Below are positions 1 through 64,000 of a stretch of 64,000 nt of DNA, piece by piece. The notes beneath the pieces are model-generated. The model saw only the letters and a list, made by a program, of their open reading frames with translations, did not search any database and had not been told where the DNA came from. The DNA comes from Paenibacillus sp. TCA20. GTDB lineage: Bacteria > Bacillota > Bacilli > Paenibacillales > Paenibacillaceae. The stretch lies in NCBI RefSeq assembly GCF_000732325.1, contig NZ_BBIW01000001.1, forward strand, positions 186,001-250,000, in the 5' to 3' direction. Within the stretch, counting starts at the first letter, position 1. Every line of letters begins with the position of its first letter. The position numbers and the translations under genes were made by a program.

Positions 1-332
1 ACATCGCTCAGCAAGCCATAATGACTTACTCCCGCATTGTTCACGAGAATATCAGGCAGCATGTTATGAGCTTTAAGCTTCTCATACATTCGCTCAATCT
101 GTTCCTTGCTCCGCAAATCAGCAGATACAGTCATAATTCTGCCGCCGTGATCCATACAGCGTCTCGCCACTTCATTCGCAGCCTCATGAGAGTTCATGTA
201 ATGAATGACTACATTCATTCCAATGCTTGCAAATCGTTCTGCGATGGATGCTCCAATTCCCCTGCTTGCTCCTGTAACCAGAACCGTAGTCTCCAGAATA
301 GGCTTCATGAAGGATCCGGTTTCTCTCTCCAT
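1..332 (-). CDS. ymfI: SDR-family oxidoreductase (YmfI-like), 5' part only
   Basis: This is the N-terminal ~110 residues of a short-chain dehydrogenase/reductase; the rest lies beyond base 1. The Rossmann nucleotide-binding motif TGASRGIG is at residues 20-27 and the NNAG motif typical of classical SDRs is near residue 100. The ATG at 332 overlaps the TAA of the upstream M16 peptidase gene by one base (TAATG), so the two are translationally coupled; a second ATG at codon 9 is an alternative start. The position directly after ymfF-ymfH matches B. subtilis ymfI, a ketoreductase-like protein that has been linked to modification of elongation factor P. The SDR family is clear; the specific role is inferred from gene order. 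Confidence 0.85.
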   Translation of the reverse strand, partial: MERETGSFMKPILETTVLVTGASRGIGASIAERFASIGMNVVIHYMNSHEAANEVARRCMDHGGRIMTVSADLRSKEQIERMYEKLKAHNMLPDILVNNAGVSHYGLLSD

Positions 333-1612
333 TAAGGACTCACCACCAATGACACGGCTAGCTGCTCCCAATTCACATGCTCTTTGAGACGTCTGTTGAC
401 ATCCTCCAGTGTAATCGACTCATATATCGGCAGCACGTTGAATAAGTCCCCGCCTCTAAACTGATAACGGGTAAATTCATGTGCAATACTTTCGGGTGAA
501 TTCAGCATTCGAAGGTAACCACCCATTTTCTTTTTACGTGTGCGTTCAAAATGAGCTGCATCAAAGCCGCTCTTCTGGATCTCTTCGACTTCCGCACGCA
601 CTCGGGAGAGCAGCAGATCCGGATCCTTGGTGTCCCCGCCGATGGCAGAGAATCGATACTGCGGTGAGCTGTTATACTCGTGACCAAAGCCGTCAGATAT
701 TAAATCTTCATCGTACAGCTTCTGATACAGCTCTGTGCTTGAGCCAAACAACAAATCCATCATCAATCTCGTTGTTAGATCTTCACGCAGAAGCTCTTCT
801 CCTTGCAGTCCCTTTGTAGCCTCCTTGAAGCCGAACAAGCACTTAGGAAGTGAAACCGCCAGTCTTGCTTCACGCCGCTTCTCTCCGACTTCCGTCGGTT
901 CTTGTTCAAACAGGCGCTCGATTCTTCCTTGCTTGTCATAATCTTTGCCTGCTTGATTATTTCTTACAAGGTCCAATACTTCACCTGCATCCACACCCCC
1001 TACAACAAATAACAGCATGTTGCTAGGATGATAAAATGCATTATAGCAATCGTACAACGTTTCCTTCGTAATCGTGCTGATGGATTCAACGGTACCCGCG
1101 ATGTCAATCCGAACCGGGTGCTTCTGGAACATGGCTTCAATTAATCCAAAATAAACTCGCCAGTCAGGATTATCCTGATACATATTAATTTCCTGACCAA
1201 TGATCCCTTTTTCTTTATTCACATTTTGATCAGTGAAGTACGGATTTTGTACAAAATTAATCAAAGTCTCGATGTTTTTATTGACATTCTCCGTGGCTGA
1301 GAACAGATATACTGTTTGATCAAAGCTTGTAAAGGCATTAGCGGAAGCTCCGTTCGAAGCAAAGGTAGCAAAGATATCGCCTTCCGGCTCTTCAAACATC
1401 TTATGCTCCAAAAAATGGGCAATTCCATCTGGAACGCGCTGTTCCTCTTTACCTTCTACTTTAAAGTGATTGTCCACTGATCCAAACTTTGTCGCAAATG
1501 TAGCATAGGTCTTCTCGAAGCCCGGCTTCGGGAGTACATATACGGAGAGTCCGTTGTCCATCACTTCATAATACAAAGTTTCCTGCAGGTGTTCATACCG
1601 TATGCTCTCCAC
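332..1612 (-). CDS. ymfH: M16-family zinc metallopeptidase YmfH
   Basis: A 426-residue insulinase-like (M16) peptidase. The inverted zinc motif HFLEH is at residues 66-70, with the likely third zinc ligand Glu in GQEINMY near residue 141, so the catalytic site looks intact. The start is a GTG at 1612 preceded by a GGGGGA ribosome binding site about eight bases upstream. It follows ymfF after a 3-base gap and overlaps the SDR gene by one base, which indicates one transcript. M16 pairs of an active and an inactive subunit are common; here ymfF is the motif-less partner. The natural substrate is not known. Confidence 0.9.
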   Translation of the reverse strand: MESIRYEHLQETLYYEVMDNGLSVYVLPKPGFEKTYATFATKFGSVDNHFKVEGKEEQRVPDGIAHFLEHKMFEEPEGDIFATFASNGASANAFTSFDQTVYLFSATENVNKNIETLINFVQNPYFTDQNVNKEKGIIGQEINMYQDNPDWRVYFGLIEAMFQKHPVRIDIAGTVESISTITKETLYDCYNAFYHPSNMLLFVVGGVDAGEVLDLVRNNQAGKDYDKQGRIERLFEQEPTEVGEKRREARLAVSLPKCLFGFKEATKGLQGEELLREDLTTRLMMDLLFGSSTELYQKLYDEDLISDGFGHEYNSSPQYRFSAIGGDTKDPDLLLSRVRAEVEEIQKSGFDAAHFERTRKKKMGGYLRMLNSPESIAHEFTRYQFRGGDLFNVLPIYESITLEDVNRRLKEHVNWEQLAVSLVVSP

Positions 1613-1615
1613 CGG

Positions 1616-2896
1616 TCATTCCCCCTTCTGATCTCTCAAGAAATAAATCGTATCCAGCTCAAACGTATCCGCTGCCTTCTGGATATCTGACTTGGATAAT
1701 GCCTCGATCTGTTCCAGCAGCTCCTGCGTCGTGCGTTCCTTACCGGATAATACCCGATTGAAATCATACGAGATCATCTCAAACGCAGAATCTTGAATTT
1801 CTCTCAGCAAATTACGGATCATAGCCTTGGTCTGATTCAGCTCCAAGTCGCTGATGACTCCTGCTTTTAGATCGGCAAGCTGCTGATGAATGATCTCGAC
1901 TGCTTTTTCATAATTCGGAATTTCAATCCCTGACTGGATGGTTGCAATACCCTTGTGACCGTCATATCTAGAGGAGGCATAATATGCCAAGCTGTGCTTC
2001 TCTCGAACATTAACGAAGAGCTTGGAATGGGGATAACCACCCAATATTCCGTTATAAGTCAATGCGGAGGCGTACTGATCATCCCCGTATGTAATCGAGG
2101 TCCTCAGGCCCATATTAAGCTTGCCTTGGCTTACATTCAATTTTTCCACCACAGTCTGAACATCACGGCGATCATGATGACCTGTTTCTGTCTTGTACTC
2201 AAAAGAATGATCCCGATTCAACTGGAAGTATTTCTGGACAAGGCCCTCTACCTCTTCAAGTGTCGTATCCCCGACAACATACAAGTCCATTCCAGCATTA
2301 TTTATCCATTCTTCGTATGAAGTATATAGGGTTGCCGCATTAATCTGATCCAGCTCTGAGCGTTCACCCAATGGATGCAGCCGGTAAGGTTCATTCTTGC
2401 ACATCTCTTCTATACAGCGTTCAGCTGCATATCTCATCTTGTCATTAACGATGGATTCCAGGCGCTTGCGTACGGTTTCACGTTCCGCTTGAACATAAGA
2501 GGAGCGAAACTTTCCATTTTCTGTAGCTGGATTTGTTACAACTTCACCCAAAAAGGAGAACGAACGATCCAGGAGGCTTTCACTGCTCTGCACAAAGGAG
2601 TCATTAATGGTATCCATTCGGAATTGGATAATTTGATGATCCCCTCGTTTATATACGTCAAAACCAAAGCCTGCACCATACAGCTCCTCAAGCTGCTCAC
2701 GGAACTGAATGGTTTCCGGATAGGATTCGGTACCTCTGCGAAGCACAAAAGGAATAAGCGCTGTGCTGGTAACTGTATCTTCTTTAAGAGGAGTCCCTAC
2801 GTAGAGGGATATGGCAAACGTCTTAAAACGCTTGGTAGGCAGCACGTGTATGCGAATATGCTGATTGCTGCCACGTTCAAATCCTGCTTTAGTCAA
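1616..2896 (-). CDS. ymfF: M16-family peptidase-like protein YmfF (no zinc motif)
   Basis: A 426-residue protein with the M16 fold, for example a C-terminal half containing LGGYPHSKLFVNVREKHSLA, the region that holds the conserved Arg/Tyr of M16B enzymes. The HxxEH zinc motif is absent: the corresponding segment reads PFVLRRGTESYPETIQF. It is therefore probably the catalytically inactive partner of the adjacent YmfH. The start is a TTG at 2896 with AAGGGG nine bases upstream. A SigA-like promoter lies at 2931-2959. B. subtilis has the same ymfF-ymfH-ymfI order. Confidence 0.88.
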   Translation of the reverse strand: MTKAGFERGSNQHIRIHVLPTKRFKTFAISLYVGTPLKEDTVTSTALIPFVLRRGTESYPETIQFREQLEELYGAGFGFDVYKRGDHQIIQFRMDTINDSFVQSSESLLDRSFSFLGEVVTNPATENGKFRSSYVQAERETVRKRLESIVNDKMRYAAERCIEEMCKNEPYRLHPLGERSELDQINAATLYTSYEEWINNAGMDLYVVGDTTLEEVEGLVQKYFQLNRDHSFEYKTETGHHDRRDVQTVVEKLNVSQGKLNMGLRTSITYGDDQYASALTYNGILGGYPHSKLFVNVREKHSLAYYASSRYDGHKGIATIQSGIEIPNYEKAVEIIHQQLADLKAGVISDLELNQTKAMIRNLLREIQDSAFEMISYDFNRVLSGKERTTQELLEQIEALSKSDIQKAADTFELDTIYFLRDQKGE

Positions 2897-2930
2897 GTTC
2901 CAAAACCCCTTTTTCGTTTGTCATAATTTT

Positions 2931-2959
2931 CTTATATCTCATCATTCTAACCTATCCAA
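2931..2959 (-). promoter_or_regulatory. SigA-like promoter for ymfF-ymfH-ymfI
   Basis: On the minus strand, TTGGAT (-35) and TATAAG (-10) are separated by 17 bases and end about 35 bases upstream of the ymfF TTG start. The -10 is one base from consensus; the -35 matches only in TTG and one further position. No terminator is seen between sleB and this site, so the assignment is tentative. Confidence 0.45.
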
Positions 2960-3006
2960 AAGCACAGAAGCAACCGGAGGACCTGCCGCCGATTGCCAGA
3001 GTGAGC

Positions 3007-3078
3007 ATGTAAGTTAGTTGGCATGAAGGTAGGCTTATATGCTGTTCGCCCCAGTCATCCCCATTTTATAACTTACAT
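3007..3078. repeat. 10-bp inverted repeat overlapping the sleB stop
   Basis: ATGTAAGTTA at 3007-3016 and TAACTTACAT at 3069-3078 are perfect inverted copies, with a short GCAT/ATGC pair inside the loop. The right arm covers the sleB stop codon. There is no T-run on either side, so it does not look like a normal intrinsic terminator; it may still be a 3' stem-loop of the sleB transcript. Confidence 0.35.
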
Positions 3079-3930
3079 ACAGAATATATGCTGACCAATT
3101 GTTTTCACTTGCTCACGTGTCCAGATCCAAGGCGAGGTCGCTGTTCTTGGATTGAAGTAATACAAGCAGCCTCCGGTGGGATCCCAGCCGTCAATGGCTT
3201 GCAATACTGCTTTTCTAGCTTGTTCATTTGGTTCAAGCCAAATTTGTCCGTCAGCAACAGCGGTAAAAGCTCTCGGCTCGAAGATGACGCCGGATGGTGT
3301 ATCTGGAAATTGCGGAGCCTTCACCCGGTTCAATATAACCGCAGCCACCGCGACTTGTCCTTCAAAAGGCTCACCGCGTGCCTCTCCGTATACGGCATTG
3401 GCCATCAGCTTGATCTCATTCTGAGTTAAGCCGAGTGAGTTGTTGCTGCCCATGCTGTCATCACTGTCACCTTTATTGTTTCCTTGACCTGTGTCTCCTC
3501 CCCCTTGACCTCCACCGCCGCCAGAGTAAGCTAGCCCTGGGCCTGGTTCAGTTGGACGCCAATCCTTTGTTGCGTTATAGAGCTTCAGCTTAGTGCTCGC
3601 TCCAACGATTCCATCGGCCTTCATTCCGAATTCGGATTGGAACCATTTCACCGAGCCCAATGTTTTTTCACCAAAATCGCTGTCTACTTTACCATAGTAA
3701 TAACCTAAATATTTGAGGCGGCCCTGAAGTTCATATACATCCTTTCCGGACGAGCCATATCTGACTTCATTCTGACTAAACGTTGGAATAGCCTCGGCTT
3801 CCTGCTGTTGTTGCTCGATACTGGATTCAGCTTGCGACACTTCATAATGATCTGTCTTGAGCAGAACACGATATGAAGTCGCTGAGATCAAGATGATGCC
3901 GGCAAGAATCCATAGATTGATTTTTCGCAT
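3073..3930 (-). CDS. sleB: SleB-type spore cortex-lytic / cell wall hydrolase
   Basis: A 285-residue secreted hydrolase. Residues 1-24 are a basic-hydrophobic signal anchor, residues ~55-120 a peptidoglycan-binding domain (VYELQGRLKYLGYYYG), residues 133-165 a Gly/Asn/Ser-rich linker, and residues ~168-285 the Hydrolase_2 (SleB) domain. The probable catalytic glutamate is E183 in YGEARGE. Family members are lytic transglycosylases acting on spore cortex peptidoglycan during germination. The start ATG at 3930 has AGAAAGG about 11 bases upstream. No ypeB partner is in the window, and sleB sits alone between the ymf genes and spoIIIE, unlike B. subtilis sleB-ypeB. A vegetative cell wall hydrolase of the same family is possible. 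Confidence 0.85.
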   Translation of the reverse strand: MRKINLWILAGIILISATSYRVLLKTDHYEVSQAESSIEQQQQEAEAIPTFSQNEVRYGSSGKDVYELQGRLKYLGYYYGKVDSDFGEKTLGSVKWFQSEFGMKADGIVGASTKLKLYNATKDWRPTEPGPGLAYSGGGGGQGGGDTGQGNNKGDSDDSMGSNNSLGLTQNEIKLMANAVYGEARGEPFEGQVAVAAVILNRVKAPQFPDTPSGVIFEPRAFTAVADGQIWLEPNEQARKAVLQAIDGWDPTGGCLYYFNPRTATSPWIWTREQVKTIGQHIFCM

Positions 3931-4111
3931 GAGTAGGATCTACCTTTCTTTAATGTTCTCTTGAGAATCAATTTGACATTGCCTTTACATGATTTATGCA
4001 ATTGATTCGATGGCTACAATTATTATGTTTAGCAGTTATTGTTCCTATGCACTAACCATAGATATCGAGAACTTGTAAAAGGCTGGTAATGATGATCTCC
4101 TCATTTACGTT

Positions 4112-4157
4112 CTATATAAAAAGGCCCCTTATCCCTAATTAAAGAGTAAGAGGCCCT
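4112..4157 (-). terminator. Intrinsic terminator after spoIIIE/ftsK
   Basis: On the minus strand the sequence forms a GC-rich stem (AGGGCCTCTTA paired with TAAGGGGCC) followed by TTTTTATATA. It lies about 45 bases downstream of the translocase stop codon and upstream of sleB, so it probably ends the rnjB/tepA/spoIIIE transcript. Confidence 0.75.
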
Positions 4158-4200
4158 GTACTAATCCAATCAATGCTGAGAAGGCATCATCAGATTAATT

Positions 4201-6861
4201 TTATGAGCTGATTTTGTTAGCTTGGTATTGCTCTAGCGATACTAGGACTTCCCTCGGCTTGCTGCCTTCGTAAGGTCCGATAATCCCTCTGGCCTCCATC
4301 GAGTCGATTAGTCTGGCGGCACGCGTATAGCCTACCCGCATACGACGCTGCAGTAAGGAAACAGAGGCTTGCTTAGCTTCAAGAATAATTTGAACAGCCT
4401 GCTCGTATAATTCATCCTGTACTTCATCTGCCTGCTGAACTGAATCATCGATCTCTGGCACAAGCGATTCGTCGTATTCTGCATCAGCCTGATTGCTGAC
4501 ATAGCTTACGATGTTCTCCACCTCATGATCGCTCATAAATGCACCTTGGACTCGAACCGGCTTAGAAGAGCCCATCGGCATAAACAGCATATCTCCCCGG
4601 CCAAGCAGCTTCTCGGCTCCACCCATATCCAGTATGGTCCTGGAGTCAACCTGGGAGGATACACCGAAGGCAATCCGCGAAGGAATATTGGCCTTGATTA
4701 CACCTGTAATAACATCTACAGATGGTCTTTGCGTGGCTATAATCAGGTGTATACCTGCCGCACGAGCCATCTGGGCAAGTCTTGCAATCGCATCCTCAAC
4801 ATCATTAGCGGCAACCATCATGAGATCTGCAAGCTCATCGACGATTACAACGATGTAAGGCAGCACGGCATCAGGGTTGTCCTTCATGAGATTGTTATAC
4901 CCTTCGACATTACGAGTACCCGACTTCGAGAAGAGTTCATAACGCTTCTCCATCTCGACAACGATCTTCTTCAGTGCGAGAGAAGCACGTTTGGGATCAG
5001 TGACGACAGGTGCAAGCAAATGAGGTATGCCATTGTACACATTGAGCTCGACCATCTTCGGATCGACCATGAGAAACTTCACTTCCGTAGGCTTGGCCTT
5101 ATACAAAATGCTCGTAATGATTCCGTTAATACATACCGATTTACCTGAACCAGTTGCACCAGCGACCAGCAAGTGGGGCATTCGCGCCAGGTTCCCAACA
5201 ATCGTCTGACCTGAGATGTCCCGGCCAAAAGCAATCGACAATTTCGATTCGGCCTCCTGGAATGTTGATGTCTCCATGACTTCCCGCATCGTGACTACCG
5301 ATACTTCACTGTTAGGTACTTCAATACCTATTGCTGATTTACCCGGGATCGGTGCCTCCATCCGAATGTCCTTGGCTGCGAGTGCGAGTGCGATATCGTC
5401 TGTCAAGCTGACGATCCGGCTGACTTTAACACCGATGTCCGGCTGAATCTCATATCTTGTAACAGCAGGACCTCGAACAACCTCAAGCACTTTAGCTCTG
5501 ACACCAAAGCTTTCCAGTGTTGCTTCCAGCTTCCTCGCTGTCTGTTTGTAATCGTTCTGATCTCCGCCCTTACCACCGCCGTTCGGTTTAGCAAGCAGTC
5601 GAAAAGGAGGCAGCTTGTATGGCTTCGGCGGCTTAGCAGGAGGCTTCTGTTCGCCCGCTTGTCCTGCTGCTGACGGTGTAGCGTCCAACTGCCCATTCCC
5701 ACTACCACTTATCGATTCGGCATTACCTTCAGCTGCATCCGTCATCAATTCCTCTGTAAAAGGAATCTCTCCGTGCCCAGATTCCTTCGCCTCATAAGCG
5801 TCATCCAGGTCTTCCTCCAATACGGAACCTTCACTGCGCACATTTTCGAAGAAATCTCGAATGATAGGCGATTGAGGGCTTGTACGATCTAACTGAGGAG
5901 TCAGCTCCTGATCATTGTCCGACGCATCCTCATGCCACACTTGCTGAGAGCGGCTGGCAGGAGCTGAAGATTCACCGTATATAATTGCCCCTTGTCCATC
6001 AAGCTCCTCCTCATCTTCGTGAACTGACAAGTCTGCATTGGAAGCATTATTCTTCGTGCCAGTTCCTTGTCCAAACAATTGGAATAACAAGGGAACCTTT
6101 TTCCGGGAAGGAGATATGAACTCCTCTTCCTCATCCTCCACTTCCTCATGAGCTGGAACAGCCTTCGTCTTCTGTTTCGTCTGCTTCAATTTGTGACGTA
6201 CCGCTGTCTTCTTGGACGAGCTCCAGTTATGGATCAGGGACTTCCCTGCGCGGAGAACCCGCGTTCTGAATATACGAATCAGATCGACATAGGATAAGTT
6301 CGTTATGAGCATGAAGCTGATGATGAACATGACAATCATCATGAGATTCGCTCCCATGCTTCCGAACAGCCATAGCAGTGCTGCATATTCCACTGCACCT
6401 GTATATCCGCCGCTGATGTCTTTACCAAGCATCGAAGTGTTGCTCGCTTCAGCAGGCCTCAACAGCTCTGTCTGCAAATCGATATGTATTTGAGACATCA
6501 CACCACCAGGATTCAATTCACCTATAGGACTCAGCTTCTGCTCCATGGCTGATATTGTGCTCATTAACGTCAATGCAAGAACTAACAATACAACTCCACT
6601 TTTACGATGATTCCACCCTGATGGCCATTTACGATGAATCATCACCATTAATCCGTAATAGATACCAATTAACGGGATGATGAAGTAAAACTTGCCGAGC
6701 AGAAGTCCAAACATTTTGGACAAGGATCGTCCTACAGTGGCTTCACCCGATAGAGCGATAACCGACAGGGTAATCAATATGATCCCATAGATCTCATATT
6801 TAAGAACCCCGCCAAGGGCTGCTCTCTTTTTCTTTTTCTTTCTTCTGGCCAAAAAGGTCAC
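4201..6861 (-). CDS. spoIIIE: DNA translocase SpoIIIE/FtsK
   Basis: An 886-residue septal DNA translocase that pumps chromosomal DNA across closing division or sporulation septa. The N-terminal ~200 residues hold about four membrane segments after a strongly basic leader (RRKKKKKRA). A long acidic/Pro-rich linker runs to about residue 430, followed by the alpha-beta motor with Walker A GATGSGKS and Walker B-like [13 protein letters not shown]. The last ~65 residues are the winged-helix gamma domain that reads polar DNA sequences ([21 protein letters not shown]). It is longer than B. subtilis SpoIIIE (787 aa) because of the linker. The position after tepA-ylzJ matches spoIIIE; whether it also serves as the vegetative FtsK cannot be told from this window. 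Confidence 0.93.
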
Positions 6862-6941
6862 CTCCAGAAGAATATTATACCATAAGTCTACATCCGCACA
6901 TATGTTCTTTTTCGTCGAATCTTGACCACAAGCCCATATGC

Positions 6942-7166
6942 CTAGCTTTGAACAGCGTTAAGCGAAATCTCGCGGCCTGGCGCATAAGCTGAATCCAAAT
7001 AATCATACAAGCTGCCATTGATCAGCCTTACGATGATCCCCGACCTTTCGTTAACAGGCATAATCTGCAATAATCGTCCTTCGATCTGCATTTCTAATAA
7101 AGGAGGCTGTTCTTTCCACATCCCTTCAAAGATCTGCTCACCGGACATGATCGTATAAAGAGTCAT
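6942..7166 (-). CDS. ylzJ: YlzJ-like small protein
   Basis: A 74-residue protein whose ATG overlaps the tepA stop by four bases (ATGA), so it is translationally coupled to tepA. The sequence, with SGEQIFEG near the N-terminus and [15 protein letters not shown] near the C-terminus, fits the YlzJ family found between tepA and spoIIIE in Bacillales. It has no signal peptide or membrane segment. Function is unknown. Confidence 0.8.
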
Positions 7167-7939
7167 TGTGTCATCCCTCCAGGAGTAGCGGCAGCCCGCA
7201 TATCCTTTCGCGACAGGATCAGCTTATTGAGTTCAGCGATGGCCTCACCAATTCCGCCTACTGCATCCATCAGGCCATATTGAACCGCATCATTTCCACC
7301 TACTGCTGTACCGATATCCCGATTCAATTCGCCCTGCTTAAACATCAGTTCTTTGAAGTGCTGCTCCGTAATACGGGAGTGAGAGGTTACAAATCGTACA
7401 ACCCGCTCCTGCATTTTCTCAATGTACTCAAAGGTCTGTGGGACCCCAATAAACAACCCGTTCATGCGCACCGGGTGAATAGTCATTGTGGCACTCTCCG
7501 CAATAATGGAATACGTACTGCTGACAGCGATTGGCACCCCAATGCTATGACCTCCCCCGATGACAACAGTAACCGTTGGCTTGGACATGGAAGCAATCAT
7601 TTCCGCGATCGCAAGACCTGCTTCTACGTCGCCGCCGACCGTATTCAATATGATCAGAATACCTTCAATCCGAGGATTTTGCTCTGCAGCAACCAGCTGT
7701 GGGATGAGATGCTCGTATTTCGTTGTTTTATTTTGGGGAGGCAAAATAAGATGTCCTTCGATCTGACCAATAATCGTCATGCAGAAGATATTAGATTCCC
7801 CAGAAGGAACTGTAGTCTGTCCCAGCTCTTGAATCGTATTTACAACAGGATTCGATTTGGGCTGCTGCTCCGGCGGCAGCATAGGGGTCTCGTTCTTAGC
7901 GCCTTCGCCTTTATCCTTGCCGATTAGCGGATTTGTCAC
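7163..7939 (-). CDS. tepA: ClpP-fold protease TepA (translocation-enhancing)
   Basis: A ~258-residue serine protease of the ClpP/crotonase fold. The GxSxG-like nucleophile motif GGGHSIGVP has Ser at about residue 132, and the catalytic His is in TIHPVRM near residue 155. B. subtilis TepA was linked to protein translocation and degradation of secreted-protein signal peptides; it acts in the cytoplasm. I place the start at the GTG at 7939 because AAAGGAAG lies seven bases upstream. An upstream in-frame TTG at 7999 has no ribosome binding site and lies against the rnjB terminator palindrome. Confidence 0.87.
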
Positions 7940-8014
7940 ATCAACACTTCCTTTGAAAGTTTTGTCTTCAATATCTGGGTTAGTATGACAATTCCACAAT
8001 GGATCTTATACACA

Positions 8015-8102
8015 CGAAGGCACACGAAAAAGCCTCTCCCGCGCTAACAGGGAACCGTCCAATATTACCTGTTAGCTTAGAAGAGGCGACTGTGTGCCTT
8101 CG
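8015..8102 (-). terminator. rnjB terminator inside an 88-bp nested palindrome
   Basis: Three nested inverted repeats share one axis: CGAAGGCACAC 8015-8025 with its complement at 8092-8102 (11 bp), GCCTCT 8032-8037 with 8082-8087, and GCTAACAGG 8043-8051 with 8068-8076 (9 bp). On the minus strand the two inner stems are followed by TTTTT, giving an ordinary intrinsic terminator after rnjB. The outer 11-bp stem encloses both the terminator and its U-run, which is unusual. Confidence 0.75.
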
Positions 8103-8120
8103 TTTGAAGTTATTGGTTTA

Positions 8121-9800
8121 CTATACTTCCATAATGATTGGCAAAATCATAGGGCGACGGCGCGTTTGCTCATACAAGAAACGTCCGAGCGCATCTTTGA
8201 CATTGGTTTTGAGTGATGCCCATTCATTGACATTCTCACTCATAAGCTTCTGAAGTGTACTTGTTACAATACGATTCGCTTCATCCAACAAGCCTTCAGA
8301 TTCGCGAACATACACGAATCCTCTGGAAATGATGTCAGGACCGGAAACGATCTTACCATCCTGCTTGCTAAGCGTAACGACAACAACAAGAATTCCGTCT
8401 TGTGAGAGCAGCTTGCGATCACGCAGTACGATATTTCCTACGTCGCCTACTCCAAGACCATCAATTAATACATTTCCGGAAGATACCTTGCCCGCTCTGC
8501 GAGCAGCTCCGCCCTGAATCTCAACTACTTCACCAACATCGGTAATGAAGATGTTATCTGAATCAATGCCTACAGACTCTGCCAGCAGTGCATGACGACG
8601 CTGCATTCTAAACTCACCGTGAATCGGAATGAAATATTTCGGTTTCATCAGATTCAGCATGAGCTTCAATTCCTCTTGACTGCCGTGACCGGAAACGTGT
8701 ACGCCAGAGTTAGCTCCGCTGTAGTGAACCTCAGCGCCAAGTCTGAACAACTCGTCTATTGTGCGCCCTACGTATTTCTCGTTCCCTGGAACTGGTGTTG
8801 CCGCAATGATAACAGTGTCTCCTGGCAGGATATCCACTTTGCGGTGAGTTGAGCGAGCCATGCGAGTAAGCGCAGACATCGGTTCTCCTTGGGAGCCTGT
8901 GCACAAGATTACAACGCGGTCTGCTGCCATCTTGCCTACTTCTTCCGGCTCAATAATCATGCCGTCAGGAATATCCAGATAACCAAGATCGGATGCAATA
9001 CCTACTACATTTACCATGCTTCTGCCGATTACGGTTACTTTGCGTCCGGTAGTTTCAGCAGCGTTAATGACTTGCTGGATCCGATGCACGTTGGATGCGA
9101 AGGTCGCAACAACGACACGCTGGCTTACCTTACGGAAAATATCCTCCATAACGACACCCACATTTTTCTCAGAAGGGGTAAATCCTGGCTTCTCTGCGTT
9201 TGTACTGTCTGATAACAGTGCCAGTACACCTTTGGAACCGATTTCTGCCATACGCTGAAGATCTGCATACTGACCATTGACTGGAGTATGATCAAATTTG
9301 AAGTCTCCCGTATGTACGACGACACCTTCTGGAGTCTCGACGCACACACCTACAGAATCAGGAATACTGTGGTTTGTCTTGAAGAAATTAACCTTAAGGC
9401 TGTTGCCAAGCTGTATTTCAGAATCCTCGTTAATGAGAATCCGCTTCGTTTCGCCAAGCAAATTAGCTTCCTTCAGCTTATTTTCTACGAGTCCGAGTGT
9501 AAGCTTCGTTCCATATACTGGTACATTAAGATGTTTGAGTACATAAGGCAATCCGCCAATATGGTCTTCATGTCCGTGTGTCAGTACAATCCCTTTTACT
9601 TTATCTCGATTTTCAGTTAAGTAGGAAATATCTGGAATGACGATATCAATGCCAAGCATATCCTCTTCTGGGAATTTTAAACCCGCATCTACGACTACAA
9701 TGTCATTACCGTACTGAACAACATACATGTTCTTACCGATTTCACCGACGCCGCCCAATGCGAAAATCATCAATTTATCGTTGTTATTTTTTTTTGACAA
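8121..9800 (-). CDS. rnjB: Ribonuclease J (RnjB-type)
   Basis: A 559-residue metallo-beta-lactamase/beta-CASP RNase with 5'-3' exonuclease and endonuclease activity in mRNA decay and RNA maturation. The zinc motif HGHEDH is at residues 75-80, the beta-CASP region follows (ATFASNVHRIQQVINAA), and the C-terminal ~100 residues form the RNase J-specific domain. The start is a TTG at 9800 with AGGAGG 11 bases upstream; codons 3-5 form an uninterrupted run of nine A. I call it rnjB rather than rnjA because it lies between dapA and tepA, as in B. subtilis. It has its own likely promoter at 9958-9987. Confidence 0.92.
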   Translation of the reverse strand: MSKKNNNDKLMIFALGGVGEIGKNMYVVQYGNDIVVVDAGLKFPEEDMLGIDIVIPDISYLTENRDKVKGIVLTHGHEDHIGGLPYVLKHLNVPVYGTKLTLGLVENKLKEANLLGETKRILINEDSEIQLGNSLKVNFFKTNHSIPDSVGVCVETPEGVVVHTGDFKFDHTPVNGQYADLQRMAEIGSKGVLALLSDSTNAEKPGFTPSEKNVGVVMEDIFRKVSQRVVVATFASNVHRIQQVINAAETTGRKVTVIGRSMVNVVGIASDLGYLDIPDGMIIEPEEVGKMAADRVVILCTGSQGEPMSALTRMARSTHRKVDILPGDTVIIAATPVPGNEKYVGRTIDELFRLGAEVHYSGANSGVHVSGHGSQEELKLMLNLMKPKYFIPIHGEFRMQRRHALLAESVGIDSDNIFITDVGEVVEIQGGAARRAGKVSSGNVLIDGLGVGDVGNIVLRDRKLLSQDGILVVVVTLSKQDGKIVSGPDIISRGFVYVRESEGLLDEANRIVTSTLQKLMSENVNEWASLKTNVKDALGRFLYEQTRRRPMILPIIMEV

Positions 9801-9957
9801 AAGAATCTGAACCTCCTATGGTAGTTGGACGTCGTACCTTAATGATATTATTACTATTTTATTAAAAGAAACCTATAGCTTCTCAGCCGAAGTTCCCACA
9901 CACTCTGCTATTAAACAATCTATTTCAAAAATATACCGCACCCAGTCACTTGACATC

Positions 9958-9987
9958 ATTATACATGATTAAAAACTGAAAAAACAA
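9958..9987 (-). promoter_or_regulatory. SigA-like promoter for rnjB
   Basis: A perfect TATAAT (-10) lies 18 bases downstream of TTGTTT (-35) on the minus strand, in AT-rich surroundings. The predicted transcript starts near 9950, about 150 bases before the rnjB TTG. Confidence 0.6.
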
Positions 9988-10118
9988 GTCAGTCACGTTT
10001 TGTAAGGTTTAGTTTCTCCATTTCATATAAAAACAAACGAGCTCTCCTTCCTTAAACAGCGCTTCTGAGGTATATTCTTCCCCCTCAATTACGGATCACA
10101 GAGCATGTCTGTTCCATA

Positions 10119-10160
10119 CAAAAGACCCCCGCACTCAAACGTACTTGAGCACGAGGGTCT
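10119..10160 (-). terminator. Intrinsic terminator after dapA
   Basis: The minus-strand hairpin pairs AGACCCTCG with CGGGGGTCT and CTCAA with TTGAG around a short loop, followed by TTTTGT. It lies about 40 bases after the dapA stop and closes the asd-dapG-dapA transcript. Confidence 0.85.
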
Positions 10161-10201
10161 AACAACACCAAATTCCAAAATCAGTACCAAGTTATAAAAA
10201 A

Positions 10202-11086
10202 CTAAGAAATGGTTCCGATTAAATGACGGATAAATTCTTTCTCCTGCTCCGTAGGAGGTACCAGAGGCAGTCTAACGGTGCCTACCGAATAACCTCTCAG
10301 TGTAAGCGCATATTTGACTGCAACCGGATTAGGGACCGGATGAGGCGCTTCAAACAAGCCCTTGAAGACAGGTAATAATCTATGATTGATCGAAGCTGCC
10401 TTCGAAACATCACCTTTAACATAGGCATGAATCATTTCTTTCATTGACGCACCTACAATATGACCGGCTACACTAACAATACCGTATCCACCGACAGCCA
10501 GTGCCGGAAGGACTGAAGAATCATCGCCTGAATAGACTTTGAATCCCTCAGGAGCAGCTCCAGAAATCAGCGCCACCTGCTCAATGGATGCACATTCCTT
10601 AGTAGCAACAATATTATCAATCGCTGCAAGGCGTAGTGTTGTCTCCACAGATAAGCAGGCTCCTGTTCGTCCAGGTACGTTATAGAGCATTACAGGAAGG
10701 GAGGTCGCCTTCGCAATTGCAGAAAAATGCTGGTACATCCCTTCTTGGTTTGGTTTGTTGTAATAAGGGACAACCAGGAGCACTCCATCTACACCGGCTT
10801 TCTCCGCCTCGCGGGTAAGCTGGATCGAATGATGCGTGCTGTTGCTGCCAGTACCGGCGATAATCTTGGCCCGCCCTGCCGCATGCTTAACGACAAATTC
10901 AAACAGCTGCACTTTCTCGGCGTCGGTTAATGTCGGTGATTCACCTGTTGTGCCTGCAATGACCAATGTATCGATTTGTTGAACATCAATTAAGTAATCG
11001 ATTAGTCTGGAGGTTTCTTCCCAATGGATACCACCTTCATCGTTAAACGGCGTAACCATTGCTGTTATAAGTCTTCCGAATTCCAC
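10202..11086 (-). CDS. dapA: 4-hydroxy-tetrahydrodipicolinate synthase
   Basis: A 294-residue (beta/alpha)8 enzyme that condenses pyruvate with aspartate semialdehyde, the first step committed to lysine, meso-diaminopimelate and dipicolinate. The Schiff-base lysine is K163 in ATKECAS, the catalytic Tyr is Y135 in LYNVPGRTG, and the substrate-binding GTTGES motif is at residues 45-50. Length is normal. It is the last gene of the asd-dapG-dapA group, 27 bases after dapG, and is followed by a strong terminator. Its product feeds DpaA/DpaB, encoded just upstream, during sporulation. Confidence 0.96.
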   Translation of the reverse strand: MEFGRLITAMVTPFNDEGGIHWEETSRLIDYLIDVQQIDTLVIAGTTGESPTLTDAEKVQLFEFVVKHAAGRAKIIAGTGSNSTHHSIQLTREAEKAGVDGVLLVVPYYNKPNQEGMYQHFSAIAKATSLPVMLYNVPGRTGACLSVETTLRLAAIDNIVATKECASIEQVALISGAAPEGFKVYSGDDSSVLPALAVGGYGIVSVAGHIVGASMKEMIHAYVKGDVSKAASINHRLLPVFKGLFEAPHPVPNPVAVKYALTLRGYSVGTVRLPLVPPTEQEKEFIRHLIGTIS

Positions 11087-11113
11087 GATTGTATCCTCCT
11101 TGCACTCTCGTCT

Positions 11114-12331
11114 CTAGCGATGAAGTTCAAATTTGGAATGAAGTGCACGAAGCGCTCCCACCATATCTTCCTTCTTGACAAGTACCCAAATCGTTGTATT
11201 GGAGTCCGCTGACTGCAATATCTCGATATCTGCCTCTGCGAGTGATTCTACAATTCTAGCCATAATTCCAGGAACCCCATTAATTCCTCCACCAATGACA
11301 GAGACCTTAGCGCAGCCTGACAAGCTTCTAGGCTTAAGATCCATATCCTGAAGAATACGAATTGCCTTCTCCGAGTCATGATCAAACACAGTATAAACAG
11401 CTCCAGAAGGTGATACATTAATAAAATCAACACTGATTCCATTCTCAGCCATTGCTTTGAACACCTTCAGTTGAAGTTTACCAACTTCCTTATCTGCCTC
11501 TACCATAATTTGCGTGACATTATTCACATAGGCAATTCCAGTGACAAATCGGTCCACAATTCCGGTCTGAATGTCCTTAATTCCTTCAGGATGCGTAATC
11601 AACGTCCCTTCCCCATCACCGAATGTCGATCTAACACGCACAGGAATCTGTGCCTGCATCGCGATCTCCACTGCACGAGGATGGATGACCTTCGCACCTT
11701 GGTGAGCCATATTGCTGATCTCTGCATAGCCAACATAGAGAAGCGGCTTCGCGTCTTCAACAATTCTCGGGTCTGCGGTAAGAATCCCATCCACATCCGT
11801 ATAGATATCAACCATATCAGCGCGCAGTGCGGCACCAAGTGCTGTAGCTGAAGTATCACTGCCTCCACGGCCAAGCGTTGTTATGTCACCTTTTTCGTCA
11901 GCGCCCTGGAATCCAGCCACAATGACTACTTGATGTGTCTTCAGTTCTTCCAGAATGCGTTCCGGCTTCACAGCAAGAATCCGCGCATTGCCAAACTGAT
12001 CGTCAGTTAAAATGCCAGCCTGACCACCTGTCAGTACGGTTGCTGTTATTCCTTCATGCTCAACCAGGCTAGTGAGCGTAGCTGCTGAAATCAGCTCACC
12101 ACAGGACAGCAGAATATCTTTTTCACGCGCCGGCAGCGCATTTCCATTCTGAACAACCCAGTCCAGAAGTGTATCCGTAGCATATGGCTCGCCTCTGCGA
12201 CCCATCGCAGAGACGACCACTACAAGCGAATGTCCGGCAGCAATTTCACGTTTCATATGACCGATAACACGTTCACGTGCCGCCGGTGTTGACAGGGATG
12301 TTCCCCCGAATTTTTGCACTAAAATACCCAT
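11114..12331 (-). CDS. dapG: Aspartokinase I (DapG type)
   Basis: A ~405-residue aspartate kinase, catalysing the first step of the aspartate pathway. The N-terminal kinase domain begins with the KFGGTS signature, and two ACT domains occupy the last ~150 residues (for example VEADKEVGKLQLKVFKAM). I take the ATG at 12331, which has GGAGG nine bases upstream; longer in-frame extensions lack one. Linkage to asd, dapA and dpaAB matches B. subtilis DapG, the diaminopimelate-sensitive isozyme, but the feedback ligand is inferred from position only. Confidence 0.94.
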   Translation of the reverse strand: MGILVQKFGGTSLSTPAARERVIGHMKREIAAGHSLVVVVSAMGRRGEPYATDTLLDWVVQNGNALPAREKDILLSCGELISAATLTSLVEHEGITATVLTGGQAGILTDDQFGNARILAVKPERILEELKTHQVVIVAGFQGADEKGDITTLGRGGSDTSATALGAALRADMVDIYTDVDGILTADPRIVEDAKPLLYVGYAEISNMAHQGAKVIHPRAVEIAMQAQIPVRVRSTFGDGEGTLITHPEGIKDIQTGIVDRFVTGIAYVNNVTQIMVEADKEVGKLQLKVFKAMAENGISVDFINVSPSGAVYTVFDHDSEKAIRILQDMDLKPRSLSGCAKVSVIGGGINGVPGIMARIVESLAEADIEILQSADSNTTIWVLVKKEDMVGALRALHSKFELHR

Positions 12332-12405
12332 GCATGTATTCCTCCATTTGTATATCAAGAAGACTTAAGCTGAAAGAAAGTACGCAAAACAAATGGAATG
12401 TAAAC

Positions 12406-13452
12406 TTAGGCGTTGCTTAAGCGTTCAGATGCGATAATTTCGGCGATTTGCACAGCGTTCCATGCAGCGCCTTTTTGAAGATTATCCGATACAATCCACA
12501 TATTCAGTCCTTTTTCATTCCCCAAGTCGCGACGCAGACGGCCTACAAACACATCTGGTTTGCCAGCTGCATCTGTCGCAAGCGGATACTGCTGATTCGC
12601 CGGGTCATCTACTAGAGTGACTCCAGGAGCTTCGGCCAGCAGTGCTTTTACTTCTTCTAGATCATAATTTTCTTTAAGCTCTACATATACGGATTCGGAG
12701 TGACCATAAATAACGGGGATACGTACACATGTTGCTGTAACCCCAAGTGTATCATCCGACAAGATTTTTTTGGTTTCACGAACCATTTTCATTTCCTCTA
12801 ATGTGTAGCCGTTATCTTGGAACTTATCAATTTGTGGAATCGCGTTAAAAGCAATTTGATGCTTCACTGGGAGCGATCCTACCGGAAGAATGTCCGGATT
12901 AACCTCTTCACCGGATAATACAGCCTTCGATTGACGAAGCATCTCATCAATGGCACGGCTGCCGGCACCCGATACAGCTTGGTAAGTGGATACAATAATT
13001 TTAGAAATACCATAGCGGTCATACAGCGGCTTAAGCGCGGCTACCATTTGAATTGTGGAGCAGTTCGGATTTGCAATAATGCCGTTATGCTCGCTGATCT
13101 TCTCTTGGTTAACTTCAGGTACAACCAGCGGTGTATTCTCATCCATACGGAAAGCATTGGTGTTATCGATACAAACTGCACCATGACGAACAGCATGAGG
13201 AGCAAGCTCTTTACTTACATCACCGCCCGCACTAAAGAGTGCAATTTCGATTCCTTCAAAACTTTCAGGGGTTGCTTCTTCTACTGTAATGTCTTGGCCT
13301 CTAAAGTTAATCGTGGAGCCAGCAGAGCGCTTGGAAGACAACAGCTTAAGCTTATTAATCGGAAAATCTCTCTTCTCGAGTAGTCCGATAATTTGTTCTC
13401 CTACTGCTCCCGTCGCTCCCACGACAGCCACATTAAACTTTTGATTGCTCAT
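12406..13452 (-). CDS. asd: Aspartate-semialdehyde dehydrogenase
   Basis: A 348-residue NADPH-dependent enzyme that reduces aspartyl phosphate to aspartate semialdehyde. The N-terminal NADP-binding motif is GATGAVG, the catalytic cysteine is C131 in ANPNCST, and the catalytic His is in IPVIYGHSE. The ATG at 13452 has AAGGGGAG ten bases upstream. It lies ~150 bases after dpaB and ~75 bases before dapG, so it may be read both with the dipicolinate genes and from its own start. Confidence 0.95.
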   Translation of the reverse strand: MSNQKFNVAVVGATGAVGEQIIGLLEKRDFPINKLKLLSSKRSAGSTINFRGQDITVEEATPESFEGIEIALFSAGGDVSKELAPHAVRHGAVCIDNTNAFRMDENTPLVVPEVNQEKISEHNGIIANPNCSTIQMVAALKPLYDRYGISKIIVSTYQAVSGAGSRAIDEMLRQSKAVLSGEEVNPDILPVGSLPVKHQIAFNAIPQIDKFQDNGYTLEEMKMVRETKKILSDDTLGVTATCVRIPVIYGHSESVYVELKENYDLEEVKALLAEAPGVTLVDDPANQQYPLATDAAGKPDVFVGRLRRDLGNEKGLNMWIVSDNLQKGAAWNAVQIAEIIASERLSNA

Positions 13453-13605
13453 TATAGTGTATCTCCCCTTTGATTACTGACTAACGAAAGTGCTGTATTA
13501 TGACTCTTTCTTCATCAGCCGGATTTCCCGGTATATTTACACCCCGAAAAAGGCATCTTGCGATACCTCTCGTTCGTGAAGTGAATTAACATAACGCAAG
13601 TCGCT

Positions 13606-14184
13606 TCACATAAGGATCGGCTGCATTTGTCTTCCTTCAAGTGCTGCATAAGCTGCTTCAGGAATCAAATGCATCTTAGCGACGAGCGAATTGGGTTTCG
13701 CTTGTGGATTATCCTGGCCAAACGGCACAAAATAAATATGTTTGGCAACAAGTAATTTAGCAATATTCGCTGCGTTCAAACCAAGTCCATCATTTGTTGA
13801 AATTGCAAGAACGACCGGGCGCTGATTGCGCATTTGAGATTTGGCAGCCATAAGCACTGGACTGTCCGTCATTGCGTTAGCAAGCTTGCTGGTGGTATTT
13901 CCTGTACAAGGAGCAATAACCAATACATCAAGCCGTTTGGACGGTCCCAAAGGCTCGGCTTCAACAATTGAAGAAATGATATCATTACCTGTTATATCTT
14001 TCAACTGTTTTTGCCAACTTTCGGATGTGCCGAACCGGGTATCGGTTGTCAGCACCGAATTTGATATGATAGGTACAACATCGGCACCTTCGTCTTTAAA
14101 CCGTTTAACGACCGGCATGACCTCTTCAAAAGTACAATGTGAACCTGTAATCGCATAACCAACCGATTTTCCCTGCCAATTCAT
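13606..14184 (-). CDS. spoVFB: Dipicolinate synthase subunit B (SpoVFB)
   Basis: A 192-residue flavoprotein-fold subunit of dipicolinate synthase, which makes the DPA stored in the spore core. The N-terminus (GKSVGYAITGSHC) and the later APCTGNTTSKLANAMTD segment are typical of the SpoVFB/DpaB family and of the wider HFCD flavoprotein fold. The ATG at 14184 has GGAGG nine bases upstream; longer extensions overlap spoVFA and have no ribosome binding site. It follows spoVFA by 19 bases and should be made in the mother cell. Confidence 0.93.
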   Translation of the reverse strand: MNWQGKSVGYAITGSHCTFEEVMPVVKRFKDEGADVVPIISNSVLTTDTRFGTSESWQKQLKDITGNDIISSIVEAEPLGPSKRLDVLVIAPCTGNTTSKLANAMTDSPVLMAAKSQMRNQRPVVLAISTNDGLGLNAANIAKLLVAKHIYFVPFGQDNPQAKPNSLVAKMHLIPEAAYAALEGRQMQPILM

Positions 14185-14203
14185 AACCTGATTCCTCCGT
14201 TCA

Positions 14204-15088
14204 TTATTGATCACAAAGCAGCAAACTGACGATCGAATTTGCGATAATCTCACCAGCTGTTTTGGGAGCAACAATGCCAGGGAGCCCAGGAGCGAGCATC
14301 GCCTTGATTCCGCGCTTCTCTGCGTAACGGAAATCGGTCCCTCCAGGCGCTGAGGCCAGATCAATAATAAACGATTTAGGTTTCATTTTGGACAGGATTT
14401 GTGCTGTGATAATCATAGACGGTATCGTATTAAAAATCAAGTCGGCCTCCCCGGCATAATTCGCTAAATCCCTTGTCAGGAAAGGCTTTAGGCCCATCAC
14501 CGACGCTTTGGCTGCATCTTCCTCACGTCTTACACTTACCCTTACATCGGCACCGAGTCCCTGCAATGTCTTAGCCATTGTAAATCCCGTGCGTCCCAAA
14601 CCAAGCACCAGAGCTACCGAATTGTGAATTGTAAAATCTGTATTCTGAATCGCAATCATGATTGCGCCTTCTGCTGTTGGAATTGAATTGTGAATGGCGA
14701 CATCATCCCGTTCAAGCAGTTCCACCAGACGCAGATTATGATTACTGCACAGATCCTTCAAATACGGCTTCGCTATTCCTGTATAGACCGAACTATGTAC
14801 AGGAAGTGCTCCTGCCAGTTCAGGTGTTAATTGAAGAACGGTTCCCTCTGTTGCATATTTTGCTTGGATATATCCTTCATCATCACATCCGACAACGGGT
14901 AATATGACTACATCTGCTGAAGTGAGGAGATGCTCACTCAATTCTTCCTTCACAGCTCCATCAGGGATCTGCTGGAGGGTATCAAAACCAACAATACTAA
15001 CCGACGCATCAAGTTCAGCGCAGCGACGAATGACCTCTAGCTGACGTGCATCTCCGCCTAGAACGACGATCCGTAATCCGGTCAACAT
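14204..15088 (-). CDS. spoVFA: Dipicolinate synthase subunit A (SpoVFA)
   Basis: A 294-residue NAD(P)-binding subunit of dipicolinate synthase, converting the DapA product to dipicolinic acid. An N-terminal GGDARQLE motif is characteristic of SpoVFA, and a second Rossmann motif, VLGLGRTGF, appears near the middle. I choose the ATG at 15088 because AAAGGAG sits ten bases upstream; a GTG at 15109 would place that site inside the gene. A possible SigK promoter lies at 15122-15151. It forms an operon with spoVFB. Confidence 0.94.
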   Translation of the reverse strand: MLTGLRIVVLGGDARQLEVIRRCAELDASVSIVGFDTLQQIPDGAVKEELSEHLLTSADVVILPVVGCDDEGYIQAKYATEGTVLQLTPELAGALPVHSSVYTGIAKPYLKDLCSNHNLRLVELLERDDVAIHNSIPTAEGAIMIAIQNTDFTIHNSVALVLGLGRTGFTMAKTLQGLGADVRVSVRREEDAAKASVMGLKPFLTRDLANYAGEADLIFNTIPSMIITAQILSKMKPKSFIIDLASAPGGTDFRYAEKRGIKAMLAPGLPGIVAPKTAGEIIANSIVSLLLCDQ

Positions 15089-15121
15089 CAGGATGTCACT
15101 CCTTTCCACGACTTTACGCTG

Positions 15122-15151
15122 TCATCTTATGCCGTGAAGTTTGCCCTGGTG
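15122..15151 (-). promoter_or_regulatory. Possible SigK promoter for spoVFAB
   Basis: On the minus strand CACC is followed after 16 bases by CATAAGATGA, close to the late mother-cell SigK pattern (AC, 16-17 bases, CATAnnnTA) with one mismatch in the final TA. It ends ~33 bases before the spoVFA start, and spoVF is a SigK target in B. subtilis. Confidence 0.4.
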
Positions 15152-15188
15152 ATTCAAATGCCCTTATTTTGTAAAAACCATTAAGTAC

Positions 15189-15218
15189 AAAAAAGCCGCT
15201 CTCATAAAGAGCGGCTTC
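15189..15218 (-). terminator. Intrinsic terminator after dut
   Basis: A perfect 8-9 bp stem (AGCCGCTCT with AGAGCGGCT) and a five-base loop are followed on the minus strand by TTTTTTG. It lies directly after the dut stop and separates mlpA-dut from the spoVF genes. Confidence 0.9.
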
Positions 15219-15234
15219 CACAATTCACTTTTTT

Positions 15235-15681
15235 CTATTTACCTGTATGACCAAATCCGCCTGCACCGCGCACCGTTTCCGACAGCTCAGATACCTCTGC
15301 AATGATAACTTGAGGTACAGCCTGTATGACCATTTGAGCTATTCTTTCTCCACGTGCAATCGTGAATGGCTCATTACCAAGGTTGATTAGTAGAACCTTC
15401 ACTTCTCCCCGATAATCAGCATCAATTGTTCCAGGTGTGTTAAGACAAGTTATCCCGTGCTTGAAAGCCAGACCGCTTCTAGGCCGAATCTGTGCTTCGT
15501 AGCCTGCAGGAATCGCCATCGCAAATCCCGTAGGAATTAATACTCTTTCTCCCGGTTTCAGCACCGTCTCCGCATCAACAGCGGCATATAAATCAAACCC
15601 GGCAGCCAGCTCAGACATTTGCATCGGAAGCGGAATATCTTCGGTTCCAGGCATTTTTTTAATTTGTACGTGTATTGACAA
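15235..15681 (-). CDS. dut: dUTP diphosphatase
   Basis: A 148-residue trimeric dUTPase that hydrolyses dUTP to dUMP, supplying thymidylate synthesis and keeping uracil out of DNA. All five motifs are visible: [39 protein letters not shown] and the C-terminal [12 protein letters not shown] use the TTG at 15681, preceded by AGGAGGG six to seven bases upstream; it lies within mlpA, giving a 23-base overlap. B. subtilis has ymxH at this place, so a chromosomal dut here is a lineage feature. Confidence 0.93.
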
Positions 15682-16933
15682 AATCGTCCCTCCTAAGTGT
15701 TGCAATCGCACGATCCGAGGCTCCAACCATGGCAAGAGCATATGGCTGCGCGAACATTCGATCAAGTACAGCATTCACATCATCCATCGTAACCCGCTCG
15801 ATTTTGGCAATGATTTCATCAAGCGTTTGATGCTTGCCTACCATCAGTTCATTCTTACCGTTTCGATTCATACGGCTTCCGGTACCTTCTAGACTTAAAA
15901 TAAGACTGCCCTTCAGCTGTTCCTTCCCTTTGCGCAGCTCATCCTCACTAAGTCCATTCTCAGCCAGATCCTGCAAAATCCCTCTTGTCAGGTCCATGAC
16001 TTCCTTCGTTTGCTTAGGTGCTGTCCCCGCATAGATGGTGAACAGTCCACTATCCGCATGAGCGCTATGATACGAATAAACAGAATAAGCGAGGCCGCGC
16101 TTCTCCCGGATCTCTTGAAACAGCCGTGAACTCATTCCGCCGCCGATGGCATTGTTAATGAGCACCATGGCATACTGCTTGTCATCATGGATTGAACATC
16201 CGGGGAAGGCGAGACAAATATGATTCTGCTCTGTTTTCTTTTTGTGAAACAGCAGATTACCTTTGAAATCGGGAGCCTCAATACCAGACTGATTCGCCGG
16301 GCTATGTACATTAAATGAGCCGAAATACTTCTCAAGCAGCTCGACCGTGCTCTCCTCGTCAATGTTTCCAGCTAAACTAATGACGGTGTTCTCGATCGTG
16401 TACTGCTCGTTCATATAGGAGCGCAGGCTGAACTCGTTCATCGTGCTCAGCTTCTCTTCCGTACCTAATATCGGATAAGCTAAAGGATGCTCTCCATAAG
16501 CAGCCAGGGAGATCAGATCATGCACCATATCATCTGGTGTATCCTCATACATTGAAATCTCTTCGAGGATAACGTTCTTCTCCTTAACAAGCTCTTCACT
16601 GTCAAATTTGGAGTGGAAGAACATATCTGACAATACATCCACAGCGATAGGCAAATGCTCATCCAATACTTTAGCATAATAGCAAGTGTACTCCTTGGAT
16701 GTGAACGCATTGACATTGCCGCCGATGGCATCAAACTGCTCTGCTATGTCCTTCGCATCAAAGCGATCTGTTCCTTTAAACAGCATATGCTCGATAAAGT
16801 GTGACACTCCATTTATTGAATCATCCTCATTGCGAGAACCTGTCTTCACCCAAATACCGAAGGATACCGATCGGCTGGTCGGAATCTGCTCCATGACCAC
16901 TCTTAGGCCATTACTAAGTATCATTTTTTTCAC
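15659..16933 (-). CDS. mlpA: M16-family zinc protease (MlpA/YmxG)
   Basis: A 424-residue processing-peptidase-like protein. The inverted zinc motif HFIEH is at residues 45-49, with the downstream Glu in [10 protein letters not shown], so it should be active. The C-terminal half carries the M16B segment [20 protein letters not shown]. Its position after ylxY and before the dipicolinate genes is as in B. subtilis. It is cotranslated with dut through the overlap. It is the third M16 protein in the window, together with YmfF and YmfH. Confidence 0.92.
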
Positions 16934-17010
16934 GATTGGCCCTCCATTGCTTTGTCTTGAATATGATTAACGATCGACAGCATTAATCCTACCAAAAAAA
17001 CCGGCTGCAC

Positions 17011-18000
17011 TCAACTTTCAGGCACATCGAGTCTCTCAGAGGACAAGGTATCGCTAACCGTACCCAGCTTGATTCCTTTCTGTGTTATCCCTTCGATCAT
17101 CCCTCGCATCGCCCCGGCTGAGGATGCGGTCGGATGCATCAGTATGAGAGAGCCTGGCTCTACTCCTTTGGTAATCTTGGCCACCACACTATCTGGACTC
17201 GGCTTCTTCCAGTCGACAGTATCTATCGTCCACAAGACAGTCTTCAAGCCCTGCTGTCTTGCGAGCTCCACCGTCTCCTGATCATAATCTCCGGACGGAG
17301 GAGCAAACCATTTGTTCTCCACACCAAGCATTTCCTTTAATAGTGACTTCGTCTTCGAAATTTCAAGCGTAGCCCTCTCTGTCGTAAGCTGACTCATGTT
17401 CGGGTGAGAATAGGCATGATTCTCCAGTTCATGACCTCTCTTCTGTATCTCCTTGGCCATTTGCTCGTTCTTCTTCAGCCAGCTTCCATCGAGAAAAAAA
17501 GTCGCCTTTACTTTATACTCATCAAGGATATCCAGTATTGGAACGATATACTCGTTCCCCCATGCGACGTTTATCATGAAGGAAGCCATTTTCTTCTCGG
17601 GATTTCCACGATAAATCGGCTGAGCTCCAAGGTCATCCAGTGTCACTTTCGGTGGTATTTGCTTATAGACTAGTGGGATAGACGCTGCGTTGGGATTTGA
17701 ACGTGCCTGAAGGTAAGTCGCCTGAACATCCACTTCGATTCCGTTATATCCAGGAATGGCCTTCCAAACCCGATCAACCTTGGCGTCAATCGGCAGTACC
17801 TTAAGCTCTGCCGCCTTTTCCTCGATTTGCTGCTTCAGCTCATCCTCAGGGACCGCATTGACGTACATATCAAAAGCATCCTCTGTATTTACATTCCGCT
17901 CCAGTGGAAAATGATTTGTAATGCCCGTGGCTTGTCCAATCGTAACTACAGCCAGCGTACTAGCGATGATGACAGCCCATTTTTTATGTTGCGTCTTCAC
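17011..18000 (-). CDS. ylxY: Polysaccharide deacetylase-like sporulation protein YlxY
   Basis: A 329-residue exported protein with a signal anchor at residues ~8-25 and a NodB/CE4 domain from about residue 137. The metal-binding HAYSHP motif (His195, His199), the late DTVDWKKP and LILMHP motifs are kept. Motif 1, normally TFDDGP and carrying the catalytic and metal-binding Asp pair, reads NVAWGNE at residues 144-150, and the Arg of motif 3 is replaced (FAPPSGDYD). It may lack normal deacetylase activity. The start is a GTG at 18000 with GGGAGG eight bases upstream. A SigE-like promoter precedes it. Confidence 0.88.
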   Translation of the reverse strand: MKTQHKKWAVIIASTLAVVTIGQATGITNHFPLERNVNTEDAFDMYVNAVPEDELKQQIEEKAAELKVLPIDAKVDRVWKAIPGYNGIEVDVQATYLQARSNPNAASIPLVYKQIPPKVTLDDLGAQPIYRGNPEKKMASFMINVAWGNEYIVPILDILDEYKVKATFFLDGSWLKKNEQMAKEIQKRGHELENHAYSHPNMSQLTTERATLEISKTKSLLKEMLGVENKWFAPPSGDYDQETVELARQQGLKTVLWTIDTVDWKKPSPDSVVAKITKGVEPGSLILMHPTASSAGAMRGMIEGITQKGIKLGTVSDTLSSERLDVPES

Positions 18001-18030
18001 ACGTCTAACCTCCCGCCCCTCGTTTGTCCC

Positions 18031-18059
18031 ATTTTATGACGGCGGCGGTTCCAATATGT
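18031..18059 (-). promoter_or_regulatory. Possible SigE promoter for ylxY
   Basis: On the minus strand ACATATT and CATAAAAT are separated by 14 bases, close to the early mother-cell SigE pattern (ATATT, 13-14 bases, CATACAAT). The site lies ~30 bases upstream of the GTG start and just after the second pnp terminator, so ylxY would be transcribed separately from pnp. Confidence 0.45.
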
Positions 18060-18083
18060 ACAAAAAAACGCCGGAAAGGCGTT
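18060..18083 (-). terminator. Second terminator after pnp
   Basis: A short stem (AACGCC with GGCGTT) is followed on the minus strand by TTTTTTTG. It stands ~90 bases after the pnp stop and ~40 bases downstream of the first terminator. Confidence 0.75.
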
Positions 18084-18122
18084 CGATTAAAAATCTATTT
18101 TCATATGTGGAGTCCCATGCAT

Positions 18123-18160
18123 CAAAAAAAGAGCCAGAATTCGAGTTCTGTCTCTCTTTA
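18123..18160 (-). terminator. First terminator after pnp
   Basis: A 9-bp stem with one mismatch (GAGACAGAA with TTCTGGCTC) is followed on the minus strand by TTTTTTTG. It begins within ~20 bases of the pnp stop codon and acts in tandem with the one at 18060-18083. Confidence 0.8.
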
Positions 18161-18174
18161 AGAGCAATAATATG

Positions 18175-20271
18175 TTAGGCTTTCGTTTCAGCTGTAAGTA
18201 CTGCTTTGCGCGAAAGATTAATACGTCCTTGCTGATCGATCTCCGTTACTTTGACAGTGATAGAATCACCCACTGCAACGACGTCTTCCACCTTAGCAAC
18301 ACGCTCAGTAGATAGCTGGGAAATGTGAACGAGTCCCTCTTTGTTAGGGAGTACTTCAACAAATGCACCAAACTTCTCTACACGTTTGACTTTACCAACA
18401 TAGATCTCGCCTACGACGACTTCACGAACAATTCCCTCAATAATGGCGCGGGCTTTATCGTTCATCTCTTGATCGGCAGAAGAAATAAAGACACGACCGT
18501 CTTGCTCGATGTCAATCTTAACACCGGTCTCTTCAATAATCTTGTTGATTACTTTACCGCCTGCACCGATCACATCACGGATCTTGTCCGGATTAATGTA
18601 CATCGTCAGAATTTTAGGTGCATATTGAGACAGTGTCTCTCTAGGTGCTTGGATGGCCTCCATCATTTTACCCAGAATATGCATCCGTCCTTCTCTAGCT
18701 TGCGTAAGCGCGTCAGACAAAATGCTGCGGTCGATACCATCAATCTTAATATCCATCTGAATCGCAGTTACACCTTCAGCTGTACCTGCAACCTTAAAGT
18801 CCATATCACCCAGGTGATCTTCCATGCCTTGAATATCGGTAAGAATGGATACATGCTCCCCATCCTTGATCAGACCCATAGCTACACCAGCAACTGGTGC
18901 TTTGATCGGCACACCTGCATCCATCATAGCCAGCGTAGATGCACAAATACTTGCTTGGGAAGTCGAACCGTTAGATTCAATAACTTCGGATACAAGACGG
19001 ATCGTGTATGGGAATTCCGATTCTGGCGGAATCACTTTGGAGAGAGCTCGCTCACCAAGTGCACCATGACCAATCTCACGACGACCTGGAGGACGAAGCG
19101 GTCTTGCTTCTCCTACGCTGAACGGAGGGAAGTTGTAATGGTGCATAAAGCGTTTAGTCTCTTCCGGATCAATACCATCCAGAATTTGAACATCTCCAAG
19201 CGCTCCAAGCGTACACACACTAAGTGCTTGAGTCTGCCCACGAGTAAACAGTCCAGATCCATGTGTACGAGGCAAGAGACTTGTATCGCAGTCGATCGGA
19301 CGGATCTCAGCCAGTGCTCGTCCATCTGGGCGAACCTTGTCATGCGTAATCAGACGACGAACTTCTTCCTTAACGATGTCGTGAAGAATTTCTTTCACGT
19401 CTTTCAGCAGCTCCGGAGTTTCTATGTACTTCTCTTCAAAGAAAGCAACCGTTTCATCGTTAATGGCATCAATCGCATCCTGTCTTGCATGCTTCTCTTC
19501 GATACGAACTGCTTCAACCAGACGGCTTGCAGCGTAGTCGCGTACTTCTTTATTTACCGTTTCATCAACAGAATGCAGTTTAACCTGCATTTTTTCTTTG
19601 CCCGCCATCGCAGCAAGCTGCTCAATGACAGCAACAATATTTTTGATCTCTTCATGACCGAACATGATCGCTTCGAGCATAACCTCTTCAGGCACTTCGT
19701 TCGCTTCAGCTTCAACCATCATAATAGCATCCTTCGTACCGGATACGACTACATAGATGTCACTGGCTTCCTGCTGCTGAATGTCAGGGTTGATGACGAA
19801 CTCGCCGTTCACACGACCTACAGCAACGCCTCCAATTGGACCGTTAAACGGAACATCGGAAATACTAAGCGCGGCAGAAGTACCGATCATCGCTGTAATT
19901 TCAGGTTCACAATCCTGATCCACACTCATGACGAGATTCAGAACTTGAACATCATTACGGAACCCTTCCGGAAATAGCGGACGAATTGGACGGTCCGTCA
20001 GACGGCTTGCAAGAATTGCTTTCTCGCTAGGTCTGCCTTCTCTCTTAATAAATCCACCCGGAATTTTACCTACAGCATACAATCTCTCTTCATAGTTGAC
20101 TGTCAGTGGGAAAAAATCCAAATCCTTCGGTTCACTAGAAGCAGTCACAGTACATAAAATGACAGTGTCACCATAGCGTGCAGTCACAGCAGCGTTTGCC
20201 TGCTTAGCAAGTCTTCCAGTTTCTAAGACGAGCTTGCGGCCGCCAAGCATCATTTCAACACGTTGTTCCAT
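18175..20271 (-). CDS. pnp: Polyribonucleotide nucleotidyltransferase (PNPase)
   Basis: A 698-residue 3'-5' phosphorolytic exoribonuclease of mRNA turnover. Two RNase PH domains flank an all-helical linker; a KH domain ([20 protein letters not shown]) and an S1 domain ([19 protein letters not shown]) form the C-terminal ~150 residues. The ATG at 20271 has AAGGAGGG five to six bases upstream; longer starts are unsupported. It lies downstream of rpsO across a hairpin-containing gap and is followed by two terminators. Confidence 0.96.
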
Positions 20272-20390
20272 GAAATCCCTCCTTATCTTCTCCATTAATA
20301 TCGTTATATCCAGTATTACCTGCTTAAAGCTAATTCATAAACAACGCATCAGACTATCTAATATGAATAAAAAAGAAGCCCAATCTACAA

Positions 20391-20452
20391 AACAACCCGG
20401 CTGCGAGCCCGTACTCTTCATAGAGGACGGGGACAACCAGGCTGTCGTTGTT
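20391..20452 (-). promoter_or_regulatory. rpsO-pnp intergenic hairpin
   Basis: An inner stem (CCCGTxCTCT with AGAGxACGGG, 20408-20431) is enclosed by AACAAC/GTTGTT arms. On the minus strand a weak run, TTGTTTTG, follows. It could be an attenuating terminator between rpsO and pnp or a processing site like the RNase-cleaved hairpins known between these genes in E. coli. Confidence 0.5.
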
Positions 20453-20466
20453 AGGATATACGATGA

Positions 20467-20736
20467 TTAACGGCGCAATCCAAGCTTCTCGATCAAAGCG
20501 CTGTAACGTTTAACGTCTTTTTTCTTCACGTAAGCAAGAAGCTTACGGCGTTGACCTACCATTTTCAAAAGCCCGCGACGGGAATGGTGGTCTTTCTTGT
20601 GCGTACGCAAGTGATCAGTCAAGTTCTTGATGTTTTCCGAAAGGATAGCAACTTGCACCTCTGGAGATCCAGTATCGGACTCGTGAGTTTTGTGCTCTTC
20701 GATCAATTGTTGTTTACGTTCTTGAGTTAATGCCAT
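20467..20736 (-). CDS. rpsO: Ribosomal protein uS15
   Basis: An 89-residue primary binder of the 16S rRNA central domain. The sequence [19 protein letters not shown] and [11 protein letters not shown] segments are standard for uS15. The ATG at 20736 follows GGAGGTGA eight bases upstream. It has its own extended -10 promoter and a structured leader, and lies directly upstream of pnp, an arrangement shared by many bacteria. Confidence 0.98.
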
Positions 20737-20744
20737 CCTGTTCA

Positions 20745-20832
20745 CCTCCTTCAGTATAATCGCCTTTAGCCTCGTTGCGGCCGGTGAGAGCCCTTCAACC
20801 AAAGCTAAGGTTATGTTGTTTAATTAACAACG
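20745..20832 (-). promoter_or_regulatory. Structured rpsO leader
   Basis: The ~95-base leader contains the inverted pair GTTGTT/AACAAC right after the predicted start site and a longer-range pair CCTTAGC/GCTAAAGG that encloses a GC-rich segment before the ribosome binding site. Such a multi-helix leader is what S15 autoregulatory RNAs look like, but I cannot confirm a known class. Confidence 0.4.
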
Positions 20833-20838
20833 TCTTTC

Positions 20839-20868
20839 AGTATAACATACTTGCCTATTTCATGTAAA
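20839..20868 (-). promoter_or_regulatory. Extended -10 SigA promoter for rpsO
   Basis: On the minus strand TTTACA (-35, one mismatch) is followed after 18 bases by TATACT (-10) with an upstream TG, giving TGTTATACT. Transcription should begin near 20833, about 95 bases before rpsO. Confidence 0.65.
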
Positions 20869-20889
20869 TCTAAACTTCCTAATCTGTTA

Positions 20890-21843
20890 CTAGTTTTGAG
20901 AATCACCGGTCAGAAGCTGACTTGCCGTCACTGAATCCTGCTTGATCTGGGCGATGAGCGCATCGATTGAAGAAAATTTCTGCTCTGTTCTAAGGAAATG
21001 GATAAGCTCCACCTTCAGCTCTTCCCCGTACAAGTCGCCGCTGAAATCGAGCAAATGTACTTCAAAGGATGGCTTGGTACGGTTGTCATGAAACGTGGGC
21101 TTAACCCCAATATTCATCACTCCGGGATGTCTCCTGTTGTCATGTGTCACCCACACGGCGTATACCCCTTTTAGAGGGACCACATAATTCTCGGAAGGCT
21201 CGACATTGGCTGTCGGGAAGCCAATCGTACGACCGCGCTTCTCTCCATCCATGACAATTCCCGTAAAAGAGTAAGGTCTGCCCAGCATTCGAGTAACTTC
21301 GTTGATGTCGCCTTCATGAAGAGCTTTTCGAATAAACGAGCTGCTGATCTTCTCACCATCCAGCCTGAGCGGCGGAACCGTAATCACATTCATAGATGGC
21401 GCACCTAGTTCTCTTAGTGAATTCTCATCACCTGCGCCCTTGTGGCCAAATCGAAAATCAAAGCCGACAACGGCGGTTTGGACACCAAGCTTGATTAGAA
21501 ATTGATTCACGAATTGTTCAGGAGACAGATTCGACAACGACTCGTTGAACTCCAGAACGTACATGACATCGACGTCCATCTCTTCTAGAATAGCCTCTTT
21601 CTCTTTCAGCGGGGTTAGATATCCTTGGTAGTCCCCTTTCCGCATGACTTCTTTCGGATGAGGATGGAATGTCAGCACAGCAGACTGTATTCCCTGCTCC
21701 CGGGACAGATTCACTGCGGTTTGTATGACACTGGCATGACCGTGATGGAGTCCGTCAAATTGTCCAATCGCAAGCACCTGCGGCTTCGACAGTTCATCCA
21801 GTATACCTTCTGCCAGCGGGAAAGATAGCATCTTTCTTATCAC
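20890..21843 (-). CDS. ribF: Bifunctional riboflavin kinase / FAD synthetase
   Basis: A 317-residue enzyme that phosphorylates riboflavin to FMN and adenylylates FMN to FAD. The N-terminal nucleotidyltransferase domain has the GQFDGLHHGH motif near residues 28-37; the C-terminal riboflavin kinase domain includes GRTIGFPTANV and GVMNIGVKPTF. The start is a GTG at 21843 with AGGTGA six bases upstream. The order truB-ribF-rpsO is conserved in Firmicutes. B. subtilis calls it ribC. Confidence 0.95.
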   Translation of the reverse strand: MIRKMLSFPLAEGILDELSKPQVLAIGQFDGLHHGHASVIQTAVNLSREQGIQSAVLTFHPHPKEVMRKGDYQGYLTPLKEKEAILEEMDVDVMYVLEFNESLSNLSPEQFVNQFLIKLGVQTAVVGFDFRFGHKGAGDENSLRELGAPSMNVITVPPLRLDGEKISSSFIRKALHEGDINEVTRMLGRPYSFTGIVMDGEKRGRTIGFPTANVEPSENYVVPLKGVYAVWVTHDNRRHPGVMNIGVKPTFHDNRTKPSFEVHLLDFSGDLYGEELKVELIHFLRTEQKFSSIDALIAQIKQDSVTASQLLTGDSQN

Positions 21844-21899
21844 AATTATTCACCTGCAATTCCCACGATTTTACGATAAGCCTATATTAAGATTAAGTA

Positions 21900-22823
21900 T
21901 TAAGAAGGCTCTGGCAAAAACACTTTGACAGGTGTAATTATACCCGATTCTGCTGTCCAATCAAAAATCCCTAAAAATTGTTCATTGGCAGAATATAGCC
22001 TTAACAATCCTTCTTCATTAATTTTCTGATTCAAGAGTGTATCAGAAAGCTTTTTTCCCTGAAACACGGATTTTTCATAACCTTCTTCCAAGCGGTAAGC
22101 AGGCATGTTCCATATGGATTGGTCGGTTGGAATGAGATAACTGGACAGAGTCCCCTCATTAACACATTGCTCTATCTCCTCAATCTTAAGACAACGACCC
22201 ACAGGAATTCCCGCCGACATCGTTCTTGTAAGCTCCACCATCGTGGAAGGATAACCCAATGTCTTGCCAATATCCACACATAGCGTACGTATATAAGTAC
22301 CTTTGGAGCACAGCACACGAAATGATATTTCGGGGTAGCCGTCTTTAATCGTAAGTCCTGTCAGCTCCAGCTCATGGATGGTTACCTCACGGCTCTTGCG
22401 CTCAACCGTCTTTCCTTGACGAGCCAGCTCATACAGCCTCTTTCCATCCACCTTAACCGCTGAATACATGGGAGGAACCTGAGAAATCTTCCCTCTAAAT
22501 TGCTCCAGGACTTGTTTAACTTCTTCTGGAGTAACCTCGACCAGATCCACTTGTTCAATGATCTCCCCGGTAATATCTTCGGTATCTGTTGCAATGCCCA
22601 ATCGAAGCGTGGCCTCATATTCCTTCGGAAGCTCCTGTAAATATTCAACCACTCTTGTCGCTCTACCGAGACACAATGGAAGCACCCCTGTGACCTGAGG
22701 GTCAAGTGTACCTGTATGTCCGATCCTCTTCATCTTCAGAATGCCCCGCATCTTCGCTACGACATCATGGGATGTAAAGCCTGCTGGCTTGTATACCGGA
22801 AGCACACCTTCATATCCGTTCAT
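21900..22823 (-). CDS. truB: tRNA pseudouridine-55 synthase
   Basis: A 307-residue enzyme forming pseudouridine 55 in the T-loop of tRNAs. The catalytic Asp is D41 in GHTGTLDPQVTGVLP, and the KxxG/Y segments (YSAVKVDGKRLYELAR) follow. Its ATG overlaps the nrnA stop by four bases. The last ~70 residues, weakly conserved, look like a PUA-like C-terminal region. Confidence 0.96.
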   Translation of the reverse strand: MNGYEGVLPVYKPAGFTSHDVVAKMRGILKMKRIGHTGTLDPQVTGVLPLCLGRATRVVEYLQELPKEYEATLRLGIATDTEDITGEIIEQVDLVEVTPEEVKQVLEQFRGKISQVPPMYSAVKVDGKRLYELARQGKTVERKSREVTIHELELTGLTIKDGYPEISFRVLCSKGTYIRTLCVDIGKTLGYPSTMVELTRTMSAGIPVGRCLKIEEIEQCVNEGTLSSYLIPTDQSIWNMPAYRLEEGYEKSVFQGKKLSDTLLNQKINEEGLLRLYSANEQFLGIFDWTAESGIITPVKVFLPEPS

Positions 22824-23797
22824 AATTGTGATTTCACCCGTTCTACAACTTCATTCACTGTGTCCTGCCATGGACCTTCCACTCTAGCTCCTGCTGCTCG
22901 AACATGTCCGCCGCCCCCAAAGCCTTGGGCGAGAGCCGCTACGTCCACCTTACCCGCTGATCTGAAGCTGACTTTAGCGACCTCATCACTAATAACTTTA
23001 AAAAGAATACCAACCTCGACCCCTTGAATATTCCGCGGGTAGTTAACGATTCCTTCGAGATCATCATTTTGAGCACCGCATTCTGTCATGTCTTCCGGAG
23101 TAACAACGACCCAGGCAATTTGCCCATCTTCAGAAATAGATAATGTATTAAGAGCTCTTGTCAGTACTTTTAGCTGTGGCAATGTAATCTCTTCAAGAAG
23201 TCGTTCAGCCAGCTCAGGACCATTGACACCAAGCGCAAGCAGATCAGAGGCGATCTTCATCACCTTCGGACTTGTGCTTGAATATCGAAACCCTCCGGTG
23301 TCAGTCAATAGACCCGTGTATGCAGCTGTAGCTGCTTCCTTATCCCAAGCCACACCACAAGCTTCAACAAGATCATATAAAATTTCTGCAGTTGCTGCTG
23401 CATCGTCCTTAATGATGTTCACTTTGCCATAACCGTTGTTCGTCGGATGATGATCAATATTCAAAATATTGGCCTCATCTGCAAACCAGTGCGTTACTTT
23501 GCCTACACGCTCATAATCCGCACAATCCACGCAGATAACCTGTTGAAACTGCTTCGGAGGGGATTGCAATGACGCATTAAGTATTTGGTCCGCATTCCAC
23601 AGATACTGCATGCGCTGTGGTATTGGTCCTTCGTTGATCATCGTGAATTTCTTCCCCAGACATGAGAGAAGCCAGCCCACCATTACGGTGGAGCTGACTG
23701 CATCTCCGTCCGGCTGTACATGCGACACGATCAGGTAATCATCATGCAAGAGAAGAAATTCTTTTCCTTGCTCAAGCGCCTGTTCATAAGTCTGCAT
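22820..23797 (-). CDS. nrnA: Oligoribonuclease / pAp phosphatase NrnA (DHH family)
   Basis: A 325-residue DHH/DHHA1 phosphoesterase that degrades short RNA oligonucleotides and hydrolyses 3'-phosphoadenosine 5'-phosphate. Motif I is HVQPDGDA (26-33), motif II VDCADYERVG (90-99), and the DHH motif is at residues 115-117; the C-terminal DHHA1 motif is FGGGGHVRAAG. Length is as expected. It sits between rbfA and truB and overlaps truB by four bases. Confidence 0.94.
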   Translation of the reverse strand: MQTYEQALEQGKEFLLLHDDYLIVSHVQPDGDAVSSTVMVGWLLSCLGKKFTMINEGPIPQRMQYLWNADQILNASLQSPPKQFQQVICVDCADYERVGKVTHWFADEANILNIDHHPTNNGYGKVNIIKDDAAATAEILYDLVEACGVAWDKEAATAAYTGLLTDTGGFRYSSTSPKVMKIASDLLALGVNGPELAERLLEEITLPQLKVLTRALNTLSISEDGQIAWVVVTPEDMTECGAQNDDLEGIVNYPRNIQGVEVGILFKVISDEVAKVSFRSAGKVDVAALAQGFGGGGHVRAAGARVEGPWQDTVNEVVERVKSQL

Positions 23798-23818
23798 TGC
23801 CGTCTCCTCTATTCATTT

Positions 23819-24172
23819 TCATTTAGAATCCGGTTTATCGATCTCGGTAAGCAGCTTCTCAATGCGGCTTCCGTAAGCAATGGATTCATCAATCTTGAAT
23901 ATTAACTCGGGAACATGACGAAGTCTAACCCGTTTGCCCAATTCACTGCGAAGAAAACCACTCGCTTTGTCCAGAGCCTTCAGGGAATTTTGCTTCTGTT
24001 CCTCTTCACCGAGAACACTCAAATATACTTTGGCTTGGGACAGGTCATTCGTCACTTCGACACCCGTAATGGTCACAAAACCGATACGTGGATCTTTCAG
24101 CTCGGATTGAATCAGCAAGCTAAGTTCCTTCTTTACCTGCTCATTAACACGTCCTGTTCTAATTTTAGCCAT
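23819..24172 (-). CDS. rbfA: Ribosome-binding factor A
   Basis: A 117-residue KH-like protein needed for late maturation of the 30S subunit and 16S 5' end processing. The sequence has the typical [14 protein letters not shown] start, the [18 protein letters not shown] core and the [15 protein letters not shown] strand. It lies 30 bases after infB with GAGAGGTGA ahead of its ATG. Confidence 0.96.
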
Positions 24173-24202
24173 AGGTGTTCACCTCTCTAGCAAAGGACAT
24201 TA

Positions 24203-26854
24203 TTATTTACGTTCTACCGTTTCCATTACGAACGCTTCAATAATGTCGCCCTCTTTAATATCGTTGAAATTCTCAATGGTAATACCGCACTCATAACCTT
24301 GCGCCACTTCTTTAGCATCATCCTTGAAACGTTTCAGTGTATCTAGTTTGCCCTCAAAGACAACAATTCCATCCCGAATGACGCGAGTTTGAGCTGAACG
24401 GGAGATTTTACCGGAAGTAACCATACATCCTGCAATAGTTCCCACTTTACTAATCTTAAAGATGTTACGTACTTCGGCATGACCGATGACGCTCTCTTTA
24501 AATTCAGGATCCAGCATACCCTTCATAGCCTGCTCGATCTCTTCAATAATGTTATAAATAACGTTGTACAAACGCACATCGACTTTTTCAGCGTCGGCTG
24601 TGGATTTTGCTTGAACGTCAGGACGAACATTAAATCCGATAACAATGGCATTGGATGCAGCTGCCAGAATGATATCCGACTCGGTGATTGCACCAGCGCC
24701 ACTGTGAATAATCTTCACGCGTACACCTTCAACTTCAATCTTCGCCAGAGACCCCTTAAGCGCCTCAACCGAACCTTGAACGTCTCCCTTGATAATCACG
24801 TTAAGATCTTTGATCTCTCCGTCCTTAATATGCTTGAACAAGTCGTCCAGTGTTACACGTGTTTGTGTTCCTAGATCGGATTCACGCTGTGTAATTGCAC
24901 GCTTGTCAGCAATGGAGCGAGCCTTGCGCTCATCTTCAAATACCATAAACGGATCACCCGCAAGAGGTACTTCCTGCAGACCTGTAATTTCAACCGGAGT
25001 TGACGGGCCTGCTTCTTTGAGCTTACGGCCTTTATCGTTGACCATCGCACGAACACGTCCGAAGCAGTTACCTGCTACAAACGCATCTCCGACTTTGAGC
25101 GTACCGTGTTGAACTAGAAGGCGCATAACAGGTCCGCGACCTTTATCAAGCTCAGCCTCGATTACCGTACCACGTGCACGTTTGTTCGGGTTCGCTTTGT
25201 ACTCATTCACTTCTGCTACGAGCAGAATCATTTCGAGTAAGTCTTCAATACCCATCTTTTGCTTCGCCGAAACGTTAACAAAGATCGTATCTCCGCCCCA
25301 CTCTTCTGGAACGAGCTCATAGTTAGTAAGTTCTTGCTTAACACGATCCGGATCTGCACCCGGCTTATCGATCTTGTTGACCGCAACGATAATCGGCAGA
25401 TTTGCTGCCTTCGCATGGTTGATTGCTTCTACGGTCTGAGGCATAACACCGTCATCCGCTGCAACTACAATGATCGTCATATCCGTAACTTCTGCACCAC
25501 GAGCACGCATTGCTGTAAACGCTTCGTGACCCGGAGTATCGAGGAAGGTAATCTTCTTATTGTTAATTTCAACTTGGTATGCACCGATGTGCTGTGTGAT
25601 ACCGCCTGCCTCACCAGCAGTGACACTTGTGGAACGGATCGTATCCAGAAGTGTTGTTTTACCATGGTCAACGTGACCCATAATTGTAACAACTGGAGGA
25701 CGAGCTTTCAGATCAGCCGGATCATCGTTTTCTTCAACTGTTTCGAAGCGATCATCTTCAACCGGGATCTTCACTTCAACTTCAACACCGAACTCGCCGG
25801 CAAGAAGCAGAATCGTGTCGATATCCAGTTCTTGGTTGATTGTTGCCATAACACCCATCGAGATGAGTTTCTTGATGACTTCAGATGCATCCTTATGAAG
25901 CAGTTTTGCCGATTCACCTACTGTCATGTTACCGCGTACGATAATTTTCTTCGGTGTGTTATCAATCTTCTCACGTGGAGGCTGATTGGATTGGTTTCTT
26001 CCACGGTTGTTCTTTCCGCCGCGGTTGTTGCCACGGTAGTTGCCTCTTCCGTTACCATCTTCAAATCGACGTCCGCCGCCACCGCCACCGCGGTTACTAT
26101 TATTGTTGCTGTTGTTACGGTTCTGTCCACCGCGGTTGTTGCCGCCCGCTGAGCTGTTATTGCTTCTGCCTTGGCTGCTGCCTTGGCCACTGCCTTGCTG
26201 GGAAGAAGGACGGTTTGCATTTCCGCCTTGAGAAGGACGGCCTGCGTTTCCACCTTGTGAAGGACGGCTTGTGTTTCCGCCTTGTGAAGGACGGTTTGCG
26301 TTTCCGCCTTGTGAAGGACGGTTTGCGTTTCCACCTTGTGAAGGACGGGTTCCTTGACCTCCAGCTTGGCCTACACTGCCGTTTGATCTGCGGTTATCTT
26401 GACCGCTTTGCCGTTGGGATCCACTGTTACTGTTTTGATTTGGTCTATTATTCATACCTACCTGCTTTTCCTGTTGTTTTTTTGGTCTTGAGTTACTGCT
26501 CTCAGAAGCATTCCGTGTATTGTTAGACTCGTTGTTTTTCACATCGTTTTGCAAATTCTGTGTGGCACCTCCTTGGAAAGACGGATTAGGACGCTCGGTC
26601 GCTCCTTGATCTTCACGAACCGCCGATGTCGCCACCGTCTGAGCGGATGAGCTCTGCTCACGTTTCACTGCAGCTCCCGCTTTTATATTGTTAAAAAATT
26701 GTTCTACCTTCGCAACGGAGCCATTCTCCATTACACTCATATGATTGTTAACGGGAATATCCAGCTTCTTAAGAATGGTAATGATTTCTTTGCTGCTCAT
26801 GTTGAGTGATTTTGCATATTCATAAACTCGCAGTTTGCTATCTTGTTTACTCAA
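24203..26854 (-). CDS. infB: Translation initiation factor IF-2
   Basis: An 883-residue GTPase that places initiator tRNA on the 30S subunit. An IF2_N domain is at residues 1-53, then a ~250-residue Asn/Gly/Ser/Gln-rich disordered region including five copies of a 9-residue repeat (residues ~170-215), a second IF2_N-like domain near 305-365, the G domain ([24 protein letters not shown]) and domains II-IV. The start is a TTG at 26854 with GGAGG nine bases upstream, inside the last codons of ylxQ (8-base overlap). B. subtilis IF2 is shorter (716 aa), the difference being the low-complexity region. Confidence 0.96.
26206..26350 (-). repeat. 27-bp tandem repeat within infB
   Basis: Five complete and one partial copy of a 27-bp unit start at 26206, 26233, 26260, 26287, 26314 and 26341. 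Copies differ at a few bases. Each encodes nine residues of the type RPSQGGNAN, so copy-number changes would keep the infB frame. Confidence 0.9.
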
Positions 26855-27170
26855 TATACTCCACCTCCGACATTGTCAAGGCCTGCTTCGCGATCATTTT
26901 GACAAATCCCGGATCCGTTACAGCGAGTACAACACGTTCTGGTTTACCCATGGCGCTGCCAAGTGTTTCTCGATCGAAGCCGATAAGAAGAGGAACGTTG
27001 TACGATTTGCACTTGTCACGGAATTTTTTGAGTGTATTAGCTGATGCATCGGCCGCAACAATAACCATTTTCGCTTCGGAAGACCGGATAGCCTTTAGCA
27101 CAATTTCATCGCCAGAAACTAATTTGCCTGCTCGTGTCGCAAGACCTACATAGGACAGCGCCTTATTCAT
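26847..27170 (-). CDS. ylxQ: YlxQ, L7Ae-like RNA-binding protein
   Basis: A 107-residue protein of the ribosomal L7Ae/L30e/S12e family, which binds kink-turn-like RNA. The [18 protein letters not shown] start and [11 protein letters not shown] segment are typical. The ATG at 27170 lies inside ylxR (8-base overlap), and its stop overlaps the infB start. It is cytoplasmic and cotranslated with nusA-infB genes; the cellular role is uncertain. Confidence 0.9.
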
Positions 27171-27471
27171 ATTCAGCCCTATCCCTTGCGGCCAAAAATT
27201 CATCTTCGGCCTTAATAAAGTCTTGTGCAAGCTGCTCATAGATCTCAGACTTCACTTGCGACTTGAGCGCCCGATCGAGTGATCTGTTCTTCTGAGCAAG
27301 ACGGAAGCAAGCTTCCTTACCGCAAAGATAAGCACCACGGCCAGATTTCTTGCCCGTAAGGTCAATCAGCACTTCATCTTCCGGTGTTTTAACAACCCTG
27401 ATTAACTGTTTCTTCGGCATCATTTCTTGACAAGCCACGCATTTGCGAAGCGGTACTTTGCGTTGTTTCAT
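27163..27471 (-). CDS. ylxR: YlxR-family RNA-binding protein (DUF448)
   Basis: A 102-residue basic protein between nusA and ylxQ. The family signature is visible: VPLRKCVACQEMMPKKQLIR at the N-terminus and GRGAYLCGKEACF in the middle, with two Cys pairs. Homologues are nucleoid- or RNA-associated and have been proposed to influence transcription of some genes. Its last codons overlap ylxQ by 8 bases. Confidence 0.92.
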   Translation of the reverse strand: MKQRKVPLRKCVACQEMMPKKQLIRVVKTPEDEVLIDLTGKKSGRGAYLCGKEACFRLAQKNRSLDRALKSQVKSEIYEQLAQDFIKAEDEFLAARDRAEYE

Positions 27472-27501
27472 TCTCTAGACCCCCAATCACTTCAGTACAG
27501 C

Positions 27502-28599
27502 TTAATCGACGGTGATGGAATCCTGATGCATTTCACCAGAAGAGTCTTTTTCTCTGCCAAATTCCTGCTCTGCCTGGCTCTCGCTCTTAATATCAATCTT
27601 CCAGCCCGTAAGCTTGGCAGCAAGACGCGCATTCTGACCTTTGATACCAATGGCTAGAGACAGCTGATAGTCCGGAACAATCACTCGAGCCATCTTCTCA
27701 TTCTCGAACACCTGAACTTCCAGAACCTTAGATGGGCTCAGTGCGTTAGCAACATATTCCTCAACCGATTCCGAGAATTTCACGATATCAATCTTCTCTC
27801 CGCGCAGCTCGTTAACGATGGTCTGAACACGAGTTCCTCTCGGACCTACGCAGGAGCCCACCGGATCGACCTCTTCATTACGAGAATGAACGGCGATCTT
27901 CGAACGGAAGCCTGCTTCGCGTGCAACGGAACGGATCTCAACTACACCATCGAAGATTTCAGGCACTTCAAGTTCAAACAGACGCTTAAGAAGACCAGGG
28001 TGTGTGCGTGAGAGCACAATTTGCGGGCCTTTTGTCGTGTTCTCAACCTTAGTAATATAGGCCTTAATCCGATCCCCGTGAACAAATTTCTCGTTCGGCA
28101 TCAGCTCAGTAAGAGGAAGAACCGCCTCTACCTTGCCGAGGTCGATATAAATGCTGCGCAAATCCTGGCGCTGCACGACACCTGTAACAATGTCCTCTTC
28201 TTTGTCAACAAAAGCATTATAGATAAGCCCGCGTTCCGCTTCACGAATACGTTGTGTTACCACCTGCTTAGCCGTTTGAGCTGCAATACGACCGAAATCT
28301 CTTGGAGTCACTTCGATCTCTGCTACATCCTCAAGCTGAAAATGCGGGTTAATCTCTCTAGCGGCAGGCAAAGAAATTTCAGTCCGCGGATCGAGCACCT
28401 CTTCTACAACCATCTTACGAGCATATACACGGATAACACCGGAATTCCGGTTCATGTCAACACGAACATTTTGCGCAGTATTAAAATTACGCTTGTAGCT
28501 CGAAATTAGCGCAGCTTCAATCGCTTCGAACAAAATGTCCTTGCTAATCCCCTTATCCCTTTCCAGTTCATTCATCGCTTCAATAAAATCCATACTCAT
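27502..28599 (-). CDS. nusA: Transcription termination/antitermination factor NusA
   Basis: A 365-residue RNA polymerase-binding factor controlling pausing, termination and antitermination. The N-terminal domain (MDFIEAMNELERDKGI) is followed by S1 (EDIVTGVVQRQDLRSIYIDLG), KH1 (DPVGSCVGPRGTRVQ) and KH2 (ALAIGIKGQNARLAAKLTG-type segment). Length matches B. subtilis NusA, without the C-terminal repeats of E. coli. I use the ATG at 28599, about ten bases after AAAGGGGG. A long hairpin lies between rimP and nusA. Confidence 0.96.
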   Translation of the reverse strand: MSMDFIEAMNELERDKGISKDILFEAIEAALISSYKRNFNTAQNVRVDMNRNSGVIRVYARKMVVEEVLDPRTEISLPAAREINPHFQLEDVAEIEVTPRDFGRIAAQTAKQVVTQRIREAERGLIYNAFVDKEEDIVTGVVQRQDLRSIYIDLGKVEAVLPLTELMPNEKFVHGDRIKAYITKVENTTKGPQIVLSRTHPGLLKRLFELEVPEIFDGVVEIRSVAREAGFRSKIAVHSRNEEVDPVGSCVGPRGTRVQTIVNELRGEKIDIVKFSESVEEYVANALSPSKVLEVQVFENEKMARVIVPDYQLSLAIGIKGQNARLAAKLTGWKIDIKSESQAEQEFGREKDSSGEMHQDSITVD

Positions 28600-28640
28600 G
28601 AATGTAAATCCCCCTTTCAAACATGTCATCCATAGCGTAA

Positions 28641-28689
28641 AACGGCGAAGTTCTCTTTATACAGAAACATAAAAGAGAACCTTGCCGTT
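28641..28689 (-). terminator. Long hairpin between rimP and nusA
   Basis: AACGGCGAAGTTCTCTTT (28641-28658) and AAAGAGAACCTTGCCGTT (28672-28689) form an 18-bp stem with two non-Watson-Crick positions and a 13-base loop. On the minus strand it is followed by TTTTACG. It resembles an intrinsic terminator placed 42 bases before the nusA start, inside the operon, so a partial terminator or attenuator is likely. Confidence 0.6.
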
Positions 28690-28732
28690 GCACGCGGGAC
28701 GAATCTGATCATATCGTGTGTAAACTTAACAC

Positions 28733-29191
28733 TTATAAAACAATGGCCAAACGTGCACTCGCCACTTTTGAATAAGGAACGGCATGCTCTTTTTTACCGG
28801 AGGCAATAACCAATTCTTCGTTCTCAAAAGATAACAATTCGCCTTCAAATTCCTTCAGACCGCCTATCGGCTCATATGTAGTGACGTACACATTCTTTCC
28901 TACCGCCTTGGCCACGTCGGCAGACTTCTTCAGGGGGCGTTCAGCACCGGGAGAAGAGACTTCTAGAAAATATGCATCAGGGATCGGATCCTTCTTATCC
29001 AGCTCAGCGCTTAAAAATTCACTGATCAATCCGCAATCATCCAGATCGATACCACCCTCTTTATCCACGTAAACACGCAGGAAGTAGTTGCTTCCTTCTT
29101 TCACGTATTCTACATCTACGAGCTCAAATTCATGCTCATCCAGAAAAGGCTTAATCATTTCTTCCACGGTAGTTTTAATCTTTGTGCTCAA
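28733..29191 (-). CDS. rimP: Ribosome maturation factor RimP
   Basis: A 152-residue factor for 30S subunit assembly, upstream of nusA as in most bacteria. The segments ELVDVEYVKEGSNYFLRVY and SPGAERPLKK are characteristic. The start is a TTG at 29191, eight bases after GGAGGT; the longer frame to 29275 has no ribosome binding site. It is the first gene of the rimP-nusA-infB operon. Confidence 0.94.
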   Translation of the reverse strand: MSTKIKTTVEEMIKPFLDEHEFELVDVEYVKEGSNYFLRVYVDKEGGIDLDDCGLISEFLSAELDKKDPIPDAYFLEVSSPGAERPLKKSADVAKAVGKNVYVTTYEPIGGLKEFEGELLSFENEELVIASGKKEHAVPYSKVASARLAIVL

Positions 29192-29256
29192 ATAAGGTAA
29201 CCTCCAAGTCAGGTTCGTTCCGGTAAACCGGCAAATTAAAGTGTATACCAAAGAGT

Positions 29257-29280
29257 AAAGAGTGGGTTTCCCCACTCTTT
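29257..29280 (-). terminator. Hairpin after polC / in the rimP leader
   Basis: A perfect 10-bp stem (AAAGAGTGGG with CCCACTCTTT) with a 4-base loop. The distal arm ends in TTT and is followed by ACTCTTTGG, a weak U-tract. It lies ~115 bases after the polC stop but also ~28 bases downstream of the predicted rimP start site, so it can act on both transcripts. Confidence 0.65.
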
Positions 29281-29314
29281 AAGCAACGGTTTTATCCTCA
29301 TGATTACCATAAAA

Positions 29315-29343
29315 ATTATAACATAGTCAGACATTAGTGACAA
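29315..29343 (-). promoter_or_regulatory. Near-consensus SigA promoter of the rimP-nusA-infB operon
   Basis: On the minus strand TTGTCA (-35, one mismatch) and a perfect TATAAT (-10) are 17 bases apart. Transcription should start near 29308, giving a leader of about 117 bases before the rimP TTG. It is one of the best promoter matches in the window. Confidence 0.8.
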
Positions 29344-29393
29344 GTATAGTCACTTGACTCGCTGTCTCGCCTGCGAGCAGTCCATTCTACTCA

Positions 29394-32300
29394 CTAAAAG
29401 AGTGACAACTGATTGCTCTCAGGCAAACCGCGGAAACACCCCATCTGTGTGAGCAGCTCCACCGCCGTCTTACTCGCCTTCGATTTCTGCTGGAAATCTT
29501 CAATAGACAGGAACTCTCCGTATTCACGTGCTGCTGCAATATTGCGTGCCGCATTGTCACCAATCCCTGCAAGCGCAGAGAAAGGAGGAATCAAGGAATC
29601 CCCATCAATCGTAAAGCGTGTCGCATCGGATCGATACAGATCAATCATTTTGAAGCTGAATCCCCGTGCTGTCATCTCCAGCGCCATCTCCAGCACGGAC
29701 AGCATCGATTTCTCCTTGGTCGAAGCCTGGAACCCAAGCTGCTCGATCTCAACAATCTTCCGAGATATGGCTTCATAGCCCTGACATGCGAGCTCAATAT
29801 CAAAATCCTCAGCACGTACTGAGAAATAGGTTGCGTAATATTCGATCGGATAATACAGCTTATAGTATGCTGTACGAACTGCCGATATAACGTAAGCTGA
29901 AGCATGGGCTTTCGGGAACATGTACTGAATTTTCAGACAGGAATCAATGTACCACTGCGGAACCTTACAGTTCTTCATTTCATCAATCCATTCCTGGCTG
30001 AGGCCTTTACCTTTACGTACACTCTCGGTAATTTTGAAGGCTAGTGCAGCATCCATGCCATGCTTATATATTAAGAACAGCATAATATCATCCCGGCAGC
30101 CAATTACGGTCTTAATGTTGCAGGTCCCGTTCTTGATCAGCTCCTGTGCATTCCCCAGCCATACGCCTGTTCCGTGGGACAACCCTGAAATTTGCAGAAG
30201 GTCAGCAAAGGTGCTCGGCTGGGATTCCTGCAGCATCTGTCTAACAAATTTGGTCCCCATCTCCGGCACGCCGTAGGTGGCGACTGGAGTACGAATCTGT
30301 TCCGGAGTCACACCAAGCGCATCCGTAGAGTTGAACATGCTCATGACCTTAGGATCGTTCATTGGGATAGTGGTTGGATCAACCCCCGTCAGATCCTGAA
30401 GCATCCGCATCATCGTCGGGTCATCATGACCCAGTATATCCAGCTTGAGCAAGTTATCCTCGAAGGCGTGATAGTCGAAGTGCGTTGTTTTCCATTCTGC
30501 ACTCGTGTCATCTGCCGGATACTGCACAGGTGTCACATCTTCCACTTCGATATAGTCTGGGACAACGACAATTCCGCCTGGATGCTGTCCGGTGCTCCGC
30601 TTCACACCCGTACAGCCGGATGCAAGCCGGTTCAGCTCCGCGCCTCTCCAGGATTTATGATGGGCTTCCTCATATTTCTTCGCAAATCCGAACGCCGTCT
30701 TCTCGGCTACTGTACCGATGGTGCCTGCACGGTATACACTCTTCTCACCGAACATGACCTTTGTAAAATGGTGAGCCTTCGGCTGATATTCCCCGGAGAA
30801 GTTAAGGTCAATATCGGGAACCTTGTCTCCCTTAAAGCCCAGGAACGTTTCAAATGGAATATCCTGACCTTCGCCTTTATATGGGGTACCGCATTCAGGA
30901 CAATCCTTCGACGGCAAATCAAATCCACTCTTCACACTACCGTCAAGGAACCATTCGCTATGCCTGCATTCCGGGTTAACACAAATATAATGCGGCGGCA
31001 GCGGATTAACCTCGGATATACCAAGGAAGGTGGCTACGACGGAAGAACCTACGGACCCCCGTGAGCCTACGAGATATCCATCCTCGTTCGATTTCTTAAC
31101 CAGCTTCTCTGAAATGAGATAGTTGGCAGAGAATCCAAATTTGATAATAGGCTCCAGCTCTTTTTCCAGTCGTTTGACGACAACGTCTGGAACTTCCTCA
31201 CCATAAATGGATTTGGCGGTTTCGTAGCATTTGCTGCGAATCTCTTCTTCAGCCCCCTCAATGATTGGAGTGAAGAGCTCTTTGGGGAAGAGCTGTATCT
31301 CTTCAAAGCGGTCCGCGAGCTCACTCGTATTTGTGACGACCACTTCATAAGCTTTGTCTTTACCAAGAAATTCGAATTCCTCCAGCATTTCGTCCGTTGT
31401 ACGGAAGTGAGCATCGGGCTTGCGCATATCCTTGAGCGGACTAAACCCGGTTATGCCGTGAATCGTAATATCTCTATAAATTTTGTCTCTCGGATCAAGG
31501 TAGTGCACATTTCCTGTAGCGACGACCGGTTTACCCAGCTTTTCCCCAATCTCCACGACTTTACGAATCGCAATTTTGATCTCATCCGGTGTTGCTACTA
31601 GCCCCTTGTCTACAAGATGCATATACATCGTAACCGGCTGAATCTCTAAAATGTCATAGAACTGGGCTACTTCCTCCGCTTCTTCAACGGATTTATTCAG
31701 TACTGCTTCAAAAAACTCACCCTTCTCACAGCCGGACATGATCAGCAGTCCATCTCGATGGGCCACCAGCTTCGACTTCGGAATCGTCGCAACCCGCTTA
31801 AAATGCTCCGTATGGGACAGACTAACCAGCTTGTACAGATTCTTCTTGCCTGTACCATTGAGTGCATATATTCCACTGTGGAACGGCCTAGCATTCGACA
31901 AGTCCATTCCAACATAATCATTCAGCCGATCCAGCATGGTGATCCCCTTCAGCTGGGCAGCATCATTTAGCAGCCCTGTCAGAATGCCGGCAAGTGCAAT
32001 TGTATCGTCAATCGCCCGGTGATGATTCTCAAGCGAAACCTTATATTTATCCGCGAGTGTATTCAAGCGGTGATTTTTCATCGTTGGGTGCAGCAATCTT
32101 GCGAGCTCCAGTGTATCCAGTACAGGATTCTCCAGCGGCTCCATTCCGATTGTTTTGAGATTGGCTTGAATAAAGCCGATGTCAAATCTCGCGTTGTGCG
32201 CCACTAATATACTATCTCCCACAAACTTGACGAAGTCATGCAATACGGGCTCAAGCTCTGGCGCATCCTTGACCATCTCATCATTAATGTTGGTAAGCTG

Positions 32301-33710
32301 CTGAATGTTATATGGAATTCGCTCATGAGGATTCACAAAGGTCGCAAATCGGTCGACTTCCTTGTCATCCTGCATTTTTACCGCTGCAATTTCTATGATC
32401 TTGTTCTGTGTTACCGATAAGCCTGTTGTCTCTATATCAAATACAATATATTCGGCTGTCTTCAGCTCCAAAGGCTGTGGCTTCATAACGACCTCGACTG
32501 CATCGTTAACGATATTGGCTTCGAGTCCGTATATCATTTTGACGCCGTGCTTCTTGGCTGCCTTAGCTGCCTCCGGATATACCTGAACGCCTCCGTGATC
32601 GGTCACAGCAATCGCTTTGTGTCCCCATTTGGCTGCTGTTTTGACATACGTATCGATTGAAGTCACCGCATCCATCGTACTCATCTTCGTATGAAGGTGA
32701 AATTCGACTCGCTTCTCTGCTGCATTATCCTTACGTGTCGGTGGTGCCTGCACCTCAACTAGATCTGACGGAATCATGGCGAGCTCAGGAACTTGCATAA
32801 ACCGGTCGTATTCAACTCGACCGCGCACCTTCACCCATTTGCCATTCGCCAGCAGATTCATAATTTTGACATCTTCTTTGGACTTCGCAAACACTTTCAT
32901 CTGCATCGAATCCGTAAAGTCGGTCAGATAGAACATGTAGAGTGTATTACCGTTGCGGAGTTCCTTTTTGTCCAGACCGAATACGGTTCCTTGAAGCGTA
33001 ATCTTCTTCTCTTCATCCTGCACTTCCTGGATAGGGACAGCAGGCTCCTTGATCTCATAGCCCATTTGCAGCCTAACGTCGCCCTCTTCTTCCTCTATAG
33101 GGGCCATCTCGGCTTCAATCATGCTCATCATGTTCTCAATGACAACACGTTCTTCTTCCCGTTTCTTCTGTTCAAACTTCTCCAGCTCTTCCCGGTTACT
33201 CTCGCCGACCACCATCTTCACCTTAAGCGGGAGCTTGAAGTAACGATCATAATACGTGGTTATTGCCTGATCAATCTGCTTCTTCCGAGCCAGCTCCAGC
33301 GCCATGCCATCACTCATCGTCAGCGTAAGCAGACCCGACTCGACATCTTGAGTCGCCCGATTCATCCAGCCATTAACAGATGGAATCTGCTGGTGGACCC
33401 ATTCCAGGAACAGATTCCAATACTCTGCCACAATATCTGCTTCGGATACAGCAGAATTGTAGTTGAAAGTAAATGAAATCTTGGCAATATGACTCATTTT
33501 ATCTCGAATATGCAGACAGAATGCTTTAAAGACAGGAGCGGGAACCAGTGTATCCTTTGTAATGGTAATATGCCATTCACGATTCATGCGGCTGATTTCC
33601 ACCTGGTCGATAAACCCGTCAATAAAATGAGGCTCCACGATGCCCGCCGGCAAATCAACCTGTTTCATCAACAGCTCAAACCGTTTTCTTTTCTCATCCG
33701 TTCCGTTCAA
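29394..33710 (-). CDS. polC: DNA polymerase III alpha subunit, Gram-positive PolC type
   Basis: A 1438-residue replicative polymerase with built-in 3'-5' exonuclease. From the N-terminus: a variable domain, an OB domain, PHP domain (EFHLHTKMSTMDAVT), exonuclease inserted in PHP (exo I at YIVFDIETTG), and the polymerase core with the catalytic segment VPDIDLNFSGEYQ. A Cys4 zinc-binding cluster (CVNPECRHSE ... CPECGTPY) precedes the palm, as in PolC. I choose the TTG at 33710, just after GGGGGGAG; this gives almost exactly the length of B. subtilis PolC (1437). It follows proS. Confidence 0.97.
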   Translation of the reverse strand: MNGTDEKRKRFELLMKQVDLPAGIVEPHFIDGFIDQVEISRMNREWHITITKDTLVPAPVFKAFCLHIRDKMSHIAKISFTFNYNSAVSEADIVAEYWNLFLEWVHQQIPSVNGWMNRATQDVESGLLTLTMSDGMALELARKKQIDQAITTYYDRYFKLPLKVKMVVGESNREELEKFEQKKREEERVVIENMMSMIEAEMAPIEEEEGDVRLQMGYEIKEPAVPIQEVQDEEKKITLQGTVFGLDKKELRNGNTLYMFYLTDFTDSMQMKVFAKSKEDVKIMNLLANGKWVKVRGRVEYDRFMQVPELAMIPSDLVEVQAPPTRKDNAAEKRVEFHLHTKMSTMDAVTSIDTYVKTAAKWGHKAIAVTDHGGVQVYPEAAKAAKKHGVKMIYGLEANIVNDAVEVVMKPQPLELKTAEYIVFDIETTGLSVTQNKIIEIAAVKMQDDKEVDRFATFVNPHERIPYNIQQLTNINDEMVKDAPELEPVLHDFVKFVGDSILVAHNARFDIGFIQANLKTIGMEPLENPVLDTLELARLLHPTMKNHRLNTLADKYKVSLENHHRAIDDTIALAGILTGLLNDAAQLKGITMLDRLNDYVGMDLSNARPFHSGIYALNGTGKKNLYKLVSLSHTEHFKRVATIPKSKLVAHRDGLLIMSGCEKGEFFEAVLNKSVEEAEEVAQFYDILEIQPVTMYMHLVDKGLVATPDEIKIAIRKVVEIGEKLGKPVVATGNVHYLDPRDKIYRDITIHGITGFSPLKDMRKPDAHFRTTDEMLEEFEFLGKDKAYEVVVTNTSELADRFEEIQLFPKELFTPIIEGAEEEIRSKCYETAKSIYGEEVPDVVVKRLEKELEPIIKFGFSANYLISEKLVKKSNEDGYLVGSRGSVGSSVVATFLGISEVNPLPPHYICVNPECRHSEWFLDGSVKSGFDLPSKDCPECGTPYKGEGQDIPFETFLGFKGDKVPDIDLNFSGEYQPKAHHFTKVMFGEKSVYRAGTIGTVAEKTAFGFAKKYEEAHHKSWRGAELNRLASGCTGVKRSTGQHPGGIVVVPDYIEVEDVTPVQYPADDTSAEWKTTHFDYHAFEDNLLKLDILGHDDPTMMRMLQDLTGVDPTTIPMNDPKVMSMFNSTDALGVTPEQIRTPVATYGVPEMGTKFVRQMLQESQPSTFADLLQISGLSHGTGVWLGNAQELIKNGTCNIKTVIGCRDDIMLFLIYKHGMDAALAFKITESVRKGKGLSQEWIDEMKNCKVPQWYIDSCLKIQYMFPKAHASAYVISAVRTAYYKLYYPIEYYATYFSVRAEDFDIELACQGYEAISRKIVEIEQLGFQASTKEKSMLSVLEMALEMTARGFSFKMIDLYRSDATRFTIDGDSLIPPFSALAGIGDNAARNIAAAREYGEFLSIEDFQQKSKASKTAVELLTQMGCFRGLPESNQLSLF

Positions 33711-33855
33711 TCTTTCTCCCCCCGTTTCAAACCATAGAACATGAAAAGCTCCTGCACGCAAAAATGGGAACCGATCCGCTAAAAGGCACCGTCTCATTTC
33801 GGACAGAAGCTTGTCATTCTCTTACACATGTATCCTCAAAATATACTCAAATAAA

Positions 33856-35304
33856 TTAATATGCTCTAGCAAATACTACCGTATGTTCGGCCTTCTGTCC
33901 ACATACCAGACAGGTATGTTTTTCCTCAGCAGGTTCAAACGGAATATTACGGCTCGTCGCCCCTGTCACTTCTTTGACCTTGTCTTCACAAGCGTCAGAA
34001 CCACACCAGCCGGCAAGTGAGAAGCCGCGTTTTTCTTCCATCAGTTCCTTCATCTCGTCAATCGTGTTAACGGAGTAGAAGTTGTCCTTCATGAAGTTCT
34101 GGGCACGCTCGAACATTTCGTTCTGCACTTGCTCCAGCATAGCCTTGATCTCTTCTACCAAATCTGCCTGCTGGACAACCTTCTTCTCACCGGAGATTCT
34201 GGATACAAGCACACATACTCCATTCTCCATGTCACGAGGACCGATCTCCAGGCGTACAGGTACACCGCGCATTTCGTATTCATTAAATTTCCAGCCAGGA
34301 CGTACATCACTGCGATCGTCCATTTTCACACGAATACCGGCCTTCTTCAATTCAGCATACAGCTCATCAGCCCGGCCAACGACTTGATCTCGAGTCTTCG
34401 GAGGTCCAATTGGAATCATAATCACTTGTGTAGGCGCAACCTTAGGTGGCAGTGCCAGTCCACGATCATCACCATGCACCATAATCATCGCTCCGATGAG
34501 ACGCGTGCTTGTCCCCCATGAAGTCGTATGTGCATACTCCAGCGTATTTTCACGATTCAAATACTGTATTTCAAAAGCCTTGGCGAAATTTGTGCCCATG
34601 TAGTGAGAGGTTCCCGCTTGAACCGCACGTCCGTCCTTCATCATGGCCTCAATGGAGAAGGTGTCCACTGCACCGGCAAATTTCTCGGATTTGGTCTTTT
34701 GCCCCTTGATGACCGGAATTGCGAGTACGTTCTCCACAACCTCACGGTACACCTCTAGCATTTGCATCGTTTCCTGACGAGCTTCCTCTTCCGTTTCATG
34801 AGCAGTATGGCCTTCTTGCCATAAGAACTCGCTTGTGCGCAAGAAAGGCATCGTACGTTTCTCCCAGCGTACCACGTTGGCCCACTGATTGATCATCACT
34901 GGCAGATCACGATAGGATTGAATCCATTTGGAATACATATGTCCAAAGATCGTCTCCGAGGTAGGACGAATAGCAAGTCTCTCTTCGAGCTTCTCTCCAC
35001 CCGCTTCTGTAACCCATGGCAGCTCAGGATTGAAGCCCTCAACGTGCTCCTTCTCCTTCTGGAAGAAGCTCTCCGGGATAAACATTGGGAAGTATGCATT
35101 ACGATGGCCTGTTTCTTTGAAACGTCTATCCATCTCTTCCTGAATATGTTCCCAGATTTCATAGCCATCCGGTTTGAAAACGATACATCCCCGAACGGGA
35201 GAGTAATCCATCAGATCTGCTTTCTTAATGGTGTCTATATACCAGCGAGAGAAATCCTCTGACTGGGGTGTAATTTCCGTAACAAACTGTTTATCGTTCG
35301 ACAT
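33856..35304 (-). CDS. proS: Prolyl-tRNA synthetase, archaeal/eukaryotic type
   Basis: A 482-residue class II synthetase that charges tRNA-Pro. Motif 2 is around VVRWEKRTMPFLRTSEFLWQE and motif 3 near GWGTSTRLIG-type sequence (TTSWGTSTR). The INS editing domain of bacterial-type ProRS is absent. The protein has the extra C-terminal zinc-binding domain (CGSDACEDK ... CLVCGQKA) and ends in Tyr, both marks of the type-3 (archaeal/eukaryotic-like) enzymes. B. subtilis carries the bacterial-type proS at this same position between rasP and polC. I use the ATG at 35304, with GGGAGGAC about 14 bases upstream, a longer spacing than usual. Confidence 0.95.
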   Translation of the reverse strand: MSNDKQFVTEITPQSEDFSRWYIDTIKKADLMDYSPVRGCIVFKPDGYEIWEHIQEEMDRRFKETGHRNAYFPMFIPESFFQKEKEHVEGFNPELPWVTEAGGEKLEERLAIRPTSETIFGHMYSKWIQSYRDLPVMINQWANVVRWEKRTMPFLRTSEFLWQEGHTAHETEEEARQETMQMLEVYREVVENVLAIPVIKGQKTKSEKFAGAVDTFSIEAMMKDGRAVQAGTSHYMGTNFAKAFEIQYLNRENTLEYAHTTSWGTSTRLIGAMIMVHGDDRGLALPPKVAPTQVIMIPIGPPKTRDQVVGRADELYAELKKAGIRVKMDDRSDVRPGWKFNEYEMRGVPVRLEIGPRDMENGVCVLVSRISGEKKVVQQADLVEEIKAMLEQVQNEMFERAQNFMKDNFYSVNTIDEMKELMEEKRGFSLAGWCGSDACEDKVKEVTGATSRNIPFEPAEEKHTCLVCGQKAEHTVVFARAY

Positions 35305-35336
35305 AAGACTCGTTTCCGTCCTCCCATAGTTCACAC

Positions 35337-35369
35337 ATCATCCATTGATCCATACAGCTCATGGATGAT
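35337..35369. repeat. 9-bp inverted repeat upstream of proS
   Basis: ATCATCCAT (35337-35345) and ATGGATGAT (35361-35369) can form a stem with a 15-base loop in the 78-base gap between rasP and proS. There is no U-run and no T-box-like sequence; its role is unknown. Confidence 0.35.
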
Positions 35370-35382
35370 ATGCGAGTAACAA

Positions 35383-36654
35383 TTATCCATTAATCAATCT
35401 TAAAATATCGTTATAGGTTACCGCGATCATGAGCAAGAACAGCATCGCGAACCCAATGAAGTGCACCATGCCTTCTCGATTCGGATCAATCGGTTTGCCG
35501 CGAAGCCCTTCAATCCCCAAGAAGATAAGTCGGCTTCCATCCAAGGCTGGAATCGGCAACAGATTAAATATCCCTAAATACAGGCTAAGGATTGCAGTCC
35601 ATTGTGTCAACTGTAAAATGCCCTGCTTCGCAATTTGACCCGTCACTTCAAAGGTACGAACCGGTCCGCCCAGATCATCAATGTTGAACTGAGCAATCAG
35701 CATCCGGAAGCCTTCAAATATACTCTTTGTTGTTGTGACCATATTATTTCCTGCCACCGCAAAGGATTCGAAGAATCCGACATCCTCAGTAGGTATTTCA
35801 GAGGTGATTCCGACCTTTCCACCTTCCTGACCTTCCATTGCTCTCGGGGTAATGCTCAGATCGAATACTTCGTCTCCCCTCCGCACTGTCCAATCCATAG
35901 GTTTGTCCATCGATTCAGCAATCATCGTCACCATTTTGTTGTAATCTCCACCAATAGCCTCACCATTAATGGTTTCAATGATATCCCCTTTACGAAGGTC
36001 GGCTTCTGCAGCAGGCATCCCCTCAGTAACATTACCAATCTTCACATAAGTTGGATTCTCAACCGGAGTGCCGGCGATCATGGCATGGATCGCAAACAGG
36101 ACAAAGGCCAGCAAGAAGTTCATAAACGGTCCGGCAAAAATGGCCAACGCTCTTTGACCGACCGTCTTGCTGTTAAACTGGCGATCCTTAGGAGCAATCT
36201 GTGTCTCCTGTCCTCTTGCAATGAGCATCGCCTGTGGATGGACAGGGAATTGCTGCTTCTCTCCATCAACATCCATCTCAATCATAAGTCTGCGCTCCAG
36301 ATCGATGGAGAGGATCTCTCCGCGCACCACATTTTTACGGTTATCCAGCTGATCCAGATAGATCGATTTCACCAGCCCGTCCGCTGACTTAATCGCAATC
36401 GTCTGACCAGGCTGAATCTCAATGAGCTCCGGATCTTCCCCTGCCATCCGTGCATATCCTCCAAACGGAAGCAAACGCAGGGTGAACACCGTCTCCTGAT
36501 GCTTATAAGAAAACAGCTTTGGACCAAAACCGATGGCAAATTCTCTGACAAGAATTCCCGCACGCTTGGCAAAATAGTAATGGCCCCATTCATGCACCGT
36601 CACAATGACGAAAAACATGAGTACTGTTAGTACTACAATCTGCAAGGTTTCCAA
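35383..36654 (-). CDS. rasP: Site-2 intramembrane metalloprotease RasP
   Basis: A 423-residue membrane zinc protease that cleaves anti-sigma factors and signal peptide remnants. The zinc motif HEWGH is at residues 21-25 in the first membrane segment, and the third ligand lies in the late LDGSRL motif (PIPALDGSR). A PDZ domain (GMPAAEADLRKGDIIETING) sits between membrane segments. The order dxr-rasP-proS-polC matches B. subtilis. Confidence 0.94.
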   Translation of the reverse strand: METLQIVVLTVLMFFVIVTVHEWGHYYFAKRAGILVREFAIGFGPKLFSYKHQETVFTLRLLPFGGYARMAGEDPELIEIQPGQTIAIKSADGLVKSIYLDQLDNRKNVVRGEILSIDLERRLMIEMDVDGEKQQFPVHPQAMLIARGQETQIAPKDRQFNSKTVGQRALAIFAGPFMNFLLAFVLFAIHAMIAGTPVENPTYVKIGNVTEGMPAAEADLRKGDIIETINGEAIGGDYNKMVTMIAESMDKPMDWTVRRGDEVFDLSITPRAMEGQEGGKVGITSEIPTEDVGFFESFAVAGNNMVTTTKSIFEGFRMLIAQFNIDDLGGPVRTFEVTGQIAKQGILQLTQWTAILSLYLGIFNLLPIPALDGSRLIFLGIEGLRGKPIDPNREGMVHFIGFAMLFLLMIAVTYNDILRLING

Positions 36655-36795
36655 GTTACTTCCATCCTCCTTTTACTTAAGAAGAGCTAGTCATGTCCTA
36701 CTTACATTATCATTATTCAGATAGAGGATACAAGAGAATCAAATCTTTTATGCAGCATCTCCTTATAGAATCAAGTAAGCAGGATGAAACCTTAT

Positions 36796-37935
36796 TTACA
36801 TTTGTCCCGCCAGCTTCCTGACATATCGATCCACTCTGTCAATTTCAGAAAGGTCAGGATTCAGCACATTGCTGTGAGTTTCAATGACTCGCTCAATAAT
36901 CTCCTCAATTTTGAGGAAGGAAATTTCACCTGTTAGGAACCGCGCGACAGCGACTTCATTAGCCGCATTAAATGCCGTTGTTGCTGTACCACCCATTTTG
37001 CCGCATTCAAAAGCTAGCCGGAGACAAGGGAACCGTTCCATATCCATCTCTTTAAAATGCAGGGATCCAATCTCTGCGAGCGACAAGGATGTTGCAGGTG
37101 AAGGCAGCCTGTTCGGATAAGTTAATGCATATTGAATCGGCACCCGCATATCAGGATTCCCCATCTGCGCAATCATGCTCGTATCCTGAAACTCGATAAA
37201 GGAATGAATAATACTCTCTGGATGCAGCAAGACATTGATCTGCTCATAAGGCAGACCGAACAGCCATCTGGCCTCAATGACTTCAAGTCCTTTGTTCACC
37301 ATTGTAGCCGAATCAATCGTAATCTTGGATCCCATCGACCAGTTTGGATGCTTGAGTGCATCCTCTACCGTCACATGCTGCAGCTGATCCCGGGTTAAAT
37401 GTCTGAAAGATCCGCCGGAGGCCGTCAGTGTTATATTCTTCACTTCACGAATCTCTTCGCCGTTCAGACATTGGAATATGGCTGAATGTTCACTGTCCAC
37501 GGGTATAATCTGCACATCGTTGTCCTTGGCTAGTGATGTAACCAGATGACCTGCAGTTACAAGAGTTTCCTTGTTCGCAAGTCCAATTTGCTTCCGTTCC
37601 TTAATCGCCGCAAGAGTAGATTTGAGGCCTACACTACCCATGACCGCTGTAATTACGATCTCGGCGTCCGTACCGGCAGCCACTTCTATTAATCCTTCTT
37701 CACCGAAGTATACTTCGGTGCCCGCAGGAACATTAGATTTGACCCTATCCACATCTTCCTTACGGCTTACAGAGACTTTCTTAGGGTGATACATGTTCGC
37801 CTGCTCGATCAGCAGCTCCACATTTGATCCGGCAGACAAGCCTTCTACTTGAAATTTATCCGGATGCATTGAAATGACATCCAATGTCTGAGTTCCAATA
37901 GAGCCTGTGGAACCAAGAACTGATATTTTCTTCAT
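36796..37935 (-). CDS. dxr: 1-deoxy-D-xylulose-5-phosphate reductoisomerase
   Basis: A 379-residue NADPH-dependent enzyme making 2-C-methyl-D-erythritol 4-phosphate in the non-mevalonate isoprenoid pathway. The nucleotide-binding [13 protein letters not shown] and the metal-binding [13 protein letters not shown] and ASGGSFR motifs are present. The ATG at 37935 follows GAGGTG six to seven bases upstream; an upstream GTG is too close to that site. It supplies isoprenoid precursors for UppS encoded just before it. Confidence 0.96.
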
Positions 37936-37991
37936 ATGGTACACCTCATGTCATTACTTTGATCGCACAATTGTGTCTATACATTCACCTG

Positions 37992-38786
37992 CTAGTAAGG
38001 TATCAGTGCGAGCATATGTACAAACGGAAACACAAATATCCAGCTGTCACAGCGATCAAGTATACCGCCATGTCCAGGCAGCAGACTGCCCGAATCCTTA
38101 ATTCCATACACACGTTTGTATGCAGACTGTACCAAATCACCCATTTGTCCAATGATTGCAGAGGACAGTCCGATCAGCACTGCATTTCCAACACCGACAA
38201 TTCCATCGGATAACAGCGCAAAGCCTATTGAAATGATAACTGCAATGACAATGCCGCCGACAGCCCCTTCGATCGTTTTGTTCGGACTGATCACAGGCCA
38301 GAGCTTATGCTTACCGATCGTTTTACCGACAAAATAGGCCCCGGCATCACTGCCCCATATACTGACTAGAATCATAAAGGTCCAGAACAAACCATCCTGT
38401 AACTGACGAGTTGTTGCAATATAATAAAAACCGATCCCAACATATACGACACCAATAAACATCAGTGCCGCTGTTTGAACGGTCAGTTTGTTCTTGGTTG
38501 TTACTGTAGCAGTGAGGAACAGCAGCATTAAGAGCCATATGATCTGAATATGCGACAATGATATATCTAAGCTTGCGAGTACTGATGGAAATACGAGTAT
38601 CAGAACACTTATATAGCCTATAAATGCAGTTCCCCCAAATGGTGAGACCCCGATCATACGAATAAATTCATATAAACCGATCAGAGACATCAAGAGGATT
38701 AGAAGGTTATACCAAGTTCCTCCCAATATGGCAAATCCCAGAAAAAAAACTCCGGCAACAATTCCCGTTATGACTCGCTGTTTCAA
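37992..38786 (-). CDS. cdsA: Phosphatidate cytidylyltransferase
   Basis: A 264-residue polytopic membrane enzyme that makes CDP-diacylglycerol for phospholipid synthesis. About eight hydrophobic segments are seen, and the C-terminal CDP-alcohol signature includes SAIIGQMGDLVQSAYKR and DSGSLLPGHGGILDRCDS. Gap to uppS is 16 bases. Confidence 0.95.
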   Translation of the reverse strand: MKQRVITGIVAGVFFLGFAILGGTWYNLLILLMSLIGLYEFIRMIGVSPFGGTAFIGYISVLILVFPSVLASLDISLSHIQIIWLLMLLFLTATVTTKNKLTVQTAALMFIGVVYVGIGFYYIATTRQLQDGLFWTFMILVSIWGSDAGAYFVGKTIGKHKLWPVISPNKTIEGAVGGIVIAVIISIGFALLSDGIVGVGNAVLIGLSSAIIGQMGDLVQSAYKRVYGIKDSGSLLPGHGGILDRCDSWIFVFPFVHMLALIPY

Positions 38787-38802
38787 CTTGGTCCATCCTC
38801 CA

Positions 38803-39570
38803 TTACTTCAAACCGCCATATCTTCTCGTTCTTTGCTGATATTCAGCTACAGCCTCGTACAAATGCTGCTTCTCGAATTCAGGCCAATAAATATCAGTAA
38901 ACCACATCTCACTATAAGCAAGCTGCCACAACATGAAGTTACTTAAACGAAGCTCACCGCTCGTACGTATAAGCAGATCAGGATCAGGCAAGCTGCTTGT
39001 TAACAAATGTTCCCCGATGAGCTCAGACGTAATCTCACTTGCTTGAAGTTCCCCGGCTTCAATTTTAAGACCAAGTAATCTTACTGCCTCCGTGATCTCC
39101 TTACGGCTGCCATAATTCAGAGCAAAATTCAATACCATCCCGGTATTGTGTTTTGTCTTTTCAATCGCCTCTTTGACCGCCTTAATGGTATGTTCCGGAA
39201 GCTGCTCTTCATGCCCCATCATTTTAACGCGCACATTTTTTTCAATGAGCTCATCCAATTCCTGTGACAAGAAATCAACAGGCAGTCTCATCAAAAAATC
39301 AACTTCGTCTCTTGGCCTGGTCCAATTTTCGGTGGAAAAGGCATACATGGTCAAATATTCCACACCTAAATCATTTGCAGCTATCGTAGCACGTTTAACA
39401 GCCTTCATGCCACTCTGATGACCCATAATACGGGGCAAGCCCTGCCGTTTAGCCCATCTTCCGTTACCATCCATAATAATCGCAACATGCTTCGGGATGT
39501 TATCCTTGGACAGCTGTGGCAGCTCTTTCTTGTCATCACCGTTCAACCATGACCGAAAGCGTTTCATCAT
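38803..39570 (-). CDS. uppS: Undecaprenyl (isoprenyl) diphosphate synthase
   Basis: A 255-residue cis-prenyltransferase making undecaprenyl diphosphate, the lipid carrier of cell wall synthesis. The catalytic Asp is D34 in IIMDGNGRWAKRQG, and the C-terminal RTSGELRLSNFMLWQ motif is intact. It lies between frr and cdsA, with two hairpins in the gap after frr. Confidence 0.96.
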   Translation of the reverse strand: MMKRFRSWLNGDDKKELPQLSKDNIPKHVAIIMDGNGRWAKRQGLPRIMGHQSGMKAVKRATIAANDLGVEYLTMYAFSTENWTRPRDEVDFLMRLPVDFLSQELDELIEKNVRVKMMGHEEQLPEHTIKAVKEAIEKTKHNTGMVLNFALNYGSRKEITEAVRLLGLKIEAGELQASEITSELIGEHLLTSSLPDPDLLIRTSGELRLSNFMLWQLAYSEMWFTDIYWPEFEKQHLYEAVAEYQQRTRRYGGLK

Positions 39571-39599
39571 TCGACTTCCTCCAAAATTCCCATGAAGTT

Positions 39600-39646
39600 T
39601 CTTTTCACTCTTGTGAAAAGAGCAAACCCCACCGAAGGCGGAGGGG
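39600..39646 (-). terminator. Two adjacent hairpins between frr and uppS
   Basis: Reading the minus strand, a CCCC-CCG/CGG-GGGG hairpin (39627-39646) followed by TTTG is succeeded by a perfect 9-bp hairpin (TCTTTTCAC with GTGAAAAGA, 39600-39621). The first looks like a weak intrinsic terminator; together they may reduce read-through from pyrH-frr into uppS. Confidence 0.5.
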
Positions 39647-39663
39647 CCGTATGCTATGCTTAA

Positions 39664-40217
39664 TTAAACTTCCATAATTTCTTTTTCTTTTGCAGCAAGA
39701 ACTTTATCTACTTCGGCAACAAACTTGTCTGTTGCTTTTTGAATATCTTCTTGATGTCTGCGGGACTCATCTTCCGAAATTTCGGATTTTTCGAGCTTCT
39801 TAATATCATCGTTCGCATCGCGGCGAATATTACGGATTGCAACCTTGGCTTCTTCGCCGAATTTCTTCGTGAATTTCACCAATTCTGTTCTGCGCTCTTC
39901 CGTAAGCGGAGGAATCGACAAACGAATCATTGCTCCGTCATTCGCAGGAGTCAGTCCCAGATCAGACTTCATAATCGCACGCTCGATATCAGCGAGAGAG
40001 GATTTGTCCCAAGGCTGAATCATCAGCGTACGGGAATCCGGTGTGTTAATATTTGCAAGCTGGTTCAGAGGCGTAGGTGCACCATAATATTCAACTTGAA
40101 TACGATCAAGCAGAGCAGGTGTTGCACGACCTGCACGAAGTGTTGAAAGATCACGTTTCAGTGCTAGAATCGCTTTGTCCATACGCTCTTCAGCATTCTT
40201 TTTAATTGATTGTGGCA

Positions 40218-40218
<1 letters not shown>
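39664..40218 (-). CDS. frr: Ribosome recycling factor
   Basis: A 184-residue factor that splits post-termination ribosomes together with EF-G. The sequence, with [19 protein letters not shown] near the N-terminus and the C-terminal [18 protein letters not shown], is typical. Its ATG overlaps the pyrH stop by one base (TAATG). Confidence 0.97.
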
Positions 40219-41009
<791 letters not shown>

Positions 41010-41014
41010 TTAGT

Positions 41015-41043
41015 TAAAAAGAAAGGAACACGGATTGTGTTCC
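41015..41043 (-). terminator. Intrinsic terminator after tsf
   Basis: A perfect 7-bp stem (GGAACAC with GTGTTCC) with a 5-base loop is followed on the minus strand by TTTCTTTTTAAC. It lies ~155 bases beyond the tsf stop and before pyrH; the stretch 41044-41197 between tsf and this hairpin shows nothing else I can name. Confidence 0.8.
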
Positions 41044-41197
41044 ACTCTTAGTTAAAGAAAACTTTCTGAGCCGAATCTCGGACTATCCAGTTCTTCTTCC
41101 AATATAAAGGTGTCTTGTAAAATCTCATGAAGCTAATCTAATTATATCTTCAGAAGACATGGGCAAGTCCGATTTCTGTTCATACATGTTTCAATAA

Positions 41198-41848
41198 TTA
41201 GTTTTTCACTTGTGCCATAACTTCTTCTACGAAGTTATCTTGTTTTTTCTCAAGACCTTCACCCAGTTCGTAACGAACAAAGCGACGGATGGAAATATTC
41301 TCACCAATTGTGCTGATTTTTTCGTTCAGCAATTGTTGGATAGTTACATCAGGGTTCTTAACGAAAGATTGCTCAAGCAAGCAGTATTCTTCGTAGTATT
41401 TACCGATGCGGCCTTCAACCATTTTTTCAACGATTTTTTCTGGTTTTCCTTCATTAAGAGCTTGAGCTTTCAAAATTTCTTTTTCTTTCTCAATCTCTTC
41501 TTGAGGAACTTCCTCGCGAGTTACATAAAGCGGGTTCGAAGCAGCAATGTGCATAGCAATGTCGCGTGCAAACTCTTTGAATTGGTCAGTCATTGCTACG
41601 AAGTCAGTTTCGCAGTTAACTTCAACCAATACGCCGATCCGTCCGCCAGCGTGGATGTAAGATTGAACCACACCTTCAGTTGCTACACGGCCAGCTTTGT
41701 TTGCTGCTGCAGCCAGACCTTTTTCACGAAGAATTTCAGTTGCTTTTGTTACATCATTGTTCGCTTCTTCCAGTGCTTTTTTGCAATCCAGCATACCAGC
41801 GCCAGTTTTTTCGCGAAGCTCTTTAACCAATTTCGCATCTACTGCCAT
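41198..41848 (-). CDS. tsf: Translation elongation factor Ts
   Basis: A 216-residue nucleotide exchange factor for EF-Tu. The N-terminal UBA-like domain ([20 protein letters not shown]) and the dimerisation core ([19 protein letters not shown]) are standard; it is the short Gram-positive form. It is cotranscribed with rpsB across a hairpin. Confidence 0.97.
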
Positions 41849-41886
41849 TTGATTTCCCTCCAGAGGATAATTTTGCGTATGACCCT

Positions 41887-41930
41887 AAAAAAAGGGCAGT
41901 GAAAGGTTATCCACCTACCAACCACCCTTT
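41887..41930 (-). terminator. Attenuator-like hairpin between rpsB and tsf
   Basis: On the minus strand AAAGGG pairs with CCCTTT, enclosing a GGTT/AACC helix, and is followed by a run of seven T. It lies in the 122-base gap between rpsB and tsf and may set the ratio of S2 to EF-Ts. Confidence 0.55.
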
Positions 41931-41970
41931 TCATTTAATTCATATACATGAGACCCTTACAAAGCCATGC

Positions 41971-42669
41971 TTAAGCGGATGTTTCTTCGCCTTGATGAGC
42001 TTCGATAACAGCATCAGCCATTTTACCAGTAAGCAATTTAACCGCGCGAATCGCGTCATCGTTACCAGGAATGACATAATCGATTTCGTCCGGATCGCAG
42101 TTTGTATCAACGATACCTACGATTGGGATACCCAATTTGCGAGCTTCCGCAACTGCGATACGCTCTTTACGTGGGTCGATTACGAACAGGGCGCTTGGAA
42201 GACCCTTCATGTTCTTGATACCGCCGAGGAATTTCTCGAGACGGTCTTTCTCTTTACGGAGAATGATAACTTCTTTTTTAGGCAGCACTTGGAAAGTGCC
42301 GTCCTCTTCCCAAGCTTCCAACTGCTTCAAACGATCGATACGTTTTTGAATAGTTTGGAAGTTAGTCAGAGTACCGCCGAGCCAACGTTGGTTAATAAAG
42401 AACTGACCAGCGCGCTCTGCTTCTTCTTTTACGGAATCTTGAGCTTGTTTCTTAGTACCTACGAACAGAATTGTTCCATTCTCTCCTGCGATACTCTTAA
42501 CAAAGTTGTAAGCTTCCTCAACCTTTTTCACTGTCTTTTGCAAGTCAATGATGTAAATACCGTTTCTTTCAGTGAAGATATAACGATCCATCTTTGGATT
42601 CCAACGGCGAGTTTGGTGACCGAAGTGAACCCCAGCTTCGAGAAGCTGTTTCATGGAGATAACTGCCAT
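41971..42669 (-). CDS. rpsB: Ribosomal protein uS2
   Basis: A 232-residue small-subunit protein. The [20 protein letters not shown] start and [21 protein letters not shown] motif are standard. The ATG at 42669 has AGGAGG nine bases upstream. It has a probable promoter at 42793-42821 and a ~117-base leader, and follows the end of the flagellar operon. Confidence 0.97.
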
Positions 42670-42792
42670 CTCCACACACCTCCTAATTATTGGTTTTTGT
42701 GTCCTCCGCCGGCATCATTTCCCGTCAAGACTTACCATAAGGCAAGCACCCTCGACAGAATTAGCACAGCGTGTGTTTTAACACCGTCAATT

Positions 42793-42821
42793 AATATATC
42801 ACAACTGCATCCCCGATGCAA
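42793..42821 (-). promoter_or_regulatory. SigA-like promoter for rpsB-tsf
   Basis: On the minus strand TTGCAT and TATATT are 17 bases apart. The predicted leader of ~117 bases includes a GTGTT/AACAC palindrome near its start and could host S2 autoregulation. The -35 is imperfect. Confidence 0.5.
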
Positions 42822-42878
42822 CAAAGTTGGCATCAATCTCTATTAATTTCACAATACCTTCAAAAAACTTGTCTCTGA

Positions 42879-43475
42879 TCAGGGTCCTGATATAAGCTTT
42901 GATATTACAGAATCTATGGATTCTCCCTCTGTGAACTCGTAGGTGCCTATCTGAATCTTCTTGTTGATCTTTTGTTTTTTGGCCTCTTCAATGAAAGCAT
43001 TACGATTCTCTAATACACGAAGAGACGACAAATGATCTGCAACATCATTGAGGGTAGCCCCGTTGATTACTCGATAAGAAATTGTACCTGATGCTGGCTT
43101 GTCTGCCGGCTTCGGAGCCTGGGAATTCTCCGGTGCTGCCGGCTGCTCCGGCTGTTCAGGGGTACTCGCCTCAGGATCTTCACTGCTGGCCGTATTGCCA
43201 GAGTTAGTGCTGGAAGATGTGCTGTTGCCCTGCGCCTGCTCCTCTGCCTTTGCCTCGGTCCATTCCTCTTCTGTCATGACCTCGGCAGATGCATCGTATA
43301 CCTTCAGCTCCAATTCTTCCGCTGCCTCTTGAAGCTCTTCTCTCGTCAGTGCACTGAGATCCTGCGTCTCATGTCCTCCAGCTTGTCCTTGCCCAATCAA
43401 GGCCAGCTGCAGTATCAAAGCACCTGCTGCAATTCCGGTTCCAAGCCCGAGAAGAAAGGAACGATTTTTGATCAT
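42879..43475 (-). CDS. Membrane-anchored protein with MltG/YceG-like N-terminal fold
   Basis: A 198-residue protein. Residues ~6-28 are a membrane anchor, residues ~35-80 are acidic and helical, residues ~80-125 are a Ser/Glu/Pro-rich linker, and residues ~130-198 resemble the LysM-like N-terminal part of the endolytic transglycosylase MltG (LNDVADHLSS then QIGTYEFTEGESIDSVISKL). The catalytic MltG domain is missing. The gene ends the flagellar/chemotaxis block and its ATG overlaps the preceding SwrB-like gene by four bases. A role at the cell wall near the flagellum is possible, but function is unknown. Confidence 0.7.
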   Translation of the reverse strand: MIKNRSFLLGLGTGIAAGALILQLALIGQGQAGGHETQDLSALTREELQEAAEELELKVYDASAEVMTEEEWTEAKAEEQAQGNSTSSSTNSGNTASSEDPEASTPEQPEQPAAPENSQAPKPADKPASGTISYRVINGATLNDVADHLSSLRVLENRNAFIEEAKKQKINKKIQIGTYEFTEGESIDSVISKLISGP

Positions 43476-44005
43476 CGTCTCTCCTCCTTATTCCCAAGCT
43501 GTAATATAACCTGGACCTCTCCTTTGGGCATGTTCAGCTTGCTCGAAATATAATCTACTGACTTTCCTTCCCCATCGAGCTTGAACAGCTCTGGAAACCG
43601 TGACTGAATCGAATTCATTTCGGAAGGAACTTCCTTGCTTTCTAAGATCGGATTGGCTTCTACTGCAGCAGCAAGCTCTCTCTCCTGGGTAGATATTGGT
43701 ACGGACACTGTTTCCTTGTAAGCTGATTGTTCCGCTACTTGAGAGTGTAATGAGCTGAGCTGCTGGCGCAAGTCTCGAATTTCCTGTTCTCTGCGCTTGT
43801 CTGTCTCTGACCATTCCTGCTGATACTGCTTGAGCTTGTGAATAACCTTCTCATTCTCAAGCTCAATTTCCGCCAGGTAACGATCCAGTGTAGACTCTAC
43901 GTCCTTTACTACCTTCTGTCCTGAGTCTGTCCTTGATTTGGGCATAAACCAAGCGAATACAATGACACATAGGCCAAGTACGACGATAGTACTCCATGGT
44001 TGCAT
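43472..44005 (-). CDS. swrB: SwrB-like membrane protein (DUF6115 C-terminus)
   Basis: A 177-residue protein with one N-terminal membrane segment (STIVVLGLCVIVFAWFM), a long coiled-coil-like region and a C-terminal helix-turn-helix-like domain (LDGEGKSVDYISSKLNMPKG) typical of DUF6115. B. subtilis SwrB, encoded between sigD and rpsB, has this layout and helps activate the flagellar export apparatus. Sequence identity beyond the C-terminal domain looks low, so the name rests largely on architecture and position. Confidence 0.65.
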   Translation of the reverse strand: MQPWSTIVVLGLCVIVFAWFMPKSRTDSGQKVVKDVESTLDRYLAEIELENEKVIHKLKQYQQEWSETDKRREQEIRDLRQQLSSLHSQVAEQSAYKETVSVPISTQERELAAAVEANPILESKEVPSEMNSIQSRFPELFKLDGEGKSVDYISSKLNMPKGEVQVILQLGNKEERR

Positions 44006-44094
44006 GAGCCTGTTCTCCTTTATTTACGTGCACTTGCATTTAGAATTCATTAAGTATTTATTGCAATACAAAACTTCGACTTTATTCTATGTGA

Positions 44095-44409
44095 TTACAA
44101 GCTCACATCAAAGTTTTTCCCCTTAAACGGGTGCTCAGCGGGGACAGCAGATATTTCGTCTGCAAGCTCATTACTCTGATTCAACGGTTCTCCCTGTGTA
44201 TGTGAAGTATTACGCTGATCCCTAATGCTTGCCTGCTCCGATTCGTTTGTCTTTGGACTCTGCTTCGACTTCTTCTTGATCTGCTTCAATTGATTGTCCG
44301 CGAGCAGCGACTGCTCTGATGATCTTCTGTGGTCGTATTCGCTTTGATAACGTCCCGCCTCACTCGTGCGCGGTATAGCAATTTGAAGTTCAACCGCTTT
44401 TAGACTCAT
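44095..44409 (-). CDS. Small hypothetical protein of the flagellar block
   Basis: A 104-residue hydrophilic protein without signal peptide or membrane segment. It begins SLKAVELQIAIPRT, has a Lys/Gln/Ser/Glu-rich middle that should be disordered, and ends in HPFKGKNFDVSL. The definite start and end segments joined by a loose middle suggest two short binding motifs. It lies 36 bases after the DUF342 gene. I do not recognise a function; association with flagellar regulation or assembly is suggested only by position. Confidence 0.65.
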   Translation of the reverse strand: MSLKAVELQIAIPRTSEAGRYQSEYDHRRSSEQSLLADNQLKQIKKKSKQSPKTNESEQASIRDQRNTSHTQGEPLNQSNELADEISAVPAEHPFKGKNFDVSL

Positions 44410-44445
44410 CTGATAAAGTCACTCCTTTGGGTGGTGTAATATAAT

Positions 44446-45858
44446 TTACATTCCTTTTAAGGGTACCATGGAAATATCGCCATTATGATAAAAAAACGAT
44501 ATTCTTGTCGCTGAATCTTTAACAAATCTAGTGTATCTGCCGATAACTATTTTAGAGCCGCCGTAGATGGTCTTCATGACATCGACACTTGCATTGGATG
44601 TATCCTCGAGCATTTTCTCAATATCAAGGATCCGTTCCTTAATCTCAGCAAGTTCTCGCATACTTGACTGATGGGTGACCTGAAGCTTCATTCTCATGCT
44701 TAGCTTATCAGGGGCTAGCTGCCCGGATGCAGCCATTTGATCAAGCAAATGTAATGCCTTTGCCGTCTTGTCGATGCTTTCAGTTTGAGCTTTAAGCTCT
44801 GTCCTTAGCTGTGCAAGCTCATTGCGCAGCTCTGGAACGACACCCACTTCAATCGTTGTCACGGTTGACATGGTATTCCCGATGGTCCGTGCTGCCACTT
44901 TTTCACCAGCCTGAATGACACCGCCGACGATAAGGCCCTTGGTACCTTCACATATGCATTGCTTGCCTGCCCTGATATTAGAATGCATGATGCTCTGAGT
45001 GACGTAAACACTCCCTCCAGCCTGAACGCTGGCATCCTGAATGAAGGAGCTCTTTACATCGACGCCTGCTTGGATGAGTCCTTTATTATAGCCGATGATT
45101 CCGCCTGTAACTTGAATAGATCCCCCTGCATAGAGTTCAGCACCCTCGACGCCGCCAACCACACGGATATCTCCTGCGGCTTTGACTTTAAAGCCTGTCA
45201 GCACGTTTCCTCTTATAACGACCGTACCTACAAAATCAATATTACCCGTATTGTAATCAATGTCCCCGTTCACTTCGTATACAGGGAATACATTGATTCG
45301 ATCCTTGTCCGTAGGAGTGACAAGTCCATCTAGTGCAGCATACATGGCATCGCCTTCGGCATTAACGACCACATTCTTGCCTGGCTTAAATCTGGCTTCC
45401 TTGCCAGGACGGTAGGGTATCGCTTCACCTTTGACACTCTTTCCAGGTATGCCTGGCTCGGGCGGCTTCCGCCTAGCAATAACCTGCCCTTTTTTTACAT
45501 TGCTGAGCTGGGTAATTTCTTTGTAATCGACTCTCCCGCCCTCTGTTTCGAGCGGCTTGCGCTCTCCGGTTTCGACTAGATTCGTTATTAATTCAATGAA
45601 TCCATCGGTCCCCGGGACCGGATCATCACCAGAAGCCACGGTTGGCTTTAATCCATAATATGCTGATGGACGTTTAGCGATATCCTGTAGAATCTCCTCG
45701 TGAACTCCATAGACGATTCCTTGCTGAGCAAGATAGGCCTTTAATTCCCCAGCTGTAATTTCAAATTCTTCTTGTCTAATCATATCAAGTACTGCGCTGC
45801 TGTGATCAGCTGAAAACAGCACCTTCATGTACTGCGCTGGGTCTAATTTCTGCGTCAT
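44446..45858 (-). CDS. FapA/DUF342-family protein
   Basis: A 470-residue cytoplasmic protein. The middle (~residues 150-350) has the repetitive right-handed beta-helix-like pattern of DUF342/FapA (GNVLTGFKVKAAGDIRVVGG, AGGSIQVTGG, AGGSVYVTQS), followed by a coiled-coil region and a small C-terminal domain. Homologues have been described as polymer-forming proteins affecting cell polarity or flagella in other bacteria. The ATG at 45858 follows GGAAGG six bases upstream. It lies 53 bases after sigD. Confidence 0.8.
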   Translation of the reverse strand: MTQKLDPAQYMKVLFSADHSSAVLDMIRQEEFEITAGELKAYLAQQGIVYGVHEEILQDIAKRPSAYYGLKPTVASGDDPVPGTDGFIELITNLVETGERKPLETEGGRVDYKEITQLSNVKKGQVIARRKPPEPGIPGKSVKGEAIPYRPGKEARFKPGKNVVVNAEGDAMYAALDGLVTPTDKDRINVFPVYEVNGDIDYNTGNIDFVGTVVIRGNVLTGFKVKAAGDIRVVGGVEGAELYAGGSIQVTGGIIGYNKGLIQAGVDVKSSFIQDASVQAGGSVYVTQSIMHSNIRAGKQCICEGTKGLIVGGVIQAGEKVAARTIGNTMSTVTTIEVGVVPELRNELAQLRTELKAQTESIDKTAKALHLLDQMAASGQLAPDKLSMRMKLQVTHQSSMRELAEIKERILDIEKMLEDTSNASVDVMKTIYGGSKIVIGRYTRFVKDSATRISFFYHNGDISMVPLKGM

Positions 45859-45911
45859 CTGCAACCTTCCTTCTTTCTCCATAGACAGCTTATTTTAAAA
45901 TTACTCTTATT

Positions 45912-46700
45912 CTAATCCCTGTTCATTAAGAGTTCACGCTGTTTCTCAAGAGTACCTCTCAGCCTCAGAATTGCCTTGGAGTGAAGCTGGGAAATACGCG
46001 ATGGTGACAATGACATCACTTCTGCAATTTCACTCAATGATAAATCCTCATAATATAGTAAGGAAACCACAATTCTTTCTTTTTCCGTCAGCTTATCAAT
46101 GCCCTGCATCAAAGCCTGCTTCAAATGAATATCTCTTACCGTCTGCTCAGGGGCATAAGCCTTCTCATCGATCAATAGTGACATCCGTGTCTCCGCATCC
46201 TCCTCGCGCAGTGGATCCTCAAGTGAATACAGCGACATTACCGCGACTTCCTGCAGCATGTTCCTGAAATCTCCAGCAGAAACGTCGAGATATTGGCCCA
46301 TCTCTTCATCAGTGACACTTCTTGAATACCTCTGTTCCAAATGCTGATAAGCCTCTTCAATCTTCTTCGCCTTCTCTCTGACAGATCTCGGCACCCAGTC
46401 ACCCTGGCGCAAGCCATCGAGAATCGCACCTCTCACTCTCCATGAAGCATAAGTCTCAAATTGAAGTCCGCGCTTATAATCAAATTTGTCCAGAGCATCC
46501 ATCAGTCCCAGAGCACCATTGCTCTCCAAATCATCCTTTGATACATTCTTGGGCAATCCGACGGCGAGTCGACTTGAGACATACTGAACGATATGAAGAT
46601 GTTTTTCAATCAGCTGGTTCCTTGCATCCAGGTCCCCTTGTTCCTTCCATCTTTCCCACAGGTCCATATCTGCCAAATGGGACGAATTTCGGTCTGTCAT
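45912..46700 (-). CDS. sigD: RNA polymerase sigma factor SigD (FliA/WhiG family)
   Basis: A 262-residue flagellar-type sigma factor directing late flagellar, chemotaxis and autolysin genes. Region 2 (LGLMDALDKFDYKRGLQFET then ASWRVRGAILDGLR), region 3 and region 4 (EKERIVVSLLYYEDLSLSEI) are complete, and the family's typical AILDGLRxxDWVPRSVR is present. The ATG has GGGGGTGA ahead. It lies near the end of the operon, as in B. subtilis, where this placement makes its level sensitive to transcript reach. Confidence 0.95.
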   Translation of the reverse strand: MTDRNSSHLADMDLWERWKEQGDLDARNQLIEKHLHIVQYVSSRLAVGLPKNVSKDDLESNGALGLMDALDKFDYKRGLQFETYASWRVRGAILDGLRQGDWVPRSVREKAKKIEEAYQHLEQRYSRSVTDEEMGQYLDVSAGDFRNMLQEVAVMSLYSLEDPLREEDAETRMSLLIDEKAYAPEQTVRDIHLKQALMQGIDKLTEKERIVVSLLYYEDLSLSEIAEVMSLSPSRISQLHSKAILRLRGTLEKQRELLMNRD

Positions 46701-46715
46701 ATCGCGTCACCCCCT

Positions 46716-47159
46716 TTAATTGTCTGACAAGTGTCGAACGGCTTTTGCCAATTCTTCAGCATCCTTTGTCCGAACAAGCTTCGGAGGATTAAGTGGTTCA
46801 AATCCAGCTTCAGCTGCTGATTTTTTCGGTTCACTCTTACTCTCTTCCTGCGGTGAATAATTTAATAGATTCCTTAGCTCCTCATCATCATCTGGAGCGG
46901 TTATATCCAGCTGTGTTCCCTTATGCTCTGTACCTTCCTCCTGCTGACTTTGATCTTCAGCGCTTTGCGACGGTGCCAGGACGTATCCCAGCACCCATCT
47001 GCAAATAAAAGCAATGACAAACCAGATCACAAAGGCTGTGCCCGCACGGTACAAACTAGTAGATAATAAGTTACTGCTGTAGGAAACAAAAAATGTATAG
47101 ACCAAACCGATAAGTCCAAACACAAAATTTATGCGAATCGTACCAAACAACGTAGTCAT
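46716..47159 (-). CDS. Small membrane protein between cheD and sigD
   Basis: A 147-residue protein with two predicted membrane helices in the first ~70 residues (FVFGLIGLVYTFFVSY; FVIWFVIAFICRWVLGYVL), then a charged cytoplasmic tail ending in FEPLNPPKLVRTKDAEELA and AVRHLSDN. Its start overlaps the cheD stop by four bases, and sigD begins 15 bases later. B. subtilis has no gene here. I do not recognise a function; the conserved-looking tail could dock to a flagellar or chemotaxis protein. Confidence 0.7.
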   Translation of the reverse strand: MTTLFGTIRINFVFGLIGLVYTFFVSYSSNLLSTSLYRAGTAFVIWFVIAFICRWVLGYVLAPSQSAEDQSQQEEGTEHKGTQLDITAPDDDEELRNLLNYSPQEESKSEPKKSAAEAGFEPLNPPKLVRTKDAEELAKAVRHLSDN

Positions 47160-47656
47160 AACTCTTTCACACCCATCTGTACGCTTCGAATTGTCAGCAC
47201 CCCTGTATCCCGATCCAGATCAATGGTTCTGCCATGATGTCCACCACAATCCTCTGCGATCAGCGGAATATCTGCTAGATTCAAAGCTTCTTTGCACGCT
47301 TCCGTATTTCGAGGGCCAATACGTAACGTATCCCCAGATCCGGCAAATTGAAACATCTGAGATCCACCTGCCATTTTGGCAACAATATGCGGCTGAGATG
47401 CTCCCTGCGCCTTCATTCTATCTAACAGTAGTACGATTGCGGTATCCGCATACTTTGCCCGATTTAAATCCACACTTTCTCTAGCAATCGAAGAAGATGG
47501 AAGCATCACATGCGCCATACCGCAAATCCTGCTCACAGGATCGTACAATGTGACACCGACACAGGATCCAAGCCCGGTCGTTCTAATGACTCCCGGCTCA
47601 GCCAGAATATTTAAATCAGCCATTCCTACCTTGATCAGCTTCTTCTGCTCAATCAT
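47156..47656 (-). CDS. cheD: Chemoreceptor glutamine deamidase CheD
   Basis: A 166-residue enzyme that deamidates glutamines on chemoreceptors and stimulates CheC. Its papain-like site is visible: C32 in TGLGSCVGV, H49 in GMAHVMLP and T27. The stop overlaps the next gene, and its start overlaps the cheC stop by one base. Confidence 0.95.
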   Translation of the reverse strand: MIEQKKLIKVGMADLNILAEPGVIRTTGLGSCVGVTLYDPVSRICGMAHVMLPSSSIARESVDLNRAKYADTAIVLLLDRMKAQGASQPHIVAKMAGGSQMFQFAGSGDTLRIGPRNTEACKEALNLADIPLIAEDCGGHHGRTIDLDRDTGVLTIRSVQMGVKEL

Positions 47657-48276
47657 CAGCCATGTACTCCAAGCGCCTCAAATATTGCGCCAAAAGAATC
47701 AGGATCAGGTATTAGGAAAAATTGTCCCTGCACCCGATTTGATCCCTCCAGAAAATTAGTATCAATGAGCAGAGCTTCATTTCCCATATGACTCATATGA
47801 AGCAGCCCGTAGCTGAGGATGGCTCCAGCCATATCAACAGCAAAGCCCGGCACGGTAGGCATCATGGCTAATCGAGTAAAATCTGCCAGCGAAGACAGAT
47901 AGGACCCGGCAAGTATATTCCCGATCTCAGACAGGATGGATCGTTCCATATCGGAGAATTCAAGCACCTCATTAGTCACCGATCCACTGAAGTGATGCAG
48001 CAGCTGTTTGGCGGCCTCCGGCGTCATCATAAAAAACAAATTCCCCGGCGCATCCCCTTCTACTCTAAAGTAGACGGCAGTAACAATACTCTCGTCACCA
48101 CCAACGCTCTCTGCAATCAATTCAAAGGGTACGCGCTGAACCGTGGGGACCCCCATATCAATCGGCCTGTTCAGCAGTGTCGATAGCGCAGTAGCCGCAT
48201 GACCGGCTCCTATATTGCCTATTTCTTTCAGAACATCCATTTCTATATCATGAAATTGATCAAAAGAGCGTGTCAT
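47656..48276 (-). CDS. cheC: CheY-P phosphatase CheC
   Basis: A 206-residue phosphatase that dephosphorylates CheY-P in adaptation. Two active-site motifs of the CheC type are seen: DVLKEIGNIGAGHAATALS at the N-terminus and MERSILSEIGNILAGSYLSS in the middle. It is coupled by one-base overlaps to cheW and cheD. Confidence 0.95.
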   Translation of the reverse strand: MTRSFDQFHDIEMDVLKEIGNIGAGHAATALSTLLNRPIDMGVPTVQRVPFELIAESVGGDESIVTAVYFRVEGDAPGNLFFMMTPEAAKQLLHHFSGSVTNEVLEFSDMERSILSEIGNILAGSYLSSLADFTRLAMMPTVPGFAVDMAGAILSYGLLHMSHMGNEALLIDTNFLEGSNRVQGQFFLIPDPDSFGAIFEALGVHG

Positions 48277-48737
48277 TATCCTTCCATACCTTCGAGCATA
48301 ACAATTTCGCTCTTATTCAACACTTCCACCAGATTAAGCATAATAAGCAAGCGATCTTCACCCAGCTTGGCAACGCCTCTCAAGTACTTGGCTTTTACGC
48401 CGCCAATAACCTCTGGCGGATTCTCGATATCTCCTGAATGGATGTCCAGCACATCGTTGGCCGAATCGACAATGAATCCAACCTGCATCTCTTGTACAGT
48501 TACCATAATGATTCGGGTATGATCGGTGTATTCCGTCTCTGGAAGAGAAAAGCGTCCTCGCAAATCGATGATGGGAATAACTACACCGCGAAGATTGACG
48601 ACGCCTTTTACAAAGGAATACGTTTTGGGAACTCTCGTAATCGGCATCATTCTCTCAATCGTTTGAACCTGATCGACCTCAATGCCATACTCTTCTTCAC
48701 CCAGTTTAAATACAATTACTTTAATATCTTCTGCCAT
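48276..48737 (-). CDS. cheW: Chemotaxis coupling protein CheW
   Basis: A 153-residue adaptor linking receptors to CheA, made of a single SH3-like CheW domain (VIVFKLGEEEYGIEVDQVQ, GVVNLRGVVIPIIDLR). It lies 90 bases after cheA. Confidence 0.96.
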   Translation of the reverse strand: MAEDIKVIVFKLGEEEYGIEVDQVQTIERMMPITRVPKTYSFVKGVVNLRGVVIPIIDLRGRFSLPETEYTDHTRIIMVTVQEMQVGFIVDSANDVLDIHSGDIENPPEVIGGVKAKYLRGVAKLGEDRLLIMLNLVEVLNKSEIVMLEGMEG

Positions 48738-48827
48738 GTCCTAATACCTCCTTAAGTAATGAACAACCTCAGATGCGGGAACCCAGCACCGATAAATCTC
48801 TCATTTATGAATAATGAAATACCTAAT

Positions 48828-50897
48828 CTATTTAATGAAGCCATTCGGATCAATAATGAGCGCGACCTGACCGTCACCAAGAATCGTGGCTCCTGAGATG
48901 CCTTGTATGGAAGGCAGGTATTTACCTAAGCTCTTAATTACAATTTCGTTCTGTCCGATAAAATCGTCTACCGCAAGCGCAGCAAGCTGTTCTCCCTTGC
49001 GAATGACTACAATTTCAACTTCATCCTCTTCTTCATCGGTATATCCGCTGACATCGAACACTTTCGACAGCGACACATAAGGAATCATAGAGTCTCTGAA
49101 GCTGATCATTTTTGAACCATGGACATAGCGGATCTTTTCTTTCTTGATAATGGCGGTTTCCACGATGGAAGACAACGGAATAGCATACTTCTCTTCGCCA
49201 AGCCTAATCAGCATCGCTGCGATAATGGATAGCGTAAGCGGCAGCTGTACAGAGAAATTCGTTCCTTGTCCCGGTGTAGAATGGATGGTTACATTTCCGC
49301 CGAGAGCAGTAATTTTTGCCTTCACGACATCCAGCCCTACGCCTCTTCCGGAAATATCCGATATCGTCTCGGCTGTACTGAATCCAGGAGCGAACAATAG
49401 CTGATACACTTGCTCGTCTGTCATCAATTCCCCTTCAGCTTCTGTAACAACGCCACGGGAAATGGCGGTCTTCAGCAGCTTGTCGCGGTATATTCCTGCT
49501 CCATCATCTTCGATTTCGATGAATACATGATTGCCGCTGTGGAAGGCTCTTAGTTGAATCGTTCCCGTCTCAGGTTTGCCTGCCTCAATCCTCTTGGAGA
49601 TCGACTCAACCCCATGGTCTACGGCGTTTCGAAGCAAGTGGACAAGCGGGTCGCCAATTTCGTCAATTACCGTACGGTCAAGCTCCGTTTCAGCACCGGT
49701 GATGACCAAATCCACTTTTTTATCCAGCGATTTTGCCAGATCCCTTACCATTCTTGGAAAACGGTTGAATACAGTATCGACCGGTACCATTCTCAGCTTG
49801 AGAACAATATTTTGCAGATCAGAGCTCACTCTGCTCATATGAGAGACTGTTTCTATTAGATCGGAATGATCCAGCTCACTTGCCAGCTGTTCCAGTCTGG
49901 ACCTGTCAATCAGCAGCTCACTGAACAAATTCATCAGCACATCAAGCCGTTCAATATCCACTCTGATCGTTCGGTTTCCAACGGCAGCGCCTGCAGGCTT
50001 CGCATTGCTCTTCCCTGCTGCGGGCTTGGTCGGTTTAGCTGTTCCTTTATCCTTGCTAATAACTTCTGCTTTCTTCTCTTCGATTAGGGGCATCTCTACA
50101 GAAGCTGCTGCTTCCTTGCTTGAGATCTGTCCCAGCATTTCTATTGTTAATGGTACGACTTCTACCTTCTCAATCTCGGAAATGTTCATAATCGCCTGCT
50201 GCAGCTCTTCCGGTTGCATTTGAGTTATGTAGTATAGTGAAAAATCGTAATCGAATTGGTCCTGCTCAATTTCTTGTACTGAAGGCTCTGTCTTAATAAC
50301 CTCTCCGGAGCGCTCCAACAAATCAAATACCATGTAAGCTCTAACGGATTTAAGCTGACTTGACTTACTGATGGTGACATGCACAAACACCGCACCCTGC
50401 CCATCTGCAATGGACTGCGTTAATACAGACGCTTGAAATTCATCAAGTGATAACGCTGCTCCACTCGAAGATGCATCTGCACTGCTGATCTCTGATGCAG
50501 CATCAGACATACTTGCTTCTCCGCTTTCAATCGCCTGCAGCTTATCTACAATCGCGGACACGTCAGCCTTGCCTTCTCCACCTGCCATAATATCCTGAAC
50601 CATGGACTCGAGTGCATCTAAGCTCTGGAACAGAACATCAAATATTGGCTCCTGCATCGTCAGCTTCTCGTTGCGGACCAGATCCAGTACATTTTCCATC
50701 TTATGAGTTAATGAGGCGAGATCCTCGAATCCCATTGTCGCAGCCATTCCTTTAAGTGTGTGGGCCGATCGAAAAATCACCTGAACGATGCTGATGTCCT
50801 CCGGATTATTTTCCAATTCGAGCATCTTTTCGTTCAATGATTGGAGATGATCATTAGACTCATCAATGAACATGGATAAATATTGATTCATATCCAC
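48828..50897 (-). CDS. cheA: Chemotaxis histidine kinase CheA
   Basis: A 689-residue kinase. The Hpt domain has the phosphorylated H46 in FRSAHTLKGMA. The CheY-binding P2 region (~170-255), a linker, the dimerisation helices (LMNLFSELLIDRSRLEQL), the ATPase domain with N, G1 and G2 boxes (LRNAVDHG, DDGAGI, GRGVGLDVVK) and a C-terminal CheW-like domain follow. I keep the GTG at 50897, eight bases after GGAGGG, which gives the MDMNQYL start shared with B. subtilis CheA. Confidence 0.97.
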   Translation of the reverse strand: MDMNQYLSMFIDESNDHLQSLNEKMLELENNPEDISIVQVIFRSAHTLKGMAATMGFEDLASLTHKMENVLDLVRNEKLTMQEPIFDVLFQSLDALESMVQDIMAGGEGKADVSAIVDKLQAIESGEASMSDAASEISSADASSSGAALSLDEFQASVLTQSIADGQGAVFVHVTISKSSQLKSVRAYMVFDLLERSGEVIKTEPSVQEIEQDQFDYDFSLYYITQMQPEELQQAIMNISEIEKVEVVPLTIEMLGQISSKEAAASVEMPLIEEKKAEVISKDKGTAKPTKPAAGKSNAKPAGAAVGNRTIRVDIERLDVLMNLFSELLIDRSRLEQLASELDHSDLIETVSHMSRVSSDLQNIVLKLRMVPVDTVFNRFPRMVRDLAKSLDKKVDLVITGAETELDRTVIDEIGDPLVHLLRNAVDHGVESISKRIEAGKPETGTIQLRAFHSGNHVFIEIEDDGAGIYRDKLLKTAISRGVVTEAEGELMTDEQVYQLLFAPGFSTAETISDISGRGVGLDVVKAKITALGGNVTIHSTPGQGTNFSVQLPLTLSIIAAMLIRLGEEKYAIPLSSIVETAIIKKEKIRYVHGSKMISFRDSMIPYVSLSKVFDVSGYTDEEEDEVEIVVIRKGEQLAALAVDDFIGQNEIVIKSLGKYLPSIQGISGATILGDGQVALIIDPNGFIK

Positions 50898-50920
50898 TTT
50901 GTATTCCCTCCTTTTATGAA

Positions 50921-52345
50921 TTAACCGTTTCTAGTCACCGCTTTAACCAGTCTATCGGCCAGCTCCTCAAGCGGGAGCAGCTGATTAACACAACCCAGCT
51001 CTGCTGCAGCACGCGGCATCCCGTATACGACGCAGGTCTCCTCATTCTCCGCAAAAGTAGAAGTAACGCCTGCTTCGTAGAGTCGTTTCATCATTCTTGC
51101 TCCATCACTGCCCATTCCCGTCAAGATGGCTATATGCCTTTCGAGAGCAACATAGGGGAGTAAAGATTCAAATAACGTATCGACTGAAGGCCTGTGTCCA
51201 TTCACGGGGTCCTCGCTGCCAAGTACGATCTCATATTCCGCATTATGATTCTCCCTAACTCTCATATGATAGCCGCCTGGAGCGATATAAGCGGTTCCCG
51301 CCTTCAAACGCATTCCATGAGCCGCTTCAACCACATGAATCTCACTGAAGGAATCAAGCCGGGCTGCCAGCGATCTGGTGAAATCCGGCGGCATGTGCTG
51401 AACGATGACAATCGGAGCCTCAAAATCCCCGGGAAAATGAGACAGCAGCGTCTTTAGTGCACGTGGTCCCCCGGTCGAGCAGCCGACAGCTACCAATTTG
51501 CTGAACGTACCAGAAGATTGCAATGCTCCGGCTTTCTTAGATTTCTTCGTCTCGGCTGCTATAACAGGAGATAAGGCTTCCTGTTCTGTTTTAATTACAT
51601 GGGATGGCCGTTTGGCAGATTCCCTCTCTGTCTTGCTTACTTTTGGACTTGCTTTCTTCTCTGTTTCTTTTTTGGCTGTCTCTAATTCTTGTGCCAGTCT
51701 CTGGGTAATGGACTTGATGTCATCCAGCTTGGTCTTCGCCGATCTCGGAGCAGGGATATTCTTGCTCGTTGTCTCTGGAGGCGCAGATTTAGGCTCTTGA
51801 TCGATCGTCTTCTCAGGCAGTTTATGGTGGACAGCGGCATTTTCTCTATTCTTTTTCCTGGCAGATGAATCCGAAGCCTCAGAGGGTGGAGCCATCGCTG
51901 CTGCAGCCTCATCCTTCTCTGCAGCTCTTCGTGCTCTACGCTCCATCATCTGTACGGCTTCCTTCATCTGGTTACGAAGCTCAGCCCCCACCTCATAAAT
52001 GTCCTGACGAAATTGAATGGAAGGCTTACGTATAAAATCAAACGCACCGGCTTCCAGCGCCTTGATGGTTTCTTTGAGACCGGTCTCATTAATGCCTGAC
52101 AGCATGATAATCGGAATCGGCTGCTCGGCCATAATGATCTTCAAGGCATCCAGCCCGTTTAATTCCGGCATTTCAACATCCATCGTAATTAAATCAGGCC
52201 GGATTCTTCTGGCTTTCTCAACAGCTTCCACACCTGTCGCAGCCGTATCTGCTACTCGAAAAGAGGGATCCTGCTGAATTAAATCGGTTATAATCTTTCT
52301 CATAAATGCTGAATCATCAACCACTAGTACCTGATAGACTGACAT
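50921..52345 (-). CDS. cheB: Receptor methylesterase CheB with long linker
   Basis: A 474-residue response-regulator esterase that removes methyl groups from chemoreceptors. The receiver domain has D56 in TMDVEMPE; the esterase domain has S290 in VGCSTGG, the catalytic His in VVQHMPP and Asp in TGMGSDGA. Between them is a ~145-residue Lys/Glu/Ser/Ala-rich linker (~135-280), which makes the protein over 100 residues longer than B. subtilis CheB. The ATG at 52345 follows GAGGTG six bases upstream. Confidence 0.94.
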   Translation of the reverse strand: MSVYQVLVVDDSAFMRKIITDLIQQDPSFRVADTAATGVEAVEKARRIRPDLITMDVEMPELNGLDALKIIMAEQPIPIIMLSGINETGLKETIKALEAGAFDFIRKPSIQFRQDIYEVGAELRNQMKEAVQMMERRARRAAEKDEAAAAMAPPSEASDSSARKKNRENAAVHHKLPEKTIDQEPKSAPPETTSKNIPAPRSAKTKLDDIKSITQRLAQELETAKKETEKKASPKVSKTERESAKRPSHVIKTEQEALSPVIAAETKKSKKAGALQSSGTFSKLVAVGCSTGGPRALKTLLSHFPGDFEAPIVIVQHMPPDFTRSLAARLDSFSEIHVVEAAHGMRLKAGTAYIAPGGYHMRVRENHNAEYEIVLGSEDPVNGHRPSVDTLFESLLPYVALERHIAILTGMGSDGARMMKRLYEAGVTSTFAENEETCVVYGMPRAAAELGCVNQLLPLEELADRLVKAVTRNG

Positions 52346-52376
52346 GTAAGACACCTCTAAAGTAATTTCATCTTGT

Positions 52377-53285
52377 TTATTGGGCCGTTTTCCTCAGCCA
52401 CTTGGCAACAAATCCTCTTAAGCCCTGCCCACCGTTCGATATCGTTCTGCCCATCTCCGTGTAGTTCAGCGAGATTCGTTCCATATCCTTAGCAGCTGTG
52501 CAGTTCGGATACAGGGTAGTAAATGGAGTTTGCTTCTTAACCGCACGCATCACATGACTATCCTCAGTGATATACCCGAGCAACGGAATATCAGCCCCCA
52601 AAAATCGTTTAGCAACCAGCTGTATCTTTGAGCTGACCTGGTCGGCCTCGCGCTTGTTCTCAGCCCGATTGACGATGATGCCGAATGGGCTGTGACCGTT
52701 AATTTTGTGCATCATTTTGATGAGTGCATAAGCATCCGTGATCGCCGTGGGCTCCGGGGTCGTCACAACAATACATTCATCTGCAGCCGCGATAAAGCTT
52801 CTGTTCTCCAGTGACAATCCCGCACCGGTATCAAAGAAAATATAGTCCATTTCCGAAGCCAGGCTCTCCAAATCAGTGGTGAATGCATCAATATCCTGTT
52901 CCGTTAGAGACAGAAGTTCTACGAATCCGGATCCTCCTGCGATATACGGAAGCCCCATCGGTCCGAGCTGTATAATCTCTGAGATCCTTTTCTCCCTAGT
53001 CAGCACATGATATAGACTGAATTTGGAGGAGACCCCCATGAGCACATCTATATTGGCCATTCCCATATCAGCGTCGAATACGAGTACCTTTTTACCGGCA
53101 GCATGAATTTTTAATGCAAGGTTTAAAGTGAAATTGGATTTCCCTACTCCACCCTTGCCGCTTGCTACCGCAATCAATTTAGCCTGTTTCTTAGCTGCTG
53201 GCTTCTTAACGCGGTTCTCTTCCGTAATCTTCGGAATGGGCCTTGCTGCCATCAGTTCTCTGAGAGATGCTGCCTGATCACTCAT
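52377..53285 (-). CDS. flhG: FlhG/FleN MinD-like ATPase
   Basis: A ~302-residue ParA/MinD-type ATPase that, with FlhF, controls number and placement of flagella (YlxH in B. subtilis). The deviant Walker A is AVASGKGGVGKSNFTLNLA, after an N-terminal DQAASLRELMA segment that may stimulate FlhF GTPase. The switch I-like FDADMGMANIDVL is present. I prefer the ATG at 53285, eight bases after GGGAAG; it lies within flhF (8-base overlap). Confidence 0.94.
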   Translation of the reverse strand: MSDQAASLRELMAARPIPKITEENRVKKPAAKKQAKLIAVASGKGGVGKSNFTLNLALKIHAAGKKVLVFDADMGMANIDVLMGVSSKFSLYHVLTREKRISEIIQLGPMGLPYIAGGSGFVELLSLTEQDIDAFTTDLESLASEMDYIFFDTGAGLSLENRSFIAAADECIVVTTPEPTAITDAYALIKMMHKINGHSPFGIIVNRAENKREADQVSSKIQLVAKRFLGADIPLLGYITEDSHVMRAVKKQTPFTTLYPNCTAAKDMERISLNYTEMGRTISNGGQGLRGFVAKWLRKTAQ

Positions 53286-54579
53286 TCTCATCACTTCCCA
53301 TTATGCAATCTGAAAGCGTCTTGGCATCCGGCACCATAAGATCGTCTGGCACATTCTGGCCATCCGCTATGTAAGACAGCGTCACAGGGTAACGATATAG
53401 AACATTGATGATGGAACCTAGACTGTCCGTTTCATCCATCTTGGTAAAAATGACTTTGGACAGGCCATATTTGGTGAAATGGTCCAAAATGACGAGCATG
53501 TCCTCTGTCTTCGAGGTGAGGCTCAGTACTAGCATCATCTCGCTGTTGGGTTCATCGAGAAGCAGGCTGTTCAGTTCGGATACCAGCATTTCATTACGGT
53601 AGTTACGTCCTGCGGTATCCATAAAAATAAGATCGCAATCTGCAAGGCGTTCTAGGGCACGCTTGGTATCAGCCGGTGACTGAACCACTTCAAGCGGAAC
53701 TCCCAGAATTGCGGCATAGGTTCTCAGCTGTTCAACAGCAGAGATCCGGTACGTATCCGCAGTAACAAACCCGACCTTGCGCTTGTACTTAAACATTTGC
53801 TCAGCAGCCAGCTTGGCAATGGTCGTCGTCTTACCCACACCCGTAGGTCCCGCAACATAAACAATACGTGTGTCCTGCGCAATGCCAGCATCTATTCGCT
53901 CCACAAGGAACTCTCTTATCTCTTCCTTTACCAATGCGAAGCCGCTCTGCTCAGTCTGTTCTGACCACTGCTCCTGTGCTGCATCAATCCATTTGATCCA
54001 TAATTCATCGATGACTCCCTGCTGAACCAGTCTCGTACGAGCCTCATTCAGATTACCCGGCAGCATGGCTTCATAGGCATCTCGCTTAGCAAAGGAAGTC
54101 ATCATCTGCTTCAACTGCTGTATTTCAGTTAGCAGAGCTTGATCGGTAGAAGCGGAAAAATCCGCCCCTTCCGGGTGCGGCTCCTGAACAGGGATTGATG
54201 AAAGGACTGATGAACGTGGTCCTCTGTAGGACGGATTCTCTTGCTTCACATCCTCCTGTTTTTCCTTGGCCGCTGCTTGTTCTCCGTTATTCATACCATC
54301 TGCCACTTTGCGGTAAGCATCTGGGGCCATTGCTCTTGGTATGGGTCTTGGCTGAGCCTGAGCGGCCGGGGGACTTGCTTGCAGATTTACTGCTGACACT
54401 GAAGCTGCCGGCTCCTCAACCGCCGCTACAACCTCTATCTTTTGCTTGCGGAACAGTCCGGCAAAGCCGCCTGTCTTGATCGATTTGGTCGATAAGATGA
54501 CTGCATCCGATCCCAGCTCACTGCGAATCAGGCTCATGGCCTCGGGCATGGTATCCACTATATATTTTTTCACTCTCAT
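53278..54579 (-). CDS. flhF: Flagellar SRP-type GTPase FlhF
   Basis: A 433-residue GTPase that localises flagellar assembly. A basic N-terminal domain, a Pro/Gln-rich stretch and the NG GTPase domain follow one another; G1 is YVAGPTGVGKTTTIAKLAA, G3 contains DTAGRNYRN and G4 is TKMDETDSLG. Its ATG overlaps flhA by four bases. Confidence 0.95.
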   Translation of the reverse strand: MRVKKYIVDTMPEAMSLIRSELGSDAVILSTKSIKTGGFAGLFRKQKIEVVAAVEEPAASVSAVNLQASPPAAQAQPRPIPRAMAPDAYRKVADGMNNGEQAAAKEKQEDVKQENPSYRGPRSSVLSSIPVQEPHPEGADFSASTDQALLTEIQQLKQMMTSFAKRDAYEAMLPGNLNEARTRLVQQGVIDELWIKWIDAAQEQWSEQTEQSGFALVKEEIREFLVERIDAGIAQDTRIVYVAGPTGVGKTTTIAKLAAEQMFKYKRKVGFVTADTYRISAVEQLRTYAAILGVPLEVVQSPADTKRALERLADCDLIFMDTAGRNYRNEMLVSELNSLLLDEPNSEMMLVLSLTSKTEDMLVILDHFTKYGLSKVIFTKMDETDSLGSIINVLYRYPVTLSYIADGQNVPDDLMVPDAKTLSDCIMGSDENE

Positions 54580-56609
54580 AGATTAACCACCCCGATACTT
54601 TGAATTTCAACATTAGGCTCCAGTTCGCTGTAGGATAACACCGGTATATCCTGCATCGTTCTTTCGATCAATTGCCGCAAATACATCCGGATTGTCGGTG
54701 AAGTAAGCACAATCGGTTGTTGACCCGTCTGAATCAATCGATTCACTTGCTCCATCAGCTTCTGATACAGCGTCTGACTGGATACCGGATCAAGCGCCAG
54801 ATAGCTCCCTTGCTCCGTCTGCTGGACACTCTCGGCGATCTTTTTCTCCAGATTCGGTCCAACCGTAATAACCCGCATCGTCTCCCCTTTTTGGGTATAC
54901 TGCTGTGTAATCTGTCTGGATAGAGCTTGTCTGACATACTCCGTAAGTACATCCGGATCCTTCGTATAGGTACCGTAATCTGCGAGCGTTTCAAAGATCG
55001 TCACCATATCTCGAATCGAGATTTTCTCACGCAGAAGTTTAGCCAATACTTTTTGAACATCTCCAATGGATAGAACAGATGGAATCAGCTCATCAACCAG
55101 TGCAGGATAATTCTCTTTCAAGTTATCCACAAGAGCCTTTGTTTCCTGACGACCCAGGAGCTCATGTGCATGCTTCTTAATCATTTCGGTCAAATGCGTT
55201 GCCACAACCGAAGGTGGATCTACAACGGTATAGCCGGACAATTCCGCCCGATCCTTGGTTGCTTCATCGATCCATAACGCGGGAAGGCCAAAAGCAGGCT
55301 CGGTTGTTTCAATCCCGGTTATAGAATCGTCATCATATCCGGGACTCATCGCCAGATAGTGATTGAGCAGAAGCTCGCCGCTCCCGACGATATTTCCTTT
55401 AATCTTGATCACATATTCACTTGGTCTTAATTGAATATTGTCTCTTATCCGAATCACTGGAACGACGAGTCCCAGCTCAAGAGCACATTGTCTTCGAATC
55501 ATGATGATACGATCGAGCAAATCTCCACCCTGTCCTGTATCTGCTAAAGGAATGAGTCCATATCCAAATTCGAATTCGATCGGATCCACTTGCAGCAGGT
55601 TAATTACACTTTCCGGACTACGCACCTCTTCAATCTGCTGCTCTTCTTCCATCTGTTCATCACTAATCTGCTGTTTGTTCAAATTCTGCTGCATCTTCCA
55701 GCCTGCGAAGAAGAGAATTAACGCAAGCGGCAGTGTCGTAATCAACTCAATGGGTGTGAAGAACCCTAGAAATGCTACTGTCGCTCCTACAATATAGAGA
55801 AGCTTCGGATAGGAGAATAGCTGGGATGTAATATCGTCCGCCATTGTACCGTCAGAAGCTGCACGCGTAACGATAATCCCGGATGCGGTAGAGATGAGCA
55901 GTGCAGGGATCTGGCTGACCAATCCATCTCCAATCGTTAACAGTGAGTAAGTCGACAACGCATCAGCAAAGCTCATACCCATCATTACCATACCGATAAT
56001 AAATCCGCCGACAAGGTTGATCAGCAGGATAACAATACTGGCAATCGCGTCTCCCTTAACAAACTTACTCGCACCATCCATCGCACCGTAAAAGTCCGCT
56101 TCGCGTTCAATTTTACTTCGGCGATCTTTTGCTTGATGCTCATTAATAAGTCCTGCGTTGAGATCCGCATCTATACTCATTTGCTTCCCGGGCATTGCGT
56201 CGAGCGTAAACCGAGCTCCGACCTCTGCTACGCGTTCCGAACCTTTCGTAATGACAATAAATTGAACGACGACCAGGATCAGAAACACGATAAAACCAAT
56301 AACCGGCTGACCACCAGAGATCCAGCTTCCGAAAGTGGCCACAACCTGACCCGCATAAGCATCCTGTAAAATGTGCTTTGTCGTTGCAAGGTTAAGTGCT
56401 ACACGAAATAGAGTCGTCACAAGCAGCAAGGAAGGGAATATGGAGAATTCCAGAGCTTCCTTCGTATTCATCGCTACCAGCAAAATAACCAAGGCTATAG
56501 CGATGTTGATAACCAATAATGCATCAAGTAGTCCAACAGGAATAGGGAGAATCATCATTAGCACGATGCCGATGATCCCGATCAGGATTGATAGGTCTTT
56601 AATTTTCAC
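54576..56609 (-). CDS. flhA: Flagellar export gate protein FlhA
   Basis: A 677-residue component of the type III export gate. Seven or eight membrane segments occupy about residues 10-310, with the FHIPEP signature region (TFGSWISGGQPVIGF and DAMPGKQMSIDADLNAG), and the C-terminal ~350 residues form the cytoplasmic substrate-docking ring. The start is a GTG at 56609, overlapping the flhB TAG by one base. Confidence 0.97.
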   Translation of the reverse strand: MKIKDLSILIGIIGIVLMMILPIPVGLLDALLVINIAIALVILLVAMNTKEALEFSIFPSLLLVTTLFRVALNLATTKHILQDAYAGQVVATFGSWISGGQPVIGFIVFLILVVVQFIVITKGSERVAEVGARFTLDAMPGKQMSIDADLNAGLINEHQAKDRRSKIEREADFYGAMDGASKFVKGDAIASIVILLINLVGGFIIGMVMMGMSFADALSTYSLLTIGDGLVSQIPALLISTASGIIVTRAASDGTMADDITSQLFSYPKLLYIVGATVAFLGFFTPIELITTLPLALILFFAGWKMQQNLNKQQISDEQMEEEQQIEEVRSPESVINLLQVDPIEFEFGYGLIPLADTGQGGDLLDRIIMIRRQCALELGLVVPVIRIRDNIQLRPSEYVIKIKGNIVGSGELLLNHYLAMSPGYDDDSITGIETTEPAFGLPALWIDEATKDRAELSGYTVVDPPSVVATHLTEMIKKHAHELLGRQETKALVDNLKENYPALVDELIPSVLSIGDVQKVLAKLLREKISIRDMVTIFETLADYGTYTKDPDVLTEYVRQALSRQITQQYTQKGETMRVITVGPNLEKKIAESVQQTEQGSYLALDPVSSQTLYQKLMEQVNRLIQTGQQPIVLTSPTIRMYLRQLIERTMQDIPVLSYSELEPNVEIQSIGVVNL

Positions 56610-57718
56610 TAGTTTCCATGCCTCCGATTCCCCTTATGATTCGATCTTCCTTTTAATTTGTAAACATAGGCTAGAATTTCAGCGACAGCCTGGAAGAGAT
56701 CTGCCGGAATGGAATCCCCGATCTCAGTCCTTTGGAACAAAGCTCTGGCAAGAGGCTTGCTCTCCATAAGCGCCACTCCATGCTCTTTGGCAATCTCCCG
56801 AATACGCAGCGCCATATGATCTGCGCCTTTCGCTATAACAGTAGGAGCCTCCATTTCATTGCCATCATATTTCAAAGCGACTGCAAAGTGAGTAGGATTC
56901 GTAATGATGACGTCCGCATTGGGAACTTCCTGCATCATCCGCTGCATCGCCATGCGTCTTTGCCGTTCGCGAATTTTCGCTTTAATGAGAGGGTCTCCCT
57001 CCATCTTCTTATACTCATCCTTGATGTCCTGTTTGGACATTCTAATGTTCTTCTCATGCTCATATCTCTGATACATGTAATCGAGAATAGATAGTACAAA
57101 TAAGGCTGCGCCAATATTGATTCCAAGGTCCAGCGTCATTTCCGCGGCGAATTTCAAGATCCCATCGAGTGATAACAGGCTGAGGCCGGCGAATTCATCA
57201 CGTGCACCCCACAGGATGTCGTAAACCAGATAGCCAATAATGACGAGCTTAAGAACGGATTTCAAAAGTTCCACGAGGGCTCGCATGGAAAAGATGTTCT
57301 TGAAGCCTTTGATCGGATCCAGCTTGCTGAATTTGGGTGTTACCCCTTCGCCTGTCAGCAAAAATCCAACCTGAATATAATTGGCCGCAAAACCGATGAT
57401 CACCGCGATGGCAAAGATCGGAGCAAGGAGGATAAGAATCTCCATTCCAAACTGCCCGAACATAACCATTACGTTCTCGCTTGTTACTTCCATATTCAGC
57501 CTGTTAACAAAGATATCCCTAAAGGCGTCTGCGATGCGTTCTTTGTAAAATTCACCAAAGATGAGCAGACACATGAAACAGGAGAGTAAAATGGCCGCTC
57601 CGGATATTTCCATACTTTTGGCCACTTGGCCCTTTTTACGAGATTCCTGACGTTTTTTCGGGGTAGCCTTCTCCGTCTTCTCCCCTGAGAACATCTGCAG
57701 GTCCAGTTTAAATCTCAT
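56609..57718 (-). CDS. flhB: Flagellar export switch protein FlhB
   Basis: A 369-residue export component. A Lys-rich N-terminus (EKTEKATPKKRQESRKKGQ) precedes four membrane segments, and the cytoplasmic domain carries the self-cleavage site NPTH (VIITNPTHFAVALKY) near residue 270. It lies 34 bases after the fliR stop, within the export gene run. Confidence 0.97.
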   Translation of the reverse strand: MRFKLDLQMFSGEKTEKATPKKRQESRKKGQVAKSMEISGAAILLSCFMCLLIFGEFYKERIADAFRDIFVNRLNMEVTSENVMVMFGQFGMEILILLAPIFAIAVIIGFAANYIQVGFLLTGEGVTPKFSKLDPIKGFKNIFSMRALVELLKSVLKLVIIGYLVYDILWGARDEFAGLSLLSLDGILKFAAEMTLDLGINIGAALFVLSILDYMYQRYEHEKNIRMSKQDIKDEYKKMEGDPLIKAKIRERQRRMAMQRMMQEVPNADVIITNPTHFAVALKYDGNEMEAPTVIAKGADHMALRIREIAKEHGVALMESKPLARALFQRTEIGDSIPADLFQAVAEILAYVYKLKGRSNHKGNRRHGN

Positions 57719-57752
57719 TGCTGCTACTACCCCCGCCCCGCAGATTCAAGCC

Positions 57753-58540
57753 TTAAGCTCCCTGTTTAATCACTTCCAGTACTCCCTGCATAGCTTCAAA
57801 CATGACTGCGAACAAATTTTCAAATAAATATAACAGGCCTGGTATGGTGACCAGCATCATCGCAAGTCCTACCAGAATTTTTAACGGAACACCAATGACA
57901 AACACATTGAACTGCGGCGCAGTTCTTGCCAAGAAGCCGAGACCCACATCTGTCATAAACAGAGCGACAACAAGAGGTGCTGCCAGCTGAAATGCGAGCA
58001 TAAACGCCTGAGCGAAAGCGGTTATGATTAATTCCGCGATATTCCCGCTTGCCATTGCAGCAAACAGATCATTACCTACCAGCGGTACCCACTCGTAGCT
58101 GTACACAATTGCATCCAGCATTCGATGATGACCGTTCATGGTCAGAAATAACAGAACAGCAAAGGCATACTTCACATTCCCTGTCAAAGGAGCGGCTGCG
58201 CCTGTCATCGGGTCGTAGACATTCGCCATCCCAAACCCGATCTGAATATCGATAAATGCACCTGCTGTTTGTATCGCTGTAATCATGAGTAGTGCGATGT
58301 AGCCGAGCAGCAGCCCCATCAGTATTTCTTTCACAATGAGCAGAATATATTGACCATCCATCGGAATCGACTGATCTAAGCCAAATGTGAGGTACACAAT
58401 AACGGTAATAAAAAAGATATTCCGATCTTAAATACCCCTGGAACCCCTGGCGTAGAAAATATAGGTGCTGCTACAAAAAATGCTGTAATTCGACAAAAAA
58501 TAAGCAGAGCGACAGAAAAACCTTGAAGCATCATCTCCAT
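57753..58540 (-). pseudogene. fliR: Flagellar export protein FliR, interrupted by a -1 frameshift
   Basis: The gene for the FliR export-gate protein is in two frames. From the ATG at 58540 (11 bases after the fliQ stop, GGGTAGG upstream) the first frame reads MEMMLQGFSVALL... and GVPGVFKIGISF, then stops at a TAG at 58376-58378 after 54 codons. The remainder, starting TVIVYLTFGLDQSI in the overlapping frame, continues normally to the stop at 57753 and holds the usual FliR membrane segments (GFGMANVYDPMTG). Adding one T to the T6 run at 58410-58415 would give one intact 262-residue protein, the normal FliR size. The junction TTTTTTA (58409-58415) has the form of a -1 slippery heptamer in the correct phase. 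Sequencing error, phase variation, recoding or true inactivation are all possible. Confidence 0.85.
58409..58415 (-). other. T6A slippery heptamer in fliR
   Basis: In the initial fliR frame the codons are TCT TTT TTA TTA, so the heptamer T TTT TTA is in the X XXY YYZ phase needed for simultaneous -1 slippage. Reading ATT after TTA would enter exactly the frame of the remaining FliR. There is no strong stem-loop just downstream, only a 4-bp TGTG/CACA pair. Confidence 0.6.
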
Positions 58541-58551
58541 GTTGTATATGC

Positions 58552-58821
58552 CTACCCGATATAAGTATGAAGATTATCCAAAATGTTAAATGTGAAATCG
58601 ACCATTGTTGCAAGTATCCATGGCCCAAATAACAACAGCGCCACAAGCACCGCAATAATCTTGGGAACAAAAGCCAGTGTCTGCTCTTGGATCTGTGTCG
58701 TCGCTTGAAAAATACTGATAATAAGACCTACTACAAGCCCTAATACAAGCATTGGCGCACTGATTTCCAGTGCGATAAAAATCGCTTGCCCTGCCAGTTC
58801 AATGATAAAATCGGATGTCAT
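58552..58821 (-). CDS. fliQ: Flagellar export protein FliQ
   Basis: An 89-residue two-helix membrane component of the export gate (AMFIALEISAP-type first helix; QTLAFVPKIIAVL before the second). It is complete and placed between fliP and fliR. Confidence 0.96.
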   Translation of the reverse strand: MTSDFIIELAGQAIFIALEISAPMLVLGLVVGLIISIFQATTQIQEQTLAFVPKIIAVLVALLLFGPWILATMVDFTFNILDNLHTYIG

Positions 58822-58856
58822 GGCCGCTTGCCTCCAATGTCTAGATGCGCCCTAGT

Positions 58857-59615
58857 TTAAGGACTGAAACTTAATAACAGAGATTTTACGACCAAATACC
58901 AGCCATCCACCAGAACAAAGAGAAGAATCTTGAAGGGCAGTGATATCATGACCGGCGGGAGCATCATCATCCCCATCGCCATAAGTACACTCGACACGAC
59001 AATATCAATGACTAGAAATGGAATAAATATCATAAAGCCCATCTGAAATGCAGTTTTTAATTCACTTATGGCATAGGCCGGAACAAGTACATGTAAGGGA
59101 ATATCCTCATAGGACTCGGGCTGCTCCGCTCCGGTATATTCCATAAACAGCAGCAGATCCTTCTCTCTCGTATGAGAGAACATGAATTCCTTCATCGGCT
59201 CGGCTGCCTCCTCCAGTGCTTCCGTCTGAGTAAGCTCTCCTCTCAGATAAGGCTGGAGTGCGACTTCATTCATTTGTGATATGGTTGGAGACATAATAAA
59301 CAAGGTCAGAAAAAGGGCCAGTCCGACGAGCACTTGGTTCGGCGGCATTTGGTTCGTACCGAGCGACGTTCTGACAAAGCTCAGGACGATAACGATCCTA
59401 GTAAAGCTTGTCATTAATACGAGAATTGCAGGTGCAATGCTTAATACCGTAATGAGTAAAATAATAGATAATGCGCTTGTGCTCGGTTCTTCGCCTTCCG
59501 TATTCCCGAACTCGATAGAGATATCAGGGATCGGCTGTGCCGCAAAGGCCTCTGTACCATTGAATACCGTCAGGCACACCCACAACAGACATGCAACTAC
59601 AATCTTCTTATTCAT
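58857..59615 (-). CDS. fliP: Flagellar export protein FliP
   Basis: A 252-residue export-gate protein with a cleavable signal peptide (residues ~1-25), a short periplasmic stretch and four membrane segments. The FliP signatures FTRIVIVLSFVRTSLGTNQMP and FMIFIPFLVIDIVVSSVLM are present. It overlaps fliO by four bases. Confidence 0.96.
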   Translation of the reverse strand: MNKKIVVACLLWVCLTVFNGTEAFAAQPIPDISIEFGNTEGEEPSTSALSIILLITVLSIAPAILVLMTSFTRIVIVLSFVRTSLGTNQMPPNQVLVGLALFLTLFIMSPTISQMNEVALQPYLRGELTQTEALEEAAEPMKEFMFSHTREKDLLLFMEYTGAEQPESYEDIPLHVLVPAYAISELKTAFQMGFMIFIPFLVIDIVVSSVLMAMGMMMLPPVMISLPFKILLFVLVDGWYLVVKSLLLSFSP

Positions 59616-60103
59616 GAATCCCTCGACCGATCTCTAGTATCTTCTTGAAGCCAGTCTTCCATCTGTTCCTTGCGATCTGGCATTTCTTGAAGTTTCTGTT
59701 CAAACAATTGCTTAAAGTCAGCTTCATCAACTTCTTGAGACTTGGCCCGATCTCGGTTAAGCCGGGTCTTCAGATTCTCAATTGTTGAGAGGATTGATGT
59801 TGTTTCCCTTCCTTCAAGCTCAAATTGCTTCATTAGCTGACTGATCTCCTCGGGATCAGCTAAGGTATCAATAACATTGATATCCTCACCAACCCCAAGG
59901 ATATATAGTTTACTGCCTATCTCAACGATTTGAATGGATTTGCTCGGTCCAAGCCCGACTCCGCCAACAATTCTCATCGCTTTCTTCTGGAAAAAGTGTT
60001 GATTCTTACGACCCAGCCAGCGTACGAGCAGCACGATGGCTGCAATGATCGCAATAAGGACTACAATTACCCATAGCAGCTGGCCATAATAACTGGTTTC
60101 CAT
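59612..60103 (-). CDS. fliO: Flagellar biosynthesis protein FliO/FliZ
   Basis: A 163-residue protein with one membrane segment at residues ~8-30 and a cytoplasmic domain containing GGVGLGPSKSIQIVEIGSK, typical of FliO, which assists FliP complex assembly. The C-terminal ~60 residues are charged and probably disordered. B. subtilis names it fliZ. Confidence 0.9.
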   Translation of the reverse strand: METSYYGQLLWVIVVLIAIIAAIVLLVRWLGRKNQHFFQKKAMRIVGGVGLGPSKSIQIVEIGSKLYILGVGEDINVIDTLADPEEISQLMKQFELEGRETTSILSTIENLKTRLNRDRAKSQEVDEADFKQLFEQKLQEMPDRKEQMEDWLQEDTRDRSRDS

Positions 60104-60112
60104 CGGTTTCGA

Positions 60113-60478
60113 TTAAATACCTAACGTCTTGTTAATCGCTTCGATGACACGATCGGATTGGAACGGCTTCACGATGAAGTCCTTCGCACCAGCCTGAATG
60201 GCGTCAATAACCATTGCCTGCTGTCCCATTGCAGAACACATGATAACTTTAGCATTAGGCTCGATTTTTTTAATTTCCTTCAATGCAGCAATACCGTCCA
60301 TTTCTGGCATGGTAATATCCATGGTGATCAAGTCAGGACGAAGCTCCTTATACTTTTCAATAGCTTGTGCTCCATCTTGTGCTTCTCCAACAACCTCAAA
60401 CCCGTTTTTTGTCAGAATGTCTCGAATCATCATTCTCATAAATGCTGCGTCGTCCACGATTAGAATTCGATTTGCCAT
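60113..60478 (-). CDS. cheY: Chemotaxis response regulator CheY
   Basis: A 121-residue single receiver domain. The acidic pocket is D9/D10, the phosphorylated Asp is D54 in ITMDITMPEMDG, and the conserved Lys is in DFIVKPF. The ATG at 60478 lies 12 bases after GGGGAGG. It sits between fliY and fliO as in B. subtilis. Confidence 0.96.
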   Translation of the reverse strand: MANRILIVDDAAFMRMMIRDILTKNGFEVVGEAQDGAQAIEKYKELRPDLITMDITMPEMDGIAALKEIKKIEPNAKVIMCSAMGQQAMVIDAIQAGAKDFIVKPFQSDRVIEAINKTLGI

Positions 60479-60508
60479 GTTAGTTAAAATCCTCCCCAAA
60501 AATTGTGC

Positions 60509-61804
60509 TTATTGTATTTTCTGTAGTCGGTCCCATTCACTGATGATATCTGTTACACGTACACCAAAGTTCTCGTCAATAACAACGACCTCGCCCTTAG
60601 CGATCAGCTTCTGGTTTACAAGAATATCTACAGGTTCACCGGCAAGCTTGTCCAGTTCAATAATCGATCCCTGAGATAGTTCCAAAATATCCTTAATTTG
60701 CTTCTGGGTCCTTCCTAATTCTACGGTGACTTTAAGCGGTATGTCCATCAATAAATTCAAATTATTGTCGCTTTGCTGCCCAAAATTTCCATTGTGGAAG
60801 TTTGCGAACTGTACAGGTTGCACATTTACACCGCGAGCGTGCATATTTCCGTAATGTTGTGGTTCGTTATATTGCATATTCGGCATTTGCTGCGGCATCT
60901 GCTGCTGCATTGGCGGCATCGGCGCTTGTCCCTGCCAAGGGTCCTGGTATGGCATGCCTGGCATCTGCATCGGTTGAGATGGTGGAGAAGGCATACTATT
61001 CGGATGCTCCTGCACCGGAGTCTGCACCGGGGGCTGCGCTGCCTGAGCCGGTGGTGCCGGTTCAGTGATCTCCTCGACCGCTGCAGCAACTTCAGTGGCT
61101 GCTTCTTCCACAGGATCAGATGAACCATGGATCAGCATATGAACCATATTTTTCGCAAAATCCACTCTTAACAGCTGCATAATGTTCGAATCGATCAAAT
61201 CTCCAATGAGCAGCCTGAAGGATACTTTAATCAGCGTTTCGTCCATTGGAAAATTGTTAAGTCCTTCGCCGCTGGACATATTCAAAATGTCGATGCTTGG
61301 AGGCGAAATATTTACAAAACGATTAAACAAAGTGGACATGGAGGTAGCTGAAGATCCCATCATCTGGTTCATTGCTTCCTGAACCGCACTGATATGAATT
61401 TCATTCAGTTCCTCATCCTGCGGATTCCCTTCACCGCCAAGCATCAAGTCCGCGATCACCTGCGCGTCGCGCTTTTTGATCACCAGGGAATTAATTCCTT
61501 CAAATCCATCTACGTACGTAACATGTACGGTGACATGCGGCTTGGGGAACTCCTCTTCAAACTGCGACTTGTTAATTATCGAAATTTTAGGTGTTGTTAT
61601 ATCTACTTTATTCCCGAGCAAGGTGGACAGTGCTGTTGCCGCACTCCCGAAAGTGATGTTACCAATTTCGCCCAGCGCATCCTGCTCCAGCGGTGTGAGA
61701 TAATCGTCAACCGTCTTGATTACAGGCTCTCCGCTGGAAATGGATTCAGATTGCTTCAATAGAGCATCTATTTCTTCCTGGGACAAATAATCTTTACTCG
61801 TCAA
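60509..61804 (-). CDS. fliY: Flagellar motor switch phosphatase FliY
   Basis: A 431-residue switch protein. The N-terminal LSQEEIDALLK segment matches the CheY-P-binding motif of FliM/FliY. A CheC-like phosphatase domain with two sites follows (DALGEIGNITFGSAATALS; SAVQEAMNQMMGSSATSMS), then a Pro/Gln/Met-rich linker and a C-terminal FliN domain (LNLLMDIPLKVTVELGRTQ). I use the TTG at 61804, nine bases after AAGGAG; it overlaps fliM by 11 bases. Confidence 0.94.
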   Translation of the reverse strand: MTSKDYLSQEEIDALLKQSESISSGEPVIKTVDDYLTPLEQDALGEIGNITFGSAATALSTLLGNKVDITTPKISIINKSQFEEEFPKPHVTVHVTYVDGFEGINSLVIKKRDAQVIADLMLGGEGNPQDEELNEIHISAVQEAMNQMMGSSATSMSTLFNRFVNISPPSIDILNMSSGEGLNNFPMDETLIKVSFRLLIGDLIDSNIMQLLRVDFAKNMVHMLIHGSSDPVEEAATEVAAAVEEITEPAPPAQAAQPPVQTPVQEHPNSMPSPPSQPMQMPGMPYQDPWQGQAPMPPMQQQMPQQMPNMQYNEPQHYGNMHARGVNVQPVQFANFHNGNFGQQSDNNLNLLMDIPLKVTVELGRTQKQIKDILELSQGSIIELDKLAGEPVDILVNQKLIAKGEVVVIDENFGVRVTDIISEWDRLQKIQ

Positions 61805-62792
61805 GCTCTTCAACTCCTTCAATCAGAATCTCATCGATCTGCACGGCCACTCGATCTCTTAGTGTACCGGGACTTCCCATAAATTTAGCCCGTTCCCCCA
61901 CCTTGATCGTCAGCCCTTCCTCAACCGGCTTATTTAATGTAATGACATCTCCGACATTCAAGGATAGAAACTCTGCTATGGAAATATTTGATTCACCCAG
62001 TTCTGCGATGATCGGTAATTTCGCTTTTTTAACTCTTTCTTTAATCGCTACTACTTCCTCAGGTGCTCTCGATTTTTTCTCAGAAATGAACCACTGATGC
62101 GTCGACAGCTTGGACATGATCGGTTCAACTACCACATGCGGAATACATAAGTTAATCATTCCCGTGGTGTCACCGATCTTGGTACTGAGCGAAATAAGAG
62201 CAATGGTCTCATTCGGAGAAACAATCTGCATAAACTGCGGATTCGTCTCCAGTGCTTCCATTCTTGGTGTGATATCAAGTACCGTCTTCCACGCTTCTTG
62301 CAGGCTGTCAAATGCCTTGCTGAATATTCGTTCCATAATGGTAGTTTCAATCTCAGTCATCGAGCTTGTCTTGGCTGAAGAAGTTCCAGGCCCGCCTAAT
62401 AAACGATCCAGCATCGCGTATGCAACGTTGGGGTGTACTTCAAGCACCATTCTGCCTTGGAGCGGCTCCGCTTCAAAAATGTTCAAGATCGTCATCTTCG
62501 GTATGGACCTGATAAACTCGTCATAAGGAAGCTGCTCAACCTGAACAACATTAATTTGAACAAAAGTTCGTAATTGTGCTGAAAAATAAGTGGTCAGATA
62601 TCTCGCAAAGTTCTCATGTATACGTGTCAAGCTTCGAATATGATCCTTCGAAAAGCGTACAGCACGTTTGAAATCGTAGGATCTAATCTTTCGCGCGGTT
62701 TCTTCCTTCTTGAGCTCTTCAGCATCCATCTCCCCAGAGGAAAGAGCAGCGAGGAGGGCATCTATCTCATTCTGTGAAAGTACATCAACCAT
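61794..62792 (-). CDS. fliM: Flagellar motor switch protein FliM
   Basis: A 332-residue switch protein with the N-terminal CheY-binding motif LSQNEIDALLAAL, the middle CheC-like domain without phosphatase residues, and a C-terminal FliN-like domain (FLSLNVGDVITLNKP). It is complete and overlaps fliY. Confidence 0.97.
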   Translation of the reverse strand: MVDVLSQNEIDALLAALSSGEMDAEELKKEETARKIRSYDFKRAVRFSKDHIRSLTRIHENFARYLTTYFSAQLRTFVQINVVQVEQLPYDEFIRSIPKMTILNIFEAEPLQGRMVLEVHPNVAYAMLDRLLGGPGTSSAKTSSMTEIETTIMERIFSKAFDSLQEAWKTVLDITPRMEALETNPQFMQIVSPNETIALISLSTKIGDTTGMINLCIPHVVVEPIMSKLSTHQWFISEKKSRAPEEVVAIKERVKKAKLPIIAELGESNISIAEFLSLNVGDVITLNKPVEEGLTIKVGERAKFMGSPGTLRDRVAVQIDEILIEGVEELDE

Positions 62793-62839
62793 TTATCTCA
62801 CCCCCTTGCAGAAATAAAAATGAACTTACCTAAGCTGCA

Positions 62840-63304
62840 TTACAAGCCTGCTACCACGATAGAAGTGATTTTACTTTCCGTAACTCTGCCGCTTGGCAGT
62901 TCCTTATTAATCAGCTCCGTGAGCTCACTCAGGAACAAATCACGGTTCTTGCCGGACTCAAGCTGCTCAGGCTGAGTATCAGCCAGCTTCTGCAGGATGG
63001 CTGGCTTGATCTGAATTTCCTTAATTTTCTCAAAATCTTCTTTAGCTTCCTTGGAGTTCACCTGGAATGCGAGGTTCAATTGAACAATATTCGTATATCC
63101 TGCAAGGTTCGTCTTGATGTCTGTAATTTCTGAAGTCAGCTCTACGATTTCATCTGCGGACAAATGCTTCGTCGCTGTACTTTCAGCCACTTCCTGATTT
63201 GAGCTCTCATCTGCATTTGTCCGATCTACTAACAGAACCACAGCAAGCACGATCAGGGTAATGCCAAGCATGATCGTAGAAAGCCAGGGTAACATCTTTT
63301 TCAT
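62840..63304 (-). CDS. fliL: Flagellar basal body protein FliL
   Basis: A 154-residue single-pass membrane protein (segment ~residues 9-28), with an extracytoplasmic FliL domain (VQLNLAFQVNSKEAKEDFEK) that associates with the stator and basal body. It starts one base after the swrD stop. Confidence 0.93.
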   Translation of the reverse strand: MKKMLPWLSTIMLGITLIVLAVVLLVDRTNADESSNQEVAESTATKHLSADEIVELTSEITDIKTNLAGYTNIVQLNLAFQVNSKEAKEDFEKIKEIQIKPAILQKLADTQPEQLESGKNRDLFLSELTELINKELPSGRVTESKITSIVVAGL

Positions 63305-63305
63305 A

Positions 63306-63530
63306 TTAGGAATCCTCCGTTTGCTGCTGCACTTTTATCGTTGCTGCATGTATGCCTATTTCACCGTTATACTCTTTGATCTTGTTAATGATTTCGTCTG
63401 CCTTTTCTAATACAATCAAACGTTTACCTGTAACGAGAGTGACGTATGTATCCGGTGTTTCTTCTACAGTTTCTACGAGCAGCGCATTTAACCACATGGA
63501 TGAACCATTTAATCTCGTCACTAATATCAT
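63306..63530 (-). CDS. swrD: FlbD-family protein SwrD
   Basis: A 74-residue soluble protein of the FlbD/YlzI family (ILVTRLNGSSMWLNALLVE, VTLVTGKRLIVLEKADEI). In B. subtilis SwrD raises flagellar power for swarming. It lies between the hook gene and fliL, the usual place. Confidence 0.92.
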   Translation of the reverse strand: MILVTRLNGSSMWLNALLVETVEETPDTYVTLVTGKRLIVLEKADEIINKIKEYNGEIGIHAATIKVQQQTEDS

Positions 63531-63592
63531 GGATTTTCCTCCCGCTTAAGTGCCTAAGGGAAGCTGTCAGCCTCCCCTAAGCTATCAAATTA

Positions 63593-64000
63593 TTAACGCT
63601 TGAGGTTTACTACTTCAGTAAGCACTTCATCAGAGGTTGTAATAATACGGGAATTCGCTTGGAATCCGCGCTGTGCCACGATCATTTCTGTAAATTCACC
63701 CGTAAGATCGACGTTAGACATTTCCAGCTGTCCTGTAACAATCGCTCCAGTACCTGCTTCAGCATCATTGGCAGTAACGATTTCAAGTTCTCCTTCGGGA
63801 TTGGCATTCAAGGTCATACGGTACAGGTTGCCTCCCATTTTCTCAAGACCGCCAGGATTGGCGACAAGTCCGATCCCCAGCTGAACATCGGCAGCTATCG
63901 TTCCATCCGCAAGCTGTGTATTAATCATGCCATCCTGACCGATTGAAAAGGCCACCACTTCAGGGTCGATCACGATTGCCGCTCCATCGGAATCAAAAAC
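63593..64000 (-). CDS. flgE: Flagellar hook protein FlgE, C-terminal part
   Basis: The last ~135 residues of a flagellar hook/rod-family protein; the gene continues beyond the window. The conserved C-terminal segment (LEMSNVDLTGEFTEMIVAQR, then FQANSRIITTSDEVL) is characteristic of FlgE/FlgG. Position directly before swrD-fliL-fliM indicates the hook gene, called flgE (earlier flgG) in B. subtilis. Confidence 0.9.
   Translation of the reverse strand, partial: VFDSDGAAIVIDPEVVAFSIGQDGMINTQLADGTIAADVQLGIGLVANPGGLEKMGGNLYRMTLNANPEGELEIVTANDAEAGTGAIVTGQLEMSNVDLTGEFTEMIVAQRGFQANSRIITTSDEVLTEVVNLKR

Follow-up and report, generated by a model that had tools for sequence, protein, structure and literature searches.

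The fliR gene of Paenibacillus sp. TCA20 is split between two reading frames in the deposited sequence, and this is probably due to a recent loss of one base from a run of seven T, which would inactivate the gene in the sequenced isolate. Within the window, by which we mean the whole stretch of 64,000 nucleotides analysed, fliR lies on the minus strand. A first-pass annotation made from the sequence had claimed that its two frames meet at a TTTTTTA heptamer (58409 to 58415), and direct reading of the minus strand together with its open reading frames (ORFs) bore this out. The text of the junction is GGA ATA TCT TTT TTA TTA CCG, with six T at 58415 to 58410 followed by the A at 58409, and the phase of the heptamer in the 5' frame is T_TTT_TTA. 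Starting from the ATG at 58540, the 5' frame passes through the junction as ATA TCT TTT TTA TTA CCG TTA TTG TGT ACC TCA CAT TTG GCT TAG and terminates at this out-of-frame TAG after 54 codons, as had been stated (ORF 58376 to 58540, minus strand). The encoded fragment matches positions 3 to 42 of the Pfam profile Bac_export_1 (PF01311) with an E value of 3.4e-8. The remainder of the gene is found in the -1 frame, which is open from ahead of the junction down to 57753. Its ORF (57753 to 58397, minus strand) comprises 214 codons if the count begins at a GTG, probably no genuine start, and matches positions 53 to 228 of PF01311 (E 1.7e-57). A single open frame for the whole of FliR is absent here; when the frame is shifted by -1 at the heptamer, the read-through has 262 residues and matches positions 3 to 228 of the 230 in PF01311 with an E value of 1.3e-69. 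A second, intact fliR that would make the split harmless was rejected, as a search of the whole genome (5.63 Mb in 32 contigs, 99.97% complete) detected no FliR other than the two pieces at this locus.

Alignment with fliR from close relatives, which had been proposed as a check, revealed open genes throughout. In the nearest species, Paenibacillus sp. FSL H7-0326 and Paenibacillus sp. 453mf (FliR match of 98% each), fliR contains seven T and is open over 262 residues, the length that had been anticipated for FliR once the frame is restored. Both species read CTTTTTTTAT at the junction, where the window reads CTTTTTTAT, and the surrounding DNA is near-identical. In the next relatives, with 89-82% protein identity, the T-run is interrupted (TCGGTCTTTATT, TCCGTTTTTATT, TCTGTCTTTATC), and several more distant Paenibacillus also have six to seven T at the same site. 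FliR was present in 74 of the 75 genomes of the genus searched (strain TCA20 included), only that of TCA20 showing an interrupted full-length match, and the frames were full-length in all 109 related loci extracted. Since fliR is intact in the relatives and the nearest ones carry seven T, the six-T version is, as judged from these alignments, the loss of one base in this genome only and no conserved arrangement. A further single-base deletion of the same lineage was noticed ahead of the fliR start codon (about 58541-58545, minus strand), where the CAAAC shared by both nearest species and the one after them has become CAAC, and the spacer to the fliR start is one base shorter. It counts to some extent against a genuine loss of the T in fliR. 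Neither literature on fliR frameshifts in Paenibacillus nor a close plasmid record for the window was found.

The part of fliR behind the junction has kept the signature of purifying selection. When compared with the sister species, it differs in 30 synonymous and 4 non-synonymous codons, and 32 of 36 changes are at third positions. These values confirm the view that the remainder is intact and unfaded. Normal selection therefore appears to have acted on the gene up to very recent times, or to act on it still if the living strain lacks the lesion, and the lesion would be either very young or artefactual.

The neighbourhood is in good order, too, as had been asserted. The ORFs directly upstream (58552 to 58821, minus strand) and downstream (56609 to 57718, minus strand), which from position and protein sequence we take to be fliQ and flhB, respectively, are both intact, and flhB does not figure among the broken genes. 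Among window genes of at least 100 amino acids that are common to both close relatives, none is broken except fliR and a short antisense ORF. Elsewhere in the genome, three ORFs with a flagellin domain and two MotA-like ORFs are open. A wider decay of motility was thus rejected: apart from fliR, none of the shared flagellar genes in the window is broken, and flagellin and motA are open.

Frameshifts at homopolymers are well documented for the flagellar genes of cultured isolates, and the six-T fliR is most likely an event of this well-known kind with no special recoding signal. An ordinary run of seven T coding for Ser-Phe-Phe-Ile (TCT TTT TTT ATT) would have lost one T recently, most likely through replication slippage. 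The shifted frame would then stop after 54 codons, leaving only an N-terminal part of FliR, and truncated FliR would be expected to cause a failure of flagellar export, so that the sequenced isolate is predicted to be non-motile. If the T was lost in culture, motile and non-motile cells might be mixed. Among the four explanations that the first-pass annotation had offered, a recent inactivating mutation is the best supported; neither programmed recoding nor an evolved on/off switch is supported, and an assembly error is conceivable as a one-off consensus error, a systematic homopolymer error being disfavoured by indels and run lengths.

According to the last of these, the strain truly has seven T and an intact fliR, and the consensus dropped one homopolymer base, which we consider possible and rather unlikely. 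It would fit that a single base in a seven-base homopolymer is concerned, in a gene otherwise without decay and in a draft genome of 32 contigs. Around the locus, 400 kb were aligned with the corresponding regions of both nearest species (nucleotide identity of 93.5% and 88.8%). With the third genome used for polarisation, 76 single-base indels fell on the branch of TCA20 and 63 on the sister branch, which is no general excess, and deletions and insertions among them were balanced on both branches. Similarly, among the conserved seven-base A/T runs of the sister genome, 48 had the same length here and 5 were one base shorter, while the reverse comparison gave 48 and 3. As indels are similar in number and differences in A/T-run length are about symmetric, homopolymer errors are not generally abundant in this genome; systematic miscalling was rejected, and pervasive homopolymer error is disfavoured by these comparisons. 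On the other hand, the compared segment slightly exceeds the sister genome in mid-gene single-base frameshifts, with 4 of 277 compared conserved genes affected versus about 1 of 283, the cases having been chosen by eye from the listed indels. Besides fliR, they affect an ABC transporter gene (at about 152.7 kb of contig C32), a gene of unknown function (about 275.0 kb) and a methyltransferase-like gene (about 70.1 kb). Of the three other lesions, one is a change of CC to C and one is located in locally divergent sequence, which speaks against the error reading. Either ordinary pseudogene content or a few consensus errors could explain this small excess.

These three genes are situated on C32 outside the window. 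The ABC transporter gene (about 151143-152813) has a one-base insertion at an A7 run, and its ORF ends about 20% early in comparison to both close relatives. In the gene for a conserved 293-residue protein (about 274350-275290), the change of CC to C costs the first third of the frame. The methyltransferase-like gene (about 69854-70656) is cut to 183 of 255 residues by the insertion of one base into locally divergent sequence.

If the T is truly absent from the DNA, as a recent chance loss would have it, the six-T state might still be reversible or leaky. That it represents a natural reversible off state in the species, or that slippage on U_UUU_UUA provides a low level of FliR, is improbable; reversion may occur at a low rate, as in every short run. 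An evolved phase-variation tract, with which an adaptive contingency locus would switch motility by changes between six T (off) and seven T (on), is quite improbable. For such a locus, a long tract is expected to be kept. The tract of fliR is short and of a common type, as ORFs of the 400 kb contain A/T runs of six at 161 places and runs of seven at 51, and it was not kept across relatives, for the run is interrupted in the next ones. In 32 distinct fliR genes encoding Phe-Phe at this position, TTT TTT was observed 19 times, compared to 14.2 expected from the use of Phe codons elsewhere in the same fliR genes. This excess is only mild, and a maintained Phe-Phe T-tract was therefore rejected. 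Furthermore, the off state occurs in no other genome among the 74 of the genus with FliR (TCA20 included) or the 109 loci. What speaks for a switch is that any T-run may revert at some rate, that several more distant Paenibacillus likewise carry six to seven T here, and that reversible homopolymer indels are known in flagellar genes of Campylobacter, such as fliR and, in C. coli, flhA (PMC7677240).

Programmed recoding, in which full-length FliR would be restored at T_TTT_TTA by ribosomes that shift to the -1 frame or by slippage of the RNA polymerase, is highly improbable. The first-pass annotation correctly described the heptamer as being in phase for a -1 slip that joins the two halves exactly, and the frame overlap indeed contains a heptamer of the type X_XXY_YYZ (T_TTT_TTA, 58415 to 58409). 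However, both features are left automatically when one T is lost from the T7A in TCT TTT TTT ATT, and they therefore provide no independent evidence for slippage. The unfaded 3' part, which would fit recoding, is equally explained by recency. In-phase TTTTTTA by itself is unremarkable: in 355 mechanically chosen ORFs from the 400 kb of the genome there are 5 other such heptamers and 261 in-phase ones of the X_XXY_YYZ type. The two-frame arrangement is conserved in no relative, and a conserved slippery site was rejected in view of T7 and an open frame in the closest species and an interrupted run in the next ones. No downstream stimulatory structure was detected in the 85 nucleotides from the heptamer on, which fold no better than shuffled sequences (z +0.72, for folds without pseudoknots). 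In E. coli, U_UUU_UUA was reported to shift far less readily than A_AAA_AAG (PMC5009743). Signs of selection against transcriptional slippage usually appear where a run reaches about nine A or T (PMC1088944), and the run here is six. A trace of full-length product is possible, though recoding is unlikely.

If the loss of the T is real, a further consequence is that motility should not be read from gene content alone. Even in this case, the split fliR would teach nothing new on recoding. If it is an error, only a correction of the annotation is needed.

When compared with known systems, fliR of TCA20 shares with programmed -1 frameshifting of the dnaX type and with transcriptional slippage on 9A/9T runs a slippery heptamer that lies in phase where two frames meet. 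In contrast to those systems, the arrangement is unconserved, no stimulator was found, the run is short and the genes of the relatives are intact. A closer likeness exists to Campylobacter jejuni 11168mot-, in which fliR changed from T8 to T7, translation stops after 39 residues and the cells are non-motile (PMC7677240). Both cases concern the same gene, and in both a T-run close to its 5' end is one base shorter, with an early stop (39 versus 54 residues) as the result. In C. jejuni, the run consists of eight T, the culture gave mixed reads with both alleles at the run, and motile revertants were obtained (PMC7677240), whereas in the unrelated Gram-positive genus Paenibacillus the change is from seven to six and is known from the deposited sequence. 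The same study mentions further tracts in C. coli flhA and in C. jejuni fliP, flhB, flgR and flgS, where likewise a one-base homopolymer change switches off a flagellar gene (PMC7677240); in comparison to these, the tract in fliR of TCA20 is short and is seen there in the six-T state. The lesion in Paenibacillus fliR is of the same kind as the published, near-identical C. jejuni case, here in a Gram-positive genus.
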